A stretch of DNA of 64,000 nt from Dolomitihabitans soli (GTDB taxonomy: Bacteria; Actinomycetota; Actinomycetes; Streptosporangiales; Streptosporangiaceae): NCBI RefSeq assembly GCF_022213955.1, contig NZ_JAKNTW010000035.1, forward strand, positions 62,001-126,000, given 5' to 3'. Under the pieces are notes generated by a model that worked only from the letters and a program-made list of their open reading frames with translations, was not told where the DNA came from and ran no database searches. Both the position numbers and the translations under genes were made by a program. Below are positions 1-64,000 of this stretch, in pieces (positions within the stretch are counted from its first letter, which is position 1; every line of letters starts with the position of its first letter).

Positions 1-157
1 CCCGGCTCGGCGGGTGAACGGGCCGGACCGGTTCATGGCCGCCCGGCTCGGCGGGTGAACGGGCCGGACCGGTTCATGGCCGCCCGGCTCGGCGGGTGAA
101 CGGGCTGGACCCGGTGTCGCCCGGCTCGTGGCCGGACCCGGTCCATGGCCGCCCGGC
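1..157. repeat. 41-bp tandem repeat, about 3-4 copies, degenerate at the right
   Basis: Copies at 1-41 and 42-82 are identical; a third begins at 83 and drifts from about 105, and a partial fourth from about 120 ends at the stop codon of the next gene. Each copy begins CCCGGCTCGGCGGGTGAAC and carries GGTTCATGGCCG. The array may continue left of the window. A unit of 41 is not a multiple of three, so it is unlikely to be selected as coding sequence. Confidence 0.9.
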
Positions 158-1309
158 TCAGGACATGATCGGGTCGGCCAGGTGGTGTTCCAGCAGGTGG
201 TCGACCACGTCGGCGGGCCGCCCGCGCTTGTCGTGAGCGGCCCGTTGGCGTGCCGCCCCGGTGCCGGCGGCGCGGAGCCGATCGCAGGCTGTCCGCGCCA
301 GGTCCAGGTCGCCGGTCTCCGCCAGGGCCGGCCCGATGTGCCGCAGCAGGCCGTCCACCAGTTCGCCGGCGGGCCGCAACTCGCCGCTGATCACGTCGAC
401 GCCGTGCCCGTCCAGACCGTCGCGCGCCGCCCGCCAGTAGGCCGCGCGCAGCAGTTCGGCCGGGAACCGGGGACCGGGATCGCCGTCCTCCACCCTGGTC
501 AGGGACACCGTCACCAGCGCCCGCACGATGAGCGCGAGCAGCGCGGACTCCCCGGCGGTGGCCGGCACGTCGGCCACCCTGACCTCCAACGTCGGAAACC
601 GCGTGGAGGGCCGCACGTCCCAGAAGATCGTCCCCGGATCCACCAGGGCCCCGCTCCCGGTCAGCGCGCCGACCAGCGCATCGAACTCCGCCAGTGACGC
701 GAAGTACGGCGGCGGCCCCGCCACCGGCCACTTCCCCCAGGTCAGGGTTCGCCAGCAGGCGTATCCCGTGTCACGGCCCGCCCAGAACGGCGAGTTGGCC
801 GTCATCGCCACCAGCACCGGCAGCCACGGCCGCAGGTGATTGCCGACCAGCACGGCCCGCTCCCGGTCGGGCAGGTGGACGTGGACGTGCCCCGCGCAGA
901 TGCTCTGCTCGTCGTGCAGCGCCCGGTAGTTGGCGATCCCCACCCCGTACCTGGGGTCCTCGGTGATCGGCGGCGGGACGATCTCGCCCAGCACCGGCGT
1001 CCCCGAGGCGACCACGGCCAGCCCCACCCCCCGGGCCGCCTCCGCCACCGCCGACCGCAGCCTCCGCAACTGCTCCGCCAGCTCCGCGATCCCCGCGCAC
1101 GGCGTCGTCTTGGCCTCCACCTGAAAGCGGGTGATCTCGGTGCACACCTGCTCGCCCAGCTCCAGGCTCGCCCGTTCGACCACTTCGTCCGCCCGGGGCA
1201 CCACCTCCCGGGTAGCCGGATCGACGACCAGATACTCCTCCTCAACCCCCATCAGCGGACAAGTCGCATCAAAAGGAACCGGTTCCGCCGGTTTCACGGT
1301 CGTCGTCAT
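158..1309 (-). CDS. Carboxylate-amine ligase, GCS2/YbdK family
   Basis: ATP-grasp-like ligase of the glutamate-cysteine ligase type 2 family, expected to join the carboxylate of glutamate or a similar acid to an amine; the true substrate of most actinobacterial members is unknown. Seen: the family start MGVEEEYLVVDP near residue 20, the paired histidines in CAGHVHVHL, and WDVRPSTRFPTLEVRVADVP near residue 240. The 383 residues match the usual 370-390. The ATG at 1309 follows GGGAG at good spacing; a GTG five codons upstream at 1324 is the alternative. No gshB or ergothioneine genes lie nearby, so a thiol-pathway role is unsupported. Confidence 0.9.
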   Translation of the reverse strand: MTTTVKPAEPVPFDATCPLMGVEEEYLVVDPATREVVPRADEVVERASLELGEQVCTEITRFQVEAKTTPCAGIAELAEQLRRLRSAVAEAARGVGLAVVASGTPVLGEIVPPPITEDPRYGVGIANYRALHDEQSICAGHVHVHLPDRERAVLVGNHLRPWLPVLVAMTANSPFWAGRDTGYACWRTLTWGKWPVAGPPPYFASLAEFDALVGALTGSGALVDPGTIFWDVRPSTRFPTLEVRVADVPATAGESALLALIVRALVTVSLTRVEDGDPGPRFPAELLRAAYWRAARDGLDGHGVDVISGELRPAGELVDGLLRHIGPALAETGDLDLARTACDRLRAAGTGAARQRAAHDKRGRPADVVDHLLEHHLADPIMS

Positions 1310-1603
1310 CTCACTCCCTGGCACGCTCCGGTCAGCTGGAAATCCTCGCCGCCAGACGGCTGATCCCCGCCCGTCACGCTACCGATCTTCCGGCTTCCGA
1401 AAGCTCGAATCCCCGTCCCCGCCCGAGCATTTCCGAAAGCCCGACGAACCGCCATTCCCCCGCACCAAGAAAGCACGCGGCACCAAAGAAGACGGCCGAC
1501 GGCCGAGCCGAAACGGCGCTCAGGCACCCACACCTGAGAAGCGTCGGCGACGGGGCCGCCACCATCGACGGCGAGCGGCCACGAATCGGGCCTGCCGTAT
1601 CTC
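1310..1603. other. Intergenic stretch, no gene seen
   Basis: About 290 bases upstream of the ligase gene. It is poorer in G+C than its neighbours around 1380-1500 and has no frame with convincing codon use. It presumably holds the ligase promoter, but I cannot name the boxes. Confidence 0.4.
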
Positions 1604-1774
1604 TCAGGCGGGAAGCGTGCGTGTCTCAGCGTTGGCGGTGACCTCGTCGAAGACGCCGAGCTCGGGGAGCAGCCGGGCGGCCTGCTCGGCCTCGTGCCCC
1701 ACGAACACGGGGCTCACCGCATGGCCGCTCATCGAGACGATGGTCGCACCGGCGAATCTGAGGATGCCGGACAT
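1604..1774 (-). CDS. Small hypothetical protein, 56 residues
   Basis: A short reading frame that starts ATG at 1774 with MSGILRFAGATIVS and ends in TLPA before TGA at 1604. Nearly all its codons end in G or C, which is typical of true genes here and is the main reason to list it. It has no recognised domain and no clear Shine-Dalgarno. It lies divergent from the MFS gene, about 58 bp away, so it could be a small regulator or a remnant of a longer gene. An internal ATG at codon 15 is another possible start. Confidence 0.45.
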   Translation of the reverse strand: MSGILRFAGATIVSMSGHAVSPVFVGHEAEQAARLLPELGVFDEVTANAETRTLPA

Positions 1775-1831
1775 TCCCGTCTAGGGAAATCTCCCAATGT
1801 CATCCGCCCCTCACCTTGGCATCGTGGCCCC

Positions 1832-3049
1832 ATGACCGAAACGGTACAAGCCGCTCCTCCTGGCCCGATAATCACTCGGCCGCTGGCGATGATGATGACC
1901 GCGTCCGTCGGCGGGATGACGAGCTTCTACCTGCTGCTCTCCGTCGTCCCCCTGTACGCCGCCGCTGCCGGGGGCGGTGGCGTCGGGGCGGGACTGGCGA
2001 CCGGCGCGATCATGCTGTCCACCGTGCTGATGGAACTGGCCGTGCCCCGGCTGGTGGCCGCGTTCGGCTACCGGGCGGTCATGGCCGCCGGTCTCGTCCT
2101 GCTCGGCGTCCCCGCGCTGGGCCTGCTGGTGACCTCCTCGCTGCCCGCCGTACTGATCGTGTGCCTGGCGCGCGGCGCGGGGCTCGGCATCGTGGTCGTG
2201 GTCGGCACCGCCCTCACCGCGGAACTGGTGCCCGCCGCCCGCCGCGCCGAAGGTCTCGGCGTGTACGGCGTGGCCGTCGGCGTCCCGTCGGTCGCCGGGT
2301 TGCCGCTCGGCCTGTGGATCAGCGACGCGTTCGGCTACGGGCCGGTGTTCGCCGCGGGGGCGGTCCTCCCGGTGCTGGTCCTGCTGGCCGTCGTCGGCCT
2401 GCCGTCGACCCGGACGCCCCGGACGCCCGGGGTGCCCCGGACGGTGCGGACGGGGGGAACGCTCTGGCCACGTGGTCTGGCACGGCCGGCGTTGATCTTC
2501 TCTGCGGTCACGCTGGCCGCCGGGGTCGTCGTCACCTTCCTGCCGCTCGCGGTGCCCAGGGAGTCGTTGCACCTGGCCACGGCTGCCCTGTTCGCGCAGT
2601 CGGCCGCCACGCCGATCGCCCGCTGGTGGGCGGGCCGGGCCGGTGACCGGCACGGGTCGTCCCGGTTGCTGCTGCCGGGCATGGCGGCCGCCGCGGCGGG
2701 CATGGCCGCGCTCGTGTGGGTGAGCCTGCCGCCGGTGGTGATCGCCGGGGCGGCGCTGTTCGGCGCCGGGTTCGGGATCCTGCAGAACGTCACGCTGGCG
2801 ATGATGTTCGAGCGGGTGCGGCGGCAGGATTTCGGCAGGGTGAGCGCGCTGTGGAACCTCGCCTACGACGCGGGGATGGGCGCCGGGGCGCTCGGCATGG
2901 GATTCCTGCTCGCCGCCTCCGGCTACCCGCTCGGGTTCGCCCTCACCGCCGCCGTGCTGGTGGCCGCCCTGGTCCCCGCCTGGCTGGACCGGCGCGCGCA
3001 CGCCGGGCTCCACGAGCGAGCCCGGCGTGCCGGTGAGGCGGCGGGCTAG
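1832..3049 (+). CDS. MFS transporter, drug-efflux-like
   Basis: A 405-residue integral membrane protein with about twelve hydrophobic segments, beginning MTETVQAAPPGPIITRPLA. The layout (short N-terminus, two six-helix halves, basic loop around residue 210) fits the major facilitator superfamily, closest in style to YfcJ/AraJ-type efflux carriers. The substrate is unknown. The ATG at 1832 starts the first clearly transmembrane frame; upstream in-frame codons are not protein-like. No good ribosome site precedes it, and a short inverted repeat GGGAaatcTCCC lies at 1784-1795, so a leaderless or regulated start is possible. Its stop overlaps that of the next gene. Confidence 0.85.
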   Translation: MTETVQAAPPGPIITRPLAMMMTASVGGMTSFYLLLSVVPLYAAAAGGGGVGAGLATGAIMLSTVLMELAVPRLVAAFGYRAVMAAGLVLLGVPALGLLVTSSLPAVLIVCLARGAGLGIVVVVGTALTAELVPAARRAEGLGVYGVAVGVPSVAGLPLGLWISDAFGYGPVFAAGAVLPVLVLLAVVGLPSTRTPRTPGVPRTVRTGGTLWPRGLARPALIFSAVTLAAGVVVTFLPLAVPRESLHLATAALFAQSAATPIARWWAGRAGDRHGSSRLLLPGMAAAAAGMAALVWVSLPPVVIAGAALFGAGFGILQNVTLAMMFERVRRQDFGRVSALWNLAYDAGMGAGALGMGFLLAASGYPLGFALTAAVLVAALVPAWLDRRAHAGLHERARRAGEAAG

Positions 3050-3444
3050 GAGCGGACCCGGCGCAGTCCCATGTACTGGAACTCGGCGATCCCGCCGACC
3101 AGCAGCGCCTGGGCGACGATGAACGCGATGCCCAGCGGGTTGGGGTCGAGCCAGCCGGTGAACAGTACGGCGATGCTGTCGACCGCCCAGAGCGCGTTGA
3201 TCGCGATGAGGGTCCAGACGCCCGCCCTCGGCGGCACCGGCCTGGAGGCCAGATAGGCGACGAAAGCGGCGATGGGCAGCAGGATGATCCCGACCCAGCG
3301 GACGAACGGCGTCGGCAGACTCATCAGGTCACCGAGCGGTCCCGCGGCGGCGGTCATGAGGACCCCGAAAGCGCCGCAGAGCACGGCGTCCACCCACAGG
3401 GCGCGGATCAGCGGAGAGGTGCGAGGTAGGGCGATGGCGGTCAT
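3046..3444 (-). CDS. Small four-helix membrane protein
   Basis: A 132-residue protein with four hydrophobic segments (about residues 15-35, 47-65, 75-95 and 103-122) and a basic C-terminus GLRRVRS. I recognise no specific family; the size and spacing recall small DUF-type integral membrane proteins near transport genes. The start ATG at 3444 follows GGAGAA. It converges on the MFS gene and the two stop codons share bases (3046-3049), so the genes end back to back with no terminator space. Confidence 0.75.
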   Translation of the reverse strand: MTAIALPRTSPLIRALWVDAVLCGAFGVLMTAAAGPLGDLMSLPTPFVRWVGIILLPIAAFVAYLASRPVPPRAGVWTLIAINALWAVDSIAVLFTGWLDPNPLGIAFIVAQALLVGGIAEFQYMGLRRVRS

Positions 3445-3513
3445 CGGTTTCTCCTTTCGACCTCCTCAGCACACCGCCTCACCCACTGCCACCTGCAGAC
3501 ATGTCACTGCCAT

Positions 3514-4788
3514 TCACTGCCAGTTCTCGCTGCGAAGGTCGTCGGCGACGAGTTTCGCGGCGGCGTTCTGCCAGTTGTAGAGCGTGCGTTCGGGAACATG
3601 CCGGGCGAACCAGTCGAACGCCTGCCGCTCCACCGGGTCGAGCAGGTCCCGGCTGGCACCCCGCCGGTAGGGACGCAGGCCACGGACATAGGGGAAGAAG
3701 AGGACGTTGTAGTAACGCCACTCCTCGCTGGTGCCGAACTCGCCGTCGCGTGGCCTGAGCCGCTGGATGCTGTCCAGCAGCAGGCGCTTCAACTCCGAGG
3801 CCCGTTCCAGCGGGCTGTCGCCGGTGACCTGCTTGTCGATCACTGGCAGGTTCGCCAGCGGGCTGCTGGCGAGCTTCCCCAGATCGCCGTAGTTGGCCAG
3901 GGCGCGCCGCGTCAGCCGTACGAACTCGGTGTCGTCGAGGGGCGGTGGGCCCTCCTCGCGGCGCGGCAGCGCCTCGGACGTCGCCCGCAACTCGGCCCGC
4001 TCCCGGCGCATCGCGGGGGCGCCGGGGAAGGCCACCCGGTCGAGCAGCCGATGCACGGGACCGGCGAGCGTCTGTACGGCGACGGCCACCGCGATCACCC
4101 CGAAGAGCAGCGCGACCAGCGCGAAGGACGGCTCGCCCAGCGCCATCGCCAGTGCGACCTGACCTCCCGAGGCCATCGCCACGACCACGGCTCCCAGCAG
4201 CGAGCGCGCCATGTCCGCCCAGAGCGCCTCGCCTGCCCGGTGTGCGTTCGACATGGCGATCGCCACCCCGAGCAGGGCCATGTCCAGGTCGATGGCCAGG
4301 AGCAGGGTCAGATCGCGTGGCCCGAACAGCAACGCCGCGCCGAGCCCGAAGAACAGCGTGGCCACCGCCGCCAGCCACCACACCCGCGCGGGCCTGTCCA
4401 GCACCAGCAGTATGAGCGCGCCCGCCAGCGGGGCCAGCAGCAGCACCTTGACCGCGGTATCCCCGCCGCCGGAGACCGCCAGCCAGCCGATCGCCACCAG
4501 CGAGACCGGCGCCAGCCCCCACGACCACACCCGCTCCAGCCGCTCCCGTCCGGGGACCAGCGCCAGCGCCGCCCCCGTCCACAACACCACCGGCAGGCAG
4601 ACGAGCACCGTCTCCACCCGGCCGAGCGCCTCCGGCCTCCCCGGCAGCGCGGCGACGGCGAGTGCCAGGGCGTAGACCAGGATGCCCAGCCCGGCACGGC
4701 GGGACCTTCGCTCGCCCGGCTCCCGCCCGATGACATAGAGGCCCAGCCACCAGGTGAACCCGAACACGACCCCGACCACGTAGACCAC
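3514..4788 (-). CDS. Polytopic membrane protein with a soluble C-terminal domain
   Basis: About 424 residues. The first 270 hold roughly nine hydrophobic helices starting VVYVVGVVFGFTWWLGLYVI; the last 150 are soluble and charged, with PPPLDDTEFVRLTRRALANY, then EEWRYYNVLFFPYVRGLRPY and a tail ending RSENWQ. I do not know this family, although a membrane sensor is plausible. The frame is open upstream through the antisense of the TetR gene, but that part is arginine-rich shadow, so I place the start at GTG 4788 near the first helix; a GTG three codons later is equally possible. It follows the TetR gene on the same strand after 107 bp. Confidence 0.7.
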   Translation of the reverse strand: MVYVVGVVFGFTWWLGLYVIGREPGERRSRRAGLGILVYALALAVAALPGRPEALGRVETVLVCLPVVLWTGAALALVPGRERLERVWSWGLAPVSLVAIGWLAVSGGGDTAVKVLLLAPLAGALILLVLDRPARVWWLAAVATLFFGLGAALLFGPRDLTLLLAIDLDMALLGVAIAMSNAHRAGEALWADMARSLLGAVVVAMASGGQVALAMALGEPSFALVALLFGVIAVAVAVQTLAGPVHRLLDRVAFPGAPAMRRERAELRATSEALPRREEGPPPLDDTEFVRLTRRALANYGDLGKLASSPLANLPVIDKQVTGDSPLERASELKRLLLDSIQRLRPRDGEFGTSEEWRYYNVLFFPYVRGLRPYRRGASRDLLDPVERQAFDWFARHVPERTLYNWQNAAAKLVADDLRSENWQ

Positions 4789-4895
4789 CCTGCGAGGGTA
4801 CCGATCGCTGCGTCGGACGGAATGACCACTCTCCGGCCGGTTCGCCTGCCCGCGGCTCCCCACGGCCCTCGACGGCCGGTTGCCCGACGGCCGCT

Positions 4896-5561
4896 CTACG
4901 GCCGGTCGTTCCGCAGTGCCTTCAGGCCGGCGGCGACCACCGTGAGGTTCCGTTTCATCGTCGGCTCGAACGGTAGGCACGCGGCGGCCAGGTCGGGGTC
5001 CTGGGCGTAGAGTTCGGCCAGCGCGCTGGAGGGGTTGGCGACGGGGTAGAGCATGCCGGCCATCCCGATCGCCGCCACGAGCAACTCGCCCCCTTCGTCG
5101 CCGGTCAGATCGGGATGCGCCTTGGTGATCTGGGCGCCGAGCTCCGTGACGACGCCCATCACGGTGCGCTTGAAGGCGCGGGCGGCGGGCACCGAGATGT
5201 TGTGCTCCAGGTTGGTGGCGGTATGGCTGAGGAGGTCGCAGAAGAGCGGCCGGGCCGCCAGCGTCTGCGTCAGCGCGTCGATGACCTCGGCCGGCGCGGT
5301 GGCCTCGCGCAGCCGTACGGTGACCGCGTCCGCCCACTCCCGCCAGCCCTCGGCGGCGAGTTCGAGGTAGATCTCCTCGCGGGTCCCGAAGTAGCGCACC
5401 ACGTTGGACTTCGCCAGCCCGACGGTCGTCGCGACGCCGCCCAGGCTGACGTTGCGCACTCCGGACCGCAGGGCCAGTTCGCGGGCGGCGGTGAGGATCG
5501 CCTCGCGGCGCTGCTGCTTGTGCTCGGGCCGCCTGGCCCGGCGGAATGCCGGCTCGGTCAT
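4896..5561 (-). CDS. TetR/AcrR family transcriptional regulator
   Basis: 221 residues. The N-terminal helix-turn-helix is clear: REAILTAARELALRSGVRNV, then VATTVGLAKSNVVRYFGTRE at about residues 43-62. The C-terminal ligand domain is of the TetR_C type with a hydrophobic core. It is transcribed away from the aldehyde oxidoreductase operon, and the 112-bp divergent promoter carries a multi-half-site inverted repeat (5585-5631). It is therefore the likely autoregulated repressor of the operon, released by an aldehyde or related ligand; that role is inferred from position. The start ATG at 5561 is the first in frame. Confidence 0.9.
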   Translation of the reverse strand: MTEPAFRRARRPEHKQQRREAILTAARELALRSGVRNVSLGGVATTVGLAKSNVVRYFGTREEIYLELAAEGWREWADAVTVRLREATAPAEVIDALTQTLAARPLFCDLLSHTATNLEHNISVPAARAFKRTVMGVVTELGAQITKAHPDLTGDEGGELLVAAIGMAGMLYPVANPSSALAELYAQDPDLAAACLPFEPTMKRNLTVVAAGLKALRNDRP

Positions 5562-5584
5562 GTCCCCGTCAGCATAAGGGCGGA

Positions 5585-5631
5585 GTTAACAGAATGGCGT
5601 CCTCTTGTTAAAGCAACAACGTTCTGTTAAC
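5585..5631. promoter_or_regulatory. Three-half-site TetR-type operator over the pao promoter
   Basis: GTTAACAGAA (5585-5594) is an exact reverse complement of TTCTGTTAAC (5622-5631), 27 bp apart. Between them TTGTTAAAGCAACAA (5605-5619) gives a third element sharing TGTTAA. A possible -35 TTGTTA (5605-5610) with TAACGT (5628-5633) 17 bp downstream would put the promoter inside the operator. Confidence 0.75.
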
Positions 5632-5673
5632 GTCCCTGACTGCTGGAACGAACCTCACGGACGGAGCGAACGC

Positions 5674-6177
5674 GTGGTCGAGATACATCTGCGGGTGAAC
5701 GGGGTCACCAGGTCGCTCGACCTCGAACCCTGGGTCAGCCTGCTGGACGCGCTCCGCGAGCGGCTCGATCTCACCGGCACGAAGAAGGGCTGCGACCAGG
5801 GCGCGTGCGGGGCCTGCACGGTGCTGGCCGACGGCGAGCGGATCAACTCCTGCCTGGCCCTGGCCGTGCAGTACGCCGGCCGTGAGATCACCACGATCGA
5901 GGGCGTCGCCCATCCGCTGCAGGCCGCGTTCGTGCGCCACGACGGTCTCCAGTGCGGCTACTGCACCTCGGGGCAGATCTGCTCCGCCCTCGCCATGCTG
6001 GCCGAACACCGCGCGGGCGCGCCGAGCGCGGTGACCGGGGATCCGGCCGCGACCGGCGTCGAACTGTCCCGCGCGGAGATCGCGGAACGGATGAGCGGCA
6101 ACCTGTGCCGCTGCGGCGCCTACAACGGAATCGTCAGCGCCATCCAGGAGGTCGCCGAGATGGAGACCGCGCGATGA
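5674..6177 (+). CDS. paoA: Aldehyde oxidoreductase, [2Fe-2S] subunit (PaoA/YagT type)
   Basis: Small electron-transfer subunit of a xanthine-oxidase-family molybdoenzyme, 167 residues. The plant-type cluster is bound by Cys in [13 protein letters not shown] (residues about 39-51) plus SCLALA; the second, helical cluster is bound by QCGYCTSGQ and [11 protein letters not shown]. The GTG start at 5674 follows GGAG by seven bases and removes an unlikely N-terminal extension. The gene overlaps the next by ATGA. Order 2Fe-2S, FAD, Mo subunit is that of paoABC (yagTSR) rather than xdhABC of fused types. I see no Tat signal, unlike E. coli PaoA, so the enzyme may be cytoplasmic. Confidence 0.9.
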
Positions 6178-7169
6178 GACCGTTCACCTACCTCAGGGCT
6201 CCCGACGTCGCGACGGCGGTTCGCGCGATCTCGGCCGAGCCCGGCGCGAAGTTCATCGGCGGCGGCACGAACCTCGTCGACCTGCTGCGCGAGGACATCG
6301 AGCAGCCCGGCACGGTCATCGACATCACCGGCCTCCCGCTGACCGGGGTCGAGGAACTGCCCGACGGCGGGATCCGGATCGGCGCGCTGGTCCGCAACAG
6401 CCACCTCGCGGCGCACCGGCTGGTCACGACCCGATATCCGATGCTGTCCCAGGCGATCCTCTCCGGCGCCTCGCCGCAACTGCGGAACATGGCGACGACC
6501 GGCGGAAACCTGCTGCAACGCACCCGCTGCCTCTACTTCTACGACGGCGCCGCCGCCTGCAACAAGCGGGAGCCGGGCAGCGGCTGCGACGCGATCGGCG
6601 GGTTCAACCGTCAGCACGGCGTCCTCGGGGTGAGCGACGACTGCCTGGCGACCCACCCCTCGGACATGTGCGTGGCGCTGGCCGCGCTCGACGCCACGGT
6701 GGAGACGCGGAGCGAGCACGGTGTGCGGCGGATCCCGCTGGTCGACCTGCACCGGCTGCCCGGCACGACACCGCACCGTGAGACCGTGCTCGCCGCCGAC
6801 GAGTTGATCACCGCGATCGAGCTGCCGCCGCCGCCTTCCGGGGCCGTCTCGCGCTATCGCAAGGTCCGCGACCGAGCCTCCTACGCCTTCGCCCTGGTCT
6901 CCGTGGCCGCCGTCCTCAAGGTCAGGGACGGCAGCGTGAGCACCGTACGGCTGGCCCTCGGCGGTGTCGCTCCCAAACCGTGGCGGGCCTACGCGGCGGA
7001 GCGGGCACTGCTCGCGGCGCCGGCCACCGAGGAGTCGTTCACGCGAGCGGCCGAGGCCGAGCTGACCGCCGCGACCGCCCGGCCGGGGAACGCGTTCAAG
7101 ATCGAGCTGGCCCGCCGCACCATCGTGGCGACGCTGCGGGACCTGCTCGCCGAGGGGAGCGCGGCATGA
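6174..7169 (+). CDS. paoB: Aldehyde oxidoreductase, FAD subunit (PaoB/YagS type)
   Basis: 331 residues. The N-terminal FAD-binding motif [12 protein letters not shown] (about residues 29-40) and the central [14 protein letters not shown] are typical of the CO-dehydrogenase flavoprotein family. The insert with cysteines in [28 protein letters not shown] and [12 protein letters not shown] matches the extra [4Fe-4S]-binding loop known in PaoB, so electrons probably run Mo, 2Fe-2S, FAD with an added 4Fe-4S site. Start and stop overlap both neighbours by four bases (ATGA), implying one translationally coupled unit. Confidence 0.9.
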
Positions 7170-9469
7170 CCGACGTCCAGACACGCGAGCTGCCCGCGGG
7201 CCGGACCACCGGCCGGAACGTCGGCCGGCCGATCGACCGCGTCGACGGCACGGCCAAGACCACCGGCGCGGCCCGTTACGCGGCGGAATATCCCTACCCC
7301 GGCCTCACCCACGCCGCGCTGGTCCACGCCACGATCAGCCGGGGCCGGATCACCAGCGTCGACACCGCGGAGGCGGCCGCCGTGCCCGGCGTGCTCGCGG
7401 TGATCACTCATCTGAACGCGCCGGCGATGAAGCCGCCGCCGCCGGTGAGCCCGCTGAACCTGAGCACCCTCGTCTCGGGGACCACGGTCAACTATCTCAA
7501 CACCGACGAGGTCCACTGGGACGGCCAGCCGGTGGGCGTGGTCGTCGCGGAGACCCGGGAGGCCGCGTTGCGGGCGGCGGCGCTGGTCCGGGTCGGCTAC
7601 CGGGAACTCCCCGCCACGGTCGACTTCGCCGCCGGTCAGGGCGACGCCCGGCCGGAGAAGAGCAGCCCGATTCAGCCGGGCGCGGTGGCCAAGGGCGACG
7701 CGGCGGCCGCGATCGCGGCGGCGGCCGTGTCGGTGGACGTGCGATACACCACTCCGCCGCACCACCACAACGCGATCGAGCCGCACGCCACGACGGCCGT
7801 CTGGGACGGTGACCGGCTGACCGTCCACGAGGGATCGCAGAGCATTGCCTGGATGCGCAGCCATCTCGCGTTGAGGTTCGGGGTTCCGGCGGCCGGCGTC
7901 CGCGTGATCTCGCCGTACGTCGGGGGCGCGTTCGGCGGCAAGGGGATGGTCTGGGCGGGCACGGTTCTCACCGTGCTGGCGGCTAGGGTGACCGGCCGGC
8001 CGGTGCGGCTGGCGCTCACCCGGGAGGGCGTCTACCGCACGGTCGGCGGGCGTACCCCGTCGGCGCAGCGCGTCGCGCTGGGCGCGAGCGCGGACGGCGC
8101 GCTGACCGGGCTGATCCACACCAGCGTGACCCGTACCGGCCGGGTCGGCGGCATGCCCGAGCAGGTGACCTCCGCCTCCCGGCACCTCTACGACGTCCCG
8201 AACATCACGCTCCAGCAGGCCACCGTGCCGCTGGACCTGCTGTCCAACACGGCCATGCGCGCGCCCGGCGAGTCGATCGGGACCTTCGCGCTGGAGGCCG
8301 CGATCGACGAGCTGGCCTGCGAGCTGGACATGGATCCGATCCTGCTGCGGATGCGGAACGAGCCGGCCCGCGACCCGGTCGACGGCAAGAGGTTCGCGCA
8401 CCGCATGCTGCGCGAGGCGTACGCGCTCGGCGCGGAGCGGTTCGGCTGGCCGGAGCGCACGCCGCGGCCCGGCTCGATGCGCGACGGGAAGTGGCTCGTC
8501 GGCATGGGCGTCGCCACCGCCTACCACCCGTCGTGGCAGTTCTCCGCCAACGTCACCGTACGGCTGGCCGCGGACGGGACCGTGGTGGTGCGGTGCGGCT
8601 TCCACGAGATGGGCATGGGCGGGGCGACCGCGCAGGCGCAGATCGCCGCCGACGCGCTCGGCGTGCCGTTCGAGGCGGTGCGTGTGGAGTACGGCGACTC
8701 CGACCTGCCCACCGGGCCCGCCGCCGGCGGTTCGGCGCAGACCGCCAGCGTGGCCGCCGGGCTGCTGGCCGCCTGCGAGAAGCTGAAGCGCTCCGTGCTC
8801 GCGCTGGCCAGACGGTCGGGCGACTCGCCGTTGCGGGGACGGCGGCCGCACGACCTGCAGGCGCGGGACGGCGGCCTGTGGGCCGGGGCCTCCGGTCCGG
8901 GCGAGACTTACGCCGCGATCCTCGGCCGGGCCGGCCGTGCGTCCGTCGAGGCCCGCGTCGGGTCCGACACCCGCGCGGGGGAGATCCTGGGACAGGCCAA
9001 GTTCATCGCCAAGTTCCTGCGTGACCGGCGGCGATGGGTGAAGGCCGCGTGCGGGGCGCAGTTCTGCGAGGTGCGGGTCGACTCCGACACCGGCGAGGTG
9101 AGGGTGTCGCGCTGGGTCGGGTCGTTCGACGTGGGCACGGTGATCAACGCGAAGACGACCGCCGGCCAGCTTCGCGGGGGCATCGTGATGGGCATCGGCA
9201 TGGCGTTGTCCGAGGAGACCCTCCTCGATCCGCGCACCGGACGCATCATGAACCCGAACCTGGCCGAGTATCACGTGCCCGTGCACGCCGACATCCCGCC
9301 CATCGACGTCCACTACCTGAACGAACCCGATCCGACCATGCCCCTGGGCCTGATCGGGGTGGGAGAGGTGAGCATCACCGGCGTCGCCGCGGCCATCTCC
9401 AACGCCGTCTACCACGCGACCGGCAAACGTGTCCGCGACCTGCCCATCACCCTGGACAAGCTGCTGTGA
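7166..9469 (+). CDS. paoC: Aldehyde oxidoreductase, molybdenum-cofactor subunit (PaoC/YagR type)
   Basis: Catalytic subunit, 767 residues, near the usual 730-770. It starts with the pattern [20 protein letters not shown], then the Moco-binding glycine runs [17 protein letters not shown] (about residue 250) and [14 protein letters not shown] (about 520). The catalytic glutamate lies in [15 protein letters not shown] near the C-terminus. Expected reaction: water-dependent oxidation of aldehydes to acids; substrate range is not readable from sequence. No paoD/xdhC insertion chaperone lies next to it, so maturation must rely on a gene elsewhere. Confidence 0.9.
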
Positions 9470-9718
9470 CGCCGCGCACCGGCAACCGGGCCCAGCCGGG
9501 GAGCGTGCGCACCACGGTACGGCGGACGCCAGGTCGCCGGGGGGTGGACGGTCGGCTTCCGGCCGCCACCGCACGGTCCGGCGGGCGCCGCGCCGACGGG
9601 GGAGACGGCGGCCGGTCGGCACCGGGGTGCGCTTCGCCCGGGGCGGCGGGGCCAGTGGATCGGTGAGCGGCTGGGAGGAAGTGGAACAGGGCCACGGCCG
9701 GCCCGGGGGCTGGGGGTG

Positions 9719-10180
9719 GCAGTAGATCATACGCGGCGAACGGTCGGCGGAACCCGGATCGCCGCGCGGGCCTGCGGGACCTCGCGGACCCCGTGGCCCG
9801 GCCGGGCCTTGCGGACCCTCCGGGCCGGGCGCCGCGGTGGGGACGGCGCGGGGTGAGGACAGCGCGGGTGGCGACGGCGCGGGTGGCGACGGCGCGGAGG
9901 GAGGCGGGGCGTGCGGGTCGGGACGGATGACGGGGGCCCGCCGGTCGTTCGGCCCGATGGTCACGTCGGGGGTGCCGCCGAGCCGTTTGACCTGCCGGAA
10001 CAGCATGTCGCGGTCGTGCTGGGCGGAGTGCAGGCGGTCACCGAGATCTCGGACGGCCATGGAGACCCAGACGGCGAGGCCGGCGAGGATGCCGACGACG
10101 AGGGCCAGGACGAGATCGCGGGGGGCGACCCGGATTCTGTCGTGCGTCGAGTCGCCCCGGCGGAGTCGTGGAACGTGCAT
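9719..10180 (-). CDS. Collagen-like single-pass membrane protein, 3' end not determinable
   Basis: From ATG 10180: a basic N-terminus, one transmembrane helix (about residues 22-43, VLALVVGILAGLAVWVSMAV), a short charged helix to about 70, a proline-rich stretch (82-118), then eight or so Gly-X-Y triplets (119-145). The start overlaps the stop of the upstream gene by one base (TGATG). The frame has no stop after the collagen part; it runs on antisense through the whole pao operon to 6989. That extension is surely not real protein, so either the true C-terminus lies in the 9450-9720 stretch after a frameshift or the stop has been lost. Only the N-terminal 154 codons are given here. Confidence 0.6.
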
Positions 10181-10503
10181 CAGGCGGAGCCGTTCAGGGA
10201 GAGCCAGATCTGGACGAAGAGGGAGACCAGGAGGAGGGCGGCGGGGATGATTCCGGCGTAGAAGCTCTGCCGCCAGTTCGTGCCTCGATCCCGCTCCTGG
10301 GTCTCGATCTTGGTGGCCAGGGCCCTGAACTCCTCGTCGAGGCGGCGCCGAAGCTCCTCCAGGTCGCGTTCGATGCTGATGAAACGTCGCTCGCCTACGC
10401 GCTGCTCGGCGATGAAGAGATCCTGCGACATGAGCCGCTGTATCGCGGAGCTGAGATCGTCGAGCCGTCGTCCGAGCTCACCCGGAGAAGGGTCGGTGCG
10501 CAT
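10180..10503 (-). CDS. Tail-anchored coiled-coil membrane protein
   Basis: 107 residues from the ATG at 10503, chosen because GGAGG precedes it by five bases; a GTG at 10518 is the upstream alternative. Residues about 10-75 form an amphipathic, charged helix (RRLDDLSSAIQRLM, then RDLEELRRRLDEEFRALATK) and residues 80-102 a single transmembrane helix at the very C-terminus. It could act as a membrane-anchored partner of the collagen-like protein, whose start codon shares a base with this stop. Small proteins of this design occur near phage lysis genes, but nothing else here is phage-like. No family name. Confidence 0.65.
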   Translation of the reverse strand: MRTDPSPGELGRRLDDLSSAIQRLMSQDLFIAEQRVGERRFISIERDLEELRRRLDEEFRALATKIETQERDRGTNWRQSFYAGIIPAALLLVSLFVQIWLSLNGSA

Positions 10504-10561
10504 CATCCCCTCCATCACAGAGAAACCGTAGGGTCCTCCTCATGATATTGCCTACAGTAAT

Positions 10562-10578
10562 CGAATGGTAACCATTCG
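10562..10578. promoter_or_regulatory. 17-bp perfect palindrome (operator candidate)
   Basis: CGAATGGTAACCATTCG is fully symmetric around one central base. It lies in the divergent region between the coiled-coil gene (start 10503) and the AfsR-like gene (start 10682), in an AT-rich patch that also holds TTGACC (10586-10591) and TTTATAAAT (10592-10600). It probably binds a dimeric regulator controlling one or both genes. Confidence 0.6.
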
Positions 10579-10681
10579 TAGAAGCTTGACCTTTATAAAT
10601 ATGAGCCGGGGCCACGTACGGCAACGGGGCCGGAGCATCGTCCATGCTCGCGTTCCGGGGCAAGGTGGGATAATCAGCGCC

Positions 10682-13600
10682 ATGCGGTTCGGCATTCTGG
10701 GCGCCATCGAGGTGCGGTCCGACGACGGGCGCCCACTGGCCGTCGGCGGGCCGCGGGCACGGTCGCTGCTCGCGTTGCTGCTTCTCGACGCGGGCCGGGT
10801 CGTGACCGCCGAGCGGCTGATCGACGGTCTGTACGGCGCGGCCCCGCCCGCCGGGGTGACCAACGCGCTGCAGTCGCACGTCTCCCGGCTCCGCCAGGCG
10901 CTGAAGGCCGACGACCGCACCACCGTGGAGTTCCATCCGGCGGGCTACCGGCTCGCGGTGGATCTCGACGACGTCGACGCGCACCGCTTCGAACGGCTCG
11001 CCCGCGAGGGGCGGCGGGCGCTGGTGGCGGGAGACCCGAGAGGAGCCGCCGAGGCACTGCGTGCGGGGCTCGCCCTGTGGCGCGGGCCCGCGCTCGCGGA
11101 CGTGGGCGACGCGCCGTTCGCGGAGGGCCAGGCGGCGCGCCTGGCGGAGCTCCGGCTGGCCGCCCTGGAGGATCGGATCGAGGCCGAACTGGCGCTGGGC
11201 GCGCACCGCGACCTGGTCACCGAACTCGGCCAGCTGGTGGCCGCGCACCCGCTGCGCGAGCGGCTGCGCGGCCAGTTCATGCGGGCCCTGTACGGCGCGG
11301 GCCGCCAGGCCGAGGCGCTCACCGTCTACGAGGACGCCAGACGGGTGCTGGCCGACGAACTGGGCGCCGACCCGTCGGCCGAGCTGGCCGGCATCCACCT
11401 GGCGGTGCTCAGAGGCGACCCGGCGCTCACCGAGACGGCGCGGCCGGTCGGGCGGGCGCTCCCCGGGCAGCTCACCAGCTTCGTGGGCCGGACCGAGGAA
11501 CTGGAGCGGGTCGGCAAGCTGCTCGGCGAGGCCAGGCTGGTCACGCTCACCGGGCCGGGTGGCGCGGGCAAGACGCGGCTGGCCATCGAGGCGGCCGGCC
11601 GCACCCCCGGCGAGGTGTGCTTCGTCGACCTGGCCGCGCTGGGCGAGGGCGGCGAGGTGCCGCAGGCGGTGCTGGCCGCGCTCGGCCTGCGCGAGGGCGC
11701 GCTCCAGCAGCTCCCCGTGCGCGACACGCAGCCGCCCGACCCGGTGGCCCGGCTGCTCACGGCGCTGGCCGAGCGCGCGACGCTGCTCGTGCTGGACAAC
11801 TGCGAGCACGTCGTCGCCGCGGTCGCGACCCTGGTCCACCGGCTGCTCGGCGCGTGCCCGGAGCTGAGGATCCTGACCACCAGCCGGGAGGCGCTGGCCA
11901 TCACCGGCGAGTCGCTCTGCCCGGTCCCCCCGCTGGCGCTGCCGCCGCCCGGCGCCTCGCCCGTCGAGGCGGCCGGCTATCCGGCGGTCCGGCTGTTCGC
12001 CGAGCGCGCGGCGGCCGTCCGGCCCGCCTTCGAGGCCACGCGGAACATCGAGGCCGTCGTCCGCGTCTGCCGCACCCTCGACGGCCTGCCGCTGGCGATC
12101 GAACTGGCCGCCGCCCGGCTCCGCTCCCTGGAGGTCGCCGAGGTCGCCGACCGGCTCGACGACCGGTTCCGGCTGCTGTCACGCGGCAGCCGTACGGCGC
12201 AGCCACGGCACCAGACGCTGCGCGCGGTGGTCGCCTGGAGCTGGGACCTGCTGGACGAGGCGGAGCAGATCCTGGCCAGGCGGCTGACCGTCTTCTCCGG
12301 CGGGATGACGCTGGAGGCGGCCGCCCGGGTGTCCGGCCTGCCCGACTACGAGGTGATCGAACTGCTGGGCGGCCTCGTGGACAAGTCGCTCGTCGAGGTC
12401 TCGGGGACGCGATACCGGATGCTCGACACGATCCGGGTGTTCTGTGCCGAGCGGCTCGCCGAGGCGGGGGAGGAGAGAGAACTGCGCGCCGCCCACGCCG
12501 CGTACTACCTCGACCTGGCCGCGACCGCCGGGCCCCGCCTGCACGGGGCGGCACAGCTCGACTGGCTGGCGCGGCTGGCGGCCGAGCACGACAACCTGCA
12601 CGCGGCGCTGCGCGGGGCGGTGGCCGATCGCGCGATCGAGACGGGGCTCGGGCTGGTGGCGTCCCTGGCCCCCTACTGGTGGCTGCGCGGGCAGCGAACC
12701 GAGGGCGCTCCGATGGCCGCCGACCTGCTGGACGTGATCGGCGTGCGGGTTCCCGGCGGATACGAGGAGGAGTATCTCCTCTGCGTGCTGAGCGCCTACG
12801 TGATCGTGACGAGGGAGCGTGATCTCGCGGAACACGTCGACCTCGCCATGCGTGCCGCCGTCGCGCTGGGGAAGCCGCTCCAGCGGCCGTTCCTCGTGCT
12901 GGCCTGGGGCACGTTCATCGGAGTGCCGAAGCAGGACCCGCCGGCCGCCGATTCGGCGATGATGCGGCACGTCATAGGTGCCACCGATTCCTGGGCCCGC
13001 GCCCTGTTCCACCTGGGTACGGGGTTCCAGCGGTTGCTCGCGAGCGCGGAACTGGCGGTGGCCGAGCAGGAGTTCGCCCGCGCGCTGGCGCTCTTCCGCA
13101 CCTGCGGCGAGCGGTGGGGGACGGCCACCTCCCTCATCGAGCTCTCCAGGCTCGCCGACTGGCGAGGCGACCGCGACCGGGCCCTCGCCATGGCCGACGA
13201 GGCGCTCCTGCTGGTCGAGCAGCTCGGCGCGCTGGAGGACATGTCGGAGGTCATCTCGCACCGGGGGCGGCTCCGGCTGCGGGCGGGCGATCTCGACGGG
13301 GCGGAGCAGGAGTACGAACGGGCGGCGGCGCTGGCCCGCCGTACGGCGCTGCCGGAGTCGATGGCCAAGGCGGCCAGTGGGCTCGCCGAGGTCGCGAGGC
13401 TGCGCGGTGACCTGGCCGGGGCTCGCCGGGAATGTGAGTCGGCGCTCGCGAAGGTGTCGCCCGGCCGGTGGGGCATGGACGAGGTCGGGTCCGAGCTGCA
13501 CGTGACGCTCGGCAGGATCGCCGTCGCCGAGGGCGACCCGGCCGTCGCCGCGGAGCGCTTCCGGGACGGGCTCGCCGCCGCGGTGAACAGCCCGAGCTAC

Positions 13601-13858
13601 CCCGCCGCCGCGGCCGCGGCCGAGGGTACGGCGGGCCTGGCGCTGATCGAGGACGAGCCGGAGCGGGCGGCGCTGCTCCTCGGCGCGGCCCAGGCGCTCC
13701 GCGGCGGGCCGATGGCGCCAGGGCTGGACGAGGCGCGTGCCATCGCCGGAGCCCGGGCCCGGCTCGGGGACGCCGGCTACATCGCCGCCTTCGAGCACGG
13801 CGCCGCGATGACCCGGCAGGAGGCGCTGACACTCCTCGACGCCCCCTTCACCGTCTGA
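10682..13858 (+). CDS. AfsR/SARP-type regulator with BTAD, NB-ARC and TPR domains
   Basis: 1058 residues. Order: winged-helix OmpR-like DNA-binding domain (about 1-95, MRFGILGAIEVRSDDGRPLA), bacterial transcriptional activator domain (95-245, VDLDDVDAHRFERLAREG), NB-ARC ATPase with Walker A GPGGAGKTRLA near residue 291 and Walker B LLVLDNCEHV near 370, then a winged helix (WSWDLLDEAEQILARRL) and TPR-like repeats to the end. This is the AfsR family: ATP-dependent activators of secondary metabolism or development. The start at 10682 matches the family N-terminus. No polyketide or peptide synthase lies in the window, so its target is probably elsewhere or is the neighbouring genes. Confidence 0.88.
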   Translation: MRFGILGAIEVRSDDGRPLAVGGPRARSLLALLLLDAGRVVTAERLIDGLYGAAPPAGVTNALQSHVSRLRQALKADDRTTVEFHPAGYRLAVDLDDVDAHRFERLAREGRRALVAGDPRGAAEALRAGLALWRGPALADVGDAPFAEGQAARLAELRLAALEDRIEAELALGAHRDLVTELGQLVAAHPLRERLRGQFMRALYGAGRQAEALTVYEDARRVLADELGADPSAELAGIHLAVLRGDPALTETARPVGRALPGQLTSFVGRTEELERVGKLLGEARLVTLTGPGGAGKTRLAIEAAGRTPGEVCFVDLAALGEGGEVPQAVLAALGLREGALQQLPVRDTQPPDPVARLLTALAERATLLVLDNCEHVVAAVATLVHRLLGACPELRILTTSREALAITGESLCPVPPLALPPPGASPVEAAGYPAVRLFAERAAAVRPAFEATRNIEAVVRVCRTLDGLPLAIELAAARLRSLEVAEVADRLDDRFRLLSRGSRTAQPRHQTLRAVVAWSWDLLDEAEQILARRLTVFSGGMTLEAAARVSGLPDYEVIELLGGLVDKSLVEVSGTRYRMLDTIRVFCAERLAEAGEERELRAAHAAYYLDLAATAGPRLHGAAQLDWLARLAAEHDNLHAALRGAVADRAIETGLGLVASLAPYWWLRGQRTEGAPMAADLLDVIGVRVPGGYEEEYLLCVLSAYVIVTRERDLAEHVDLAMRAAVALGKPLQRPFLVLAWGTFIGVPKQDPPAADSAMMRHVIGATDSWARALFHLGTGFQRLLASAELAVAEQEFARALALFRTCGERWGTATSLIELSRLADWRGDRDRALAMADEALLLVEQLGALEDMSEVISHRGRLRLRAGDLDGAEQEYERAAALARRTALPESMAKAASGLAEVARLRGDLAGARRECESALAKVSPGRWGMDEVGSELHVTLGRIAVAEGDPAVAAERFRDGLAAAVNSPSYPAAAAAAEGTAGLALIEDEPERAALLLGAAQALRGGPMAPGLDEARAIAGARARLGDAGYIAAFEHGAAMTRQEALTLLDAPFTV

Positions 13859-13886
13859 TGGCGCCCCTGGCGCCGTGGCTGTCGGG

Positions 13887-14357
13887 TCACTCGTGCAGCC
13901 CTCTGCCGTACAGGCGGGCGAAGGTGTGCTGGAGGAGGGGGAGGATCGGCCCGGCGAGGCGGGCGTACCACGCGTGCGGGCGGCTGAACGAGGTGACCGT
14001 GAACCAGAGGGCGCCGTCGTCACCGAGTTCGAGCAGGAAGGACTCCTCGCCGCTCACCGGGTGCCCGTGCAGCGTGCCGTACCCGAAGCCGGTCCTGGTC
14101 GCCTCCTCCACCACCCAGATCACCCGGCAGGGGGCGGCCAGTGGGCCGAGCCGTGCCGTCACGGTGACTCCCGGCGCGACCCGGGGAGCGGTGGTGAGCG
14201 GGCGCAGCCCGAGTCTGGTGTGCCCGCGCCAGGTCATCAGCGCCTCGGCCGCGACGGTGTACGGGACGCCGTTGAGCCGGGTGCGGCGGCGGAGGTGGCG
14301 GTATCCGGCGGGGGGATCGCCGTCACGGGTCGCGCCGACTTCCGGGTAGGTGAACAT
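13887..14357 (-). CDS. DUF1990 domain protein
   Basis: 156 residues, one domain: it opens FTYPEVGATRDGDPPAGY and continues with RVVWV-type strands (CRVIWVVEEATRTGFGYGTL) and GEESFLLELGDDGALWFTV, all typical of DUF1990, a SRPBCC-like fold that may bind a lipid or other hydrophobic ligand. The biochemical role is unknown. The ATG at 14357 follows GAGGA. It sits 10 bp after the YndJ-like gene in the same operon; the same pairing (yndJ with a DUF1990 gene) is known from other bacteria, as far as I recall. Confidence 0.85.
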   Translation of the reverse strand: MFTYPEVGATRDGDPPAGYRHLRRRTRLNGVPYTVAAEALMTWRGHTRLGLRPLTTAPRVAPGVTVTARLGPLAAPCRVIWVVEEATRTGFGYGTLHGHPVSGEESFLLELGDDGALWFTVTSFSRPHAWYARLAGPILPLLQHTFARLYGRGLHE

Positions 14358-14367
14358 CGAGATCCTC

Positions 14368-15165
14368 TCAGAGGGGTTCGGGTCGCAGGCGCAGCCACGC
14401 GGCGATGGCGCACAGACCGAATCCGAACGCGTTGGCCACGCCGTGGGTGGCGACCATCGCCTCCAGCGACGGCCGTGGCAGCCCGGTCGCCTCACCGGTC
14501 GCCCACCACAGGGCGAGGACCATGGACACGGCGAGCACCGTCGCGGAGATCGACAGCAGCGACCTCGTCACGACGTCGGCCGGCCGAATCCGGGTGAGGG
14601 TGAGCCAGCCGACCAGCCACATGCCGGCGGTCAGCACGAGGGCGCCCACGAGTTCGGCGTAGTCGCCCACGAAGTAGCCGCCCAGCACCAGCAAGGTGCC
14701 CAGCGGCACGCTGAGCGCCGTCGCGCGGGCGAGCGCGCCGTCCGCCACGGCCCGGGAGGTGAGCCCCGCGACGAGCGCGGCGGCGAACCCGGCGAAGTGG
14801 AAGTGCGCCACCGTCAGCGCGAGAATGTCGAGGTCGTAGCCCCACAGCCGGTGGCCTGCCCGCTCGGCGACCAGGGCCACCGCCGCCACGGCGGGAGTCG
14901 CCAGCGCGGTGCGCACGGCGAACTCCCGCACTCCCCGGCCCCGCCGGACCACTGCCTGTACGGCGAGCAGCGCCGCCGCGCCCGCGTACAGCAGCGCCGC
15001 CCCGGCGGCCCACCCTCCCCGGTCCAGCACCAGTGAGACCGCGCCGCCGGCCGCCCCGGGCCACCACCATCTCGCGACCGCCGGGGGCACCCGGATCAGC
15101 CGGAGCCCGGCCGGCACCACCACCAGCATTCCGGTTGCCAGGATCAACCCGAGAAGCGGGCTCAT
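14368..15165 (-). CDS. YndJ-like integral membrane protein
   Basis: 265 residues with eight to nine hydrophobic helices. The signature HFHFAGFAAALVAGL (about residue 150) with nearby histidines and a glycine-rich C-terminal helix VATHGVANAFGFGLCAIAAW fits the YndJ family, membrane proteins of unknown function that resemble haem-copper-type helix bundles in their conserved His. The ATG at 15165 follows GGGAG and is preferred over codons further upstream that run into the palindrome at 15182-15199. First gene of an operon with DUF1990. Confidence 0.75.
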   Translation of the reverse strand: MSPLLGLILATGMLVVVPAGLRLIRVPPAVARWWWPGAAGGAVSLVLDRGGWAAGAALLYAGAAALLAVQAVVRRGRGVREFAVRTALATPAVAAVALVAERAGHRLWGYDLDILALTVAHFHFAGFAAALVAGLTSRAVADGALARATALSVPLGTLLVLGGYFVGDYAELVGALVLTAGMWLVGWLTLTRIRPADVVTRSLLSISATVLAVSMVLALWWATGEATGLPRPSLEAMVATHGVANAFGFGLCAIAAWLRLRPEPL

Positions 15166-15181
15166 TGACTGCTCCCAACGA

Positions 15182-15199
15182 TTTTGAACATGTTCAAAA
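15182..15199. promoter_or_regulatory. 18-bp perfect palindrome TTTTGAACATGTTCAAAA
   Basis: Exact symmetry across 18 bases, 17 bp before the YndJ start and about 70 bp before the methyltransferase start, in the divergent promoter region. The form (TTGAAC-GTTCAA) is typical of a TetR- or similar dimer site. No regulator gene is adjacent, so the protein that reads it must lie elsewhere. Confidence 0.75.
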
Positions 15200-15270
15200 C
15201 CCGTCGAGGTCACTCTAGCAGCGATAAATCCACTGGCCATCGAAGGGGACGGCTCGGCAGTATGCCCTGC

Positions 15271-16017
15271 ATGTCATTGCGCTTTCACGAGATCGCCGAG
15301 GGCGATCACCGGATACTCAACCCGTTCACCGACGAGAAGCTGGACCTGCTGGGCGAGGTGAGCAGGCTGCGCCCGGGGATGCGGCTGCTCGATCTGGCCT
15401 GCGGAAAGGGCGAGCTGCTCGGCCGCTGGGCCGCGCGGTACGACATCGAGGGCCTCGGGGTGGACATCAGCCACGTCTTCCTCGGCGCGGCCGAGAGCAG
15501 GATCGCCGAGCTGGGAGTGGCCGCCAAGGTGCGGTTCGAGCAGGGCGACGCCGGAGAGTACCTCCGCACGTCGGCCGAGCCGGCCGGGTTCGACGTCGTG
15601 TCCTGCATCGGGGCGACCTGGATCGGCGGCGGCCTGGCGGGCACCCTCGCGCTGATGCTCCCCGCGTTGCGGCCGGGCGGCATCCTGCTGGTCGGCGAGC
15701 CGTACTGGATCTCCGAGCCGCCGCCGGAGGCCTTCGAGGCGTTCGGCTTCGGCCGCGAGGAGTTCGGCACGCTGGGTGAGACGCTCGGTCGTTTCGAGTC
15801 CTCGGGGGTGGAGCTGATCGAGATGGTGATGGCGGATCCCGACAGCTGGGACCGCTACGTCGCGAGCCAGTGGTGGACCATGAGCGACTGGCTCGCCGCC
15901 AATCCCGGCGACCCCGAAGCCGCCGAGATGCGCGGGATCATCGACCGCGCCCGCCGCTCCCATCTCCTGTACGGCAGGCAGCACCTCGGCTGGGGGGTCT
16001 TCGTCCTGCGCCCCTGA
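15271..16017 (+). CDS. SAM-dependent class I methyltransferase
   Basis: 248 residues. Rossmann-type methyltransferase with the SAM motif LLDLACGKGELLGRWA (about residues 35-50), the acidic second strand GLGVDISHVFL, and FDVVSCIGATWIGGGL as motif IV. Members with this start, MSLRFHEIAEGDHRILNPF, are common single genes in actinobacteria; substrate unknown. I chose the ATG at 15271 because the conserved family N-terminus begins there; ATG 15262 is three codons upstream and no strong ribosome site decides. Divergent from the YndJ operon and sharing its palindromic promoter region. Confidence 0.85.
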   Translation: MSLRFHEIAEGDHRILNPFTDEKLDLLGEVSRLRPGMRLLDLACGKGELLGRWAARYDIEGLGVDISHVFLGAAESRIAELGVAAKVRFEQGDAGEYLRTSAEPAGFDVVSCIGATWIGGGLAGTLALMLPALRPGGILLVGEPYWISEPPPEAFEAFGFGREEFGTLGETLGRFESSGVELIEMVMADPDSWDRYVASQWWTMSDWLAANPGDPEAAEMRGIIDRARRSHLLYGRQHLGWGVFVLRP

Positions 16018-16018
16018 C

Positions 16019-16044
16019 CCGGGCGGACCCGCCGGCCCGCCCGG
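16019..16044. terminator. Hairpin between convergent genes
   Basis: CCGGGCGG (16019-16026) pairs perfectly with CCGCCCGG (16037-16044) around a 10-base loop, directly after the methyltransferase stop and just before the serpin stop. There is no U-run, as is common in such GC-rich genomes. It could end transcription from both sides. Confidence 0.6.
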
Positions 16045-16051
16045 TCCGGAC

Positions 16052-17305
16052 TCAGCGAGCGGCCGGGTCGGCCACCTGGCCGATGAACAGCGGGGTGGAG
16101 GTGGGCTTGTGCATGATGGCGAACGCGAAGGGATGGTCGGCGCGGACCTTGGTACCGGCGCTCGGGGCCGCCATGACAGGGAAGGCCAGGCCGGTGACGG
16201 CGGCCGCCTCGGTGCCCCACTCGTCGACGGTGATGTTGGCGCGGTGGACCGCCTGGTCGATCTGGGCGCCCTCGGTGATGCCGGAGAAATCATTGGACTT
16301 CAGCCCGAGCGCGGCCATCGGGGGCTTGAGGTCCAGGTTGGTGGCGAAGTCCCAGCCGGGCAGCGCGACCTCGACCTGCGTCTCCTTCAGGCCGGTCGAC
16401 ACCTGGCTCAGCGCGGCGGGCTTGAGCAGGTCGCCGGGGGAGCCGCCCTTCGCCGGCAGCAGGATCCACATGGCCAGGTCGCCCTTGGCGTACGGGAGTT
16501 CCACCGCCTGCCAGCCGGGGCCCTCGGCGTACCTGAACGAGGCGCTCTTCTTCATCAGCTCGACCGGCGCGGTGCTGCCGTCGGCGCGGGTGAAGGAGGT
16601 CTTCTCCGGCGCGTCGCCGACGAAGGGCTCCTCCCATTCGGCCTTGAGGTAGACGGCGTTGGCGAGCACCACCTTGGTGTTCGGGCTGAGCTGGTCGAAC
16701 AGCTTCTTGATCCGGCCGGCGGTCTGGTCGTTCACCCATTTGTCGATGGTCTTCGTGGCGTCGCCGGCGAAGTCGACGGTCCGCACGCCCGAGCCGTACT
16801 GCGCGGTGAGGGTGCGCAGGAAGTCGGGTCCGACCTTCAGGCCCTGCTGGGCGAACAACCCGTTGGCGATGCCGACGACGGGCGCGGCCGGTTCCTTCGC
16901 GCCGTCGCGTTCGGCGCCGGTCTCCGGCTTCGGCGGCGGGCCGTCGACCGTGACGATGTCCTTGCTGAGCGTGTTGAAGGCGGAGTGGGGGCCCTCGGCG
17001 GGGAAGCCGAACACCTTGTCCAGTTCGGCTCCGGTGGCGTCCGTCGCGCCCGCCCTGGCCATGCCGTACGCGTAGGCGATGCTCAGCGGTGAGAGCACCG
17101 TGTTGGCGCCTGGCTTGGCGGTGCGGGTGTACAGGGCGTGTCCGAAGGACGTGAGGCCCTGGACCGTCTGGGCGACGGGGGCGTTCTTCGGGAGCTCCCG
17201 ATCCACCCCCTCAGCGGTCAGCACGGCGGACCCGCTTTCTGTCGAGGCACAGGCGGTGGCGGTGAAGGTGACGGCCAGCACGGCCGCGGCGAGTAGAGAG
17301 CGCAC
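16052..17305 (-). CDS. Serpin (serine protease inhibitor), lipoprotein
   Basis: 417 residues, the normal serpin length plus a leader. The N-terminus MRSLLAAAVLAVTFTATAC is a lipoprotein signal with Cys19, so the protein is probably anchored outside the membrane. Serpin landmarks: NTVLSPLSIAYAYGMARAGA, VVLANAVYLKAEWEEPF, the breach/hinge VDEWGTEAAAVTG and the end HPFAFAIMHKPTSTPLFIGQ. The hinge GTEAAAVTG is consistent with an inhibitory serpin. A Gly/Ala/Lys-rich insert lies near residue 125-140. The reactive bond should lie in GLAFPVMAAPSAG; the exact P1 is not certain. Target protease unknown; a large secreted subtilisin lies 11 kb away. Confidence 0.92.
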   Translation of the reverse strand: MRSLLAAAVLAVTFTATACASTESGSAVLTAEGVDRELPKNAPVAQTVQGLTSFGHALYTRTAKPGANTVLSPLSIAYAYGMARAGATDATGAELDKVFGFPAEGPHSAFNTLSKDIVTVDGPPPKPETGAERDGAKEPAAPVVGIANGLFAQQGLKVGPDFLRTLTAQYGSGVRTVDFAGDATKTIDKWVNDQTAGRIKKLFDQLSPNTKVVLANAVYLKAEWEEPFVGDAPEKTSFTRADGSTAPVELMKKSASFRYAEGPGWQAVELPYAKGDLAMWILLPAKGGSPGDLLKPAALSQVSTGLKETQVEVALPGWDFATNLDLKPPMAALGLKSNDFSGITEGAQIDQAVHRANITVDEWGTEAAAVTGLAFPVMAAPSAGTKVRADHPFAFAIMHKPTSTPLFIGQVADPAAR

Positions 17306-17365
17306 AAGCTTTATGACGTACCCGCCCGCCGCTTGGTTCAGAGACGACCGGATCAGGGCCGGGAG

Positions 17366-17971
17366 TCAGGTGAGGGCGGCGAAGGCGCCCGCGCCGATCA
17401 GCGCGACCGCCCAGGCCAGGTCCAGGTTGAACCACGCCTTGCGCAGTACGGCGACGCCCAGCCGCTCGTAGACGATCAACGCGAGCGTGGTGGCGACCGT
17501 GAGCATCGCCAGTGTGTGCACCGCCGTGGACAGCAGCGCCTGCCCGGTCAGCGTGATCGCCGCCGTGCCGCCGTCGCGCAGCGTGACCGGGAGCACCATC
17601 AGCCCGGCGCCGTGCGCGGTCGCCATCAGGAAGGACCAGCCGGCGAGCTGCCACCGGGTCACCCGCATGCCGACCCACCGGGGATGCCGGCGCCGTACCA
17701 GCCGCCAGATCCCGAACCCGCAGACGATCGCGGCCACGCCGTACGACACGGCCCTGGGCGGGGCGGCGAGTCGTGCGGCGGCGACCAGCGCCAGCGTGAT
17801 CAGCACCGAGGCGGCGTGGCCCAGCACGATCGGGGGGAGCGCGCGGAACACCGCGTCGCGGGAGCGTTCCTGCAGGCCGAGGGCGACGGCGAAGAGCCAG
17901 CCCATGGCCGGGTTCAGGCCGTGAAAGGCGCCGAGCCCGGCCAGGACCAGAAACGAGGTGACGTCGATCAC
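17366..17971 (-). CDS. NicO-like polytopic membrane protein coupled to the SBP56 gene
   Basis: 201 residues, about six hydrophobic helices. The motif FHGLNPAMGWLFAVALGLQE near residue 16 and histidines in VLGHAA and ATAHGAG recall the HX4-type histidine motifs of NicO/RcnA-like metal carriers and of urease-accessory-type transporters, but the overall match is loose. Its ATG overlaps the TGA of the selenium-binding-protein gene (17968-17971), so it is made in a fixed ratio with that enzyme. A role in copper or other metal supply to the coupled enzyme, or in exporting its product, is inference only. Confidence 0.7.
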   Translation of the reverse strand: MIDVTSFLVLAGLGAFHGLNPAMGWLFAVALGLQERSRDAVFRALPPIVLGHAASVLITLALVAAARLAAPPRAVSYGVAAIVCGFGIWRLVRRRHPRWVGMRVTRWQLAGWSFLMATAHGAGLMVLPVTLRDGGTAAITLTGQALLSTAVHTLAMLTVATTLALIVYERLGVAVLRKAWFNLDLAWAVALIGAGAFAALT

Positions 17972-19365
17972 GGGTAGCAGTAGGAGTCGGAGGAGGCGTC
18001 CCCGCCCTGCAGCCGGACCTGGTGGGCGCGGCGGCCGTCCGCGGCGAAGTCGATCCAGAAGTCCTCGTCGAGGGAGATCGAGCCGTCGTCGGCGAGGTCG
18101 GCCTTGGCCATCCAGCCGGAGATGCCGTCGGGGTAGAACACGTCGTCCCAGGAGCGGTAGAGCGAGTTGGTGAAGTGGACGCGGCGGCCGTCCCTGCTGG
18201 TTTCGACCATCTGCGGGCCGCCGTTCAGCGGGCTGCCGGGCGCGGCCGGGTGGGCGGTGCGTTCCACGATCCCGCCCAACCGCAGGGAACCGGTCTTGAA
18301 GGGGTTGAAGGGGTCGGAGACGTCATAGGCGTGCAGTTCGCCGGTGCCCCACGCGGAGATCAGCAGAATCCGGTCGTCGAGGGTCAGGGAGATGTCGGTG
18401 ATCAGCGGCGGCACCGCGCCGAACTGCTTGAGCGGCTCGGGCAGCAGATCCGGCGAGGCGGGCTCGGCCGGGATTGTGATGATCTTCTTGGCCTTCCAGA
18501 CGCCCGCGTCCAGATACCAGGTGAAGATGTTCGCCGACAGGTCCTCGACGCTGATCACGGTGTTGACGAAGCCGTAGGTCTTGGTGGGGTCGTGCGCCGG
18601 GCGGAGCTCGAGGGCCATCTGGTGCTGGTCGCCGAGCTCGATCTCCTGGAGATGGACGCGTTTGCGCAGGTCCCACACGTGCAGCCGGTGGCCGTACTTC
18701 CGGTTCACCAGCAGGTCGAGATCCGGGCCCGCCTCGATCATGTTCGGCGTGCCCCACTCGCTGGAGAGCATCGTGTCGTGTCCCAGATGCCACCAGAAGT
18801 CGTAGTGCAGCAGCTGGCTGCCCCTGTCGTTCTCCCAGCGGCCGATCGGCTCGAACGTGTCGTGGTCGAGGGTGAACACGCCGCCGGGCGCGTCGCCGTC
18901 CACGTTCCCGAGCGCGCTGACGTAGATCGCGTCGGTGCCGCAGTGCACGGTGTGCGGGCGGCTGTAGCCGGTGCGTTCGAACAACGTCTCGGGCTCGATC
19001 GTCTTGACGAGTCGCGGACGGGCGGGATCGTCCTTGGTGTCGAAGACGTGGATCCGCGACGACCTGAGCCCCGGGACGATCAGGTAGCGCCGCTCGACGT
19101 GGGGATGCGGGGCGTAGGGGCACAGCGCGGCGCTGCAGACGTTCCAGCCGAAGTGGTGGAGCTCGTCGCCGGACTCGGGCATGTCGTGCACGTTCACGAC
19201 CGTGCCGTAGGTGGGCGAGCCGGGATCGAGGTCGACGGTGGCCAGGCCGTCGGGCCGCCCGTCGCCCGCGGCGTCGAGCAGGGCGACGTACGCCAGTCGC
19301 TCACGGGGCGCCAGCATCGCCTCCCGGGCGGAGGGATAGAAGGTGGGATCGGGTTGTGCCGGCAT
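17968..19365 (-). CDS. Selenium-binding protein family (SBP56), probable methanethiol oxidase
   Basis: 465 residues, full length for the SELENBP1/MtoX family of beta-propeller enzymes that, where studied, oxidise methanethiol to formaldehyde, sulfide and peroxide and use copper. Family stretches: DPTFYPSAREAMLAPRERLA at the start, HHFGWNVCSAALC (the conserved cysteine), SSRIHVFDTK, HYDFWWHLGHDTMLSSEWGT, and HVDDRILLISAWGTGELHAY-like sequence in the C-terminal half. No signal peptide. The start ATG 19365 gives the family N-terminus. CCTAC (19394-19398) and GTAGG (19406-19410) form a small inverted repeat upstream that might be regulatory. Confidence 0.9.
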   Translation of the reverse strand: MPAQPDPTFYPSAREAMLAPRERLAYVALLDAAGDGRPDGLATVDLDPGSPTYGTVVNVHDMPESGDELHHFGWNVCSAALCPYAPHPHVERRYLIVPGLRSSRIHVFDTKDDPARPRLVKTIEPETLFERTGYSRPHTVHCGTDAIYVSALGNVDGDAPGGVFTLDHDTFEPIGRWENDRGSQLLHYDFWWHLGHDTMLSSEWGTPNMIEAGPDLDLLVNRKYGHRLHVWDLRKRVHLQEIELGDQHQMALELRPAHDPTKTYGFVNTVISVEDLSANIFTWYLDAGVWKAKKIITIPAEPASPDLLPEPLKQFGAVPPLITDISLTLDDRILLISAWGTGELHAYDVSDPFNPFKTGSLRLGGIVERTAHPAAPGSPLNGGPQMVETSRDGRRVHFTNSLYRSWDDVFYPDGISGWMAKADLADDGSISLDEDFWIDFAADGRRAHQVRLQGGDASSDSYCYP

Positions 19366-19631
19366 GCGCTTCCCCCTCTGACGAGACCAGTGTCCTACTT
19401 ATCTTGTAGGGAAAACCGGCCTTGTCCAGGACCTCCGATGTCCAGCATGGGCGCGGCGCGGTTTCGGGGAGTGACGGCTGGTGCACTTTGGGCTCTCTGT
19501 CGGATTGCGGCATGGTTCACCGGCTCCGATCACGGACCGAACACGGTTCGCATTCGCTTGGGTGAAGGGCCCGGCCGCCGACTCGGAAGGACCGTCTCAG
19601 CGGGTGACGCTCATCCCCCTGGAGGCGACAC

Positions 19632-21170
19632 ATGAGATCACGTACGGCCCCGCAGCTCCCGCGCCCACCGCATCGTCATCGTCTGATCGCCGTCGTGATC
19701 GCGTCGATCGTGCTGCTCCTGGCTTCCTGCGGAGGCCCGGACAGCGGTAATGACGCCCCCGGCGGCAAGCCGGAGCCCGCGCATCCGGGGACGGCCATGG
19801 CCCCCGTTCCCCAGGATTCCGGAACGCCCGGCCCGCCCGGCGAGGATCCCGGGCGGCTGTCCACCTTCGCGCTCGACGTCGACACCGCGTCGTACGGCTA
19901 CGCGCGCAGCGCCATCAACGAGGGGCGGCTGCCGGAGCCGGACCGGGTGCGGCCGGAGGAGTTCGTCAACTCCTTCCGGCAGGACTACGCGGAGCCCGAG
20001 GACGACGGCTTCGCCGTACACGTCGACGGGGCCCGGACGGCCGAGAACGGGACCGCGCTGCTCCGCGTCGGCTTGCAGACCCGGCGGGTGGCCGCCACCG
20101 CGCGCAGGTCCGCCAACCTGACCTTCGTGGTGGACGTCTCCGGCTCGATGGCCGAACCGGGCCGGCTCGACCTCGTCCGCGACGCCCTGCACACCCTCGT
20201 GGACCAGCTCGCACCCGGCGACCAGGTATCGATCGTGTCCTTCAGCGACGAGGCCAGGCTGGTCGCGCCGATGACCCCGGCCACCTCGCGCGCCGCCCTG
20301 CACGAGGCGATCGACTCGCTGTCCGTCGAGCAGTCCACCAACCTGTCCGCCGGGCTGGTGGCCGGGTACCAGGAGGCGGCGAAGAGCTACCGGCGGATCG
20401 CCACCAACCGGGTCATCCTGCTCTCCGACGGGCTGGCCAACACCGGCGAGACGAACTGGCAGGCCATCCTCGACCAGGTCAGCGAGCACGCCGCCAAGCA
20501 GATCACGCTGCTCTGCGTCGGCGTCGGCCGCGAGTACGGCGACGAACTGATGGAGCAGCTCGCCGACAACGGCGACGGCGCCGCCGTCTACGTGAGCTCC
20601 CAGGACGAGGCGCGCAAGGTCTTCGTCGACCAGCTCGCCACCACCCTCGACCTGCGTGCCCGTGACGCCAAGGCCCAGGTCGCCTTCAACCCCGCCGCCG
20701 TGGAGTCCTACGGGCTCATCGGGTACGAGAACCGGGCCCTCGCCGCCGAGGACTTCCGCGACGACTCCCAGGACGGCGGCGAGATCGGCCCCGGCCACTC
20801 CGTGACCGCCCTCTACCGGGTACGGCTCCGCGCGGGCGCCACCGGCCAGCTCGCCATGGCCACCGTACGCTGGCAGGACCCCGACAGCCGGAGCCCCGCG
20901 GAGGCCAGTGAGGCCGTCGAGGTCAAGGACCTGTCCGCCGACCTGTGGCGCGAGTCGCCCGCCCGCCTCCAGATCGACGCCGTCGCCGCCGACTTCGCCG
21001 AACACCTCCGCGGCGGGCCCCGGCAGGACGGCGTCGCCGCCGCCTCCGTCTCCGCTCCCACCGCCCTCGCGGACCTCGCCGACCACGCCTCCCGCCTCGC
21101 GGAGGGCACCGAGGACCCGGCCGTGACCGAGCTCGCCGCACTGATCAGACGGACCGCCGAGCTGCGCTGA
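19632..21170 (+). CDS. von Willebrand factor A domain lipoprotein (YfbK-like)
   Basis: 512 residues. The leader ends LLLASC with Cys33, a lipobox. Next comes a linker rich in Pro and Gly (to about 75), the family N-terminal domain (FALDVDTASYGYARSAINEG), a vWA domain with MIDAS DVSGS at about residue 168 and Thr in STNLSAGL, and a C-terminal DUF3520-like region. The protein is probably displayed on the outer face of the membrane and binds a partner through a metal ion; its process is unknown. GGAGG lies six bases before the ATG at 19632. Confidence 0.9.
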   Translation: MRSRTAPQLPRPPHRHRLIAVVIASIVLLLASCGGPDSGNDAPGGKPEPAHPGTAMAPVPQDSGTPGPPGEDPGRLSTFALDVDTASYGYARSAINEGRLPEPDRVRPEEFVNSFRQDYAEPEDDGFAVHVDGARTAENGTALLRVGLQTRRVAATARRSANLTFVVDVSGSMAEPGRLDLVRDALHTLVDQLAPGDQVSIVSFSDEARLVAPMTPATSRAALHEAIDSLSVEQSTNLSAGLVAGYQEAAKSYRRIATNRVILLSDGLANTGETNWQAILDQVSEHAAKQITLLCVGVGREYGDELMEQLADNGDGAAVYVSSQDEARKVFVDQLATTLDLRARDAKAQVAFNPAAVESYGLIGYENRALAAEDFRDDSQDGGEIGPGHSVTALYRVRLRAGATGQLAMATVRWQDPDSRSPAEASEAVEVKDLSADLWRESPARLQIDAVAADFAEHLRGGPRQDGVAAASVSAPTALADLADHASRLAEGTEDPAVTELAALIRRTAELR

Positions 21171-21256
21171 GCCAAACGGTTACAGCCATGGTCCCGAGTT
21201 CCGATACACTGGCTTGGTGCCGCCCCGGAGAGGTCCCTGGGGGCGGGCACACCAGA

Positions 21257-21329
21257 GGGGCTATGGCGCAGTTGGTAGCGCGCCTCCATGGCATGGAGGA
21301 GGTCTGGGGTTCGAATCCCCATAGCTCCA
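21257..21329 (+). tRNA. tRNA-Ala, anticodon GGC
   Basis: A 73-base cloverleaf: acceptor GGGGCTA with TAGCTCC (one G-T pair), D stem GCGC/GCGC, anticodon stem CCTCC/GGAGG with loop ATGGCAT (GGC at 34-36), and T arm TGGGG-TTCGAAT-CCCCA. The discriminator is A; the CCA end is not encoded. Confidence 0.96.
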
Positions 21330-21349
21330 CCTACGGCTGTTTGCCGAGT

Positions 21350-21380
21350 ACCCCGTCCGACCTTTGTGGTCGGGCGGGGT
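21350..21380 (+). terminator. Strong hairpin after tRNA-Ala
   Basis: ACCCCGTCCGACC pairs with GGTCGGGCGGGGT through 13 base pairs (one T-G) around the loop TTTGT, followed by the pyrimidine-rich CTCGTCGTCTTC. It lies 20 bases after the tRNA end. Confidence 0.85.
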
Positions 21381-21577
21381 CTCGTCGTCTTCGGCTTGAA
21401 TGACTGCTCGACGCCAGGTAAGCAATGGGCGTCCGGCACCCCGCACCTCCCCGGCCGTCACGCCGCGAACGCTGAACGTTTCGCCGGGCGGAACCGATGG
21501 CACCCACAAACCGGCAGTGGTGTCATGGCGCGCGACGCCAGCCCATCACGGCCGCCGGGGACCTCGGCGCGGTTCGC

Positions 21578-22990
21578 TCATTGGTTCAGCAGGGAGTGGC
21601 GGCGGCTGTAGGTGAAGTAGACGATCAGCCCGATCAGGAACCAGACCAGGAATCGCAGCCAGGTCTGCGGAGCCAGGAACGTGACCAGCCAGATGGAGAA
21701 GATCACACCGACGGCCGGCACCACCGGCATGCCGGGAGTGCGGAACGTGCGCGGCAGCTCAGGCTGCCGGTAGCGCAGGACGATGACGGCCAGGCACACC
21801 ACGATGAACGCCAGCAGGATGCCGATGTTCGTCAACTCGGCCGCCTCGCGGATCGGCAGGAAGCCCGCGATGACGGCCGACCCCGCGCCGACGATCCAGG
21901 TGACCCTGCTCGGCACCCGGCGCTCCGGGTGCAGCTTGGCGAACCACTCCGGCAGCAGGCCGTCCCGGCTCATCGAGAACCACACCCGGGTCACGCCGAG
22001 CATGAAGGTGAACATCACCGTGAGGATGCCCACGATCGCCCCGACCGCGATGACGCTCGCCAGGCCGGACAGTCCCACCGAGGCGAAGGCCGACGAGAAG
22101 CCGCTCTCCGGGTCGATGTCCTTGTAGTTCTGCATGCCCGTGAGCACGAGCGTGGCCAGCACGTACAGCACCATCGAGATGACCAGCGAGTAGATGATCG
22201 CCTTGGGCATGTGCCGCAGCGAGTCGCGTGACTCCTCCGCCGCGGTGCTCATCGCGTCGTAGCCGAAGACGGCGAAGAAGACCGTGGCGGCACCGGTGAT
22301 CGCCCCGCTGATCCCGAAGGGGAAGAACGGAGTGTAGTTGGCGGTGTTGATGTGGAAGAAGCCGACCACGATCACGAGCAGTACCACGGCGACCTTCAGC
22401 AGGACGACGATGGTTTCGAAGCGGGCCGCGACCTTGATGCCGCGGGTGAGCAGATACGCGATGAACAGGCACAGCAGCGCCGCGAAGAGATCGACGACAT
22501 GCCCCGGCCCGGTGCCGGGCGCGCCCAGCATCCACGGCGGAAGATCGAGGCCCAACGCGCCGACGAGGAAGCCGAAGTAGCCCGAGATGCCGATCGCCAC
22601 CACCGCGACGATGGCCGTGTACTCCAGCAGCAGGTCCCAGCCGACCAACCAGCCGACGATCTCGCCGAGTACGGCGTAGCTGTAGGTGTAGGCGGAACCG
22701 GCCTTGGGGATCATCCCCGCGAACTCGGCGTAGGAGAGGGCCGCGGCGGCGCTGGCCACTCCGGCGATCAGGAACGAGACGAGTACGGCCGGTCCCGCCG
22801 TCTGGTTGGCGACCGCCCCGGCCAGCGCGAAGATCCCGGCACCGATGATGCCGCCGATGCCGATGGCGGTCAATTGCCACAACCCGAGAGAGCGAGAGAG
22901 CTCGCCTTCGTGCTCCGTGGCTATCTGCTCCACGGGCTTGCGGCGCAGGAGCCCGTATCCGGCACCGCGCGGATCCCGTGTTGACATCAT
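21578..22990 (-). CDS. APC-family amino-acid permease (cationic amino-acid transporter type)
   Basis: 470 residues with twelve to thirteen helices. Family motifs: LGLWQLTAIGIGGIIGAGIF in helix 1 (the unwound substrate-binding stretch), GPAVLVSFLIAG, YAEFAGMIPKAGSAYTYSY in helix 3, and FFAVFGYDAMSTAAEESRD in helix 6. This is the YfnA/CAT group; likely substrates are amino acids, perhaps branched-chain or basic. The ATG at 22990 follows AGGGGA; ATG 22987 is adjacent. Single gene, convergent with the tRNA region. Confidence 0.9.
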   Translation of the reverse strand: MMSTRDPRGAGYGLLRRKPVEQIATEHEGELSRSLGLWQLTAIGIGGIIGAGIFALAGAVANQTAGPAVLVSFLIAGVASAAAALSYAEFAGMIPKAGSAYTYSYAVLGEIVGWLVGWDLLLEYTAIVAVVAIGISGYFGFLVGALGLDLPPWMLGAPGTGPGHVVDLFAALLCLFIAYLLTRGIKVAARFETIVVLLKVAVVLLVIVVGFFHINTANYTPFFPFGISGAITGAATVFFAVFGYDAMSTAAEESRDSLRHMPKAIIYSLVISMVLYVLATLVLTGMQNYKDIDPESGFSSAFASVGLSGLASVIAVGAIVGILTVMFTFMLGVTRVWFSMSRDGLLPEWFAKLHPERRVPSRVTWIVGAGSAVIAGFLPIREAAELTNIGILLAFIVVCLAVIVLRYRQPELPRTFRTPGMPVVPAVGVIFSIWLVTFLAPQTWLRFLVWFLIGLIVYFTYSRRHSLLNQ

Positions 22991-23256
22991 GCGACTTCCC
23001 CTGACTCAGTGTGAGCGCACTGATGTCACTTGTGCCACATCGTGGCCACTCCCATGCGCTCGCCGATGAACGGCAGGCCAAGTCTTTATCGACGGGCTGC
23101 ACCAGCAGCGCGCCGCGCCGGTCGGTGAGCGGCGCGGACGGTCGTCGCCGGCCTGTGCGTCGGCGCGTGTGCGCCAGCCTGGGGACAGGGCAGTCAGCGC
23201 CCGCCCCGCCGTCTCGCTGGGCCGCCTCGGCAGCTGACCGGAAGGTGCGATCGCGG
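22991..23256. other. Intergenic stretch, no gene seen
   Basis: About 265 bases between the permease start and the slipin stop. GC-rich with no frame of convincing codon use. It must hold the permease promoter; I cannot place the boxes. Confidence 0.4.
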
Positions 23257-24168
23257 TCAGGCGTCGGCTTGGTCCACCGGGCTGCGGGGGCGGAGGGCAC
23301 GGCGGAGGTCATCGGCCGAGGACAGCTCCGGCGTGCCGATGGGAGAGGGCAGATCGGCCGGGCTGGTCTCCCGTGCCGCGGACTCGCTCTCCGCACCCTC
23401 CTTGCCGCCGCCGCCGCTCGGCCCGGCCCGGTCGAAGAAGCGCAGCAACTCGACGGGGAAGGGCATCACCAGGGTGGAGCTCTTCTCTGCCGCCACCTCC
23501 ACCACGGTCTGCAGGAGGCGAAGCTGCAGGGCGCCGGGCGTCTCGTGCATGATCGCCGCGGCGTCCGACAGCTTCTGCGCGGCCCTGAACTCGCCGTCCG
23601 CGGTGATCACGCGGGCCCGGCGTTCGCGCTCGGCCTCCGCCTGGCGGGACATGGACCGCTTCATGTTCTCCGGAAGCTGGACATCCTTGATCTCCACGCG
23701 GTCGAGGTGGATGCCCCAGCCGAGCGCCGGACTGTCGATCATGAGAGCCAGTCCCCTGTTCAACTCCTCGCGGTTGGACAGCAGGTCATCCAGTTCACTC
23801 TTCCCGATGATCGACCTCAGGGAGGTCTGGGCCACCTGCTCTACCGCGAACAGATAGTTCTGCACGTAGATGGCGGCCTTCATCGGATCCTGCACCCGGA
23901 AGTAGACGACGGCGTCGACACGCACGGAGACGTTGTCACGGGTGATGCCCTCCTGGGTGGGCACCGGCAGCGTGACGATCTGGATGTTGACCTTCTTCAG
24001 CCGGTCGACGACCGGGACGAGCAGGGTGAGCCCCGGCTGGCGGAGTTCCGGCAGGGCCCTCCCGAACCGGAAGACGATGCCCCGGTCGACCTGGTTGATG
24101 ATCCTGGTCCCACCGAGCGCGAGGGCGACGCAGATCGCGAGCAGCCCAAGGATGATATAGGTGAGCAT
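23257..24168 (-). CDS. Slipin (stomatin-like SPFH/band-7 membrane protein)
   Basis: 303 residues. One N-terminal membrane helix (MLTYIILGLLAICVALALGG), then an SPFH domain: RGIVFRFGRALPELRQPGLT, RDNVSVRVDAVVYFRVQDP, LRSIIGKSELDDLLSNREEL, and the coiled-coil DVQLPENMKRSMSRQAEAER ending near residue 210. The C-terminus is a charged, disordered tail. Slipins oligomerise at the membrane and scaffold other proteins. An excellent ribosome site, GGAGGTGACC, sets the ATG at 24168. It is divergent from the TROVE-like gene; in several other bacteria slipin genes sit with Ro60/rtcB RNA-repair genes, which supports a functional link here. Confidence 0.92.
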   Translation of the reverse strand: MLTYIILGLLAICVALALGGTRIINQVDRGIVFRFGRALPELRQPGLTLLVPVVDRLKKVNIQIVTLPVPTQEGITRDNVSVRVDAVVYFRVQDPMKAAIYVQNYLFAVEQVAQTSLRSIIGKSELDDLLSNREELNRGLALMIDSPALGWGIHLDRVEIKDVQLPENMKRSMSRQAEAERERRARVITADGEFRAAQKLSDAAAIMHETPGALQLRLLQTVVEVAAEKSSTLVMPFPVELLRFFDRAGPSGGGGKEGAESESAARETSPADLPSPIGTPELSSADDLRRALRPRSPVDQADA

Positions 24169-24591
24169 TTTGGTCACCTCCGTATCAAGCCTAAGTCCGA
24201 ACGGCGAGCCGAGAGGCCAGCGAAAAGTCAAGTCACCGCAGGTGAGAGCCCGGGACCCGGCCTCCGGCACGCCATGGTGGCCGCCCGCCGACACCCAGAG
24301 GACACGTGCCCCGACGGCCGGATGGCATCGACCCTGATCGCCGGCTTCGACGCCCGCCGCGCTCGGCCTTCGGCGAGCCCGCCACGGGGGCTCCGGCTGG
24401 ACAGGGCCGGTTCGGTCGCCTGCTCGCCGAATGCGGATATATCCCTTTCTCGGGCCGTGGTGCGCGCTGGTAGGGTCGCGGATCAGACCGGTCGCGGGAC
24501 TTCGGCGCGACTTCCGGAAACCGTTTTGCAAGCGATGCTTCGCAGTTCGTTCCCTCATTCCCCGGCCGGTCCGCCAGCCATTGGGGGGCCG
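24169..24591. other. Divergent intergenic region, possible promoter or RNA site
   Basis: 423 bases between the slipin and TROVE-like starts, with no protein-like frame. It contains a perfect palindrome GGATATATCC (24435-24444) in a rare AT patch and a 13-base hairpin TCACCGCAGGTGA (24233-24245). In known bacterial Ro60 loci a Y RNA gene lies next to the Ro gene; I could not recognise one here by eye. Confidence 0.4.
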
Positions 24592-25965
24592 ATGCGCGTC
24601 GATACCGACTTGATCGAGTGCGAGGACGTGCTGCTCTTCGCGAACGCGGCGATGGCGGCGACCGGCCAGCGCGAGTTCCGTGACGCGGGGCACGAGCAAC
24701 AGCTCTCGCTCGACTTCCTGCACCGCTACATCCACGGCAACTATCCCGACGTCTATGCCGCGATCCTGGCGCTGGACATCAACGACCACAACGCCGCGCT
24801 GATCATCCGCAACGTGCTGAGGGAGCCGCGGGGCGGTGACGGAAGGCTGATCGCCTGGCGGCTCACCCGGATGAGCCCGCCGCGGGTCTACCGGCTGTTC
24901 CAGGGGCTGCGGCGCGACGGGATCAACAACCGGCGCACCAGAGCGATCATCCGCGACTGGCTGGCCACCCGCCCGGACCTCGCCTTCGACGCGGTCAAGT
25001 ACCGCTCAGGGCTGAAGGCGGCGGTACGGCACGCGCATGTCGAACTCACCGGCGAACTGGGCGACTTCCTGTTCGCGCCGCGCAGCCGTACCCGCTTCGA
25101 GACTCCCATTCTGGAGGCGTGGCGCCGCGCCCACTACGAGAAGACGGTGCTGTACGAGCTGCCGTACACGGTCGCGGAGGGCTTCGCCGCGCGCCACGGG
25201 ATCAGCCGGGCGACCTTCCTGGAGCGGATCACGCCTCGGCTCACCCGGCTGGAGCGATTGAGGATGACCGAATCGGCAGGGAAGGACGGCGTGGACACCA
25301 GGGCCGACCTCGCCGCCCTGCCGCTGGTCCGGCTGGCCTCCTACGTGCTCTCGCTGCCCGCCGGGGAACGCGGTGCCGAGCACGCCGCCGCGCTGCGAGC
25401 GTCGGCCGCCCGATCGGCGGGCTCGCGCGCGGGCACGTGGGGGAGCGTCACGGCGGTCCTGGACGACAGCTTCTCGTCGTACGGCTCGCCGGTGAAGCGC
25501 CGCCGCCCGCTGGCCGTAGCGCTGGCCTGCCACTACCTGCTGGAGGCGCTGGCCGGGTCGTACCGCGGCCTGTGGCTCTCCCGGCGCGCCGACCCTCTCC
25601 TGGTGCGCCCGGCGGGCCCGACGCCGCTGGGCCATCGGATCATCGACGCCCTCGAACAGCGCCCGGACCGGCTCGTCATCGTCTCCGACGGCTGGGACAA
25701 CGCGCCGCCCGGTCTGGCGGCGGAGGTGCTGCGCGTCTGGCGGCGCAGACTCGACCCGGCGAGGAAGGTCGGCATCGTGCACCTGAACCCGGTCTACGAC
25801 GCCGAGCGGTTCGAGGTGCGGCGGCTGTCTCCAGCGGTGCCCACGGCCGGGATCCGCGACGCGGAGGATCTGCCCGCGCTGGTGGAACTGGCCGCCTTCG
25901 CCGAGGGCCGCACCGGCCTGGACGAGCTGCGCGCCTACCTGGAGGACAGGGCGGCCCGGCGATGA
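24592..25965 (+). CDS. TROVE/Ro60-like protein with a vWA domain
   Basis: 457 residues. The N-terminal 270 are helical repeats; TRPDLAFDAVKYRSGLKAA (about residues 127-145) resembles the VKYR-type stretch of TROVE (Ro60) RNA-binding domains. The C-terminal 190 form a vWA domain with a complete metal site: D291-x-S293-x-S295 in LDDSFSS, T344 in GPTPLGHR and D366 in VIVSDGWDN. This is the Ro60 domain order. Start ATG 24592 follows GGGGGG. The TGA overlaps the next gene by ATGA. Ro-like proteins bind misfolded or damaged small RNAs; that role here is inference, and a non-TROVE HEAT-repeat protein with a vWA domain is the alternative. Confidence 0.6.
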   Translation: MRVDTDLIECEDVLLFANAAMAATGQREFRDAGHEQQLSLDFLHRYIHGNYPDVYAAILALDINDHNAALIIRNVLREPRGGDGRLIAWRLTRMSPPRVYRLFQGLRRDGINNRRTRAIIRDWLATRPDLAFDAVKYRSGLKAAVRHAHVELTGELGDFLFAPRSRTRFETPILEAWRRAHYEKTVLYELPYTVAEGFAARHGISRATFLERITPRLTRLERLRMTESAGKDGVDTRADLAALPLVRLASYVLSLPAGERGAEHAAALRASAARSAGSRAGTWGSVTAVLDDSFSSYGSPVKRRRPLAVALACHYLLEALAGSYRGLWLSRRADPLLVRPAGPTPLGHRIIDALEQRPDRLVIVSDGWDNAPPGLAAEVLRVWRRRLDPARKVGIVHLNPVYDAERFEVRRLSPAVPTAGIRDAEDLPALVELAAFAEGRTGLDELRAYLEDRAARR

Positions 25966-27080
25966 TCGACCTCGCGGGACTGACGACCCGCCCCGCGCAG
26001 ACCTGGGGATCGGTACGGCTGGTGCCTCTGGAGCGGTCTGCTCCGATCGAAGATCTGCGGCTGGACGCCAAGATCTACGGCGAGGAGCCATCCATGGTCT
26101 CCCTGCCGGACAAGACGACCTACACCGCCTACATCCCGCATGCCTTCGTGGCCTCCTGGACCGACGACGGCACGCCGGCCGCGGCGTACGGCACGCAGTT
26201 GGGCCGGCCGCTGCGGCACATGTCCGTCAGGACCCATCGCCGGTCGGCGCGGCGGGCGGACAAGAACCGGCTGCGTTTCCTGCCCCTGCACCTGGCGTTG
26301 GAGGGCTTTCTCGCGCTGCACTTCGGCGGCCCGACGATCGCCTGGGAGGAGTGGTCGCACCGGGCGGTCGCCCATGGCCTCTCCCCCCGGGCCGAGGAGG
26401 CGTACAGCGGAGCGCAGATCAGCGGGCTCGACGACGCGCTCCGCGTCTTCGAGATCTACCCGCGTCAGTGCGGCCTGCTGCTCTATGTCGGCGACACCCT
26501 GGCCAGCGCCTTCGTGGTGCCGCACCCGGAGGACTACCGGGCGCTGCACCCCACGCTGATCCGCGACCTGTACGGCGAGCTGATCTACGAGTACGCCCTG
26601 TTCTACCCCGCCGGCGACTTTCCGGCCGTGATCGACGAGACCAAGGTCTCCTCCCTGGCCGACCTGCGACGCGAGGCGCTGGGACACGAACGGGAGTGGG
26701 CGGGTTTCCATGACTCGGTCATGGCGGGGGGCCTGCTGGACGCACCGGAGACCGTGACCGAGATCTACCGGCTCGGCCGCTTCACCCTGCGGCGTTTCCT
26801 GCCCTCGTTCGAGCGGCGGCGCGAGAACCACATCGGTGAGATGATCACCGATGAGGCCGGGCGGACGGCCTACCTGAAGACCTTCCGGCTCTCGGAGGCG
26901 CAGCGCCGGCGTGGCCACCTGCTCAGCAGGCTGGCCGAGCACGACTGGAACCTACGGGACACGGCCACCGCGCTCGGCACCGACGAGCCCGCCCTGGGGC
27001 TGCGGCTGGAGCGGGCCGGTTTCGGCTACCTGCTCCGCCAGGACGTCCTCGACGCCTACCGCAAGGCCGGACGCCGCTGA
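25962..27080 (+). CDS. Unfamiliar conserved protein coupled to the TROVE-like gene, C-terminal HTH
   Basis: 372 residues, soluble. It begins with the stretch RPAQTWGSVRLVPLERSAPI and has a central domain around GLLLYVGDTLASAFVVPHPE and LIYEYALFYPAGDFPAVIDE. The end (about 321-370, LSRLAEHDWNLRDTATALGT then GLRLERAGFGYLLRQDVLDAY) has the look of a Fis-type helix-turn-helix. It may be the ARPP-2 family named in comparative studies of RNA-repair and conflict systems, but that is memory of a name, not a match I can test. ATGA overlap with the TROVE-like gene implies a complex or shared pathway. Confidence 0.6.
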   Translation: MIDLAGLTTRPAQTWGSVRLVPLERSAPIEDLRLDAKIYGEEPSMVSLPDKTTYTAYIPHAFVASWTDDGTPAAAYGTQLGRPLRHMSVRTHRRSARRADKNRLRFLPLHLALEGFLALHFGGPTIAWEEWSHRAVAHGLSPRAEEAYSGAQISGLDDALRVFEIYPRQCGLLLYVGDTLASAFVVPHPEDYRALHPTLIRDLYGELIYEYALFYPAGDFPAVIDETKVSSLADLRREALGHEREWAGFHDSVMAGGLLDAPETVTEIYRLGRFTLRRFLPSFERRRENHIGEMITDEAGRTAYLKTFRLSEAQRRRGHLLSRLAEHDWNLRDTATALGTDEPALGLRLERAGFGYLLRQDVLDAYRKAGRR

Positions 27081-27232
27081 GCCCATTCGGGGAAGCGCGC
27101 CGGATTCCGGGTGGGCTGGGTGGTCGCTCGTGACGATGGTCCGAGCCCTGCGGAGAGGGTTGTCCGCTAGGGCGGCGGGTTGTGGGAGTGCCGTAATCAG
27201 GGTGAAATCGGGCGGATGTCATTATTGGCCCC

Positions 27233-28213
27233 ATGTTGGAGGTTGCTGGGCTTGGTGAGGTGGAGGAGCGGGCGTATCGGCTGTTGGTGAAGGCGGCCGA
27301 GGCGGGGGTAGAGGAACTGGCCGGGGAGCTGGGAGCCACGGCGGAGGCGGTCACGGGCGTGTTGTCGTCCTTGCGGGAGCAGGGGCTGGTGCGGGAGACG
27401 CCGGATGGCAGGTTCGTGCCGGTGCCGCCGGACGTCGCGCTGGGGCCGAGGCTGGTGCGGCAGCAGGAGACGCTCGACTGGGCGCGCCGTACGGTGGAGC
27501 AGCTCACGGAGGAGTATCGGGGGAACGTCCGCCGCCGGGACGCCGGGCAGCTCGTGGAGGTGCTGCCCAGCAGGGCGGCGTTGCGGGAGCAGGTACGGCA
27601 CCTGCAGGACAGCGCGCGGGAGGAGGTCCTGTACTTCTGCCGGGCCGGGCACGTGGCGATGCCGTCCGCGGACAACACCGAGGAACTGGACGCGCTGGGC
27701 CGGGGAGTCGACTACCGGGTGATCTACGAGCGGGCGCTGCTCGAAGAACCGGGGATGCTGCCCAATGTGGCATACGGGATCAAACTGGGGGAGCGGGCGC
27801 GGGCGATCACCCTCCTTCCGGTGCGGATGCTGATCGCCGACCGGACTACCGCCCTGTTGCCCCTGGTGCAGCACGCGGGCGGGATGACCGAGCCGACCGG
27901 GGCGGTGGTGCGGGGGAGCAGCCTGCTCGACGCGCTGATCGCGCTGTTCGAGGAGTGCTGGGTGCGGGCGACGCCGATCAGGATCGCGGAGGACGGCGAG
28001 GTAGCGCAGACGTCGCCGTCCTGCCCGCTGGACGCCGACGAGCTGTATCTGCTGTCACTGCTGGTCGCGGGGGTGCCGGACAAGTCGATCGCCACCCAGC
28101 TCGGCCTCAGCCAGCGCACCGTGCAACGACGCGTCTACCACCTGATGGAGCTGGCCGGCGCCCAGACCAGGATGCAACTGGCCTGGCACGCGGCACGGGC
28201 GAGCTGGTTGTGA
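27233..28213 (+). CDS. TrmB-like N-terminus with LuxR-type C-terminal HTH regulator
   Basis: 326 residues. N-terminal winged helix (residues about 8-65: RAYRLLVKAAEAGVEELAGE, ATAEAVTGVLSSLREQGLVR), a middle sensory domain of the TrmB/phospholipase-D-like fold (EEVLYFCRAGHVAMPS), and a C-terminal LuxR-type HTH (about 274-310: VAGVPDKSIATQLGLSQRTV). This design is common in actinobacteria, often with unknown ligand. The ATG at 27233 is the first plausible start. It is the third gene in line after the TROVE-like pair, with a 152-bp gap that probably contains its own promoter; a regulatory link to that pair is possible. Confidence 0.85.
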   Translation: MLEVAGLGEVEERAYRLLVKAAEAGVEELAGELGATAEAVTGVLSSLREQGLVRETPDGRFVPVPPDVALGPRLVRQQETLDWARRTVEQLTEEYRGNVRRRDAGQLVEVLPSRAALREQVRHLQDSAREEVLYFCRAGHVAMPSADNTEELDALGRGVDYRVIYERALLEEPGMLPNVAYGIKLGERARAITLLPVRMLIADRTTALLPLVQHAGGMTEPTGAVVRGSSLLDALIALFEECWVRATPIRIAEDGEVAQTSPSCPLDADELYLLSLLVAGVPDKSIATQLGLSQRTVQRRVYHLMELAGAQTRMQLAWHAARASWL

Positions 28214-28297
28214 GTGCGGCGCCGCCCGGCGGCGGGCCGACTCGGTGCGGGCCCGCTCGGTGCGAGCCGGCGTAAGAGGTGTGCTGCTCGGATAGGC

Positions 28298-28355
28298 GCT
28301 GGTTGCGCTTTGCGCTGGTTGCGTTGGTTGGGCTGGTTGCGCTTTGCGCTGGTTG
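28298..28355. repeat. 24-bp exact direct repeat, G/T-rich
   Basis: GCTGGTTGCGCTTTGCGCTG followed by GTTG occurs at 28298-28321 and again at 28332-28355, 34 bp apart, within a longer run of GGTTG/GGCTGG words that extends to about 28395. It lies in the space between the convergent regulator and protease genes. Confidence 0.85.
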
Positions 28356-28400
28356 GGTGAGGTGGGCTGGTTGTGGGGGTTGGGCTGGTGGGGGGGTGAC

Positions 28401-28426
28401 GGCGCCCGGGGTGGGGCCCGGGCGCC
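28401..28426. terminator. Perfect 10-bp hairpin between convergent genes
   Basis: GGCGCCCGGG (28401-28410) pairs exactly with CCCGGGCGCC (28417-28426) around GTGGGG. It lies 10 bp after the subtilisin stop and can also serve the regulator gene from the other side. There is no U-run. Confidence 0.7.
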
Positions 28427-28435
28427 GTGGGTGGG

Positions 28436-31400
28436 TCAGCGGACGCCGTAGGCCCGGGTGACGGTCTGCTTGATCTGGTTGCCGGCCGTGTCGGTCGCGG
28501 TGACCCGCAGCGAGACGCCGCCGTCCACCGCGGGGTGCGAGACCAGCGTGCTGTAGCGGCCGTTGCCGATCGGCAGTACGTGCAGCCGCTTCCAGGTCTT
28601 CCCGTCGTCATAGGAGTGCTCGGCTGCGAACGACTTGACGGAGGGCCCGGCGGTGAACTTCAGCGGGACCGGAAGGGCGCGGCGCACCTGGCCGTTCAGG
28701 TCGGCGGGGATGTCGTAGTCGACCTTGAGCAGCGGCACCGTAGTGTCCGCGGCCTTCGACTTGAAGGTCCACGCGGTCTCGGTGGCGGTGGCGTACCGCC
28801 ATTCCTCCGAGGTCCGGGTGGTCGACAGCTCCAGGCGGTACTCGGCCTCCTCGGCGACGGCGGGGAAGTCGCCGCGCAGGTTCGGCCGTTCCGCCACCAG
28901 CTCCCCGTTCCGGTAGAACCTGGCCGAAGCGGTGTCCTTGTCGCCGCTTCCCTTGGCGTACCCGTAGTGGCCGGAGGAGTCGACGAACTCGGGGATGTGG
29001 ATGGACAGCGTGTCGCCCGTCCGCTTCTGCGCGACCCCGGCCGGGACGGCGGGCCGTACGACCGCGCCGAACCAGTCTTCGCGGACCACCTTGCCCGGCT
29101 GATACGTCTGCGGCTGTTCGGTGAGCCCGCCCCTGAGCTGGCTCATCGACTCCCAGGTGTACATGTGCTGCACCACGTGCTGCCACTGGGTGTCACCGGC
29201 GCTGACGTACTCGGCGCGCTGGAGCGGGGTGCGGACGATCCGCTGGGTCTCCATCTGGAAGCCGAGGCTGTACGTCTGCCAGGGACGCCAGCCGTACCGC
29301 TGGTCCTTGCCCCAGCCGAAGCCGCCGTACTCGTGGTAGCCCGAGTCCACCCGGGCGGTGTTGCGCCAGTTGACCTCATGGACGACCTCGGCGGGGATGT
29401 GCCCCTGCGAGACCTGCATGACGTCGTAGAGGTAAGGGCTGGCGAAGGCGCCGGTCACCTCGAGTACGGCGTTGCCGGCGCGGACCTTCTCCAGCAGTTT
29501 CCGGCCGTGGTCGAAGGTCGTGTTCAGGGACGGCAGCGGGTCGCGGTCGCCGGTCGGGTTGTAGGGCTGCCACATGGCCCCGCCCTCGCGTCCCACCACG
29601 ACGATCGCCGCCGCGCCGGCCGCCGCCGCGTCGTCGATCTTCCGGTCCCAGTCGCCGGTCATGCCGCTGGCCACCACGACGGCCCGGCCCTTCAGGTCGA
29701 GCTTCGCCAGCTCCTCGGGAGTGCCCTTGCCGCCGTCGACCAGCGGCCAGCGCTTCCTGCCGTCGATCTCCGGCGATCTGATGAACGGGCGCATCGGCAC
29801 GTTCTCGTGGGAACCGGCCAGCTTGGCCGTCACCCGGGGGGCGGCGAGCTGCCAGCGGGAGGCGAACTCGAAGGTGCCGTTCTTGACCGGTTCCGTCGGG
29901 GTGACGGCGAGGTGCTCGACGGACGGGAAGTTCATGGCGCCCTGCGAGATCTTGCGGGAGCCGTACGCGCGGTGGGTGAAGTAGGTGGAGATGCCCTCCT
30001 GGATGACCGGTTCGGCCGTCTTGATCTTCACCGGGTGGGCCTTGCGCGCGTCGAGGACCACCTCCAGGTCGCCGGTGACCTTCAGTTCGGGGATGACGAC
30101 CAGGGAGTCCACCGGGTGCTCGCTCGGGTCCTCGCCCATGATGGCCTGGGTCATGTAGGTGCCCTCGGCCACCTCGACCGTGGTGCCCTCGTGCTCGCGG
30201 TTGATGAAGGTGCGGACGTCGTCGCGCTGCGACGCGCCGTACATCGAGATGACCGGGACCCGGTCGGCCTCGCCCTCCCGGTTCAGACCGGTGAAGTGCA
30301 CCTTGTGCATGCGGCCACGCCGGGTCAGGGCGAGCGAGGTGTGCGCGGAGATCGTGCCGTCGGCGGAGGTCGCGGTGACGTAGCCGGTGTGCCTGCCGTG
30401 CTGGAGCTTGGCCAGATCGACGGTCACCGGAACCTCGGCGGTGCCGCCGGGCGCCACGGTGATCGACGGCGAGCCGAGGCTGACCGCGCCCTCGGCCGGG
30501 TCGGCGCCGTCCAGGTTGTCCAGGCTCGCGGCGAGCGCCAGGGTGACGGGGGCCTCGGTGGCGTTGATGAAGACGGCCTCGCCGGCGGGGGTTCCCGGGT
30601 TGCCGTCCTCGTGCAGGCCGAGGTCGATCACCCCGGTCGCCGTCACGCCCTGCCGTACGACGCGCGTCACGTCGAGGCGTCCGCCGCCCTGCTGGTGCAC
30701 GGACTGGCCGGGGATCGTCTTGGCGGTGGAGACGAGGGCGTCCTTGAGCTGCCCGGCCCTCCACTCGGGGTGACGCTGCTTGAGGATCGCGGCGGCGCCG
30801 GCGACGTGCGGGGTCGCCATCGAGGTGCCGGAGAGCGCGGTGTGCCGGTCGTCGACCGGCTGGCCCAGCGCGGTTTCGGCGGCCCGCGCGGCGATGATCG
30901 ACACGCCGGGGGCGGTGATGTCCGGCTTGGGCGCCTCGTCGAGCCTCGGTCCCCGGCTGGAGAAGGAGGCGAGGGCGTCCGTGGCGTCGACGGCCCCGAC
31001 GGTCAGGGCCGAGGTGGCCGCGCCGGGGGTGCCGACGGTGTAGTCGCCGCCCTCGTTGCCGGCGGCGACCACGAAGAGGCTGCCGGTCTGCTCGGTCAGG
31101 GTGTCGACGCCGACGCTGAGCGGGTCGGTGCCGTCGGTCGCCGAGCCGCCCAGGCTCATGTTGACGACGTCGGCGCCGGACTGCGCGGCCCATTCCATCC
31201 CGGAGAGGATCTGCGACTCGCTGCCCGACCCCCTGTCGTCGAGCACCTTGCCGACGATCAGCTCCGCGCCCGGGGCCACGCCCTTGCGCCTGCCCTCGGA
31301 CGCCGCGCCGAGGCCCGCGACGGTGGCGGCGACGTGGGTGCCGTGCCCGTGGCCGTCCTCGGTGGAGCCGTTGTCGGTGAAGTCGCGCCGGTCGGAGATC

Positions 31401-32107
31401 TTCCCGGCGAGGTCGGGGTGCTCCTCGTCGGCGCCGGTGTCGAGGACGGCGACCTTGACGCCCTTGCCGTCGAAGCCGTCCTGCCACGCCTGCGGGGCTC
31501 CCACCTGGGGAACGCTGTGCTCCAGCGTGGCCTTGATCTTCCCGTCGAGCCAGATCTTCGACAGTCCCCGGTTCAGCCGGGGCTCGTCCGCCCCCGACGA
31601 CCTGACCTGCGCCGCGCCCCACAGGGCCGGCAGGTCATCCTTGTCCGGGGCGACCGCCTGCGCGTTGACGCTGCTCAGTGTGGTTCCCGACGTGACGCCG
31701 GGCAGGGCTCCGCGCTGCTGTCCGCCGTAGACCAGGATGAGCGGGAGGGTCGCGCTGGCCGCGTCGTCGTAGCCCTGCTCGATCAGGTCGCCGACGGCGA
31801 AGAGCCGCCGGTCGACCAGGCCACGGGCGATGTAGGGGACCATGTCGACGGGCGTGATCGTAAGGTCGCCGTCGACCTCCTGGGTGGTGAACCTGATGTC
31901 CTCCCGGCCCTTGCCCGGCCGTACGGTCGCCGCCTGCCGGCCGCCCGCGAACTGCTGGACCTCGACCACGTCACCGGTGATCAGCGTGACCTCGTGGGCG
32001 GCGCCCGCCGTACCCTCGGGTTGCTCCTCCGCTGCGGCGGGCAGAGCGGGTAAAGCCAGTAGTGAGGACGCCACGCCGACAGCGGAGAGACGCGCGAGCC
32101 AACCCAT
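28436..32107 (-). CDS. Secreted subtilisin-like serine protease (S8), 1223 residues
   Basis: A Sec signal peptide (MGWLARLSAVGVASSLLALP, cut near AAAEE), a propeptide-like domain (about 30-195), then a peptidase S8 domain with Asp223 in VAVLDTGAD, His258 in HGHGTHVAATVAG and Ser429 in SGTSMATPHVAGA. Oxyanion Asn is in VVAAGNEGGDY. About 750 residues follow: a stretch with beta-sandwich features, a PA-type insert (GRAVVVASGMTGDWDRKIDD, AAAIVVVGREGGAMW) and an Ig-like end. It resembles the large actinomycete proteases whose C-terminal regions aid substrate binding. The ATG at 32107 opens the signal peptide. Extracellular; its prodomain should keep it inactive until secreted. Confidence 0.92.
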   Translation of the reverse strand: MGWLARLSAVGVASSLLALPALPAAAEEQPEGTAGAAHEVTLITGDVVEVQQFAGGRQAATVRPGKGREDIRFTTQEVDGDLTITPVDMVPYIARGLVDRRLFAVGDLIEQGYDDAASATLPLILVYGGQQRGALPGVTSGTTLSSVNAQAVAPDKDDLPALWGAAQVRSSGADEPRLNRGLSKIWLDGKIKATLEHSVPQVGAPQAWQDGFDGKGVKVAVLDTGADEEHPDLAGKISDRRDFTDNGSTEDGHGHGTHVAATVAGLGAASEGRRKGVAPGAELIVGKVLDDRGSGSESQILSGMEWAAQSGADVVNMSLGGSATDGTDPLSVGVDTLTEQTGSLFVVAAGNEGGDYTVGTPGAATSALTVGAVDATDALASFSSRGPRLDEAPKPDITAPGVSIIAARAAETALGQPVDDRHTALSGTSMATPHVAGAAAILKQRHPEWRAGQLKDALVSTAKTIPGQSVHQQGGGRLDVTRVVRQGVTATGVIDLGLHEDGNPGTPAGEAVFINATEAPVTLALAASLDNLDGADPAEGAVSLGSPSITVAPGGTAEVPVTVDLAKLQHGRHTGYVTATSADGTISAHTSLALTRRGRMHKVHFTGLNREGEADRVPVISMYGASQRDDVRTFINREHEGTTVEVAEGTYMTQAIMGEDPSEHPVDSLVVIPELKVTGDLEVVLDARKAHPVKIKTAEPVIQEGISTYFTHRAYGSRKISQGAMNFPSVEHLAVTPTEPVKNGTFEFASRWQLAAPRVTAKLAGSHENVPMRPFIRSPEIDGRKRWPLVDGGKGTPEELAKLDLKGRAVVVASGMTGDWDRKIDDAAAAGAAAIVVVGREGGAMWQPYNPTGDRDPLPSLNTTFDHGRKLLEKVRAGNAVLEVTGAFASPYLYDVMQVSQGHIPAEVVHEVNWRNTARVDSGYHEYGGFGWGKDQRYGWRPWQTYSLGFQMETQRIVRTPLQRAEYVSAGDTQWQHVVQHMYTWESMSQLRGGLTEQPQTYQPGKVVREDWFGAVVRPAVPAGVAQKRTGDTLSIHIPEFVDSSGHYGYAKGSGDKDTASARFYRNGELVAERPNLRGDFPAVAEEAEYRLELSTTRTSEEWRYATATETAWTFKSKAADTTVPLLKVDYDIPADLNGQVRRALPVPLKFTAGPSVKSFAAEHSYDDGKTWKRLHVLPIGNGRYSTLVSHPAVDGGVSLRVTATDTAGNQIKQTVTRAYGVR

Positions 32108-32459
32108 GAGGCCTCCAGTGATGCGGTATTACCGATCACGAGAGTGGAGGATGGGGACCCTTCACGTCATCACTGTGCACGTGACCAAACCCTGACATGT
32201 CGCGAAAGCGACATCCGGCCAGGCCAAAACCACGGCTCCACGAGGACGCCTCACTCTCCCACAACGCGGCCCCCCTCGCCGGACAGGTCGCACCGTACGC
32301 CCGTAGCTGCTCCGCTGGCCGAAGGCAGCGGCCACCCCCTTGCCGGACGGGTCACACCGTAGACCCGTTGATGCTCCGCCGGCCGAAGGCATTGGGAATG
32401 AGCGCCAGGCCGACCCCGCCGAGCCGGTGGGACGCGCCGCTCGATCCGCCCGCCGGCGT
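32108..32459. other. Protease upstream region with inverted and direct repeats
   Basis: A 352-base gap between the protease start and the GlxA-type gene's stop. The exact inverted repeat ATGTCGC-GAAA-GCGACAT (32197-32214) lies 90 bp upstream of the protease ATG and may be an operator or a GNRA-type hairpin. Two imperfect 64-bp direct repeats (from 32272 and from 32336) share GCCGGAC.GGTC.CACCGTA and GGCCGAAGGCA. No gene is seen. Confidence 0.6.
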
Positions 32460-33455
32460 TCAGCGTCCGCTGGGGACGGGATGGGGTGAGGCTCTGAAGG
32501 TGCGGCGGTAGGCGAGGGGGGCGACGCCGACGGCCGCGTGCAGGTGCTGGCGCAGGGAGACAGCGGTGCTGAAACCGGACAGCGCGGCGACCTGGTCGAC
32601 CGGGAGGCCGGTGGCCTCCAGCAGGTGCCTGGCGTGGTCGACGCGCTGCCGGGTGAGCCACCTGGCGGGACTCAGCCCGGTCTCCTCCCGGAAACGGCGG
32701 GTGAAGGTGCGCACGCTCGTCCGCGCGTGCGCCGCCAGGCCCGCCAGGTCGAGCGGCTCGTCCAGGTGCTCCAGCATCCAGGCGCGGGTCGGGCCCGTGG
32801 TCGCGTCGCCCACCTCCGGCAGCGGCCGTTCGACGAACTGGGCCTGTCCGCCCTCCCGCCAGGGGGCGACCACGCACCGGCGCGCGACCGCGTTGGCGAT
32901 CTCGCTGCCGTGGTCCGCGCGCAGGATGTGCAGGCACAGGTCGATCCCGGCCGCTACGCCCGCGGAGGTCAGGATGTCGCCGTCGTCCACGTACAGCACG
33001 TCGGCGTTGAGCTCCACGCGCGGGAAGAAGGCGCGGAAGCGGTCGGCGTGGCGCCAGTGGGTGGTGGCGGGCCGCCCGTCGAGCAGGCCGGCGGCGGCCA
33101 GCACGAACGCGCCGGTGCAGATCGACACCAGCCGCGCCCGCCCCGCCGCCGCGCGCAGCGCCCCGAGCACCGGCTCGGCGAGCGTGCCCTCCGTCAGCGC
33201 GGGCCCGTCGTGGATACCCGGGATGATCACGGTGTCCGCGTCGCGCAGCGCCTCAAGCCCGTGCTCGCCGACCACCTTGAACCCACCCGACACCTGTACG
33301 GCGGAGCCACCAGGCGTGCACACGACCGTCTCGTAGAGCGGGACGCCCCCTTCGTCCATGTGGAACAGGTGCGTGACGATCCCCAGGTCGAAGGGGGCCA
33401 CCTGGTCCAGCACCAGAATCGCGACACGATGCGCCATGGCTGGATTCTTGCACAT
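32460..33455 (-). CDS. GlxA-type regulator: DJ-1/PfpI domain plus AraC HTH
   Basis: 331 residues. N-terminal amidotransferase-like DJ-1/PfpI domain (VAILVLDQVAPFDLGIVTHL; nucleophile-elbow region VSICTGAFVLAAAGLLDGRP with Cys), C-terminal AraC double HTH (about 225-320: DLAGLAAHARTSVRTFTRRF, ETGLSPARWLTRQRVDHARH, LLEATGLPVDQVAALSGFST). Such GATase1-AraC proteins regulate neighbouring transport or catabolic genes. The ATG at 33455 has GGGAAG five bases upstream; ATG 33437 gives the shorter family N-terminus and is possible. Divergent, 54 bp from an MFS gene that is the likely target. Confidence 0.9.
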   Translation of the reverse strand: MCKNPAMAHRVAILVLDQVAPFDLGIVTHLFHMDEGGVPLYETVVCTPGGSAVQVSGGFKVVGEHGLEALRDADTVIIPGIHDGPALTEGTLAEPVLGALRAAAGRARLVSICTGAFVLAAAGLLDGRPATTHWRHADRFRAFFPRVELNADVLYVDDGDILTSAGVAAGIDLCLHILRADHGSEIANAVARRCVVAPWREGGQAQFVERPLPEVGDATTGPTRAWMLEHLDEPLDLAGLAAHARTSVRTFTRRFREETGLSPARWLTRQRVDHARHLLEATGLPVDQVAALSGFSTAVSLRQHLHAAVGVAPLAYRRTFRASPHPVPSGR

Positions 33456-33509
33456 ATTGGCTTCCCGGCCACTCGTGGTCCCCCGCCGGATTCGTCCAAG
33501 ATGGCCCGC

Positions 33510-34793
33510 ATGACCGTGACCGCCGATCCGCCGCGTACCCCCTTTCGCCTGCACCGGGCCTGGCTCGTCGCCGCCGTGGCTCTGGTGGCCATCGTCGGCG
33601 CGGCCGGTTTCCGGGCCACACCCGGAGTGCTGATCACCCCGCTTGAACAGGAGTTCGGCTGGACACGGGGAAGCATCTCCCTGGCGGTCTCGATCAACCT
33701 CCTGCTGTACGGCCTGACCGCGCCGTTCGCCGCCGCCATGATGGACCGGCTCGGCATCCGCCGCGTCGTCTCCGCCGCCCTGCTGCTGGTGGCCACCGGC
33801 AGCGGACTCACCGTCTTCATGACCGACAGCTGGCAACTCGTCCTGTGCTGGGGGGTGCTGGTCGGGCTGGGCACCGGGTCGATGGCGCTGGCCTTCGTGG
33901 CGACCGTCACCGACCGCTGGTTCGTACGGCACCGCGGGCTGGTGACCGGGGTGCTCACCGCCGGAGGCGCCGCCGGGCAACTCGTCTTCCTGCCGCTGCT
34001 CGCCCACCTGGCCGGGCACCAGGGCTGGCGGACGGCGTCCCTGACGGTGACCGCCGCGGCGCTCGTCGTGGTGCCCCTCGTCTGGTTCCTGCTTCGCGAC
34101 CATCCCGAGGATGTCGGCACCACGGCGCTGGGCGCCGCGCCCGGGACCCCCCGCCGGGTCATCCCGTCGGGCGGCGCGGCGGCCAGGGCACTGCGGGTGC
34201 TCGGGAAGGCGGCGCGCACCAGGTCGTTCTGGCTGCTCGCGGCGGGTTTCGCGATCTGCGGGGCGAGCACCAACGGGCTCGTCGGCACCCATTTCATCCC
34301 GGCGGCGCACGACCACGGCATGCCGGAACAGACCGCCGCCGGGCTGCTCGCCCTCGTCGGGATTTTCGACATCGCCGGTACGGTCGCCTCCGGCTGGCTC
34401 AGCGACCGGGTCGACTCGCGAATCCTGCTCGCCGGCTACTACGCCCTGCGCGGAGCCTCGCTGCTCGTCCTGCCGAGCCTGTTCGCGGCGACCACCGAGC
34501 CGAGCATGCTGATCTTCATCATCTTCTACGGGCTCGACTGGGTGGCGACCGTGCCGCCCACGGTCGCGCTGTGCCGCCGCATCTACGGACCCGACGGAGC
34601 CGTGGTCTTCGGCTGGGTCTTCGCCTCCCACCAGATCGGCGCCGCCTTCGCCGCGCTGGCCGCCGGGCTCACCCGCGACCGCCTCGGCGAGTACACCCCG
34701 GTCTGGTACGGCGCGGGCCTGCTCTGCCTGATCGCCGCCGTGTTGTCGATCGCCATCGTGAAGGGGGCATCCTTGAGGGATGAGCGAGCTTGA
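33510..34793 (+). CDS. MFS transporter (OFA/monocarboxylate-like)
   Basis: 427 residues, twelve helices. Landmarks: GVLITPLEQEFGWTRGSISL after helix 1, the loop MMDRLGIRRVVSAALLL (motif A-like) between helices 2 and 3, WFVRHRGLVTGVLTAGGAAG, and GWLSDRVDSRILLAGYYALR between helices 8 and 9. These fit the MFS group that carries monocarboxylates and related anions; the true substrate is unknown. ATG 33510 is chosen, with ATG 33501 three codons upstream as alternative. Divergent from the GlxA-type regulator and overlapping the next gene by 14 bases. Confidence 0.88.
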   Translation: MTVTADPPRTPFRLHRAWLVAAVALVAIVGAAGFRATPGVLITPLEQEFGWTRGSISLAVSINLLLYGLTAPFAAAMMDRLGIRRVVSAALLLVATGSGLTVFMTDSWQLVLCWGVLVGLGTGSMALAFVATVTDRWFVRHRGLVTGVLTAGGAAGQLVFLPLLAHLAGHQGWRTASLTVTAAALVVVPLVWFLLRDHPEDVGTTALGAAPGTPRRVIPSGGAAARALRVLGKAARTRSFWLLAAGFAICGASTNGLVGTHFIPAAHDHGMPEQTAAGLLALVGIFDIAGTVASGWLSDRVDSRILLAGYYALRGASLLVLPSLFAATTEPSMLIFIIFYGLDWVATVPPTVALCRRIYGPDGAVVFGWVFASHQIGAAFAALAAGLTRDRLGEYTPVWYGAGLLCLIAAVLSIAIVKGASLRDERA

Positions 34794-35475
34794 CAAGCGG
34801 GTCCTGCCCCTCGTCGTCAGGATCGAGCGGGCCGAGCCGCCCGAGCGCACCGACGCGCTGGAGGCCGCCGCCCACGCGGTGCTGACGCTGCTGACCGACC
34901 CCCGTGCGAACGACGGCGAGTGGGCCGAGGCGGTGCGCGCCTGGGAGACGATCGGGATCAGGAAGGTCGTGCGCAGGGCCCGCGGCGCGGAGTGGCGGCG
35001 GGTGCTCGCCCTCGAAGGGATCACCGTGGCCGTACGCACCGCCGAGGTCAGGGTGCACCCGCCCGTGCCGCTCGACGACTGGCCGAAAGATCTTTCCAGG
35101 CTGCAGGTGAAGGGCACCGAACTGGCCGACGCCACGCCGCCGCCGCCCGCCTCGGGCCCCGTGCTCTGGCTGAACCCCGGGCTGGAGATGTCGGCGGGCA
35201 AGGCCATGGCGCAGGCCGGGCATGCCGCCCAGCTGGCCTGGTGGGGGAGCGACCTCGCGGCCAGGCAGGCGTGGCTGGCCGACGGCCTGGCCGTCGCCGT
35301 GCGGACGGCCAGGACCGGCCAGTGGGACGAGCTGGCCGGCAGCGGACTGCCCATGGTGCGCGACGCCGGGTTCACCGAGCTTGAGCCCGGTTCGTGCACG
35401 GCCGTCGCGGAGGCTCCCTGGCTGTGGGAGGGCGGCTACCGGCCCGCCGCGCGGGGCCCGCTCACCGGATCTTGA
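34780..35475 (+). CDS. Peptidyl-tRNA hydrolase Pth2-like domain protein
   Basis: 231 residues. The C-terminal half carries WLNPGLEMSAGKAMAQAGHA (about residues 129-148), the Pth2 signature with its conserved Lys, followed by a His and a long helix AAQLAWWGSDLAARQAWL; the 100-residue N-terminal part is an extension found in the actinobacterial group. Pth2 enzymes cleave peptidyl-tRNA in archaea and eukaryotes; in actinobacteria this gene is an extra to the usual Pth, so its duty is uncertain. It overlaps the MFS stop by 14 bases and its own stop overlaps the convergent DUF3616 gene. Confidence 0.85.
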   Translation: MSELDKRVLPLVVRIERAEPPERTDALEAAAHAVLTLLTDPRANDGEWAEAVRAWETIGIRKVVRRARGAEWRRVLALEGITVAVRTAEVRVHPPVPLDDWPKDLSRLQVKGTELADATPPPPASGPVLWLNPGLEMSAGKAMAQAGHAAQLAWWGSDLAARQAWLADGLAVAVRTARTGQWDELAGSGLPMVRDAGFTELEPGSCTAVAEAPWLWEGGYRPAARGPLTGS

Positions 35476-36487
35476 GTACGTCGGCGTAGACGCCGCCCTC
35501 GGGTGTGAGCCGGTCGGGCGCGGGACTGTCGTAGACGACCAGCAGCGATCCGTCGTCGAGCACGGCCAGGCCCTCAGGGTGGTCGTCGCCCTCGCCGTAC
35601 GCCAGGTCGGCCACCGTTTCCAGCTCGTCCGCGGCGACCACCGCCGGGATGTCGGCGATCAGCGCGCCCGGCCACCGCAGCACCCGGACCGGCCCGTCGA
35701 GATCCATGCTCGGCCCGGCGAGCAGCAGCAGGTCGTCACCCTGCGGGCAGAGGTCGCGGACGCCGAGCCCGCGCAGGTTCACGAAATGCGTCCGGTACGG
35801 CTCGCCGTCGATGTCGCCCAGCCTGAGACGGTGCGGATCGGAGGGGTGGGTCAGCGGCCGGATCTCCAGCAGCACCGCCCAGCCACGCAGCACCGGGCCG
35901 CGGAGCCCGACGAACAGCCGGTCGCCCTTGACCGCGATGCCCTCGATGTCCAGGCCGTTGTCCTTGCCGGGAATGGTCAGGAAGGGCGCCAGGTGCGGGT
36001 CGTCCTCGAGCAGGTCGGCCAGGTTGTCATCGCCCGCCAGGATCGCCGCGGTGCGATCGCCGTCCCTGCGCACCGGCGTCACCTCGGGGGTGCCCTCGCC
36101 CAGCAGCGGCAGCCGTACGAGGATGAAGCGGTTCTCCTCGCGGAGCACGGTGGCCAGGCGTTTCCTCGCCTTGCGCGGGTCGCCGGGCTTCGCGCGCCGG
36201 CGTTTGAGGCTGTGCGAGCCGATCGCCCACAGCCAGCCGTCGCCACGGCCGAGGCCCTCGATGTCGGCCTCGTCGGCCCGGCCCGCCGGCAGGTCCACGA
36301 AGTCGGCGAGCGCGAAACCACGCTGGCCGTCGTAGCGCCCCTCGTGCCAGGCGAGGTGCTCGATGGTGGCCGTCTCGTCTCCGGCCACCCAGAGGCCGGA
36401 CCCTTCCGAGCGGATCGCGGACAGGTTGGTATGGGTCTCGGCATCCCGGGATGCGAGGTCGAAACGGAGCTCTACCCGGTGTCGCAT
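35462..36487 (-). CDS. DUF3616 protein, beta-propeller-like
   Basis: 341 residues of repeated beta strands rich in DGD, GDRLFVGLRGP and DDGSLLVVYDSPAP, which fits DUF3616, a propeller-like family found in many bacteria and without a known activity. It starts MRHRVELRFDLASRDAE at the ATG 36487; an ATG nine codons upstream (36514) cannot be excluded, as neither has a good ribosome site. No signal peptide, so probably cytoplasmic. Its 3' end overlaps the Pth2-like gene by 14 bp, tail to tail. Confidence 0.85.
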   Translation of the reverse strand: MRHRVELRFDLASRDAETHTNLSAIRSEGSGLWVAGDETATIEHLAWHEGRYDGQRGFALADFVDLPAGRADEADIEGLGRGDGWLWAIGSHSLKRRRAKPGDPRKARKRLATVLREENRFILVRLPLLGEGTPEVTPVRRDGDRTAAILAGDDNLADLLEDDPHLAPFLTIPGKDNGLDIEGIAVKGDRLFVGLRGPVLRGWAVLLEIRPLTHPSDPHRLRLGDIDGEPYRTHFVNLRGLGVRDLCPQGDDLLLLAGPSMDLDGPVRVLRWPGALIADIPAVVAADELETVADLAYGEGDDHPEGLAVLDDGSLLVVYDSPAPDRLTPEGGVYADVLKIR

Positions 36488-36584
36488 GTGGCCATCGTGG
36501 CGTGTTTCCGGCATTGGTTGAAGTGTGCCACGCGTGGGGAGGTACCGCGTGTTCGTCTAGGTACGTGAAACTCGGGGGATTTTC

Positions 36585-37088
36585 ATGGCCAACTTGTTCG
36601 CCGTCGCCTACAACGACGTCGCCACCGCCAACGAGGTGCGAGACAAGCTCATCGATCTCCAGCGGGAGAACCTCATCGAACTCGCCGACATCGTGGTGGC
36701 CGAACGCACGGACGACGGAAAGATCAAACTCCACCAGTCGCACAACACCATCGGCATCGGCGCGGCCGGCGGCGCCCTGTGGGGCGGGCTGATCGGCCTG
36801 CTCTTCTTCATGCCGCTGGTCGGCATGGCCGTCGGCGCGGCCACCGGAGCCACGGCGGGCGCGCTGAGCGAATCGGGCATCGACGACGGTTTCATGAGGG
36901 AGCTCGGCGAACGCCTGCGCCCGGGGTCCGCCGCGTTGTTCATCCTCGTCGTCGGCGGCACCCGCGACAAGGTGCTGGCGGAGGTCGCGCCGTACGGCGG
37001 GCAGCTCATGAGCACCTCGCTGAGCGACCAGGCCGAGGAGCAGTTGCGCGAGGCGATGGCCGCCGCCAGGACGGGACGCCAGACCTGA
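36585..37088 (+). CDS. DUF1269 family membrane-associated protein
   Basis: 167 residues. N-terminal ferredoxin-like part (ANLFAVAYNDVATANEVRDK), a central glycine-rich membrane stretch GIGAAGGALWGGLIGLLFFM and VGAATGATAGALSESGI (about 58-100), then a C-terminal domain (LRPGSAALFILVVGGTRDKV). This is the DUF1269 family, often stress-linked, function unknown. The glycine zipper suggests close packing or oligomers in the membrane. The ATG at 36585 follows GGGGGA. Confidence 0.9.
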   Translation: MANLFAVAYNDVATANEVRDKLIDLQRENLIELADIVVAERTDDGKIKLHQSHNTIGIGAAGGALWGGLIGLLFFMPLVGMAVGAATGATAGALSESGIDDGFMRELGERLRPGSAALFILVVGGTRDKVLAEVAPYGGQLMSTSLSDQAEEQLREAMAAARTGRQT

Positions 37089-37093
37089 CCCGG

Positions 37094-37126
37094 GTCCTGA
37101 TCCACGTCCTGATCCACGTCCTGACC
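37094..37126. repeat. 12-bp tandem repeat, 2.75 copies
   Basis: GTCCTGATCCAC at 37094-37105 and 37106-37117, then GTCCTGACC. It lies just after the DUF1269 stop. Confidence 0.85.
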
Positions 37127-37264
37127 AGCCAGAACAGTCGACGTTGAAAACATGAGCCTCCGTTGCGTTTTGCTGCTGGGCGACGGATGATCCGGTCACC
37201 GGGTTCGGAGCCCGCTCGTCGGGTGCGAGCCCGCACGCCGTTTCGTGATCAGGAAGGACCATCC

Positions 37265-37498
37265 GTGATCCGTCGCGTACTCGTCGCCGCAGCCCTCGCC
37301 CTGACCGCCTTGGCCGTCATCCCCAGCGTGCCCGCCCAGGCCAGGGCCTGCAAGATCGACTACGCCTGTTACACGGCCTACTACTCCGACGCCTCCCACA
37401 CGACCCAGGTCGGCGGCAAGTCCGAAAGCTGCTCCGGCAACGTCACCACCTGGGGCGTGCGGTCGGGCTACCTGACGTTCAGCGAGTCGCCCTGCTGA
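37265..37498 (+). CDS. Small secreted Cys-rich protein, DUF6289 type
   Basis: 77 residues. A signal peptide MIRRVLVAAALALTALAVIP with a cut near AQARA, then a mature peptide of about 50 residues with four cysteines: ACKIDYACYTAYYSDASHT, ESCSGN and the final SPC. It matches the DUF6289 pattern of short secreted actinobacterial peptides of unknown role. Two disulfides are likely. The GTG at 37265 follows AGGAAGGA at good spacing. Function unknown; a structural, signalling or antimicrobial peptide are all open. Confidence 0.8.
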   Translation: MIRRVLVAAALALTALAVIPSVPAQARACKIDYACYTAYYSDASHTTQVGGKSESCSGNVTTWGVRSGYLTFSESPC

Positions 37499-37607
37499 CC
37501 GCGTCTCGCCAGGAGCGCGCTTCCCGGCGGGCATGACCGGCACGCACGCACCCGTCGCGGCCCTGCCCGAGCGGGGGAGGCAGGGGGTGCGGGTGTGGTC
37601 AGCGTGC

Positions 37608-37730
37608 CGTACTCGTCCCGGTCGTGTCCGAGCGGGAGGTGGCGGTCGGGGGGTGCGGGATCTTGGTGGGCGTGGTCGGCGGCGTCCGTACTCGTCGCGG
37701 TCGTGTCCGAGCGGGAGGTGGCGGTCGGGG
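37608..37730. repeat. 44-bp direct repeat, two copies 79 bp apart
   Basis: CGTACTCGTC.CGGTCGTGTC followed by CGAGCGGGAGGTGGCGGTCG at 37608-37651 and 37687-37730, with one mismatch. A partial third (GTGTGGTCAGCGTGCCGTAC) begins near 37816 and echoes 37594 onwards. It fills the space between the secreted peptide gene and maf; no convincing gene is present. Confidence 0.85.
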
Positions 37731-37891
37731 CGGTGATGTCGTCCGGGTCCTCTGGCGTTTGGCGGGCCGTCCGGTTGTTCGGTGTGGCCTGGGTGCGGTT
37801 CGTGGTGGGTGTGGTCAGCGTGCCGTACTCGTCGCAGTGGTGAGCCGCGAGGGGGCGATCGGAGGTCTGGTGTCGTCTAGGGTGGGGCGGC

Positions 37892-38485
37892 GTGACGACG
37901 ATCGTGCTTGCCTCCGCCTCACCCGCTCGCCTGGCGCTGCTCCGTAGTGCCGGCCTCGATCCCAAGGTGATCGTCAGCGGGGTGGACGAGGAGGCCGTCA
38001 CCGCCGCCTCGCCCGCTGCCCTCGCGCTGGCGCTGGCGCGGGCCAAGGCCCTGGTGGTGGCGGACGAGGTGACCAGCGGCCTGGTGATCGGCTGCGACTC
38101 GGTGCTGGAACTCGACGGCAAGGCGTACGGCAAGCCTGGCACGCCGGAAGAGGCCGTCGCACGCTGGCAGGCGATGCGCGGGGCCACCGGCCGCCTGCTG
38201 ACCGGCCACTGCGTGATCGACGCCGCCACCGGGCGTGACTCCGCCGAGGTCGCCGCCACCACCGTGCGGTTCGGCACCCCGACCGACGAGGAGATCGCGG
38301 CCTACGTCGCCTCCGGCGAGCCGCTCCGGGTCGCCGGGGCGTTCACGCTCGACGGCCTGGGCGGCTGGTTCATCGAGGGCATCGACGGCGATCACGGCAA
38401 CGTGCTGGGCATCTCCCTCCCGCTGCTCCGCCGCCTCTTCGCCGAACTCGGCGTCGCCATCCCCGACCTCTGGCGTTCGGCCTGA
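37892..38485 (+). CDS. maf: Maf-family nucleotide pyrophosphatase
   Basis: 197 residues. Maf signature [20 protein letters not shown] at the start, [20 protein letters not shown] (the conserved Asp) and [20 protein letters not shown] at the end. Maf proteins hydrolyse non-canonical or modified nucleoside triphosphates and were first tied to septum formation. The GTG at 37892 gives the family N-terminus [11 protein letters not shown]. Single gene after the repeat region. Confidence 0.93.
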
Positions 38486-38501
38486 CCACCTGGCCACCTG
38501 A

Positions 38502-38523
38502 CCACCCGGCCGGGCTCGGGTGG
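38502..38523 (+). terminator. Hairpin after maf
   Basis: CCACCCG pairs with CGGGTGG around an eight-base loop, 17 bp after the maf stop. Short stem and no U-run, so moderate support. Confidence 0.45.
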
Positions 38524-38692
38524 ACGGGGACGAAACCGACCAGCACGTCGAGTCCCCCTCGAAGCAGAGGCCGGGCATTCCTGTGATGGGGGAGATCGTC
38601 TTGTACGCGCGGGAGGCGTCGGCGTAGTCCCCGCTCCGAACGGGTTGCCTTGAGATCGTCGTGTGCGGGCGGGAGGCGCTAGCCTGCCGGGC

Positions 38693-39562
38693 ATGGGAGC
38701 AATGCGGGCCTTCTTTGACGGCGTCGGTTTTTTCTTCCAGGGCTTGCGGTGGGTGGCACGGCATCCTCGTTGGTGGCTGTTCGGCTTGGTGCCGGCCCTG
38801 GCGGCGTTGATCGTCTATGTCGTGGTGCTGATCTTCCTCGGCAACCAGGTGGGCGCCATCGCCGACTTTCTCACGCCCTTCGCGGACGGCTGGAGCGCCG
38901 GCCTGCGGGACACCATGCGAACCCTGCTCGGCATCGTGATCTTCGGCGCGGGTCTGGCGCTCGCCGTGCTGACCTTCACGGCGCTCACCCTGATCATCGG
39001 TGAGCCGTTCTACGAGAAGCTGTCGGAGAAGGTCGAGGAGACCTACGGCGAGGTGCCTTCCGGGCATGACCTGCCGCTGTGGCAGTCGATCCCGCGCTCC
39101 ATCCGCGACAGCCTGGTGACGCTCTTTTACGTGCTCCTCTTCACGATCCCCCTCTTCGCGCTCGGCTTCGTGCCGGTGGTCGGCCAGACGGTGGTGCCGG
39201 TGCTGGGCGCGGCGGTCTCCGGCTTCTTCCTGACGGTGGAACTCACCGCGCTCGCCATGGAACGCAGGGGGCTGCCGCGAAAGGACAGGTTCGCCCTGCT
39301 GCGGGCGAACAAGTCGGTGGCCCTCGGCTTCGGCGTGGTCATCTTCGTGATCTTCCTCATCCCGCTGGGCGCGGTCGTGGCCATGCCCGCCGCCGTCGCG
39401 GGCGCCGCCATCATGGTCCGCCGCCGCCTCGCCCCCGGCCCGGCCACCTCGCCGCGCGCAACCCCGCCGACTGCCCCGCCCTCAGCTCCCCCGGCAGCCC
39501 AGCCCGGTGCCGGGCCGACAACCCCGCCTCCCGCCCCGCCCACGACCCCTCCACCGGCCTGA
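38693..39562 (+). CDS. EI24/CysZ-like membrane protein
   Basis: 289 residues. Four to five membrane helices in the first 240 residues with the EI24 hallmarks FFQGLRWVARHPRWWLFGLV, IIGEPFYEKLSEKVEETYGE and LLRANKSVALGFGVVIFVIF. The family includes the CysZ sulfate transporter; actinobacterial members are mostly unassigned. The last 45 residues are low-complexity Pro/Ala/Thr (from about GPATSPRATP) and probably disordered, and their end runs into a 60-bp repeat array. ATG 38693 is used; ATG 38702 is close by. Confidence 0.88.
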   Translation: MGAMRAFFDGVGFFFQGLRWVARHPRWWLFGLVPALAALIVYVVVLIFLGNQVGAIADFLTPFADGWSAGLRDTMRTLLGIVIFGAGLALAVLTFTALTLIIGEPFYEKLSEKVEETYGEVPSGHDLPLWQSIPRSIRDSLVTLFYVLLFTIPLFALGFVPVVGQTVVPVLGAAVSGFFLTVELTALAMERRGLPRKDRFALLRANKSVALGFGVVIFVIFLIPLGAVVAMPAAVAGAAIMVRRRLAPGPATSPRATPPTAPPSAPPAAQPGAGPTTPPPAPPTTPPPA

Positions 39563-39857
39563 GCAGTCTCACTCCTGCGGGCACGCCACCCGGGCACGGC
39601 GGCCTCCTCCCACCGGCTTGAGTAGTCGCGATCCTGCGGGGGCGCGTCATGTGGGGCGCGGGGGTCTGCCCCGCCGGCTTGAGTAGTCGCGATCCTGCGG
39701 CGGCATGTCATGTGGGCATGGCGGCCTCCTCCGCTGCCTTGAGTAGTCGCGATCCCGTGGGGGCGCGTCATGTGGACACGGCGGTCTCCTCCGTCGGCTT
39801 GAGCAGTCGCGCTCCTGAGAGACCCGGTCACCCGGGCACGGTGGCTTCCTCGTCGAG
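39558..39857. repeat. Five-copy tandem array, about 60-bp unit
   Basis: Copies begin at 39558, 39617, 39678, 39738 and 39798. Core: CTTGAGTAGTCGCGATCCTG, then a G-rich part with CGTCATGTGG and the pyrimidine-rich CCTCC. Copies 2-4 are closest; 1 and 5 are diverged and lie over the last codons of the EI24 gene and of the DUF4192 gene respectively. Not a CRISPR: the copies abut with no unique spacers. Confidence 0.92.
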
Positions 39858-40913
39858 GATGGAGATCATCGGCAGCAGCCAGGACATCCGCGCGCTGCCC
39901 ATGGCCTCGTCGAGATCGGCGGGGCCCGGCATGCGCTCGGCCAGCATGCCGGGCGAGAGGAAATGGTGCAGGGCGTGCATCAGCAGGTTGGCCATCGAAT
40001 AGCCCGGGTCGGCGGCCAGTGCCCGCTCCAGCGCGATGCCGGCCAGCGCGCAGTCGCCGTCACGCCACGCGGACAGGCCCAGCAGGGCGGCGGCGGGCGG
40101 CACGAACCGCGGCTCCAGCCTGCGGGTGAGGTCTCCCCACAGGGCGAGATGGGTCCGCAGGGAGGGATCGTCGATCAAGGTCCACGCCTCGTCCCTGATC
40201 CTGATCACCGCCAGGGCGAGGCCCAGCCGCGCGACGTCGTCGTCACAGAGCCGCCGCCCTTCCTGGTAGGTCTCGATGGCCGCGCGCACCCGCGCGAGGC
40301 CGTCGGCGACGAAGGCCGCGGCGAACCCGTCGGCGTCACGGCAGGCGCGCACCCGTCGTCCCATCTCGTCGATCGCCCTGGCCGTCGCCTCGCGCATCGC
40401 CTCCCTCGCCGTGTCCGAGAGGGGCGCCGCCGACCGCTCCAGCGCCGCGCGATCACGGAGCGCGACCATGCCGTTGAGCGTGGCCTGGGCCGGGACCGGG
40501 CTGGCGGCCGGATCGTAGGGGGTGCCCTCGGCGGGGCAGCACTCCGCCCGAGCGCAGACGTAGGACCAGAACCGCCCCCGCTCGACGCGCAGCGCCTCGA
40601 TCACGCGCAGCCCGGCCGTCTCGGCCAGCGCGCGGATCTCGTCGACCGCGGGCGTCACCCGCGCCCCCGGCCCGTATCCGACGAGGACGATCTGCGTGAC
40701 CTGCTCCCGGCGAGTCAACGGGACGAGCTGGGCCGCCACCCCGGGCTCGATCGGCAGATCCCAGCGGGTGGTGACGCAGACCTGGCCGCGCGGCGGGTCG
40801 CCGGTGAGACCGATCACGACGAGGCTGTCGGCGGGATGGAAGCCGAGCAGATAGGGGACGGCGGCCAGCACGTCGACGGGGGAGGAGAGCAGAAGACTCG
40901 ATGGGGTAGCCAT
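39828..40913 (-). CDS. DUF4192 family protein
   Basis: 361 residues. The family opening SPVDVLAAVPYLLGFHPADS with VVIGL, the RVTPAVDEIRALAETAGL helix and the C-terminal repeat-like ALALLGLSAWRDGDCALAGIAL-type sequence (AWRDGDCALAGIALERALAA) identify DUF4192, a widespread actinobacterial family with no known activity. The ATG at 40913 gives the family N-terminus MATPSS; a GTG seven codons upstream is possible. Its last ten codons lie inside the 60-bp repeat array. Confidence 0.88.
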   Translation of the reverse strand: MATPSSLLLSSPVDVLAAVPYLLGFHPADSLVVIGLTGDPPRGQVCVTTRWDLPIEPGVAAQLVPLTRREQVTQIVLVGYGPGARVTPAVDEIRALAETAGLRVIEALRVERGRFWSYVCARAECCPAEGTPYDPAASPVPAQATLNGMVALRDRAALERSAAPLSDTAREAMREATARAIDEMGRRVRACRDADGFAAAFVADGLARVRAAIETYQEGRRLCDDDVARLGLALAVIRIRDEAWTLIDDPSLRTHLALWGDLTRRLEPRFVPPAAALLGLSAWRDGDCALAGIALERALAADPGYSMANLLMHALHHFLSPGMLAERMPGPADLDEAMGSARMSWLLPMISILDEEATVPG

Positions 40914-41029
40914 GCCGGAAGCCTGTCGCTTCACGTGCCCGGCCGATCGCACCGAGTGACGTTCTGGGGATGGCCGCCAGCCGTACTCGAGTGCCCTGTG
41001 GAAAAGCCGGACGTGCGGTCGGCGGAGGG

Positions 41030-41368
41030 TCAGTCCTCTGCTTGCTTGCGACGTTCGTTGTAGGCGCGCATGCGCGGCGGATAGCCGGTCAGCTGCACGT
41101 CGTAGACGGGGAGGGCGAGGTCGCGGGCGACCTTGGCGATCACGCTCGGAGCGCCCACCCGCCTCCTGGTCCATTCACCGTCGTCGGCCACGGCGACGGC
41201 CGTGGTGTCGGTCGCGAAGGTCTCGGGCTCGACGTAGAACTCCACCCCCCGTCTCGATTTCGCGAACTCGATCAGCGCTTCGATGTCCGCGTCGGTGGCC
41301 TCACGATCGAATTTGGCAAGCCGTTGGCCGCGCCGTCTCCGTAGCCCGTAGCGATCCCGCCATTTCAT
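41030..41368 (-). CDS. Conserved actinobacterial protein of unknown function
   Basis: 112 residues, soluble. Conserved stretches: RLAKFDREATDADIEALIEF, RRGVEFYVEPETFATDTTAV, DGEWTRRRVGAP and LPVYDVQLTGYPPRMRAYNE. I know this as a common single-domain protein in actinobacteria without an assigned role. ATG 41368 follows GGAG. Confidence 0.85.
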   Translation of the reverse strand: MKWRDRYGLRRRRGQRLAKFDREATDADIEALIEFAKSRRGVEFYVEPETFATDTTAVAVADDGEWTRRRVGAPSVIAKVARDLALPVYDVQLTGYPPRMRAYNERRKQAED

Positions 41369-41500
41369 GTCTCCTTGTATACCTCCCCGGATGCCTCAGT
41401 GGTGAGTCTCCGGGATGCCTCGGGGTTTCTCCTGATGTGTCCGACGCCAAGGTGACGCAAGATGGAGACGCAGCACCGACCGGAGAGAGGGACGCGGCTC

Positions 41501-42118
41501 ATGGCAGGCACAGGGAGATCAACGGTGAGGCCCGGCTGGCAGGAACCACAACACCCGTACGCGGACCTCCGGGTGAGCGACGACGATCGCGAGCAGGTCG
41601 TCGAGCACATCAAGAGCGCCTACGCCGATGGGCGGCTCGACAAGGACGAGTTCGACGAGCGCGTCGACCGGGCGATGACCGCGCTCACCCACGCCGACCT
41701 CAGGCCGATCATGGACGAGCTGTACGGCACGCGTAACGTGCCCCAGCCGATGCCCCGATCGATGCCCCGGTCGATGCCGCAGACGCGCCGTCCGGTCCCG
41801 CCGAACGAGTCGAACGACCGGCTGGCCGCCGGAGCCGCCCACCTGCTCCCGCTGTGCGGCCTGTTCTTCCTCGGCCCGCTGATCATGCTGCTGACGGCGG
41901 GCAAGACCTCTCCCTACGTCCGCGAGCACGCGGTCGAGTCGCTGAACTTCCAGCTCACGCTGCTCCTCGCGACCATCGCGCTGCCCTTCACCGTGATCGG
42001 CATCGTGCTCATCCCGGTCATCTGGGTCGCCGCGTTCGTCCTGGTGATCATCGGTGGCGCCTCGGCCCTGGGCGCGGGACAGTTCCGCTACCCGCTCACC
42101 CTGCGCATGATCAAGTGA
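41501..42118 (+). CDS. DUF1707 plus DUF4870 membrane protein
   Basis: 205 residues. DUF1707 (about 20-75): [41 protein letters not shown] Met/Pro/Arg-rich linker with three copies of a PRSM-like word follows, then DUF4870 (about 105-205) with three membrane helices: [40 protein letters not shown] and a C-terminal helix pair. The fused form is common in actinobacteria; function unknown. ATG 41501 has GGAGAGAGG upstream and removes a 13-residue extension. The stop overlaps that of ligB by eight bases. Confidence 0.9.
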
Positions 42119-43637
42119 GGAGCGCTCGCACGGCGTCCACCGTGTCGGCCTCCTCGGCCCGCTTGTCCTGCCGGTAGCGCAGCACCCTGGCGAACCTGAG
42201 CGCCATCCCGCCGGGGTAGCGGCTCGAGCGTTGCACGCCGTCGATGGCGATCTCCACGACCTGCTCGGGACGCACGTGCACCGTCCACTCGTCGGCGGGC
42301 CCCTCGGCCAGCGCGAGGAACCGCTCGGTCTGCCACGCGAGCAGCTCGTCGGTGAGCCCCTTGAAGGTCTTGCCGAGCATCACGAAGCCGCCCGTCTCCG
42401 CCTCGCGCGCGCCGAGGTGCAGGTTGGACAGCTTGCCCTTGCGCCGTCCGCTGCCCCACTCGACCGCCAGCACCACCAGGTCGAGCGTGTGCCGCGGCTT
42501 GACCTTGATCCACCCGGCCCCGCGGCGTCCGGCGGCGTAGGGCGTCAGCGGCGACTTCACCACCACGCCCTCATGGCCGCGCCGTACGACCTCGGTGAAG
42601 AACGCCTCGCCCTCGGCCGGGTCGGCGGTCACCAGGCGGGGCGTCAGCAGCGTGCCGGGGACCGCCTCGGCGAGCGCGGCGTGCCGCTCGGCGTCGGGCA
42701 GGTCCAGCAGGTCGGCCCCGCGCAGCCGCAGCGCGTCGAAGAAGAACACGCTGAGCGGCGTGGCCGCCCGCAACCGCGCCACGTCGGTACGGCTCGCCAC
42801 CCGGCCCGCCGTGACCTGGAAGGGCTCGGGCCGCCCGTCGGGCCGCAGCGCGATCACCTCACCGTCGAGGATCAGATCGTCGTACGGCAGCGCCTGGACG
42901 GCCTCCACCACCTCGGGTACCTGGGCCGTGATGTCGTCGAGGGTGCGGGTGAAGACGGCGACCTTCGAGCCGGCGCGGTGAGCCTGGACCCTGACGCCGT
43001 CGAGCTTCCACTCCAGCGCCGCCGTACCGCCGACCTTCTCCAGCGCGGCGGTCACCGTCGGGGCGCTCTGCGCCAGCATCGGCGAGACGGGCCGGCCCAC
43101 CTCCACGTGGAACCCGCGCAGCGCATCGACGCCGTCGGCCAGCGCGGCCGCGCCCACGGCGGGCAGCCAGCCGCGCAGCGTGAGCGCCCGGCGGACCTCG
43201 GCGGACGGCGCGCCCGACGACTTCGCGATGGCCTCGATCATGACGCCGTCGAGGGCGCCCTGGCGGAGCTCACCGGTGAGCAGGCGGATGAGAAAGGTCT
43301 GTTCCTGCCGGGTGGCGCCGCCGAGCAGCTCGGCCACCAGGTTCTTGCGGGCGGCCTGGGAGCCCTGCCCGCTCTGTGCCTTGATCTGCTCCAGCCGGGC
43401 GTCGACCTGGGTGAGGGTCAGCGTGGCGATCTGGCGGGGCGCGGGGAACTCCTGGAGGGACCGCCAGCCCACGCCGATCTGGCGCTGGGGCAGCTCACCC
43501 GAGAGGTAGGCGATGGCGATCTCGGCCTCGGCGGGCGGAACCCGGCCGAGCAGCTCGGCGAGATGCCGGATCTTGCCCAGTCGTGCGGGGGTCCGTGCCA
43601 CCTCTTCCGAGACCCTGGCCACATCGATCAGCAACAC
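42111..43637 (-). CDS. ligB: ATP-dependent DNA ligase, LigB type
   Basis: 508 residues. N-terminal DNA-binding domain (about 1-180), adenylation domain with motif [11 protein letters not shown] (nucleophile Lys at about 211), motif III-like [20 protein letters not shown] (motif IV) and [20 protein letters not shown] (motif V), and an OB domain. Length and the N-terminus [20 protein letters not shown] match mycobacterial LigB rather than LigC or LigD. It is a backup to the NAD-dependent ligase, of unknown duty. GTG start at 43637. Confidence 0.93.
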
Positions 43638-43651
43638 ACCACCAATGGTGC

Positions 43652-43702
43652 CTCACGTTGCGGCCGACCGGGACGGGTGGGCCCGGCCGGCCGCAACGTG
43701 AG
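43652..43702 (-). terminator. 14-bp perfect stem after the FKBP gene
   Basis: CTCACGTTGCGGCC (43652-43665) is the exact complement of GGCCGCAACGTGAG (43689-43702) with a 23-base G-rich loop. It lies 12 bp downstream of the FKBP stop on the minus strand, just before ligB begins, so it should isolate the two genes. Confidence 0.8.
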
Positions 43703-43714
43703 CAGGGGGAACCG

Positions 43715-44089
43715 TCAGCTCACGCCGATCAGGTCCACCACGAAGATGAGGGTCTCGCCCGGCTTGATCCGCGCGCCCGCGCCGCGGGAGCCGTATCCGA
43801 GGTGCGGCGGGATGGTGAGCCGGCGGCGACCGCCGACCTTCATGCCCGCGACGCCCTGGTCCCAGCCGGCGATGACCCGGCCGCCGCCCAGCGGGAACTG
43901 GAACGGCTGGCCGCGGTTCCAGGAGGCGTCGAACTCCTCCCCGGTGGAGAAGGCCACTCCGACGTAGTGCACGCTGACGTTCTGCCCGGACTTGGCGACC
44001 GGGCCGTCGCCCTCGTTGATGTCCACGATCTCCAGATCGGCGGGCGGGTTGCCCTCCGGAAAGTCGATCTCCGGCTTCTCCAGTGCCAC
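43715..44089 (-). CDS. FKBP-type peptidyl-prolyl isomerase
   Basis: 124 residues, a single FKBP domain. Active-site stretches: VSVHYVGVAFSTGEEFDASW, FQFPLGGGRVIAGWDQGVAG, RRLTIPPHLGYGSRGAGARI and TLIFVVDLIGVS. It catalyses cis-trans isomerisation of prolyl bonds and aids folding; no signal peptide is present, so cytoplasmic. GTG 44089 follows AAGGAG by six bases. Confidence 0.94.
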   Translation of the reverse strand: MALEKPEIDFPEGNPPADLEIVDINEGDGPVAKSGQNVSVHYVGVAFSTGEEFDASWNRGQPFQFPLGGGRVIAGWDQGVAGMKVGGRRRLTIPPHLGYGSRGAGARIKPGETLIFVVDLIGVS

Positions 44090-44261
44090 GTGGTTCTCCT
44101 TGCGTGGATTCGCGCCGCTCTGCACAGGAACCGACCCGTGGGCGCGGCGGGGTCGGCCGGCGGCCACCCGTGTGGCCGACCGGACGACTCTACGTGTTCC
44201 CGGCGGAAGCTGGGTTCCCGGCGTGCCCGTGTTCCGCGCCCGGGGGGGAAACAATCACTCC

Positions 44262-44837
44262 TCAGCGGGGGGTGGATTCCCCCGCCGCCGGCTGCTCGCG
44301 GTGCCGGGTGTAGGCCCCGGCGGTCGGCGGGGTCTCCACGACCATGGTGTCGGCCTGACCGGTGACCCCCTCCATGATCGAGCGGGCGTGGTCCAGCGCC
44401 GAGGCGGCGACCAGCACGTCATAGCGCCCCGCGACGATCGCGCTGCGGGAGCCGAAGTCGCGCTTGCCGCCCTGGAACGCATGGTTGATGAAGCCGAACG
44501 CGGCCCCCATGACCGCGCCCCACAGGGCCGCCCACAGCACCAGGACGACGAAGGAGCCGGTCGTCGTGGTGAACAACCCGAGGAACAGGCCGACCACGGC
44601 GCCGAAGGCGGCTCCGCTGCCCGCGCCCCTGAGCGCGGCGCGCGCGTTGGTCACCCTGCCGGTGACGGTCTCCTCCAGCCGAAGGTCGCTGCCGACGATG
44701 GCGAGGTTCTCGACGGGGAAGCCCGAGTCGGACAGGCCGTCGACGGTTCGCTGCGCGGCCGGGTAGTTGTCGTAGCTGACCAGGAGCCGCCGATCGACGA
44801 CGACGGGGGTTTCCGGGCCGACGGGTGGTTCGGTCAT
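44262..44837 (-). CDS. General-stress-protein-17M-like (YflT) membrane protein
   Basis: 191 residues. N-terminal GSP17M/YflT domain (LLVSYDNYPAAQRTVDGLSD, FPVENLAIVGSDLRLEETVT), a middle membrane region with two glycine-rich helices (AFGAVVGLFLGLFTTTTGSF, LWAALWGAVMGAAFGFINHA), and a C-terminal second copy-like domain (VAGRYDVLVAASALDHARSI) with a disordered tail. Likely stress-linked, function unknown. ATG 44837. Same strand as guaB1, ending the group. Confidence 0.88.
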   Translation of the reverse strand: MTEPPVGPETPVVVDRRLLVSYDNYPAAQRTVDGLSDSGFPVENLAIVGSDLRLEETVTGRVTNARAALRGAGSGAAFGAVVGLFLGLFTTTTGSFVVLVLWAALWGAVMGAAFGFINHAFQGGKRDFGSRSAIVAGRYDVLVAASALDHARSIMEGVTGQADTMVVETPPTAGAYTRHREQPAAGESTPR

Positions 44838-44901
44838 CGGAGCGCCTTTCGCGGGGGATGAGATCCGATGCTTCCGACTACCCGTCAGGCGGCGGATATT
44901 C

Positions 44902-46458
<1,557 letters not shown>

Positions 46459-46515
46459 CTACATTGACGGCGCGATCGATTCACGCCAAGGGGTGGGGCA
46501 TGAGAGGGAGGCGCT

Positions 46516-46980
46516 GTGAACATCGTTGAACGGAGCGAGGTGCTGGTCGTCGGCTTCGCCGTACGAACGTCCAACGCCGAGGAGCTCGACCCGTCGCGGG
46601 CGCGTCTCCCGATCCTGTGGGGCAGGGCGGGCGCGCCGGGCGCGTTCGCGCACGTGCCGGGGAAGGCCGGGGAGAGCCTCTACGCGGTGCTCACCGACTA
46701 CGAGAGCGACCATCACGGATCGTTCACACAGGTGGTCGGGGTCGCCGTGCACACCGCCGCGGCGCTGCCCGAGGGGATGGTGGCGGTCCGGGTGCCCAAG
46801 GTCTCCGCGATGAAACTGGAGGCTCGCGGGCCGATGCCCCAGGCGCTGGTCGAATGCTGGCAGCAGGTCTGGAAGCACACCGAGTCGGGCGCCACCCCGC
46901 CGCGCGCGTTCACCACCGATCTGGAGATCCACCACCCGGGCGGCGCCGACCTGTTCGTGGCGGTGCTGCAACCCCGCTAG
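46516..46980 (+). CDS. GyrI-like/effector-binding domain protein
   Basis: 154 residues, one domain: EVLVVGFAVRTSNAEELDPS, a YAVLTDYESDHHGSFTQVVG strand pair, and the end AFTTDLEIHHPGGADLFVAV. This is the GyrI/AraC-effector (SRPBCC-unrelated) fold that binds small hydrophobic or cationic molecules. No DNA-binding domain. Probably a free-standing ligand-binding protein. GTG 46516 has GAGGG before it. Its stop shares bases with that of the convergent ABC operon. Confidence 0.85.
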   Translation: MNIVERSEVLVVGFAVRTSNAEELDPSRARLPILWGRAGAPGAFAHVPGKAGESLYAVLTDYESDHHGSFTQVVGVAVHTAAALPEGMVAVRVPKVSAMKLEARGPMPQALVECWQQVWKHTESGATPPRAFTTDLEIHHPGGADLFVAVLQPR

Positions 46981-47513
46981 TCGTCCTCGGGTGGCGGATC
47001 GGGCAGCCGCCACCCGGCGATGAGCAGCGGCAGCACGTAGTGGGTGAGCCAGAGGACGAAGGCCAGCGGGTAGATGATCGCGGTGGGGATGGTCATGGTG
47101 TCCTGCGTCGCGCGGTTCGTCACGAGTGCGGCCGTCAGGAAGAGCCCGCCGAGCACCCAGGTCGTCGCCCGGTGCGCGACGGTGATGGCCCGCCTGCGCT
47201 CGATCACCTGCCGTTCGTCGAGCAGGTGCTCGGCGAGCCCGGTGCTGCCCTTGGTGGCCACGTTGAGCAGGCTCACCACCGGGAGATAGATCATCAACGA
47301 GATCGCGAGCGACGAGATGGTGATGTTCCTGGCGAGGTCGCTGGGCGCGGCGAACCAGATCACCGGAATGCTCGTCCACTGGAGTGCCAGGGCGAGCACC
47401 CCGGCGCCGGCCAGCCGGCGGCGTTTGCGCCGGGTGTCGAGCAGGTGATGCCACCGGTCGTCCTGCAGTTTCTCGGCCTGGAGCCGTCGTCGGCGCTCCC
47501 ACCATCCACTCAT
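46977..47513 (-). CDS. Four-helix membrane protein, last gene of the ABC operon
   Basis: 178 residues. An N-terminal basic stretch (RRRRLQAEKLQDDRWHHLLD), four membrane helices and a charged C-terminus PDPPPEDD. No recognised family, but such small membrane proteins often sit with a tiny XRE regulator near ABC-2 exporters. GGAGG precedes ATG 47513. It is 10 bp behind the XRE gene, so it is co-transcribed. Confidence 0.75.
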   Translation of the reverse strand: MSGWWERRRRLQAEKLQDDRWHHLLDTRRKRRRLAGAGVLALALQWTSIPVIWFAAPSDLARNITISSLAISLMIYLPVVSLLNVATKGSTGLAEHLLDERQVIERRRAITVAHRATTWVLGGLFLTAALVTNRATQDTMTIPTAIIYPLAFVLWLTHYVLPLLIAGWRLPDPPPEDD

Positions 47514-47523
47514 CTCGACCTCC

Positions 47524-47751
47524 TCAGCTGCCGAGACGTGGGAACGGCTGCAACGAGAAGACGACCTCGACCGGCACCTCGAAGTACGCGGCGATGCGGA
47601 GGGCGAGGTGCAGGCTCGGACTGTACTCCCCGCGCTCCAGGTAGCCGATCGTCTGGTAGTGGACGCCCAAGGCGCCGGCCAGGTCGCGGCGTGAGATCCC
47701 GCGTTCCGCGCGCAGCACGGTGATCCGGTTGTAGACGTCTTCCGCGGACAC
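47524..47751 (-). CDS. Short XRE-family transcriptional regulator
   Basis: 75 residues, essentially one helix-turn-helix: VYNRITVLRAERGISRRDLA, GALGVHYQTIGYLERGEYSP, then LALRIAAYFEVPVEVVFSL. Such single-domain regulators usually repress their own operon. It is the third gene of the ABC operon, 19 bp after the permease. It is the natural candidate to bind the palindrome at the promoter (49454-49466). Confidence 0.9.
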   Translation of the reverse strand: MSAEDVYNRITVLRAERGISRRDLAGALGVHYQTIGYLERGEYSPSLHLALRIAAYFEVPVEVVFSLQPFPRLGS

Positions 47752-47770
47752 GTCGCAAGTCTCCCATGAT

Positions 47771-48594
47771 CTACGCGGCCTGTGCCGCGAGCCGCCGTTC
47801 GGCCAGCCGTGAGCCGGATTCGCGGCGGGTGGCGCGGCGGAGCAGCACCGGAGCGAGCAGGATCCCGGCGAGCGCCCAGCCGCCGAGCACGGCCGCCGTG
47901 AACGCGGGACGCCAGCTCCCGGCGATCTCGGCGGCGAGCATGGAGTCGGGCAGGAAGGCCGACCGCAGGCCGAGTCCCTGCCAGTAGAGCGGGAACGCCT
48001 GGGCGATCCACTGCACGACCTCGGGCATGACCGTCACGGGGATCATCACCCCGGAGACGACCATCAGCGCCATCATCGGCAGGCCGAGGATCGCCCCGGC
48101 ACTCTTCGGACTGGGCATCAGGCAGCCGATCGCGGCCCCCAGCGGCACCACGGCCAGCGTGCCGAGCGCGACCACCCAGGCCACCGTCGCCCAGTGGGGC
48201 GCGGTGACGCCGCCCACGGCCACGCCCACGCCGAGGATCAGCGCGCACTGCACGGTGATCTGGCAGAGCAGGGTCACGCCCCGTCCCACCAGATAGACGG
48301 GGATGCCGCGCGGCATGATCCGCAGCCGTAGCAGGGTGCCGTCCTCCCGGTCCGCCGAGATCATCATCGGCAGCGACATCAGCCCGGCCGAGAAGACGGT
48401 GAAGGCCAGGAATCCGGCGGTCATGAAGGTGCCGTTCGAGACGTCGGTCCCCCTCACCGGTTTGTCGCCCATCCACACCAGCAGCAGCGCGAACACGCCG
48501 ACCGTGCCCACGAGCTGCGTCACCAGCTCTCTGCGGTCCTTCATCACGTGCAGGTTCTCCGCCCAGCCACGCTTCACACCGATCCACAACACGT

Positions 48595-48598
<4 letters not shown>
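47771..48598 (-). CDS. ABC-2 type transporter permease
   Basis: 275 residues, six helices in the ABC-2 pattern (MNVLWIGVKRGWAENLHVMK, LMSLPMMISADREDGTLLRL with the coupling helix, and GLPMMALMVVSGVMIPVTVM near residue 175). It pairs with the ATPase gene upstream, with an ATGA overlap, to form an exporter of a lipid, drug or peptide not identifiable from sequence. ATG 48598. Confidence 0.88.
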
Positions 48599-49440
<842 letters not shown>

Positions 49441-49453
49441 GCGAACGAAGATA

Positions 49454-49466
49454 GTAGGTGTACTAC
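49454..49466 (-). promoter_or_regulatory. Palindrome over the -10 of the ABC operon
   Basis: GTAG-GTGTA-CTAC is symmetric at both ends. Read on the minus strand, the overlapping TACTAT resembles a -10 box about 10 bases before the ATPase ATG, so an operator and the promoter coincide. The XRE protein of the same operon is the likely ligand. Confidence 0.6.
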
Positions 49467-49480
49467 ATTCTGAGCAACTC

Positions 49481-50140
49481 CTACGACATCTCCTCCGGAG
49501 TCCAGAGCGGTTCCGGGATCTCGAAGCCCACGGGCTCGCCCCAGCGGTTGCGGTAGCTCACCTCGTGCACCGGGCGGCGGGGAGCCACGCCCCAGCGGCC
49601 GGTGGGGTAGCCGAAGGTGACCATGCAGGACAGGTTCCAGCCCTTGTCGCCGGGGACGCCGAGGATCTCGAAGGTCTCCTCCTTGTGGAAGATGCCGAGC
49701 ACGCTGGTCAGCGCCGAGCCGACGCCGTGCGCGCGGGCCGCGAGCTGCGCGCTCCACACCGAGGGGAAGATCGAGCCACCGCCGGGATCGTTGCGGGTGA
49801 AGGCGAACAACAGCAGCGGATAGCCCTCGAAGTGGTCGGCCAGGTGTTTGGCCGATCTCAGCACCCGCAGGGTCTGCTCGTCGCCGGACTCCTCCGCCTT
49901 CTCCCGAAGAACCTTGTAGTGGCCTTCGAAGAGGCGGCCGAGCGCGTCGCGGTAGAGCGGTCCCAGCCGGCCGCGCACCGCCGGGTCGTCGACGAGCAGG
50001 AAGCGCCAGCTCTGGGCGTTCCCGCCGCTGGGCGCCCTGATCGCCGCGTCCAGGATGCTCCGCTGCACGTCCTGCGGGATGGGATCGGGCTTGACCCGCC
50101 GCATCGCCCTGGTCGTGTAGAGCGCCTCGAAGATGTTCAA
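49481..50140 (-). CDS. Nitroreductase-family FMN oxidoreductase
   Basis: 219 residues. FMN-binding starts RAMRRVKPDPIPQDVQRSIL with AAIRAPSGGNAQSWRFLLVD (about residues 30-50), then SVWSAQLAARAHGVGSALTS and a C-terminal GYPTGRWGVAPRRPVHEVSY. The nitroreductase family reduces nitro, quinone or flavin-dependent substrates. The start is TTG at 50140, sharing TTGA with the stop of the CaiB gene and preceded by AAGGGAG; nearby ATG codons are far inside the domain. Likely co-translated with the CoA-transferase. Confidence 0.82.
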   Translation of the reverse strand: MNIFEALYTTRAMRRVKPDPIPQDVQRSILDAAIRAPSGGNAQSWRFLLVDDPAVRGRLGPLYRDALGRLFEGHYKVLREKAEESGDEQTLRVLRSAKHLADHFEGYPLLLFAFTRNDPGGGSIFPSVWSAQLAARAHGVGSALTSVLGIFHKEETFEILGVPGDKGWNLSCMVTFGYPTGRWGVAPRRPVHEVSYRNRWGEPVGFEIPEPLWTPEEMS

Positions 50141-51264
50141 GCGAGAACTCCCTTGTCGCGTAGTGCGGTCGCGTCCTCCCGGGTCAGTCCCCAGGAGGAG
50201 AGGTCGGTCAGCCGGGTGGCCGGTGACAGGTCGGCCTCGGGCACGCCGTCCAGGCGGGGGGCGGGCGCGGGCTGCGTGACCTCGCCGACCCGGACGAACG
50301 TGCCCCGTGCCGTGTTGTGCGGATGGACGGTGGCCTCGGCCGCGGACAGCACGGGTGAGACGCACGCGTCCGAGCCCTCGAACACCGCCTCCCACTCGGC
50401 CCGGGTCCTGGACCTGAACGCCCCGGCGAGCCGCTCCCGCAGCGCGGGCCAGTTGGCCCGGTCGTCGCGGTCGGGCAGCTCGGTCAGCCCCATCAGGGTC
50501 ACCATCTCGGCCCAGAACTGCGGTTCCAGCGCGCCGACCGCCATGTGTTCGCCGTCGGCCGTCTCGTAGGTGTCGTACATCGGCGCGCCCGTATCAAGCA
50601 GATTGGTCCCGCGAGGCCCCCATGACCCGCTCTGCGCGCCGTGGTGGAACATCGCGAACAGCACCGACGCGCCGTCCACCATGGCGGCGTCGATCACCCG
50701 TCCCTTGCCGGTCCGTCCCCGCTCGACCAGCGCGAGCAGCACGCCGTACGCCAGCATCAGGCCGCCGCCGGCGAAGTCGCCCAGGATGTTGATCGGCGGT
50801 GTCGGTTTCTCGCCGGTACGGCCGAGCATCGAGAGGACGCCCGACACGGCGATGTAATCGATGTCGTGCCCGGCGGTGGACGCCAGCGGGCCCTGCTGAC
50901 CCCAGCCGGTCATCCGCCCGTAGATGAGGCGTTCGTTGACCGCGTGCAGGTCGGCCGGCCCGATGCCGAGCCGCTCGGCGACGCCGGGGCGGAAGACCTC
51001 GATGATCACGTCGGCGTGGCGGGCCAGTTCCTTGAGGGCCGACACTCCTTCGGGGGACTTCAGGTCGAGCCCGATCGTCCGCTTCCCGCGGTCCATCACG
51101 TCGTTCCTCGGGCGGTCGCCCGCCCGCTCCACCGCCGCCACCCGGTCGACGCGCAACACCTCCGCGCCGTGGTCGGCCAGCATCATTCCGGCGAACGGCC
51201 CGGGCGCGAGTCCGGCCAGTTCGAGCACCCGAACCCCGGCCAGCGGGCCCGTGCGTTCACTCAT
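50137..51264 (-). CDS. CaiB/BaiF CoA-transferase family, alpha-methylacyl-CoA racemase-like
   Basis: 375 residues. Family start LAGVRVLELAGLAPGPFAGM, DHGAEVLRVDR and NVMDRGKRTIGLDLKSPEG-like DVMDRGKRTIGLDLKSPEGV; catalytic Asp probably in ASTAGHDIDYIAVSGVLSML, with the His before it. The length and GHDIDY pattern fit the racemase (Mcr/AMACR) branch, which epimerises 2-methyl-branched acyl-CoAs for beta-oxidation. The 10-methyl fatty-acid genes are 4 kb away but this enzyme is not known to act on 10-methyl chains. ATG 51264. Confidence 0.87.
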   Translation of the reverse strand: MSERTGPLAGVRVLELAGLAPGPFAGMMLADHGAEVLRVDRVAAVERAGDRPRNDVMDRGKRTIGLDLKSPEGVSALKELARHADVIIEVFRPGVAERLGIGPADLHAVNERLIYGRMTGWGQQGPLASTAGHDIDYIAVSGVLSMLGRTGEKPTPPINILGDFAGGGLMLAYGVLLALVERGRTGKGRVIDAAMVDGASVLFAMFHHGAQSGSWGPRGTNLLDTGAPMYDTYETADGEHMAVGALEPQFWAEMVTLMGLTELPDRDDRANWPALRERLAGAFRSRTRAEWEAVFEGSDACVSPVLSAAEATVHPHNTARGTFVRVGEVTQPAPAPRLDGVPEADLSPATRLTDLSSWGLTREDATALRDKGVLA

Positions 51265-51414
51265 CGCGTCTCCTCGATATCAGTCGTTGCCGTGGCGCTC
51301 AGTAGAACAACATTCGGCTTTATCTGGCAAGACGCCGCCCCGACCGCCAGCACCAGCCCCCGCGATATGGGAAACTTGCGGCCAATTGACCGGGGATCAA
51401 GGGGCGAAGCGGAC

Positions 51415-52974
51415 ATGGTGTCACCGGACGGCGAACAGCTGATCGCCCGGCGTTACCGCCTGTTGCGTAAAATCGGCCAGGGCGGAATGGGCGTGGTGTG
51501 GGAGGGGCAGGACACCCTTCTCAACCGGTTGGTCGCGATCAAGGAAGTGCTGCTGCCACCGGGTCTTCCGCCGGGAGACCACGAGCGCCAGCTGCTGCGC
51601 ACCACCCGCGAGGCGCGGACCGCGGCCAGGCTCAACAACCCGTCCATCGTGCAGATCTACGACGTGGCGGAGCAGGACGGCCGCCCGTGGATCATCATGG
51701 AGCTCGTCGACGCCCTGTCGCTAGACGAGGTCGTCGAGCAGCAGGGCGCCGTGCCCGTGCGACAACTCGCCGACCTCGGCAGGCAGGTGCTCTCCGCGCT
51801 GCGGGCCGCGCACGAGGCCGGCATCCTGCACCGAGACGTCAAGCCGAGCAACATCCTGGTCACCGAGGAGGGCCGGGCGGTGCTCACCGACTTCGGCATC
51901 GCCACGGCGGAGGGCGACAGCTCCCTCACCCAGACCGGCATGGTCGCCGGCTCGCCGAGCTTCCTCGCGCCCGAGCGGGCCCGCGGCCAGGACTCCGGCC
52001 CCGCCTCCGACCTGTGGTCCCTCGGCGCCACCCTGTACGCCGCGCTGACCGGCCGCTCGCCGTTCGAGCGGGGCGACACGATGGCCACGCTGAGCGCCCT
52101 GCTCACCGAGGAGCCGAACCTCAGCCGGATCCCGCCGGTCATGCACCCGGTGCTCCTCGGCCTGCTCCAGCGCGATCCCGCCGAGCGGCTCAACGCCCAG
52201 CAGGCGGACGAGCTGCTGGAGCACATCATCGGCGGCCCGCCCCAGGCCAAGGGCGGCAGGCGGCGCACCGAAGCACCGATGGAACAGGCGCCGACCGGGC
52301 GCCGCCGTACGCTCCTGGTCGCCGGGGCGGTGGCGGTCGCCGCGGTGGCGGGGACCATCGGCTGGCTGACCCTGGGGCCCGACGACGCCGGGCCGCGCGC
52401 GGCCGACGCCGCGACCAAGGGCCCGGCCGCCACCGCCACCGCCGCGCCCGAAGCACCGTCGGCGACCCCCACTCCCACCCCGACGCCGAGCCCGGTCAGG
52501 ACCAGACGGGTGTCCGTCACCCGCGTGTGGACCTCGCCGAGCGGCTGGACGATCCCCTTCCCGCGTGGCTGGAAGGGCTCCCGCCAGGAGATGTACACCG
52601 AGTGGCTGCGCCGCGACGGCAACGCGCACCTCGGCGTCGAGGAGGCCGTCGGCCGGGGCGGCGATCCGATGGAGGTCCTGGAGGAGTCGAAGGCGGGCTT
52701 CACCCCCTACGCCGAGGAGGTGAACACCCTGCGCACCGGCGCGGTGAACGTGCCCGGCGGCGCGGCGGCCGAGTGGGAGTTCACCTGGGTGGGCAGTGGT
52801 GGCGGCCGCAACGCGTGGGAGGTCCAGGGGGAGACCTACCACGAGCTGAGGCGGGTCATCGTGGTCGGCGACACCGCCTACATCCTGGAGTGGACCACCC
52901 GGGAAGCCGACTGGAACCGGCAGCAACGGCTGCGCGCCCAGGTGTTCCGCGGCTTCTCCACCGGAGGCGGGTGA
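51415..52974 (+). CDS. Membrane-anchored Ser/Thr protein kinase
   Basis: 519 residues. Kinase domain (about 13-270): GQGGMGVVWEG, Lys43 in LVAIKEV, HRDVKPSNIL with Asp near 141, DFG at 159-161, and APERARGQDSGPASDLWSLG. A juxtamembrane basic linker, one membrane helix (about 301-322, LLVAGAVAVAAVAGTIGWLT), a Pro/Thr-rich stalk, and an extracellular domain of about 150 residues (WTIPFPRGWKGSRQEMYTEW) without PASTA repeats. It is the actinobacterial Hanks-type receptor kinase with a sensor outside; its ligand is unknown. ATG 51415 gives the family N-terminus. Confidence 0.93.
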   Translation: MVSPDGEQLIARRYRLLRKIGQGGMGVVWEGQDTLLNRLVAIKEVLLPPGLPPGDHERQLLRTTREARTAARLNNPSIVQIYDVAEQDGRPWIIMELVDALSLDEVVEQQGAVPVRQLADLGRQVLSALRAAHEAGILHRDVKPSNILVTEEGRAVLTDFGIATAEGDSSLTQTGMVAGSPSFLAPERARGQDSGPASDLWSLGATLYAALTGRSPFERGDTMATLSALLTEEPNLSRIPPVMHPVLLGLLQRDPAERLNAQQADELLEHIIGGPPQAKGGRRRTEAPMEQAPTGRRRTLLVAGAVAVAAVAGTIGWLTLGPDDAGPRAADAATKGPAATATAAPEAPSATPTPTPTPSPVRTRRVSVTRVWTSPSGWTIPFPRGWKGSRQEMYTEWLRRDGNAHLGVEEAVGRGGDPMEVLEESKAGFTPYAEEVNTLRTGAVNVPGGAAAEWEFTWVGSGGGRNAWEVQGETYHELRRVIVVGDTAYILEWTTREADWNRQQRLRAQVFRGFSTGGG

Positions 52975-52980
52975 CCCTGG

Positions 52981-53139
52981 TGTTCGTGCCGTCGTGTGGG
53001 CGGGGCGTGTGCCGGCCTGTCTGCGGGTGGGCGTGATGATGGTGTTCGTGTCGTCGTGTGGGCGGGGCGTGTGCCGGCCTGTCTGCGGGTGGGCGTGATG
53101 ATGGTGTTCGTGTCGTCGTGTGGGCCGGGCGTGCGTCGG
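52981..53139. repeat. 62-bp tandem repeat, about 2.6 copies
   Basis: Units begin at 52981, 53043 and 53105 with TGTTCGTG.CGTCGTGTGGGC and include GTGCCGGCCTGTCTGCGGGT. Copies 1 and 2 differ at one base. It separates the kinase from the dehydrogenase gene, whose GGAGG and ATG follow directly. Confidence 0.93.
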
Positions 53140-53159
53140 CTCGACTTTGGAGGCGAGTG

Positions 53160-54158
53160 ATGGCGGATCAGCCCTGGCGGGTGCTCGCGTTGCCGCCGCT
53201 GCCCGAGCGGGCCGTACGCGACCTGCTGGCCCCGCTCGGCGATGCGGTCGACGTCGCGGTGCCGGCGGCGCGGGAACGCGGTGCGTTGCTCGACGGCCTG
53301 GCCACCGCCGAGATCGTGGTCGGCGACTGGAGCGGGTCGCTCGTCATGGACGCGGAGGCCGTGCGGGCGGCGCCCCGGCTGGCCTTCGTCCAGCAGCCGT
53401 CCGTCGGCGTGGACGGTCACGACCTCGACGCGCTCGGCGCGGCGGGGGTGCCGCTGGCCAACGCGGCCGGAGTGAGCGCCGTCGGCGTGGCCGAATGGTG
53501 CCTCGCCGCCGCGCTGACGCTGTCGCGGCGGCTGGGGGCCGCCGACGCCGCCGTCAGGGCGGGTGGCTGGCCGCAGCTCGACCTGGGTCCGAGGGAACTG
53601 TCGGGCTCACGCGTGGGGATCGTCGGGTTCGGCCCGATCGGCGCGGCGTGCGCCCGCATGTTCGGCGCGCTCGACTGCCAGGTGTCCTACTGGTCGCGCC
53701 GCGAGCGTCCGCCGCAGGAGTGCTTCGGCGCGGCGTACCTCGGCCTCGATGACCTGCTCGCCTCCTCCGACGTGCTCGTCCTGGTCATCGCGCTGTCGGA
53801 CGAGACTCGCGGACTGCTGGACGAGGCGGCGCTCGCCCGGCTGCCCGCCGGAGCGCTGCTGGTCAACGCGGCCAGAGGGGGAGTGGTCGACCAGCGTGCG
53901 CTGGCCGCGGCACTCGACTCGGGTCGGCTCGGGGGCGCGGCGCTCGACGTGTTCGAGACCGAGCCGCTCCCGGCGGACGATCCGCTGCGCGACCGCGACC
54001 GGGTGTTGCTCTCACCGCATGTCGCGGGGGTCACGCCGCAGTCGACCGGGCGGCTGGTCGCGATGGTGCTGGACAACCTGCGGGCGGCGGTGCAGGACCG
54101 CCCGGTGGCGGCCGTCGTCAACGGGGTGGATCCGGTGATCCGGCGCCGTCCGATGTGA
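53160..54158 (+). CDS. D-isomer-specific 2-hydroxyacid dehydrogenase
   Basis: 332 residues. The NAD-binding motif is VGIVGFGPIGAACARMFGAL (about 150), with the catalytic Arg in NAARGGVVDQRALAAALDSG, Glu in DVFETEPLPADDPLRDRDRV and His in LLSPHVAGVTPQ. It reduces 2-oxo acids or oxidises D-2-hydroxy acids; substrate not readable. GGAGG six bases before ATG 53160. Single gene. Confidence 0.9.
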   Translation: MADQPWRVLALPPLPERAVRDLLAPLGDAVDVAVPAARERGALLDGLATAEIVVGDWSGSLVMDAEAVRAAPRLAFVQQPSVGVDGHDLDALGAAGVPLANAAGVSAVGVAEWCLAAALTLSRRLGAADAAVRAGGWPQLDLGPRELSGSRVGIVGFGPIGAACARMFGALDCQVSYWSRRERPPQECFGAAYLGLDDLLASSDVLVLVIALSDETRGLLDEAALARLPAGALLVNAARGGVVDQRALAAALDSGRLGGAALDVFETEPLPADDPLRDRDRVLLSPHVAGVTPQSTGRLVAMVLDNLRAAVQDRPVAAVVNGVDPVIRRRPM

Positions 54159-54345
54159 CCCCCCGGTGATTCGATCGGGCGCGGAGGAGTAGAGTTTCTT
54201 CGGTTCGGAGGACGCTGGCGCGGGAGAATGCACGTCGACCAGGGGAAACGGACAGTTTTCAGCTGGTTAACGTGTTGAGTCTGGTCTGTGGTTATTTCTG
54301 GAGATAGCGTTTCAGGGGACGATCTCCGTCTCTGGGAACCTGGGG

Positions 54346-55737
54346 GTGGTGTCATTGCCGACGCGTACCGTGAGTAGTAGCGGGCAGATGGTGGCACACC
54401 GGCGGGCGGTAGAGCAGATCCTGGAATCGTACGCCGCAATTCCCGAAGACGCGGCGCCGCGGCTGGCCAAGGCCACCACCAATCTGTTCAGGTTCCGCGA
54501 CGGCGGTAAGGCGGCCAAGCTCTCCGCCAGAGACCTCGACCAGGTGATCGAGGTGGATCCGGTGACCCGCACCGCCGAGGTGCAGGGCATGACCACCTAC
54601 GAGAACCTGGTGGACGCCACGCTGCCGCACGGGCTCATGCCGTACGTCGTGCCGCAGCTGAAGACGATCACGCTCGGCGGGGCGGTGACCGGGCTCGGCA
54701 TCGAGTCCACCAGCTTCCGCGATGGGCTGCCGCACGAGTCGGTCGAGGAGTTGGAGATCCTCACCGGTGACGGGCGCATCATCGTGGCACGGGCGGACAA
54801 CGAGCACGGCGACCTGTTCAGGGCGTTCCCGAACTCCTACGGCACGCTGGGTTACGCGCTGCGGATCCGGATCAAGCTGAAGCCGGTCAGCCCCTATGTG
54901 CGGCTGATCCACATCCCGTTCACCGACGCCGCCAAGTGCATGCTGGCGATGCAGGAGATCTGCGACCGGGGTGAGCACGAGGGGGAGCGCGTCGACTTCG
55001 TCGACGGGGTGTTCTTCCAGCCCGGGGAGCTCTATCTCACCGTCGGGCAGTTCGCCGACCGCGCGCCGTACGTCTCCGACTACACCGGCATGCGTGTCTA
55101 CTACCAGTCGCTCCAGACCAGGACGCGCGACTGGCTGAGCATTCGCGACTACCTCTGGCGCTGGGACACCGACTGGTTCTGGTGTTCCCGGGCCTTCGGC
55201 GTGCAGCAGCCGCTGGTGCGGTCGCTGATGCCGAGACGCTGGATGCGGTCCGACGTCTATCGCAAGCTGGTCGGCCTCGACCGGAAGTACGGGCTGCTGG
55301 CCCGGGTCGACCGGTGGCGTGACCAACCGGTGCAGGAATCAGTCATCCAGGATGTCGAGGTCCCAGTCGAGCGGGCCGCCGAATTCCTCGATTTCTTCCA
55401 TTCCAAGGTCGGTATGACCCCGGTCTGGATGTGCCCGCTCAAGGCGTCGGGCGACTGGCCGCTTTACCCGCTCGAAAACGGGCGGCTGTATGTGAATTTC
55501 GGCTTCTGGGGAACAGTTGCATTGCCAAGAGGCCAGTTCGACGGATACTACAACCGGCTCATCGAGCACGCCGTCCACGAGCTCGACGGGCACAAGTCTC
55601 TGTATTCGACGTCGTTCTATCCACGGGATGAATTCTGGCGTCTATACAACGGAGACGCCTACTGGCCGGTCAAGCGGGCATACGATCCCGGTGGCCGGTT
55701 GCTCGACCTCTACGACAAGTGTGTACGGGGGCGTTAA
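54346..55737 (+). CDS. tmsA: FAD-dependent reductase for 10-methyl fatty acids (TmsA/BfaA type)
   Basis: 463 residues. FAD_binding_4 pattern: TTNLFRFRDGGKAAKLSARD, LKTITLGGAVTGLGIESTSF (the FAD loop), NSYGTLGYALRIRIKLKPVS, and a C-terminal domain (NGRLYVNFGFWGTVALPRGQ). In actinobacteria this gene beside a cyclopropane-synthase-like methyltransferase gives the two-step route to 10-methylstearic (tuberculostearic) acid: methylation to a 10-methylene intermediate, then reduction, here by this enzyme. Only 13 bp separate it from tmsB. The GTG at 54346 is not fixed by a good ribosome site; an upstream promoter presumably lies in 54159-54345. Confidence 0.85.
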   Translation: MVSLPTRTVSSSGQMVAHRRAVEQILESYAAIPEDAAPRLAKATTNLFRFRDGGKAAKLSARDLDQVIEVDPVTRTAEVQGMTTYENLVDATLPHGLMPYVVPQLKTITLGGAVTGLGIESTSFRDGLPHESVEELEILTGDGRIIVARADNEHGDLFRAFPNSYGTLGYALRIRIKLKPVSPYVRLIHIPFTDAAKCMLAMQEICDRGEHEGERVDFVDGVFFQPGELYLTVGQFADRAPYVSDYTGMRVYYQSLQTRTRDWLSIRDYLWRWDTDWFWCSRAFGVQQPLVRSLMPRRWMRSDVYRKLVGLDRKYGLLARVDRWRDQPVQESVIQDVEVPVERAAEFLDFFHSKVGMTPVWMCPLKASGDWPLYPLENGRLYVNFGFWGTVALPRGQFDGYYNRLIEHAVHELDGHKSLYSTSFYPRDEFWRLYNGDAYWPVKRAYDPGGRLLDLYDKCVRGR

Positions 55738-55750
55738 GGAGGTTGATCTT

Positions 55751-57010
55751 GTGTCGCTAGCACAGGTCTTCGAGAAAATGGTCGGATCGGATACCGGAAT
55801 CGCCTTCGCCGCGTATGACGGCAGCAAGGCGGGTCCGGCGGGCGCGGACGTCCGCATCGAGGTCAAATCCCCGATCGCGGTCGCCTACCTGGCGCAGGCC
55901 CCCGGTGAGCTCGGTCTCGCCAGGGCCTACGTGTCCGGTCACATCGACGTGCGGGGTGACATGTACACCCTGCTCGACCGGATGTGGTCGCTGACCATCA
56001 GCGACCTCTCCACGAGTGAGAAGCTCGCTGCCGTCCGCGCGCTCGGGATGAAGCCGCTGCTCATGCGCGTCCCCCTGCCCAAGCAGGAGGTACGGCAGAG
56101 CATGCTGGCCCGCCTGGGCAGCAGACACGCCAAGCAGCGCGACGCCGAGGCCATCCATCATCACTACGACGTGTCCAACCGCTTCTACGAGTGGGTGCTC
56201 GGCCCGTCCATGGCGTACACCTGCGCCGTCTTCCCGCAGGAGGACGCCACGCTGGAGGACGCCCAGTACGCCAAGTTCGACCTGGTCGCGAGGAAGCTCG
56301 ACCTCAAGCCGGGCATGCGGCTGCTCGACGTGGGCTGTGGCTGGGGCGGGATGGTGATGCACGCCGCCCGCGAGTACGGCGTGAAGGCGCTCGGGGTGAC
56401 CCTCTCCCGTCAGCAGGCGGAATGGGCGCAGAAGGCCATCGCCGAGGCGGGTCTCGGCGAGCTGGCCGAGGTCAGGCACATGGACTACCGCGACGTGCCG
56501 GAGACGGACTTCGACCGGGTCAGCTCCATCGGCCTCACCGAGCACATCGGCAAGGACAATCTGGCCTTCTACTTCAAGTTCCTCCACGACAAGCTCAAGC
56601 CGGGCGGCCGGATCCTCAACCACTGCATCACCCGGCCCACCGCCTCCGAGAAGACCATCAACAAGGCCGGGTTCATCAACCGCTACGTGTTCCCCGACGG
56701 TGAGCTGGAGTCGGCGGGCTTCCTGATGCGGGAGATGGAGAACATCGGCTTCGAGGTCCGGCACGAGGAGAACCTTCGCGAGCACTACGCGAAGACTCTG
56801 GAGAAGTGGGTCGCCAACCTCGACGAGCACTGGGAAGAAGCCGTTCAGGAGGTCGGCCAGGGAACCGCCCGCGTCTGGCGGCTCTACATGGCGGGCTGCA
56901 TCGTCGGCTTCGAACGCAACAAGGTCCAGCTCCACCAGGTGCTCGGCGTGAAGCTGGGCGAGCACGGCGAGTCCGGCGTGCCCCTGCGCCCGGCTCTCGA
57001 CTGGCCCTGA
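55751..57010 (+). CDS. tmsB: SAM-dependent fatty-acid methyltransferase (TmsB/BfaB type)
   Basis: 419 residues. Cyclopropane-fatty-acid-synthase superfamily: AIHHHYDVSNRFYEWVLGPS, YTCAVFPQEDATLEDAQYAK, SAM motif RLLDVGCGWGGMVMHAAREY (about 195), and a C-terminal active-site region with LTEHIGKDNLAFYFKFLHD. With the reductase upstream it methylates the delta-9 double bond of phospholipid acyl chains to a 10-methylene, not a cyclopropane. AAGGAGGTTGATCTT before the GTG at 55751 is a strong ribosome site. No separate tmsC-type gene is adjacent. Confidence 0.87.
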   Translation: MSLAQVFEKMVGSDTGIAFAAYDGSKAGPAGADVRIEVKSPIAVAYLAQAPGELGLARAYVSGHIDVRGDMYTLLDRMWSLTISDLSTSEKLAAVRALGMKPLLMRVPLPKQEVRQSMLARLGSRHAKQRDAEAIHHHYDVSNRFYEWVLGPSMAYTCAVFPQEDATLEDAQYAKFDLVARKLDLKPGMRLLDVGCGWGGMVMHAAREYGVKALGVTLSRQQAEWAQKAIAEAGLGELAEVRHMDYRDVPETDFDRVSSIGLTEHIGKDNLAFYFKFLHDKLKPGGRILNHCITRPTASEKTINKAGFINRYVFPDGELESAGFLMREMENIGFEVRHEENLREHYAKTLEKWVANLDEHWEEAVQEVGQGTARVWRLYMAGCIVGFERNKVQLHQVLGVKLGEHGESGVPLRPALDWP

Positions 57011-57022
57011 TCCGATCCACCC

Positions 57023-57062
57023 GGCTGCGCCCGGCCTCCGCTCCGGAGGGCCGGGCGCAGCC
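57023..57062 (+). terminator. 14-bp perfect stem after tmsB
   Basis: GGCTGCGCCCGGCC (57023-57036) is the exact complement of GGCCGGGCGCAGCC (57049-57062), extended by TCC/GGA; it lies 12 bases after the stop and ends the operon. Confidence 0.85.
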
Positions 57063-57075
57063 GTCTCCACCATGG

Positions 57076-57153
57076 GGACAGGCTCGACTCGTCCTGCGCC
57101 GTGGCCGGTTGCGCGGACAGGCCCGATCAGACTTGCTCCGTGGCCGGTTGCGA
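57076..57153. repeat. 39-bp tandem repeat, two copies plus a diverged third
   Basis: GGACAGGCTCGACTCGTCCT, then GCCGTGGCCGGTTGCG, begins at 57076; a copy with several substitutions begins at 57115, and a weak third is near 57170. No gene seen in this stretch. Confidence 0.75.
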
Positions 57154-57214
57154 CGATGCCGAGCGGGCGCGGCCACAGGCCTGATCCGTCGTGCGCCACG
57201 GCCGGGCGCCCTCC

Positions 57215-57703
57215 TCACCCCCACAAGAGCAGCCCGAGGCCGATGAGCAGCAGGCTGATCGTGCAGGAGACGGTGCGCGCGGTGTTCCACCTGGTCCACC
57301 GAGGCGAGTAGGCGGCCCACTGCGCGCCCGCGTCCCCGGTGTTCTCCGGCAGCTTGTCCAGGGCTTCGTTCATCGGCACGTTGACCGCCACCGTCGGCAC
57401 GAAGGCGCCGAGCAGGTAGACCGCCGCCGCGCCGAAGAACGCCGTCGCCGCCGGGGTGGACCCGAGCGCCAGGAGCAGCGCGCCCGTCGCCGCCGAGGCG
57501 ATCTGAGCGCCCACGAAGGCCGAGAGGAACACCGGGTTGAGGATCTTCCGGTTGATCCCGCGCATCGCGGTGATCGCGGCGGCGGGCGGGATCGCGTCCA
57601 GGCCGCGCATCACGGCGACCGAGAACGCGAAGAAGACGCCCGCGACGCCGCCGGTCAGCACGAGCGAGAGACCGGCGAAGAAGGCCGCCAGGGCGAACAT
57701 CAT
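57215..57703 (-). CDS. DUF1772 (anthrone-oxygenase-like) membrane protein
   Basis: 162 residues, four membrane helices: a start MMFALAAFFAGLSLVLTGGV with AGVFFAFSVAVMRGLDAIPP, then INRKILNPVFLSAFVGAQIA and the conserved VNVPMNEALDKLP near residue 110. This is the DUF1772 family, which includes fungal and bacterial anthrone oxygenases; many members have unknown function. ATG 57703 has AGGAG five bases upstream. Confidence 0.85.
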   Translation of the reverse strand: MMFALAAFFAGLSLVLTGGVAGVFFAFSVAVMRGLDAIPPAAAITAMRGINRKILNPVFLSAFVGAQIASAATGALLLALGSTPAATAFFGAAAVYLLGAFVPTVAVNVPMNEALDKLPENTGDAGAQWAAYSPRWTRWNTARTVSCTISLLLIGLGLLLWG

Positions 57704-57893
57704 GTGAGCTCCTCTGTGTGGATGATGCGACCCTATGAGAGCGCGCTCCGGCGGCGCATCGGCCCCGGGGTGACGGCGGCCTCCCACTTGCGGATGACCC
57801 CGGTTGCGACCCGGGGCGGAGGCTTTCATCCGGTGCGGGGGATCGTCGCGACCGCGCGGGCCGGGCCGGAATGACCGCGGTTAGGGTGTGTCC

Positions 57894-58661
57894 ATGGTCG
57901 TGGAACCGATCACCGGGCTGACCCCGAGGCCGGTCGGCCGGGCGCTGATGGCGCAGGGGTGGCGTGAGGTCACCTTCGTCCACTGGGCGGTCGATCCGGC
58001 GCTGGTGGCCGGGCTGCTCCCGGTCGGCACCCGTCCCGACACCCTGGACGGCGTCACCTTCGTCGGGCTGATCCCGTTCCGCCTGCACCGGCTGGGTGTG
58101 CCGGACCGCCCTGCGCTGCCCTACTTCGGCACGTTCTGCGAGACCAACGTCCGGCTGTACTCGGTGGACGACGACGGGCGGCGCGGCGTGGTGTTCCTGT
58201 CCCTCGACGCCGCCCGCCTGCTGCCCGTGCTCACGGCCAGGGCCGGCCTGCGCATGCCGTACATGTGGGCGGGGATGCGGTCGGTGCGCCGGGCGGGCGA
58301 CGTGGTCGCGTACGCCTCCCGCCGGAGGTGGCCGGGGCCGGCGGGGGCGGTGACCCGGGTGGTGGTCCGGACGGGGGAGAGGATCGGCGCGCCGAGCCCG
58401 CTGGAGAGGTTCCTGACCGCTCGCTGGGGGCTGCACGTGGCCTGGTACGGCCGGACCCTGTACATCCCCAACGAGCATCCGGAGTGGCCGCTGCACCGGG
58501 CCGAGCTGCTCGCCCTGGACGACCGTCTGGTCGAGGCGGCCGGCCTGCCCGCGCCGGCCGAGCCGCCCGTCAGCGTCGTCTACTCGCCGGGGGTGCGCGC
58601 CCGGTTCGGCCGGCCCTTCGTCGTCGCCCGGCCGCCGGGGGTCACCGGAGTTCGCGCTTGA
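57894..58661 (+). CDS. DUF2071 family protein
   Basis: 255 residues. Stretches QGWREVTFVHWAVDPALVAG, RPDTLDGVTFVGLIPFRLHR, RRGVVFLSLDAARLLPVLTA, AWYGRTLYIPNEHPEWPLHR and SVVYSPGVRARFGRPFVV fit DUF2071 (YqjF-like), a beta-rich fold of unknown role. ATG 57894, with GTG 57888 two codons upstream. Overlaps the convergent acyl-CoA ligase by 20 bases at the 3' end. Confidence 0.88.
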   Translation: MVVEPITGLTPRPVGRALMAQGWREVTFVHWAVDPALVAGLLPVGTRPDTLDGVTFVGLIPFRLHRLGVPDRPALPYFGTFCETNVRLYSVDDDGRRGVVFLSLDAARLLPVLTARAGLRMPYMWAGMRSVRRAGDVVAYASRRRWPGPAGAVTRVVVRTGERIGAPSPLERFLTARWGLHVAWYGRTLYIPNEHPEWPLHRAELLALDDRLVEAAGLPAPAEPPVSVVYSPGVRARFGRPFVVARPPGVTGVRA

Positions 58662-60177
58662 GGATCTTGCCCGTGGCGGTCATCGGCAGCGCCTCGCGGA
58701 ACTCCACGATCCGGGGATACTTGTAGGCCGCCATGTTCTCCCTGCCCCAAGCGAGCAGTTCGTCCTCGGTGAGCGTCGCGCCGGCCGTACGGATCACGTA
58801 GGCCTTGATCTCCTCGCCGTGGGAGTCGTGGGCGACGCCGACGACCGCGGCCAGGCTCACGTCGGGGTGGGTCGTCAGGACCTCCTCGATCTCGCGCGGG
58901 TAGACGTTGAACCCGCCCCGAATGATCATGTCCTTGGCCCGGTCGACGATGTAGTAGTAGCCGTCGGCGTCGCGGGTGGCGATGTCGCCGGTGCGGAACC
59001 AGCCGTCGTGCATCACCTCGGCGGTGGCCTCGGGGCGGTTGTAGTAGCCCTTCATCACGTTGTGGCCGCGGATCGCGATCTCGCCGGGGCCCTCGCCCTC
59101 GACGGTGTTCCACTCGGCGTCGACCAGCTGCATCTCCACGCCCCAGACCGGGGTGCCGATCGACCCCGCCTTGGCGGGTTTGCCCGGCTGGTTGAAGCTG
59201 GCCACCGGCGAGGTCTCCGACAGGCCGTAGCCTTCGAGGATCCCGGTGCCGAAGGTCGTCTCGAAGTCCTTGAGCACCTCGACGGGCGAGGACGCCCCGC
59301 CCGCGACCGCGACCCTGAGCGCCGTGGGGACGTCGCCGCCTTCGGCGTGGATCGTCGTCAGCAGCGCCCAGAACATCGTCGGGACGCCCGCGAACAGCGT
59401 GACCTCCTCCCGGCGCATCAGGTCGAGCGCCGGGCCGGGCTCGAAGCGGGGGAGCAGTACCAGCGTGCCCCGGCGGCGGAAACCGGCGTTCATCACCACG
59501 GTCTGGCCGAAGGAGTGGAACAGCGGCAGCACCGCGAGGTAGGTGTCGACGCCGTCGGCGTGCGGGAACAACTCATCGCTGATCATCGCGTTGATCAGCA
59601 TGTTCTGGTGGCTGAGCTCGGCGCCCTTGGGCTGGCCCGTGGTGCCGCTGGTGTAGAGGATCACCGCGGTGTCGTCCGGTGCGGTCTGCGCCGTCGAGAA
59701 GGTGCCGGGCATCCCGTCGAGGGCCGCCCACAGCGTCTCGCCGTACTCGGACTCGGTGGCGAACGCCGTGGCGGGCAGCACGAAGAGGTGCTCCGCTGAG
59801 GCCGCCGCCTCGAACCCCGCCTTCCCTCGCTCGCCCAGGGGCAGCTCCGGCGTGCCCTCGAAGCAGAACAGCGCCTTGGCCTCGGAGTCGTCGAGGTGGT
59901 AGGCGATCTCGCGCGACTGGAGCAGCACGTTGAGCGGCACCACCGTGGCCCCGGTCTTGAGGATCCCGAAGTAGACGAACGGGAAGTAGGGCAGGTTGGG
60001 GCACGCGATCGCCACCTTGTCGCCCCGGCCGACGCCCCGCGCCACCAGCAGGTTCGCCACCTGGTTGGCGATGGTGTCCACCAGGGAGTACGGCAGGCGC
60101 AGATCGCCGTAGACCAGGGCGGTGCGGTCGGGCACCTCCCGGGCGCTGTCCTCCAGAACGATCGCGAGGTTGAGCAT
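58642..60177 (-). CDS. Acyl-CoA synthetase (AMP-forming), long-chain type
   Basis: 511 residues. Adenylate-forming motifs: ILYTSGTTGQPKGAELSHQN (about 178), the A5-like GILEGYGLSETSPVASFNQP, GWFRTGDIATRDADGYYYIV and the final Lys in TATGKILKRELR. It activates carboxylic acids to CoA thioesters, here probably medium or long-chain or cyclic acids. ATG 60177 follows AGGAGGAA. Divergent from the GMC oxidoreductase with 176 bp between; with it and the P450 it may form a small oxidative catabolic set. Confidence 0.9.
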   Translation of the reverse strand: MLNLAIVLEDSAREVPDRTALVYGDLRLPYSLVDTIANQVANLLVARGVGRGDKVAIACPNLPYFPFVYFGILKTGATVVPLNVLLQSREIAYHLDDSEAKALFCFEGTPELPLGERGKAGFEAAASAEHLFVLPATAFATESEYGETLWAALDGMPGTFSTAQTAPDDTAVILYTSGTTGQPKGAELSHQNMLINAMISDELFPHADGVDTYLAVLPLFHSFGQTVVMNAGFRRRGTLVLLPRFEPGPALDLMRREEVTLFAGVPTMFWALLTTIHAEGGDVPTALRVAVAGGASSPVEVLKDFETTFGTGILEGYGLSETSPVASFNQPGKPAKAGSIGTPVWGVEMQLVDAEWNTVEGEGPGEIAIRGHNVMKGYYNRPEATAEVMHDGWFRTGDIATRDADGYYYIVDRAKDMIIRGGFNVYPREIEEVLTTHPDVSLAAVVGVAHDSHGEEIKAYVIRTAGATLTEDELLAWGRENMAAYKYPRIVEFREALPMTATGKILKRELR

Positions 60178-60353
60178 GCGACGCTTCCTCCTTCGAGCCG
60201 GGCCAATCAGGTGAATGCCGCCCATACTTCCAGGGAGAGGCTACCGACGGGTAGGTATTGCCGCACAGTTCCGCCCTTCAGTGGACGGGGCCCCTGGAAA
60301 CGGAGTAAGCAGGTGTCAGGCATGGGGGTGCCGTGAGACGAAAGGTGCTCGCC

Positions 60354-61916
60354 ATGGAGTACGACTATGTGATCGTCGGCGCGGGTTCGGCCGGGTGTGT
60401 CCTGGCCAACCGGCTCTCCGCCGACCCCCGGGTGACCGTGGCGCTCGTCGAGGCCGGCGGATCCGACGCCAAGCTCGAAGTGCGGGTTCCCCTCGCCTTC
60501 TCGAAGCTGTTCAAGACCGCCCGCGACTGGGATTTCAGCACCGCCCGGCAGCCTGAGATGTCGGGCCGCAGCCTCTACTGGCCACGTGGCAAGATGCTCG
60601 GCGGCTCCTCCAGCATGAACGCCCAGATGTGGGTGCGCGGCCACCGGGCCGACTACGACGGCTGGGAGGTCCCCGGCTGGTCCTACGACGAGGTCCTGCC
60701 GTACTTCCTGAAGGCCGAGCACCGCATCGGCAGCAACCGCGGCCAGGTGTACGGCACGGCGGGGCCGTTGCACATCTCCGAGCTGCGCAGTCCCAACACG
60801 GTGACGGCGGCCTTCCTGCGGGCGTGCGAGGAGCTGGGGATGACCCGGCTGGAGGAGCTCAACGGCCCCTCCAACGAGGGGTACTGCCCGACGCCCGTGA
60901 CGCAGTACCGCGGCCGGCGGTGGAGCGCGGCGCACGGCTACCTGCACCCGGTGCGCAAGCGGCCGAACCTCACCGTCCGCACCGGCGCCGACGTGCGGCG
61001 GGTGGTCATCGAGGACGGCCGGGCCACCGCCGTCGAGTGCGCCGACGGCAGCCGGCTGGCCGCCCGGCGCGAGATCGTGCTGTCCGCCGGGGCGATCGGC
61101 TCGCCGCACCTGCTGCTGCGCTCGGGCGTCGGCGACCCCGACGACCTGCGGGCCGGCGGCGTGGAGCCGGTGCACGAATCACCCGGCGTCGGCCGTAACC
61201 TGCAGGACCACCTGGCCTCGGGCATCGTGCTGCAGTGCCTCAAGGAGATCACGCTGGCCGGTGCCGAGTCGCTGGCCAACCTCGCCCGTTTCCTGATCCG
61301 CCGCACCGGCATGCTGACCTCCAACGTGGGCGAGGCCGTGGCGTTCATCAGGAGCACGCCCGAGGAGCCCGCGCCGGACATCGAGCTCATCTTCGCCCCG
61401 GTGCCGTTCGTCGACCACGGGCTGAGCGAACCGGCCGGCCACGGGCTGACCATCGCCTCGGTGCTGCTGCAACCGGACAGCCGGGGGCGCATCACGCTGG
61501 ACGGGCCAGACGTCGTGATCGACCCGTGCTACCTGTCGGCGGAGTCCGACCTGCGCCGCCAGGTCCTCGGGTTGCGCACCGCGCTGGAGCTGTTCGGCAC
61601 CGAGGCGATGCGGCCGTTCGCCGGCGCGGCCATGCAGCCCTACTGGGGGGCGCGGAGCGAGGAGGAGTTGGCCCGCTGGATCCGCGAGCGCAGCGAGACC
61701 CTCTACCATCCCGTCGGGACCTGCCGGATGGGCACCGATGACGCGGCGGTGGTGGATCCCGACCTGCGGGTGCGCGGGATCGGCGGGCTGCGGGTGGCCG
61801 ACGCCTCGATCATGCCGCGCGTCAACCGGGGGCACACGCACGCCCCGGCGATCATGATCGGGGAGCGGGCGGCCGATCTCATCCTGGCTCAGGACCGGAG
61901 CGCGGCGTCCCCGTGA
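60354..61916 (+). CDS. GMC-family FAD oxidoreductase
   Basis: 520 residues. Rossmann FAD motif YDYVIVGAGSAGCVLANRLS at residues 3-22, GMC signature 1 RGKMLGGSSSMNAQMWVRGH, signature 2 region VLSAGAIGSPHLLLRSGVGD, and the C-terminal active site LYHPVGTCRMGTDDAAVVDP with NRGHTHAPAIMIGERAAD (His pair). It oxidises an alcohol (choline, glucose, long-chain or terpenoid alcohols); substrate not readable. I prefer ATG 60354; GTG 60333 is upstream. Followed after 69 bp by the P450 gene. Confidence 0.92.
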   Translation: MEYDYVIVGAGSAGCVLANRLSADPRVTVALVEAGGSDAKLEVRVPLAFSKLFKTARDWDFSTARQPEMSGRSLYWPRGKMLGGSSSMNAQMWVRGHRADYDGWEVPGWSYDEVLPYFLKAEHRIGSNRGQVYGTAGPLHISELRSPNTVTAAFLRACEELGMTRLEELNGPSNEGYCPTPVTQYRGRRWSAAHGYLHPVRKRPNLTVRTGADVRRVVIEDGRATAVECADGSRLAARREIVLSAGAIGSPHLLLRSGVGDPDDLRAGGVEPVHESPGVGRNLQDHLASGIVLQCLKEITLAGAESLANLARFLIRRTGMLTSNVGEAVAFIRSTPEEPAPDIELIFAPVPFVDHGLSEPAGHGLTIASVLLQPDSRGRITLDGPDVVIDPCYLSAESDLRRQVLGLRTALELFGTEAMRPFAGAAMQPYWGARSEEELARWIRERSETLYHPVGTCRMGTDDAAVVDPDLRVRGIGGLRVADASIMPRVNRGHTHAPAIMIGERAADLILAQDRSAASP

Positions 61917-61944
61917 CCGGGTCCCGACTGCCATTTCAACCGAT

Positions 61945-61959
61945 ACGTACGATGTACGT
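61945..61959. promoter_or_regulatory. 15-bp palindrome before the P450 gene
   Basis: ACGTAC-GAT-GTACGT is a perfect inverted repeat in the 69-bp gap between the GMC and P450 genes, 26 bp before the P450 start. It looks like a dimer-binding operator. No regulator gene lies next to it inside the window. Confidence 0.6.
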
Positions 61960-61985
61960 CTGAACCGTTGACGTAGGTCGTTGCG

Positions 61986-63278
61986 ATGCGAATCATTGAA
62001 CCTATGACCGTGACCCCAGCGGAACGCAGGCCGATCGTTTCGGTCGCCGACTTCGACCTGTCCGACTTCGACTTCTGGGCCAGGCCGATGGCCGAAAGGG
62101 AGCACGCGTTCGCCCTCCTTCGCGAGTTGGAGCGGCCGGCGTTCTACCAGGAGATCGAGACGCCCTACGGGCCGAAGGGGCCGGGCTACCACGCACTGGT
62201 ACGGCACGCGGACATCCTGGAGGCGAGCCGGAACCCCGAGGTCTTCTGCTCGGGCGACGGCGGCGCCACCAACATCCCCGACATGCCGGCCGAGTTCACC
62301 GAGTACTTCGGCTCGATGATCAACATGGACGACCCGCGGCACGCCAGGCTCAGGCGGATCGTCTCGCGGGCGTTCACGCCAAAGATGATCAAGCAGTTCG
62401 AGGACGACGTCGAGGCCGCGGCCGTGCGCATCGTCGACGACCTCATCGAGAAGGGCTCCGGCTGCGACTTCGTCACCGAGGTCGCCGCCCGCCTGCCCTT
62501 GAAGATCATCTGCGACATGATGGGCATCCCGGAGAAGGACTACCAGTTCGTCTTCGACAGGTCCAACGTCATCCTCGGCGGCTTCGACCCCGAGTACGGC
62601 GGCGACGACATGGACCTGTACGCGGGACGGCTGCTGAACGCCGGGATGGAGCTCCAGCAACTCGTCCAGGACCTCGCCGCGCACCGGTCCGAGCACCCGA
62701 CGGCCGACCTGACCTCCGCCCTGGTCAACGCCAACATCGACGGCGAGCGACTGACCATGCAGGAACTGGGCTCCTTCTTCATCCTGCTGGTCGTCGCGGG
62801 CAACGAGACCACCCGCAACGCGATCTCGTACGGCATGCGCCTGCTCACCCGCAATCCGGACCAGCGGGCCCGCTGGCTGACCGACATCGACGGCCACGCC
62901 CCACACGCGGTGGAGGAGATCGTACGGCTGGCCTCGCCGGTGAACTACATGCGCCGCAAGGTCACCAGGGACCACGAGATGAACGGCACGCTCTACCGCA
63001 AGGGAGAGAAGGCCGTCCTCTACTACTGGTCGGCCAACCGCGACGCGGACGTCTTCGCCGAGCCGTACCTCTTCGACATCACCCGCGACCCCAACCCGCA
63101 CGTCGGGTTCGGCGGTCCGGGCCCGCACTTCTGCCTAGGCGCGCACCTGGCCCGGCGCGAGATCACCGTGATGTTCAAGGAGTTGCTGCGCCGGGTGCCG
63201 CAACTGGAGGTGGGCGCGCCGGAACGCCTGTTCTCCAGCTTCATCAACGGCATCAAGCACCTGCCCGCCGACTTCTAG
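61986..63278 (+). CDS. Cytochrome P450, CYP124/125/142-like class
   Basis: 430 residues. I-helix AGNETTRNAISYGMRLL with Thr pair (about 277), ExxR in AVEEIVRLASPVNYMRR (about 310), and the haem loop FGGPGPHFCLGAHLARREIT with Cys at about 383. The start DFDLSDFDFWARPMAEREHA and the proline-rich entry resemble bacterial P450s that hydroxylate sterol side chains, linalool or long alkyl chains. ATG 61986 is used; ATG 62004 gives a six-residue-shorter protein. Needs a ferredoxin/reductase from elsewhere, since none is adjacent. Confidence 0.92.
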   Translation: MRIIEPMTVTPAERRPIVSVADFDLSDFDFWARPMAEREHAFALLRELERPAFYQEIETPYGPKGPGYHALVRHADILEASRNPEVFCSGDGGATNIPDMPAEFTEYFGSMINMDDPRHARLRRIVSRAFTPKMIKQFEDDVEAAAVRIVDDLIEKGSGCDFVTEVAARLPLKIICDMMGIPEKDYQFVFDRSNVILGGFDPEYGGDDMDLYAGRLLNAGMELQQLVQDLAAHRSEHPTADLTSALVNANIDGERLTMQELGSFFILLVVAGNETTRNAISYGMRLLTRNPDQRARWLTDIDGHAPHAVEEIVRLASPVNYMRRKVTRDHEMNGTLYRKGEKAVLYYWSANRDADVFAEPYLFDITRDPNPHVGFGGPGPHFCLGAHLARREITVMFKELLRRVPQLEVGAPERLFSSFINGIKHLPADF

Positions 63279-64000
63279 GGGGTGGCGAGGCGGATCCGCT
63301 TGAAGACGGTGTTCACGTCGGGCATGAGCTTCCTCTTCGTGTCCGGGACCGACATGTAGACGATGGCGGGCAGGTCGCCGCCGGCGCTCACGGCCGCGAC
63401 GACCATGGTGGTCTTGGCGTCGCCCGCGGTGACCTCCCAGGCGATGAGCCGTCCGGGGAGATCCCCGATGGGCAGGGTCTGCCGGGCGACGACCCTGAGG
63501 GAGTTCCCCTTGGGGAAGAACTTCTTGCGGGCCTGGGACGCCACGGCGTTGATCACCGGAGTGAGGTTCTCCGGCGAGGTGTACTTCGCGGCGAACTGCT
63601 GGGCCAGCGGGCCCGACATGACCTGGGCGAACTGGGCCTTGCCGGTGTTGTCACGGCCGGCCGCGACGAACTGGCGGTTGTCGAAGCCGAACGCCGACTG
63701 CACGGTCGGCCGCTCGTCGAGACGCCAGGGCCCGCCGAGCCGCGGAATCGTGATCGCCGCGGCCTGGTCGGCCAGGGTGCCGGTGACCGGCGAGGGGGTG
63801 CCGCGATATTTCGGCAGACGGTCGAGAATCTTGGGGGGAGCCGTCTTGGCCGGTTTGGCGGCCGGATCGGAGGGCTTCACCTCCTCGGGCGCCAGCGGCC
63901 CGGCGAGGAAGGCCCACACCAGCACGGCGATCAGCGCGAGCGCGACCGAGCCGACCAGTGCGTAGATCCAGACCGGCCTGCCTCGCTCATCCTCTTCCTC
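63275..64000 (-). CDS. Membrane-anchored protein of unknown function, 5' end beyond the window
   Basis: The frame runs off the right edge. The visible part has acidic residues (EEDERGRP), one membrane helix (about WIYALVGSVALALIAVLVWA), a Pro/Lys-rich linker and a 190-residue outer domain: GGPWRLDERPTVQSAFGFDN, VINAVASQARKKFFPKGNSL, LPGRLIAWEVTAGDAKTTMV and the end DTKRKLMPDVNTVFKRIRLA. I recognise no family; the layout is that of a membrane-tethered exported protein. Its stop overlaps that of the P450 by a few bases, tail to tail. Confidence 0.75.
   Translation of the reverse strand, partial: EEEDERGRPVWIYALVGSVALALIAVLVWAFLAGPLAPEEVKPSDPAAKPAKTAPPKILDRLPKYRGTPSPVTGTLADQAAAITIPRLGGPWRLDERPTVQSAFGFDNRQFVAAGRDNTGKAQFAQVMSGPLAQQFAAKYTSPENLTPVINAVASQARKKFFPKGNSLRVVARQTLPIGDLPGRLIAWEVTAGDAKTTMVVAAVSAGGDLPAIVYMSVPDTKRKLMPDVNTVFKRIRLATP

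Follow-up and report, generated by a model that had tools for sequence, protein, structure and literature searches.

The closest described systems to the locus reported here are the Ro60/Rsr particles, which pair a protein with a small Y RNA, and the ARG-centred ADP-ribose systems. Known bacterial Y RNA genes lie close to the gene for the Ro60-type protein. The bulged C of the Y RNA stem has been described as the primary Ro60 site and as a feature retained in bacterial Y RNAs (PMC4030889; see also PMC4726728), while what exactly Ro60/Y RNA particles do is described as still unclear (PMC4726728). For the ARG-centred systems, a published proposal names both ARPP and vWA genes (PMC9503650, section 3.8). 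Here we describe a locus in a 64,000-nucleotide stretch of Dolomitihabitans soli DNA, the whole of which is referred to as the window. The analysis shows that a small putative RNA (R1), a protein predicted to adopt the Ro60-type fold and an ARPP-2 protein are encoded by a unit of linked genes, and that the two protein genes overlap in most actinobacteria.

Layout of the locus and predicted fold of the TROVE-vWA protein

A sequence-only reading of this DNA had named a slipin gene, a TROVE/Ro60-like vWA gene, a gene for a 372-residue protein and a TrmB/LuxR-type regulator gene, and each was found where it had been placed. The features of the locus are as follows.

24168..23257, minus strand: slipin gene, 303 aa (Pfam Band_7, E 6.4e-35)
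24471..24476, plus strand: candidate -10 hexamer TAGGGT, proposed from sequence only, which would put the transcription start at approximately the 5' end of R1
24486..24571, plus strand: R1, a Y-RNA-like structured non-coding RNA of ~86 nt, predicted from a conserved block, covariation and a model match
24583..24588, plus strand: GGGGGG, a possible ribosome-binding site between R1 and the TROVE-vWA gene, judged by its bases alone
24592..25965, plus strand: Ro60-like TROVE-vWA gene, 457 aa, assigned by an AlphaFold model and fold searches
25962..27080, plus strand: ARPP-2 gene, 372 aa, its product ending in a helical extension that may be an HTH, assigned by Pfam PF22549 and linkage
27233-28213, plus strand: TrmB/LuxR-type regulator gene (Pfam TrmB, E 1.5e-8; GerE, E 1.6e-5)

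The ATGA at 25962-25965, in which the stop codon of the TROVE-vWA gene overlaps the start codon of the ARPP-2 gene, was likewise as first described, and the divergent slipin gene is separated from the TROVE-vWA gene by 423 bp in this genome.

The suggestion that the vWA protein resembles TROVE/Ro60 proteins holds at the level of the fold. Searches with the whole AlphaFold model (pLDDT 82.4, pTM 0.76) returned Ro60/Rsr structures as all of the best 11 PDB matches in Foldseek (E 2.8e-5 to 2.2e-3) and Ro60/TROVE structures as all of the best 10 in VIA-align (Z 17.0-12.7), the latter aligning 382-401 residues beginning at model residue 8-11; subsequent VIA-align matches scored Z <= 12.0 and nearly all covered the vWA part only. 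The whole model thus has the Ro60 layout of a helical ring followed by a vWA domain, consistent with the protein being a distant relative of Ro60. At the level of sequence profiles, a Pfam scan of the protein gave no family at E 1, including TROVE (PF05731), and none of 24 aligned family sequences matched the TROVE profile, with a single one matching vWA_Ro60 at E 0.19. Profile-profile comparison with canonical TROVE gave a probability of 33% for the family alignment alone and 91% once the divergent subfamily 2 was added, covering the vWA domain plus the last stretch of the helical region. This gain falls on the vWA side, as the N-terminal 275 residues alone gave 0.2-0.4%, close to the 0.1-0.2% of a reversed control.

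The VKYR-type stretch and complete vWA metal site noted from the sequence are both conserved: VKYR (residues 135-138) and D291, S293, S295 and D366 are invariant in the 24 aligned sequences, and the four metal-site residues also across 11 sequences from three lineages. H147 is invariant in the same set of 11 sequences. Ro60 H187 is described as contacting Y RNA (PMC4030889), and the motif made H147 an attractive equivalent, but 12 of 12 alignments put no histidine of the TROVE KY..LVH motif in that column and so do not support the equivalence.

The ARPP-2 partner and conservation of the gene pair

The 372-residue partner, initially taken to be of an unknown family, belongs to Pfam ARPP-2 (PF22549), matching over residues 2-272 with E 8.6e-123 and 409.2 bits against a curated cut-off of 27; its coupling to the vWA gene stands. 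ARPP-1 (PF20208) scored 12.7 bits (E 0.081), below its cut-off of 27. We found no assigned function for ARPP-2 in the literature. The structural model of this protein was poor (pLDDT 52.7), and the Fis-like HTH proposed for its C terminus found no counterpart in Pfam, the last 73 residues giving no family up to E 10, although four C-terminal helices were predicted at block pLDDT values of 81-93.

Loci from relatives were collected by exact peptide patterns and represent a sample rather than a census. Of 38 public loci spread over four phyla, 37 show the TROVE-vWA and ARPP-2 genes in the same order and on the same strand. The 4-bp overlap is seen again in 19 of 23 actinobacterial loci with both genes (starts chosen by script), so the overlap is no accident. 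The sequence-only reading would have fallen with an unrelated HEAT fold and an unconserved neighbourhood; this is not what is seen for the two genes, but the place of the slipin gene beside them is indeed not conserved. Neither the slipin nor the regulator had a homologue (tblastn, E 1e-5) in any of the 37 named pair loci, most of which span 5-10 kb on each side, indicating that neither is part of the module, and both were dropped as partners. The original proposal, in which these two work at the membrane together with the Ro60-like protein and its partner, draws on the divergent slipin gene of this genome and is accordingly very improbable, save perhaps as a species-specific link.

A search for further partners, performed by clustering neighbouring genes (ORFs >= 70 aa, 60% coverage) rather than by scanning with an ARG profile, showed that across 40 loci any additional gene recurs in 9 at most, and the one that reaches this number encodes a 134-aa cyanobacterial protein without a Pfam match. 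It follows that no ADP-ribosylglycohydrolase, phosphatase, Nudix or WYL gene is a conserved partner. This bears on an explanation in which the pair is a protein-centred ADP-ribose conflict module, with the vWA protein as a peptide-binding chaperone and ARPP-2 as an ADP-ribose-processing enzyme, roles put forward for the ARG-centred systems (PMC9503650, section 3.8), and RNA binding as a secondary matter. Such a role would agree with the published naming of ARPP and vWA genes together, with the patchy occurrence of the pair (2 of 296 genomes of the phylum) and with its presence on three plasmids of Nostoc, of which two were typed as conjugative. Given the lack of those partners, the fusion of the vWA domain to a TROVE-like ring and the fact that the conserved neighbour is an RNA, we consider it unlikely.

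A TROVE-vWA gene beside an ARPP gene recurs in two further divergent lineages; they include pairs from other actinobacteria and pairs on large viral contigs. ARPP-2 itself had no match in phage records, and no ARPP gene was seen beside canonical TROVE genes in 31 loci, each a short view of ~3 kb.

Structure and linkage of R1

R1, overlooked in the sequence-only reading, was first found as a conserved upstream block by anchoring on the gene. Its predicted architecture comprises a terminal stem (9 bp, a bulged C and 4 bp), an inner helix and a hairpin with a 7-nt loop. The bulged C is present in 49 of 51 copies, with the 4 bp and the bulge lying within the motif used to pick the copies and the outer stem outside it. 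These 51 copies, four of them from public-genome loci and three from plasmid records, were chosen from 56 matches by a core regular expression that largely fixes columns 13-34 and 82-87 of the alignment; the five dropped were L001 and L007 (the window itself), then L019, L032 and a false match in L079. In the 12 pairs outside the selected columns, pairing holds in 95.8% of cells. Their covariation score was 0.696, compared to 0.278 for shuffled alignments and at most 0.263 when the alignment was slid; none of 500 shuffles reached 0.696, while two of the five measures in this test were reached by some shuffles (5 and 7 of 500). The window's R1 folds modestly better than its shuffled versions (z -1.94; 9 of 200 fold as well), and five other copies gave z values of -3.1 to -5.1.

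The R1 model matches the window at 24482-24575 (87.4 bits, E 1.4e-18), a copy that is part of the model's own alignment. A scan of 9 kb of the window with Rfam 15 placed no family, YrlA included, on R1 at E up to 5, and the R1 copies of the window, L064, L074 and L078 drew no match from YrlA (RF02553). No known RNA family was found for R1 on the forward strand; one scan gave only a reverse-strand snoJ33 match over R1 (E 2.4), and in L078 a separate YrlA-like match (40.7 bits, under the gathering score of 69) adjoins R1. By its predicted structure, R1 resembles a minimal Y RNA.

Of 200 genomes surveyed in the window's order, 65 bear the TROVE-vWA protein (68 minus G308, G444 and G476, whose matches were weak and confined to the vWA part), and in 64 of these 65 R1 lies upstream on the same strand, at 1-48 nt (median 22.5) from RNA match to protein-profile match rather than to an annotated start. 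Most of the 65 R1 matches in the order fall outside the alignment, whereas the 51 aligned copies match by construction. Exceptions to the linkage were few. G357 has R1 (E 4.4e-6) without the protein, and no relict was found there; G380 has a relict of the protein without R1. The TROVE-vWA protein occurs without ARPP-2 in G325, G434 and G484, where it is broken or at a contig edge, and ARPP-2 without the TROVE-vWA protein in G328 and G444. Across the 296 genomes of the phylum, R1 is present in exactly the two that have both proteins. The R1 model found no match beside canonical TROVE genes or ARPP-1-type pairs, the conserved block upstream of the latter having looked promoter-like; R1 was likewise not found in the viral TROVE-vWA/ARPP loci, and an exact-pattern search of IMG/VR returned 0 matches. 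R1 is a putative third part of the module and the strongest sign of an RNA function.

Its position immediately ahead of the protein gene in every order genome with both, at a single copy per genome, would also suit a cis-acting leader, that is, a 5' UTR of the TROVE-vWA/ARPP-2 mRNA through which the TROVE-vWA protein or another ligand controls the operon. In 48 copies the DNA ahead of the stem is long enough to look for a promoter element, and 37 of them have a TAnnnT hexamer 5-10 nt before it, compared to 11.6 expected by shuffling (all 11 copies lacking it are cyanobacterial). This phased hexamer would set the transcript start at R1, in line with a leader. Other observations are harder to reconcile with it. 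Cyanobacterial genomes hold one to three R1 copies, and two or three neighbouring copies occur in 8 of 11 loci of the peptide-pattern sample. T6 and T9 runs directly follow the stem in L074 and L078. In G546 and G550, R1 and the protein gene are on different contigs, at least 98 kb apart in G550, the G546 assembly being a draft made up of short contigs, and the protein gene has no R1 beside it in either. The multiple copies, T runs and other-contig locations fit a trans-acting RNA, and we regard a cis-acting leader as possible but considerably less probable.

A putative ribonucleoprotein module and its relation to known systems

Based on the sequence and model data above, we favor, with a probability of roughly 0.6, the reading that R1, the Ro60-like protein and ARPP-2 constitute a three-part ribonucleoprotein module. 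The Ro60-like ring would bind R1 at the bulged-C stem, in the manner of Ro60 with Y RNA, and may in turn be stabilized or gated by R1. The ring would then capture misfolded or damaged RNA, and ARPP-2 might act on, or sense, ribose or ADP-ribose groups of the captured RNA. The pairing of RNA and protein is the most probable of these steps and the chemistry of ARPP-2 the least. The function of the module is probably RNA surveillance or repair, likely employed in stress or phage conflict. A further extension, which we offer tentatively and consider doubtful, would be a second Ro RNP branch that has a minimal Y RNA of its own and whose ring passes captured RNA to an ARPP protein that removes ADP-ribose or other ribose-linked damage, the bacterial version serving repair in phage conflict and the large-phage version acting as a counter-measure. 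Either way, the conserved trio points to an unrecognized RNA-protein machine and not to a slipin-based membrane module.

We found no paper on the TROVE-ARPP pair or on R1; the source that named ARPP-2 was not located, and an earlier mention of the pair is possible. As in the ARG-centred systems (PMC9503650), an ARPP-family protein stands beside a vWA protein with a patchy distribution. In contrast with those systems, the pair described here lacks a conserved ARG, phosphatase, Nudix or WYL gene, its ARPP-2 lacks the Cys conserved in ARPP-1 (at a position where the alignment is uncertain), and it has an associated RNA.

With Ro60/Rsr and its Y RNA, the locus shares the two-part fold of helical ring and vWA domain (here a predicted model), a small RNA having a terminal stem with a bulged C, and the proximity of the RNA gene to the Ro60-type gene. 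The closest solved folds are 9l5y_A, the Ro60 of Thermus phage phiLo and thus phage-borne, which ranked first in Foldseek, and the TROVE structure 9kop, which shares the first two ranks in VIA-align with 9l5y_A (Z 17.0 for 9kop and 16.5 for 9l5y_A, effectively tied), although identity to the TROVE-vWA protein over the structural alignments is 12-13%. The locus differs from Ro60/Rsr in that the TROVE-vWA protein has no TROVE profile match, its gene overlaps an ARPP-2 gene, and its own genome encodes a separate canonical TROVE match elsewhere; R1 differs from YrlA in having neither a YrlA match nor a tRNA-like module. The module therefore looks like a compact natural version of the Ro60/Y RNA particle, found in four phyla, with a ring, one small RNA and one dedicated partner. 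Such a fixed gene set opens two questions to direct test: how little a Y-type RNA and a Ro60-type protein need for mutual recognition, and whether the capture of damaged RNA is coupled to a chemistry and, if so, to which. It would also give ARPP-2 a context.

Conservation of the TROVE-vWA/ARPP-2 gene pair

The positions of the four genes described in the sequence-only reading, encoding a slipin, a Ro60-like vWA protein of 457 aa (TROVE-vWA), an "unknown" 372-aa partner and a regulator, were confirmed on the window sequence, as was the start of the 372-aa gene inside the stop codon of the 457-aa gene (ATGA, 25962-25965). The partner in fact belongs to the Pfam family ARPP-2 (PF22549; E 8.6e-123, residues 2-272). 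A scan of the species-genome collection identified ARPP-2 relatives at 38 loci (L numbers below) from Streptosporangiaceae, other actinobacteria (Actinomadura, Streptomyces), cyanobacteria (11 loci), Armatimonadota (one) and Myxococcota (two). In 37/38 the ARPP-2 gene is preceded, in the same orientation, by a TROVE-vWA gene, of which L058 shows only the end; the 38th locus, L079, is a weak partial match. The two genes overlap by 4 bp in 19 of 23 actinobacterial loci and lie 82-1236 bp apart in cyanobacteria, and the pair is also found on three Nostoc plasmids, with xisH/xisI between the two genes in two of them (L039, L041). Among 200 genomes of the order, ARPP-2 was detected in 64 (62 over the cut-off), the TROVE-vWA subfamily in 65 and both in 62, while only 2 of 296 genomes of the phylum contained ARPP-2 over the cut-off, the same two that contained TROVE-vWA.

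No homologue of the slipin or the regulator was seen at any of the 37 loci with the pair, and both were dropped as module parts; of the other neighbours, none was shared by more than 9 of the 40 loci compared. In the window, what look by eye like a vWA lipoprotein (19632-21170, +) and a large subtilisin-like protease (28436-32107, -) flank the region, and a tRNA gene lies at 21257-21329 (+; Rfam tRNA, 66 bits).

Predicted fold of the TROVE-vWA protein

In the 457-aa protein, VKYR occupies residues 135-138 and the vWA metal site is complete. Searches of Pfam, NCBIfam, PADLOC and PHROGs gave no match to this protein up to E 1, and a PDB sequence search gave none either. An AlphaFold model built from 24 aligned sequences (pLDDT 82.4, pTM 0.76; residues 26-37 and 227-237 under 50) was compared with known structures. 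Foldseek placed only Ro60 and Rsr structures among its 11 top PDB matches (E 2.8e-5 to 2.2e-3), and all ten top VIA-align rows were Ro60/TROVE (Z 17.0-12.7, rmsd 5.1-5.8, 382-401 residues aligned). The VIA-align rows ranked after these, with Z of 12.0 or less, were chains containing a vWA domain, and almost all of them aligned over that domain only. This full-length match of the model supports a TROVE-type ring. At the sequence level, the TROVE profile matched 0/24 aligned family members, hhalign of the family against canonical actinobacterial TROVE proteins gave 33%, and profile-profile comparison of the N-terminal 275 residues alone with TROVE gave 0.2-0.4%, similar to the reversed control. 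The proposed Ro60 likeness thus holds for the fold (model, Foldseek, VIA-align) but not for the TROVE sequence profile, and because sequence profiles miss the protein, we refer to a "Ro60-like fold" and not to a "Pfam-TROVE member". Across the three TROVE-vWA lineages, neither H147 nor any metal-site residue varies; the alignment does not place H147 on the Y-RNA-contact histidine of Ro60. A canonical TROVE match occurs elsewhere in the window's genome (G000:C27:44349-44522, L002; E 2.6e-6).

The upstream RNA R1

When pre-gene DNA of relatives was aligned with the gene as sole anchor, a block of about 90 nt before the TROVE-vWA gene displayed conservation far above that of DNA further upstream, and single-base insertions in some of the aligned members interrupt a reading frame. 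Streptomyces, Armatimonadota, Myxococcota and several cyanobacteria have the same block in front of the gene. In the window it corresponds to:

24486-24571, + strand: R1 RNA, the conserved upstream block

The R1 consensus runs from a terminal stem of 9 bp over a bulged C (49/51 copies), 4 bp and an internal loop to an inner helix and a hairpin, whose loop mostly has 7 nt; 97.4% of cells pair across 51 copies. Because these copies had been picked by core motif, a recount was limited to the 12 pairs outside the motif: 95.8% were paired, 11 of 12 vary on both sides, and the covariation score was 0.696, compared to 0.278 for shuffled alignments (0/500 reach it) and at most 0.263 for slid ones. By folding energy alone, five of the six copies tested scored strongly (z -3.1 to -5.1) and the window copy modestly (z -1.94). 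No Rfam family matched R1 at E up to 5 in the 9 kb of window scanned. A bulged cytosine in a stem is described as the primary Ro60 site, kept in bacterial Y RNAs (review, PMC4030889); in another review the vertebrate site is given as a helix of seven bp that contains one bulged cytidine (PMC4726728).

Loci and genomes were scanned with an R1 covariance model. R1 was present in 34/36 species-collection loci having both the TROVE-vWA protein and upstream DNA, in 3/3 Nostoc plasmids carrying the pair, and in 0/31 canonical-TROVE loci (about 3 kb each) and 0/7 ARPP-1-type pair loci. In the order, 65 of 200 genomes contained a single copy, and in 64 of these the protein gene follows in the same orientation after 1-48 nt (median 22.5); the exceptions were G357, with a weak R1 and no protein relict found, and G380, with a protein relict and no R1. 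The only two R1-positive phylum genomes, of 296, are the two with the pair.

A 5' leader is one possible reading of R1 in actinobacteria. Four facts favor an RNA that acts in trans. Two or three R1 copies occur in 8 of 11 cyanobacterial loci. T6 (L074) and T9 (L078) directly follow the R1 stem. The pair has no R1 nearby in two cyanobacterial loci (L069, L077); in both genomes (G546 and G550) R1 sits on another contig, preceded each time by the same 134-aa gene and followed by an unrelated one. At least 98 kb separate the protein gene of G550 from either end of its contig; G546, with short contigs, is the weaker case. Finally, a match to YrlA, a bacterial Y RNA family, lies at L078:5676-5739 (+), just before R1 at 5794 (40.7 bits, under the gathering threshold, which is 69; E 9.9e-8 in 421 nt). 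A TAnnnT hexamer found 5-10 nt before the R1 stem in 37/48 copies (11.6 expected) fits a transcript start at the R1 end and is compatible with both a leader and an RNA gene.

In L078, a Myxococcota MAG, the YrlA-like match beside R1 and the TROVE-vWA gene has a GGGGAGG/CCTCCCC stem and T6 on its flanks. The ~134-aa protein, without Pfam match, precedes R1 in cyanobacterial loci L064-L068, L070-L073, L132 and L133, including where R1 lies apart from the protein pair.

Related lineages and a possible role

Profile searches detected a second TROVE-vWA subfamily (22-25% identical, 441-457 aa; L114-L117, L121-L123) in other actinobacteria. Its genes are preceded by a conserved promoter-like block, with R1 absent, and followed in the two loci scanned (L122, L123) by ARPP-1 (E 2e-35 and 2e-34). 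A third lineage occurs on four IMG/VR viral contigs of 115-429 kb, presumably large phages (L124-L127; L126 and L127 near-identical), where the next gene downstream encodes an ARPP protein; the three that were scanned match ARPP-1 (E 6e-25 to 7e-20). The ARPP-1 and ARPP-2 families appear to be related: three true ARPP-1 proteins match the profile of ARPP-2 with E 4e-5 to 1.5e-4, under its cut-off. The Cys conserved in ARPP-1 was not seen at that position of the alignment in ARPP-2.

The viral pairs of L124-L126 lie amid several tRNA genes, and L126:4004-4110 holds a weak full-length YrlA match (26.6 bits; gathering 69); this match and the tRNA-like sequences just before the viral gene could be viral Y RNAs. 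An ARPP-1 gene in L118 has neighbours that resemble, by eye, a WYL regulator gene and CRISPR-Cas genes of type I.

Many carriers of the module belong to filamentous or multicellular groups. Given these lifestyles and the existence of viral versions, a role in conflict would fit. Based on Ro60 biology, the TROVE-vWA ring may bind R1 and capture defective RNA; more tentatively, ARPP-2 might act on or sense ribose/ADP-ribose groups, as proposed for ARPP in section 3.8 of PMC9503650. An mRNA ADP-ribosyltransferase is reported to act in phage defence (PMC11618068).

These data show a conserved RNA, a conserved overlapping gene pair and, in the model, a Ro60-type fold. The main new element is the R1 RNA, and the whole, as judged from sequence and model, points to a Ro60/Y-RNA-like module in which ARPP-2 is the partner.
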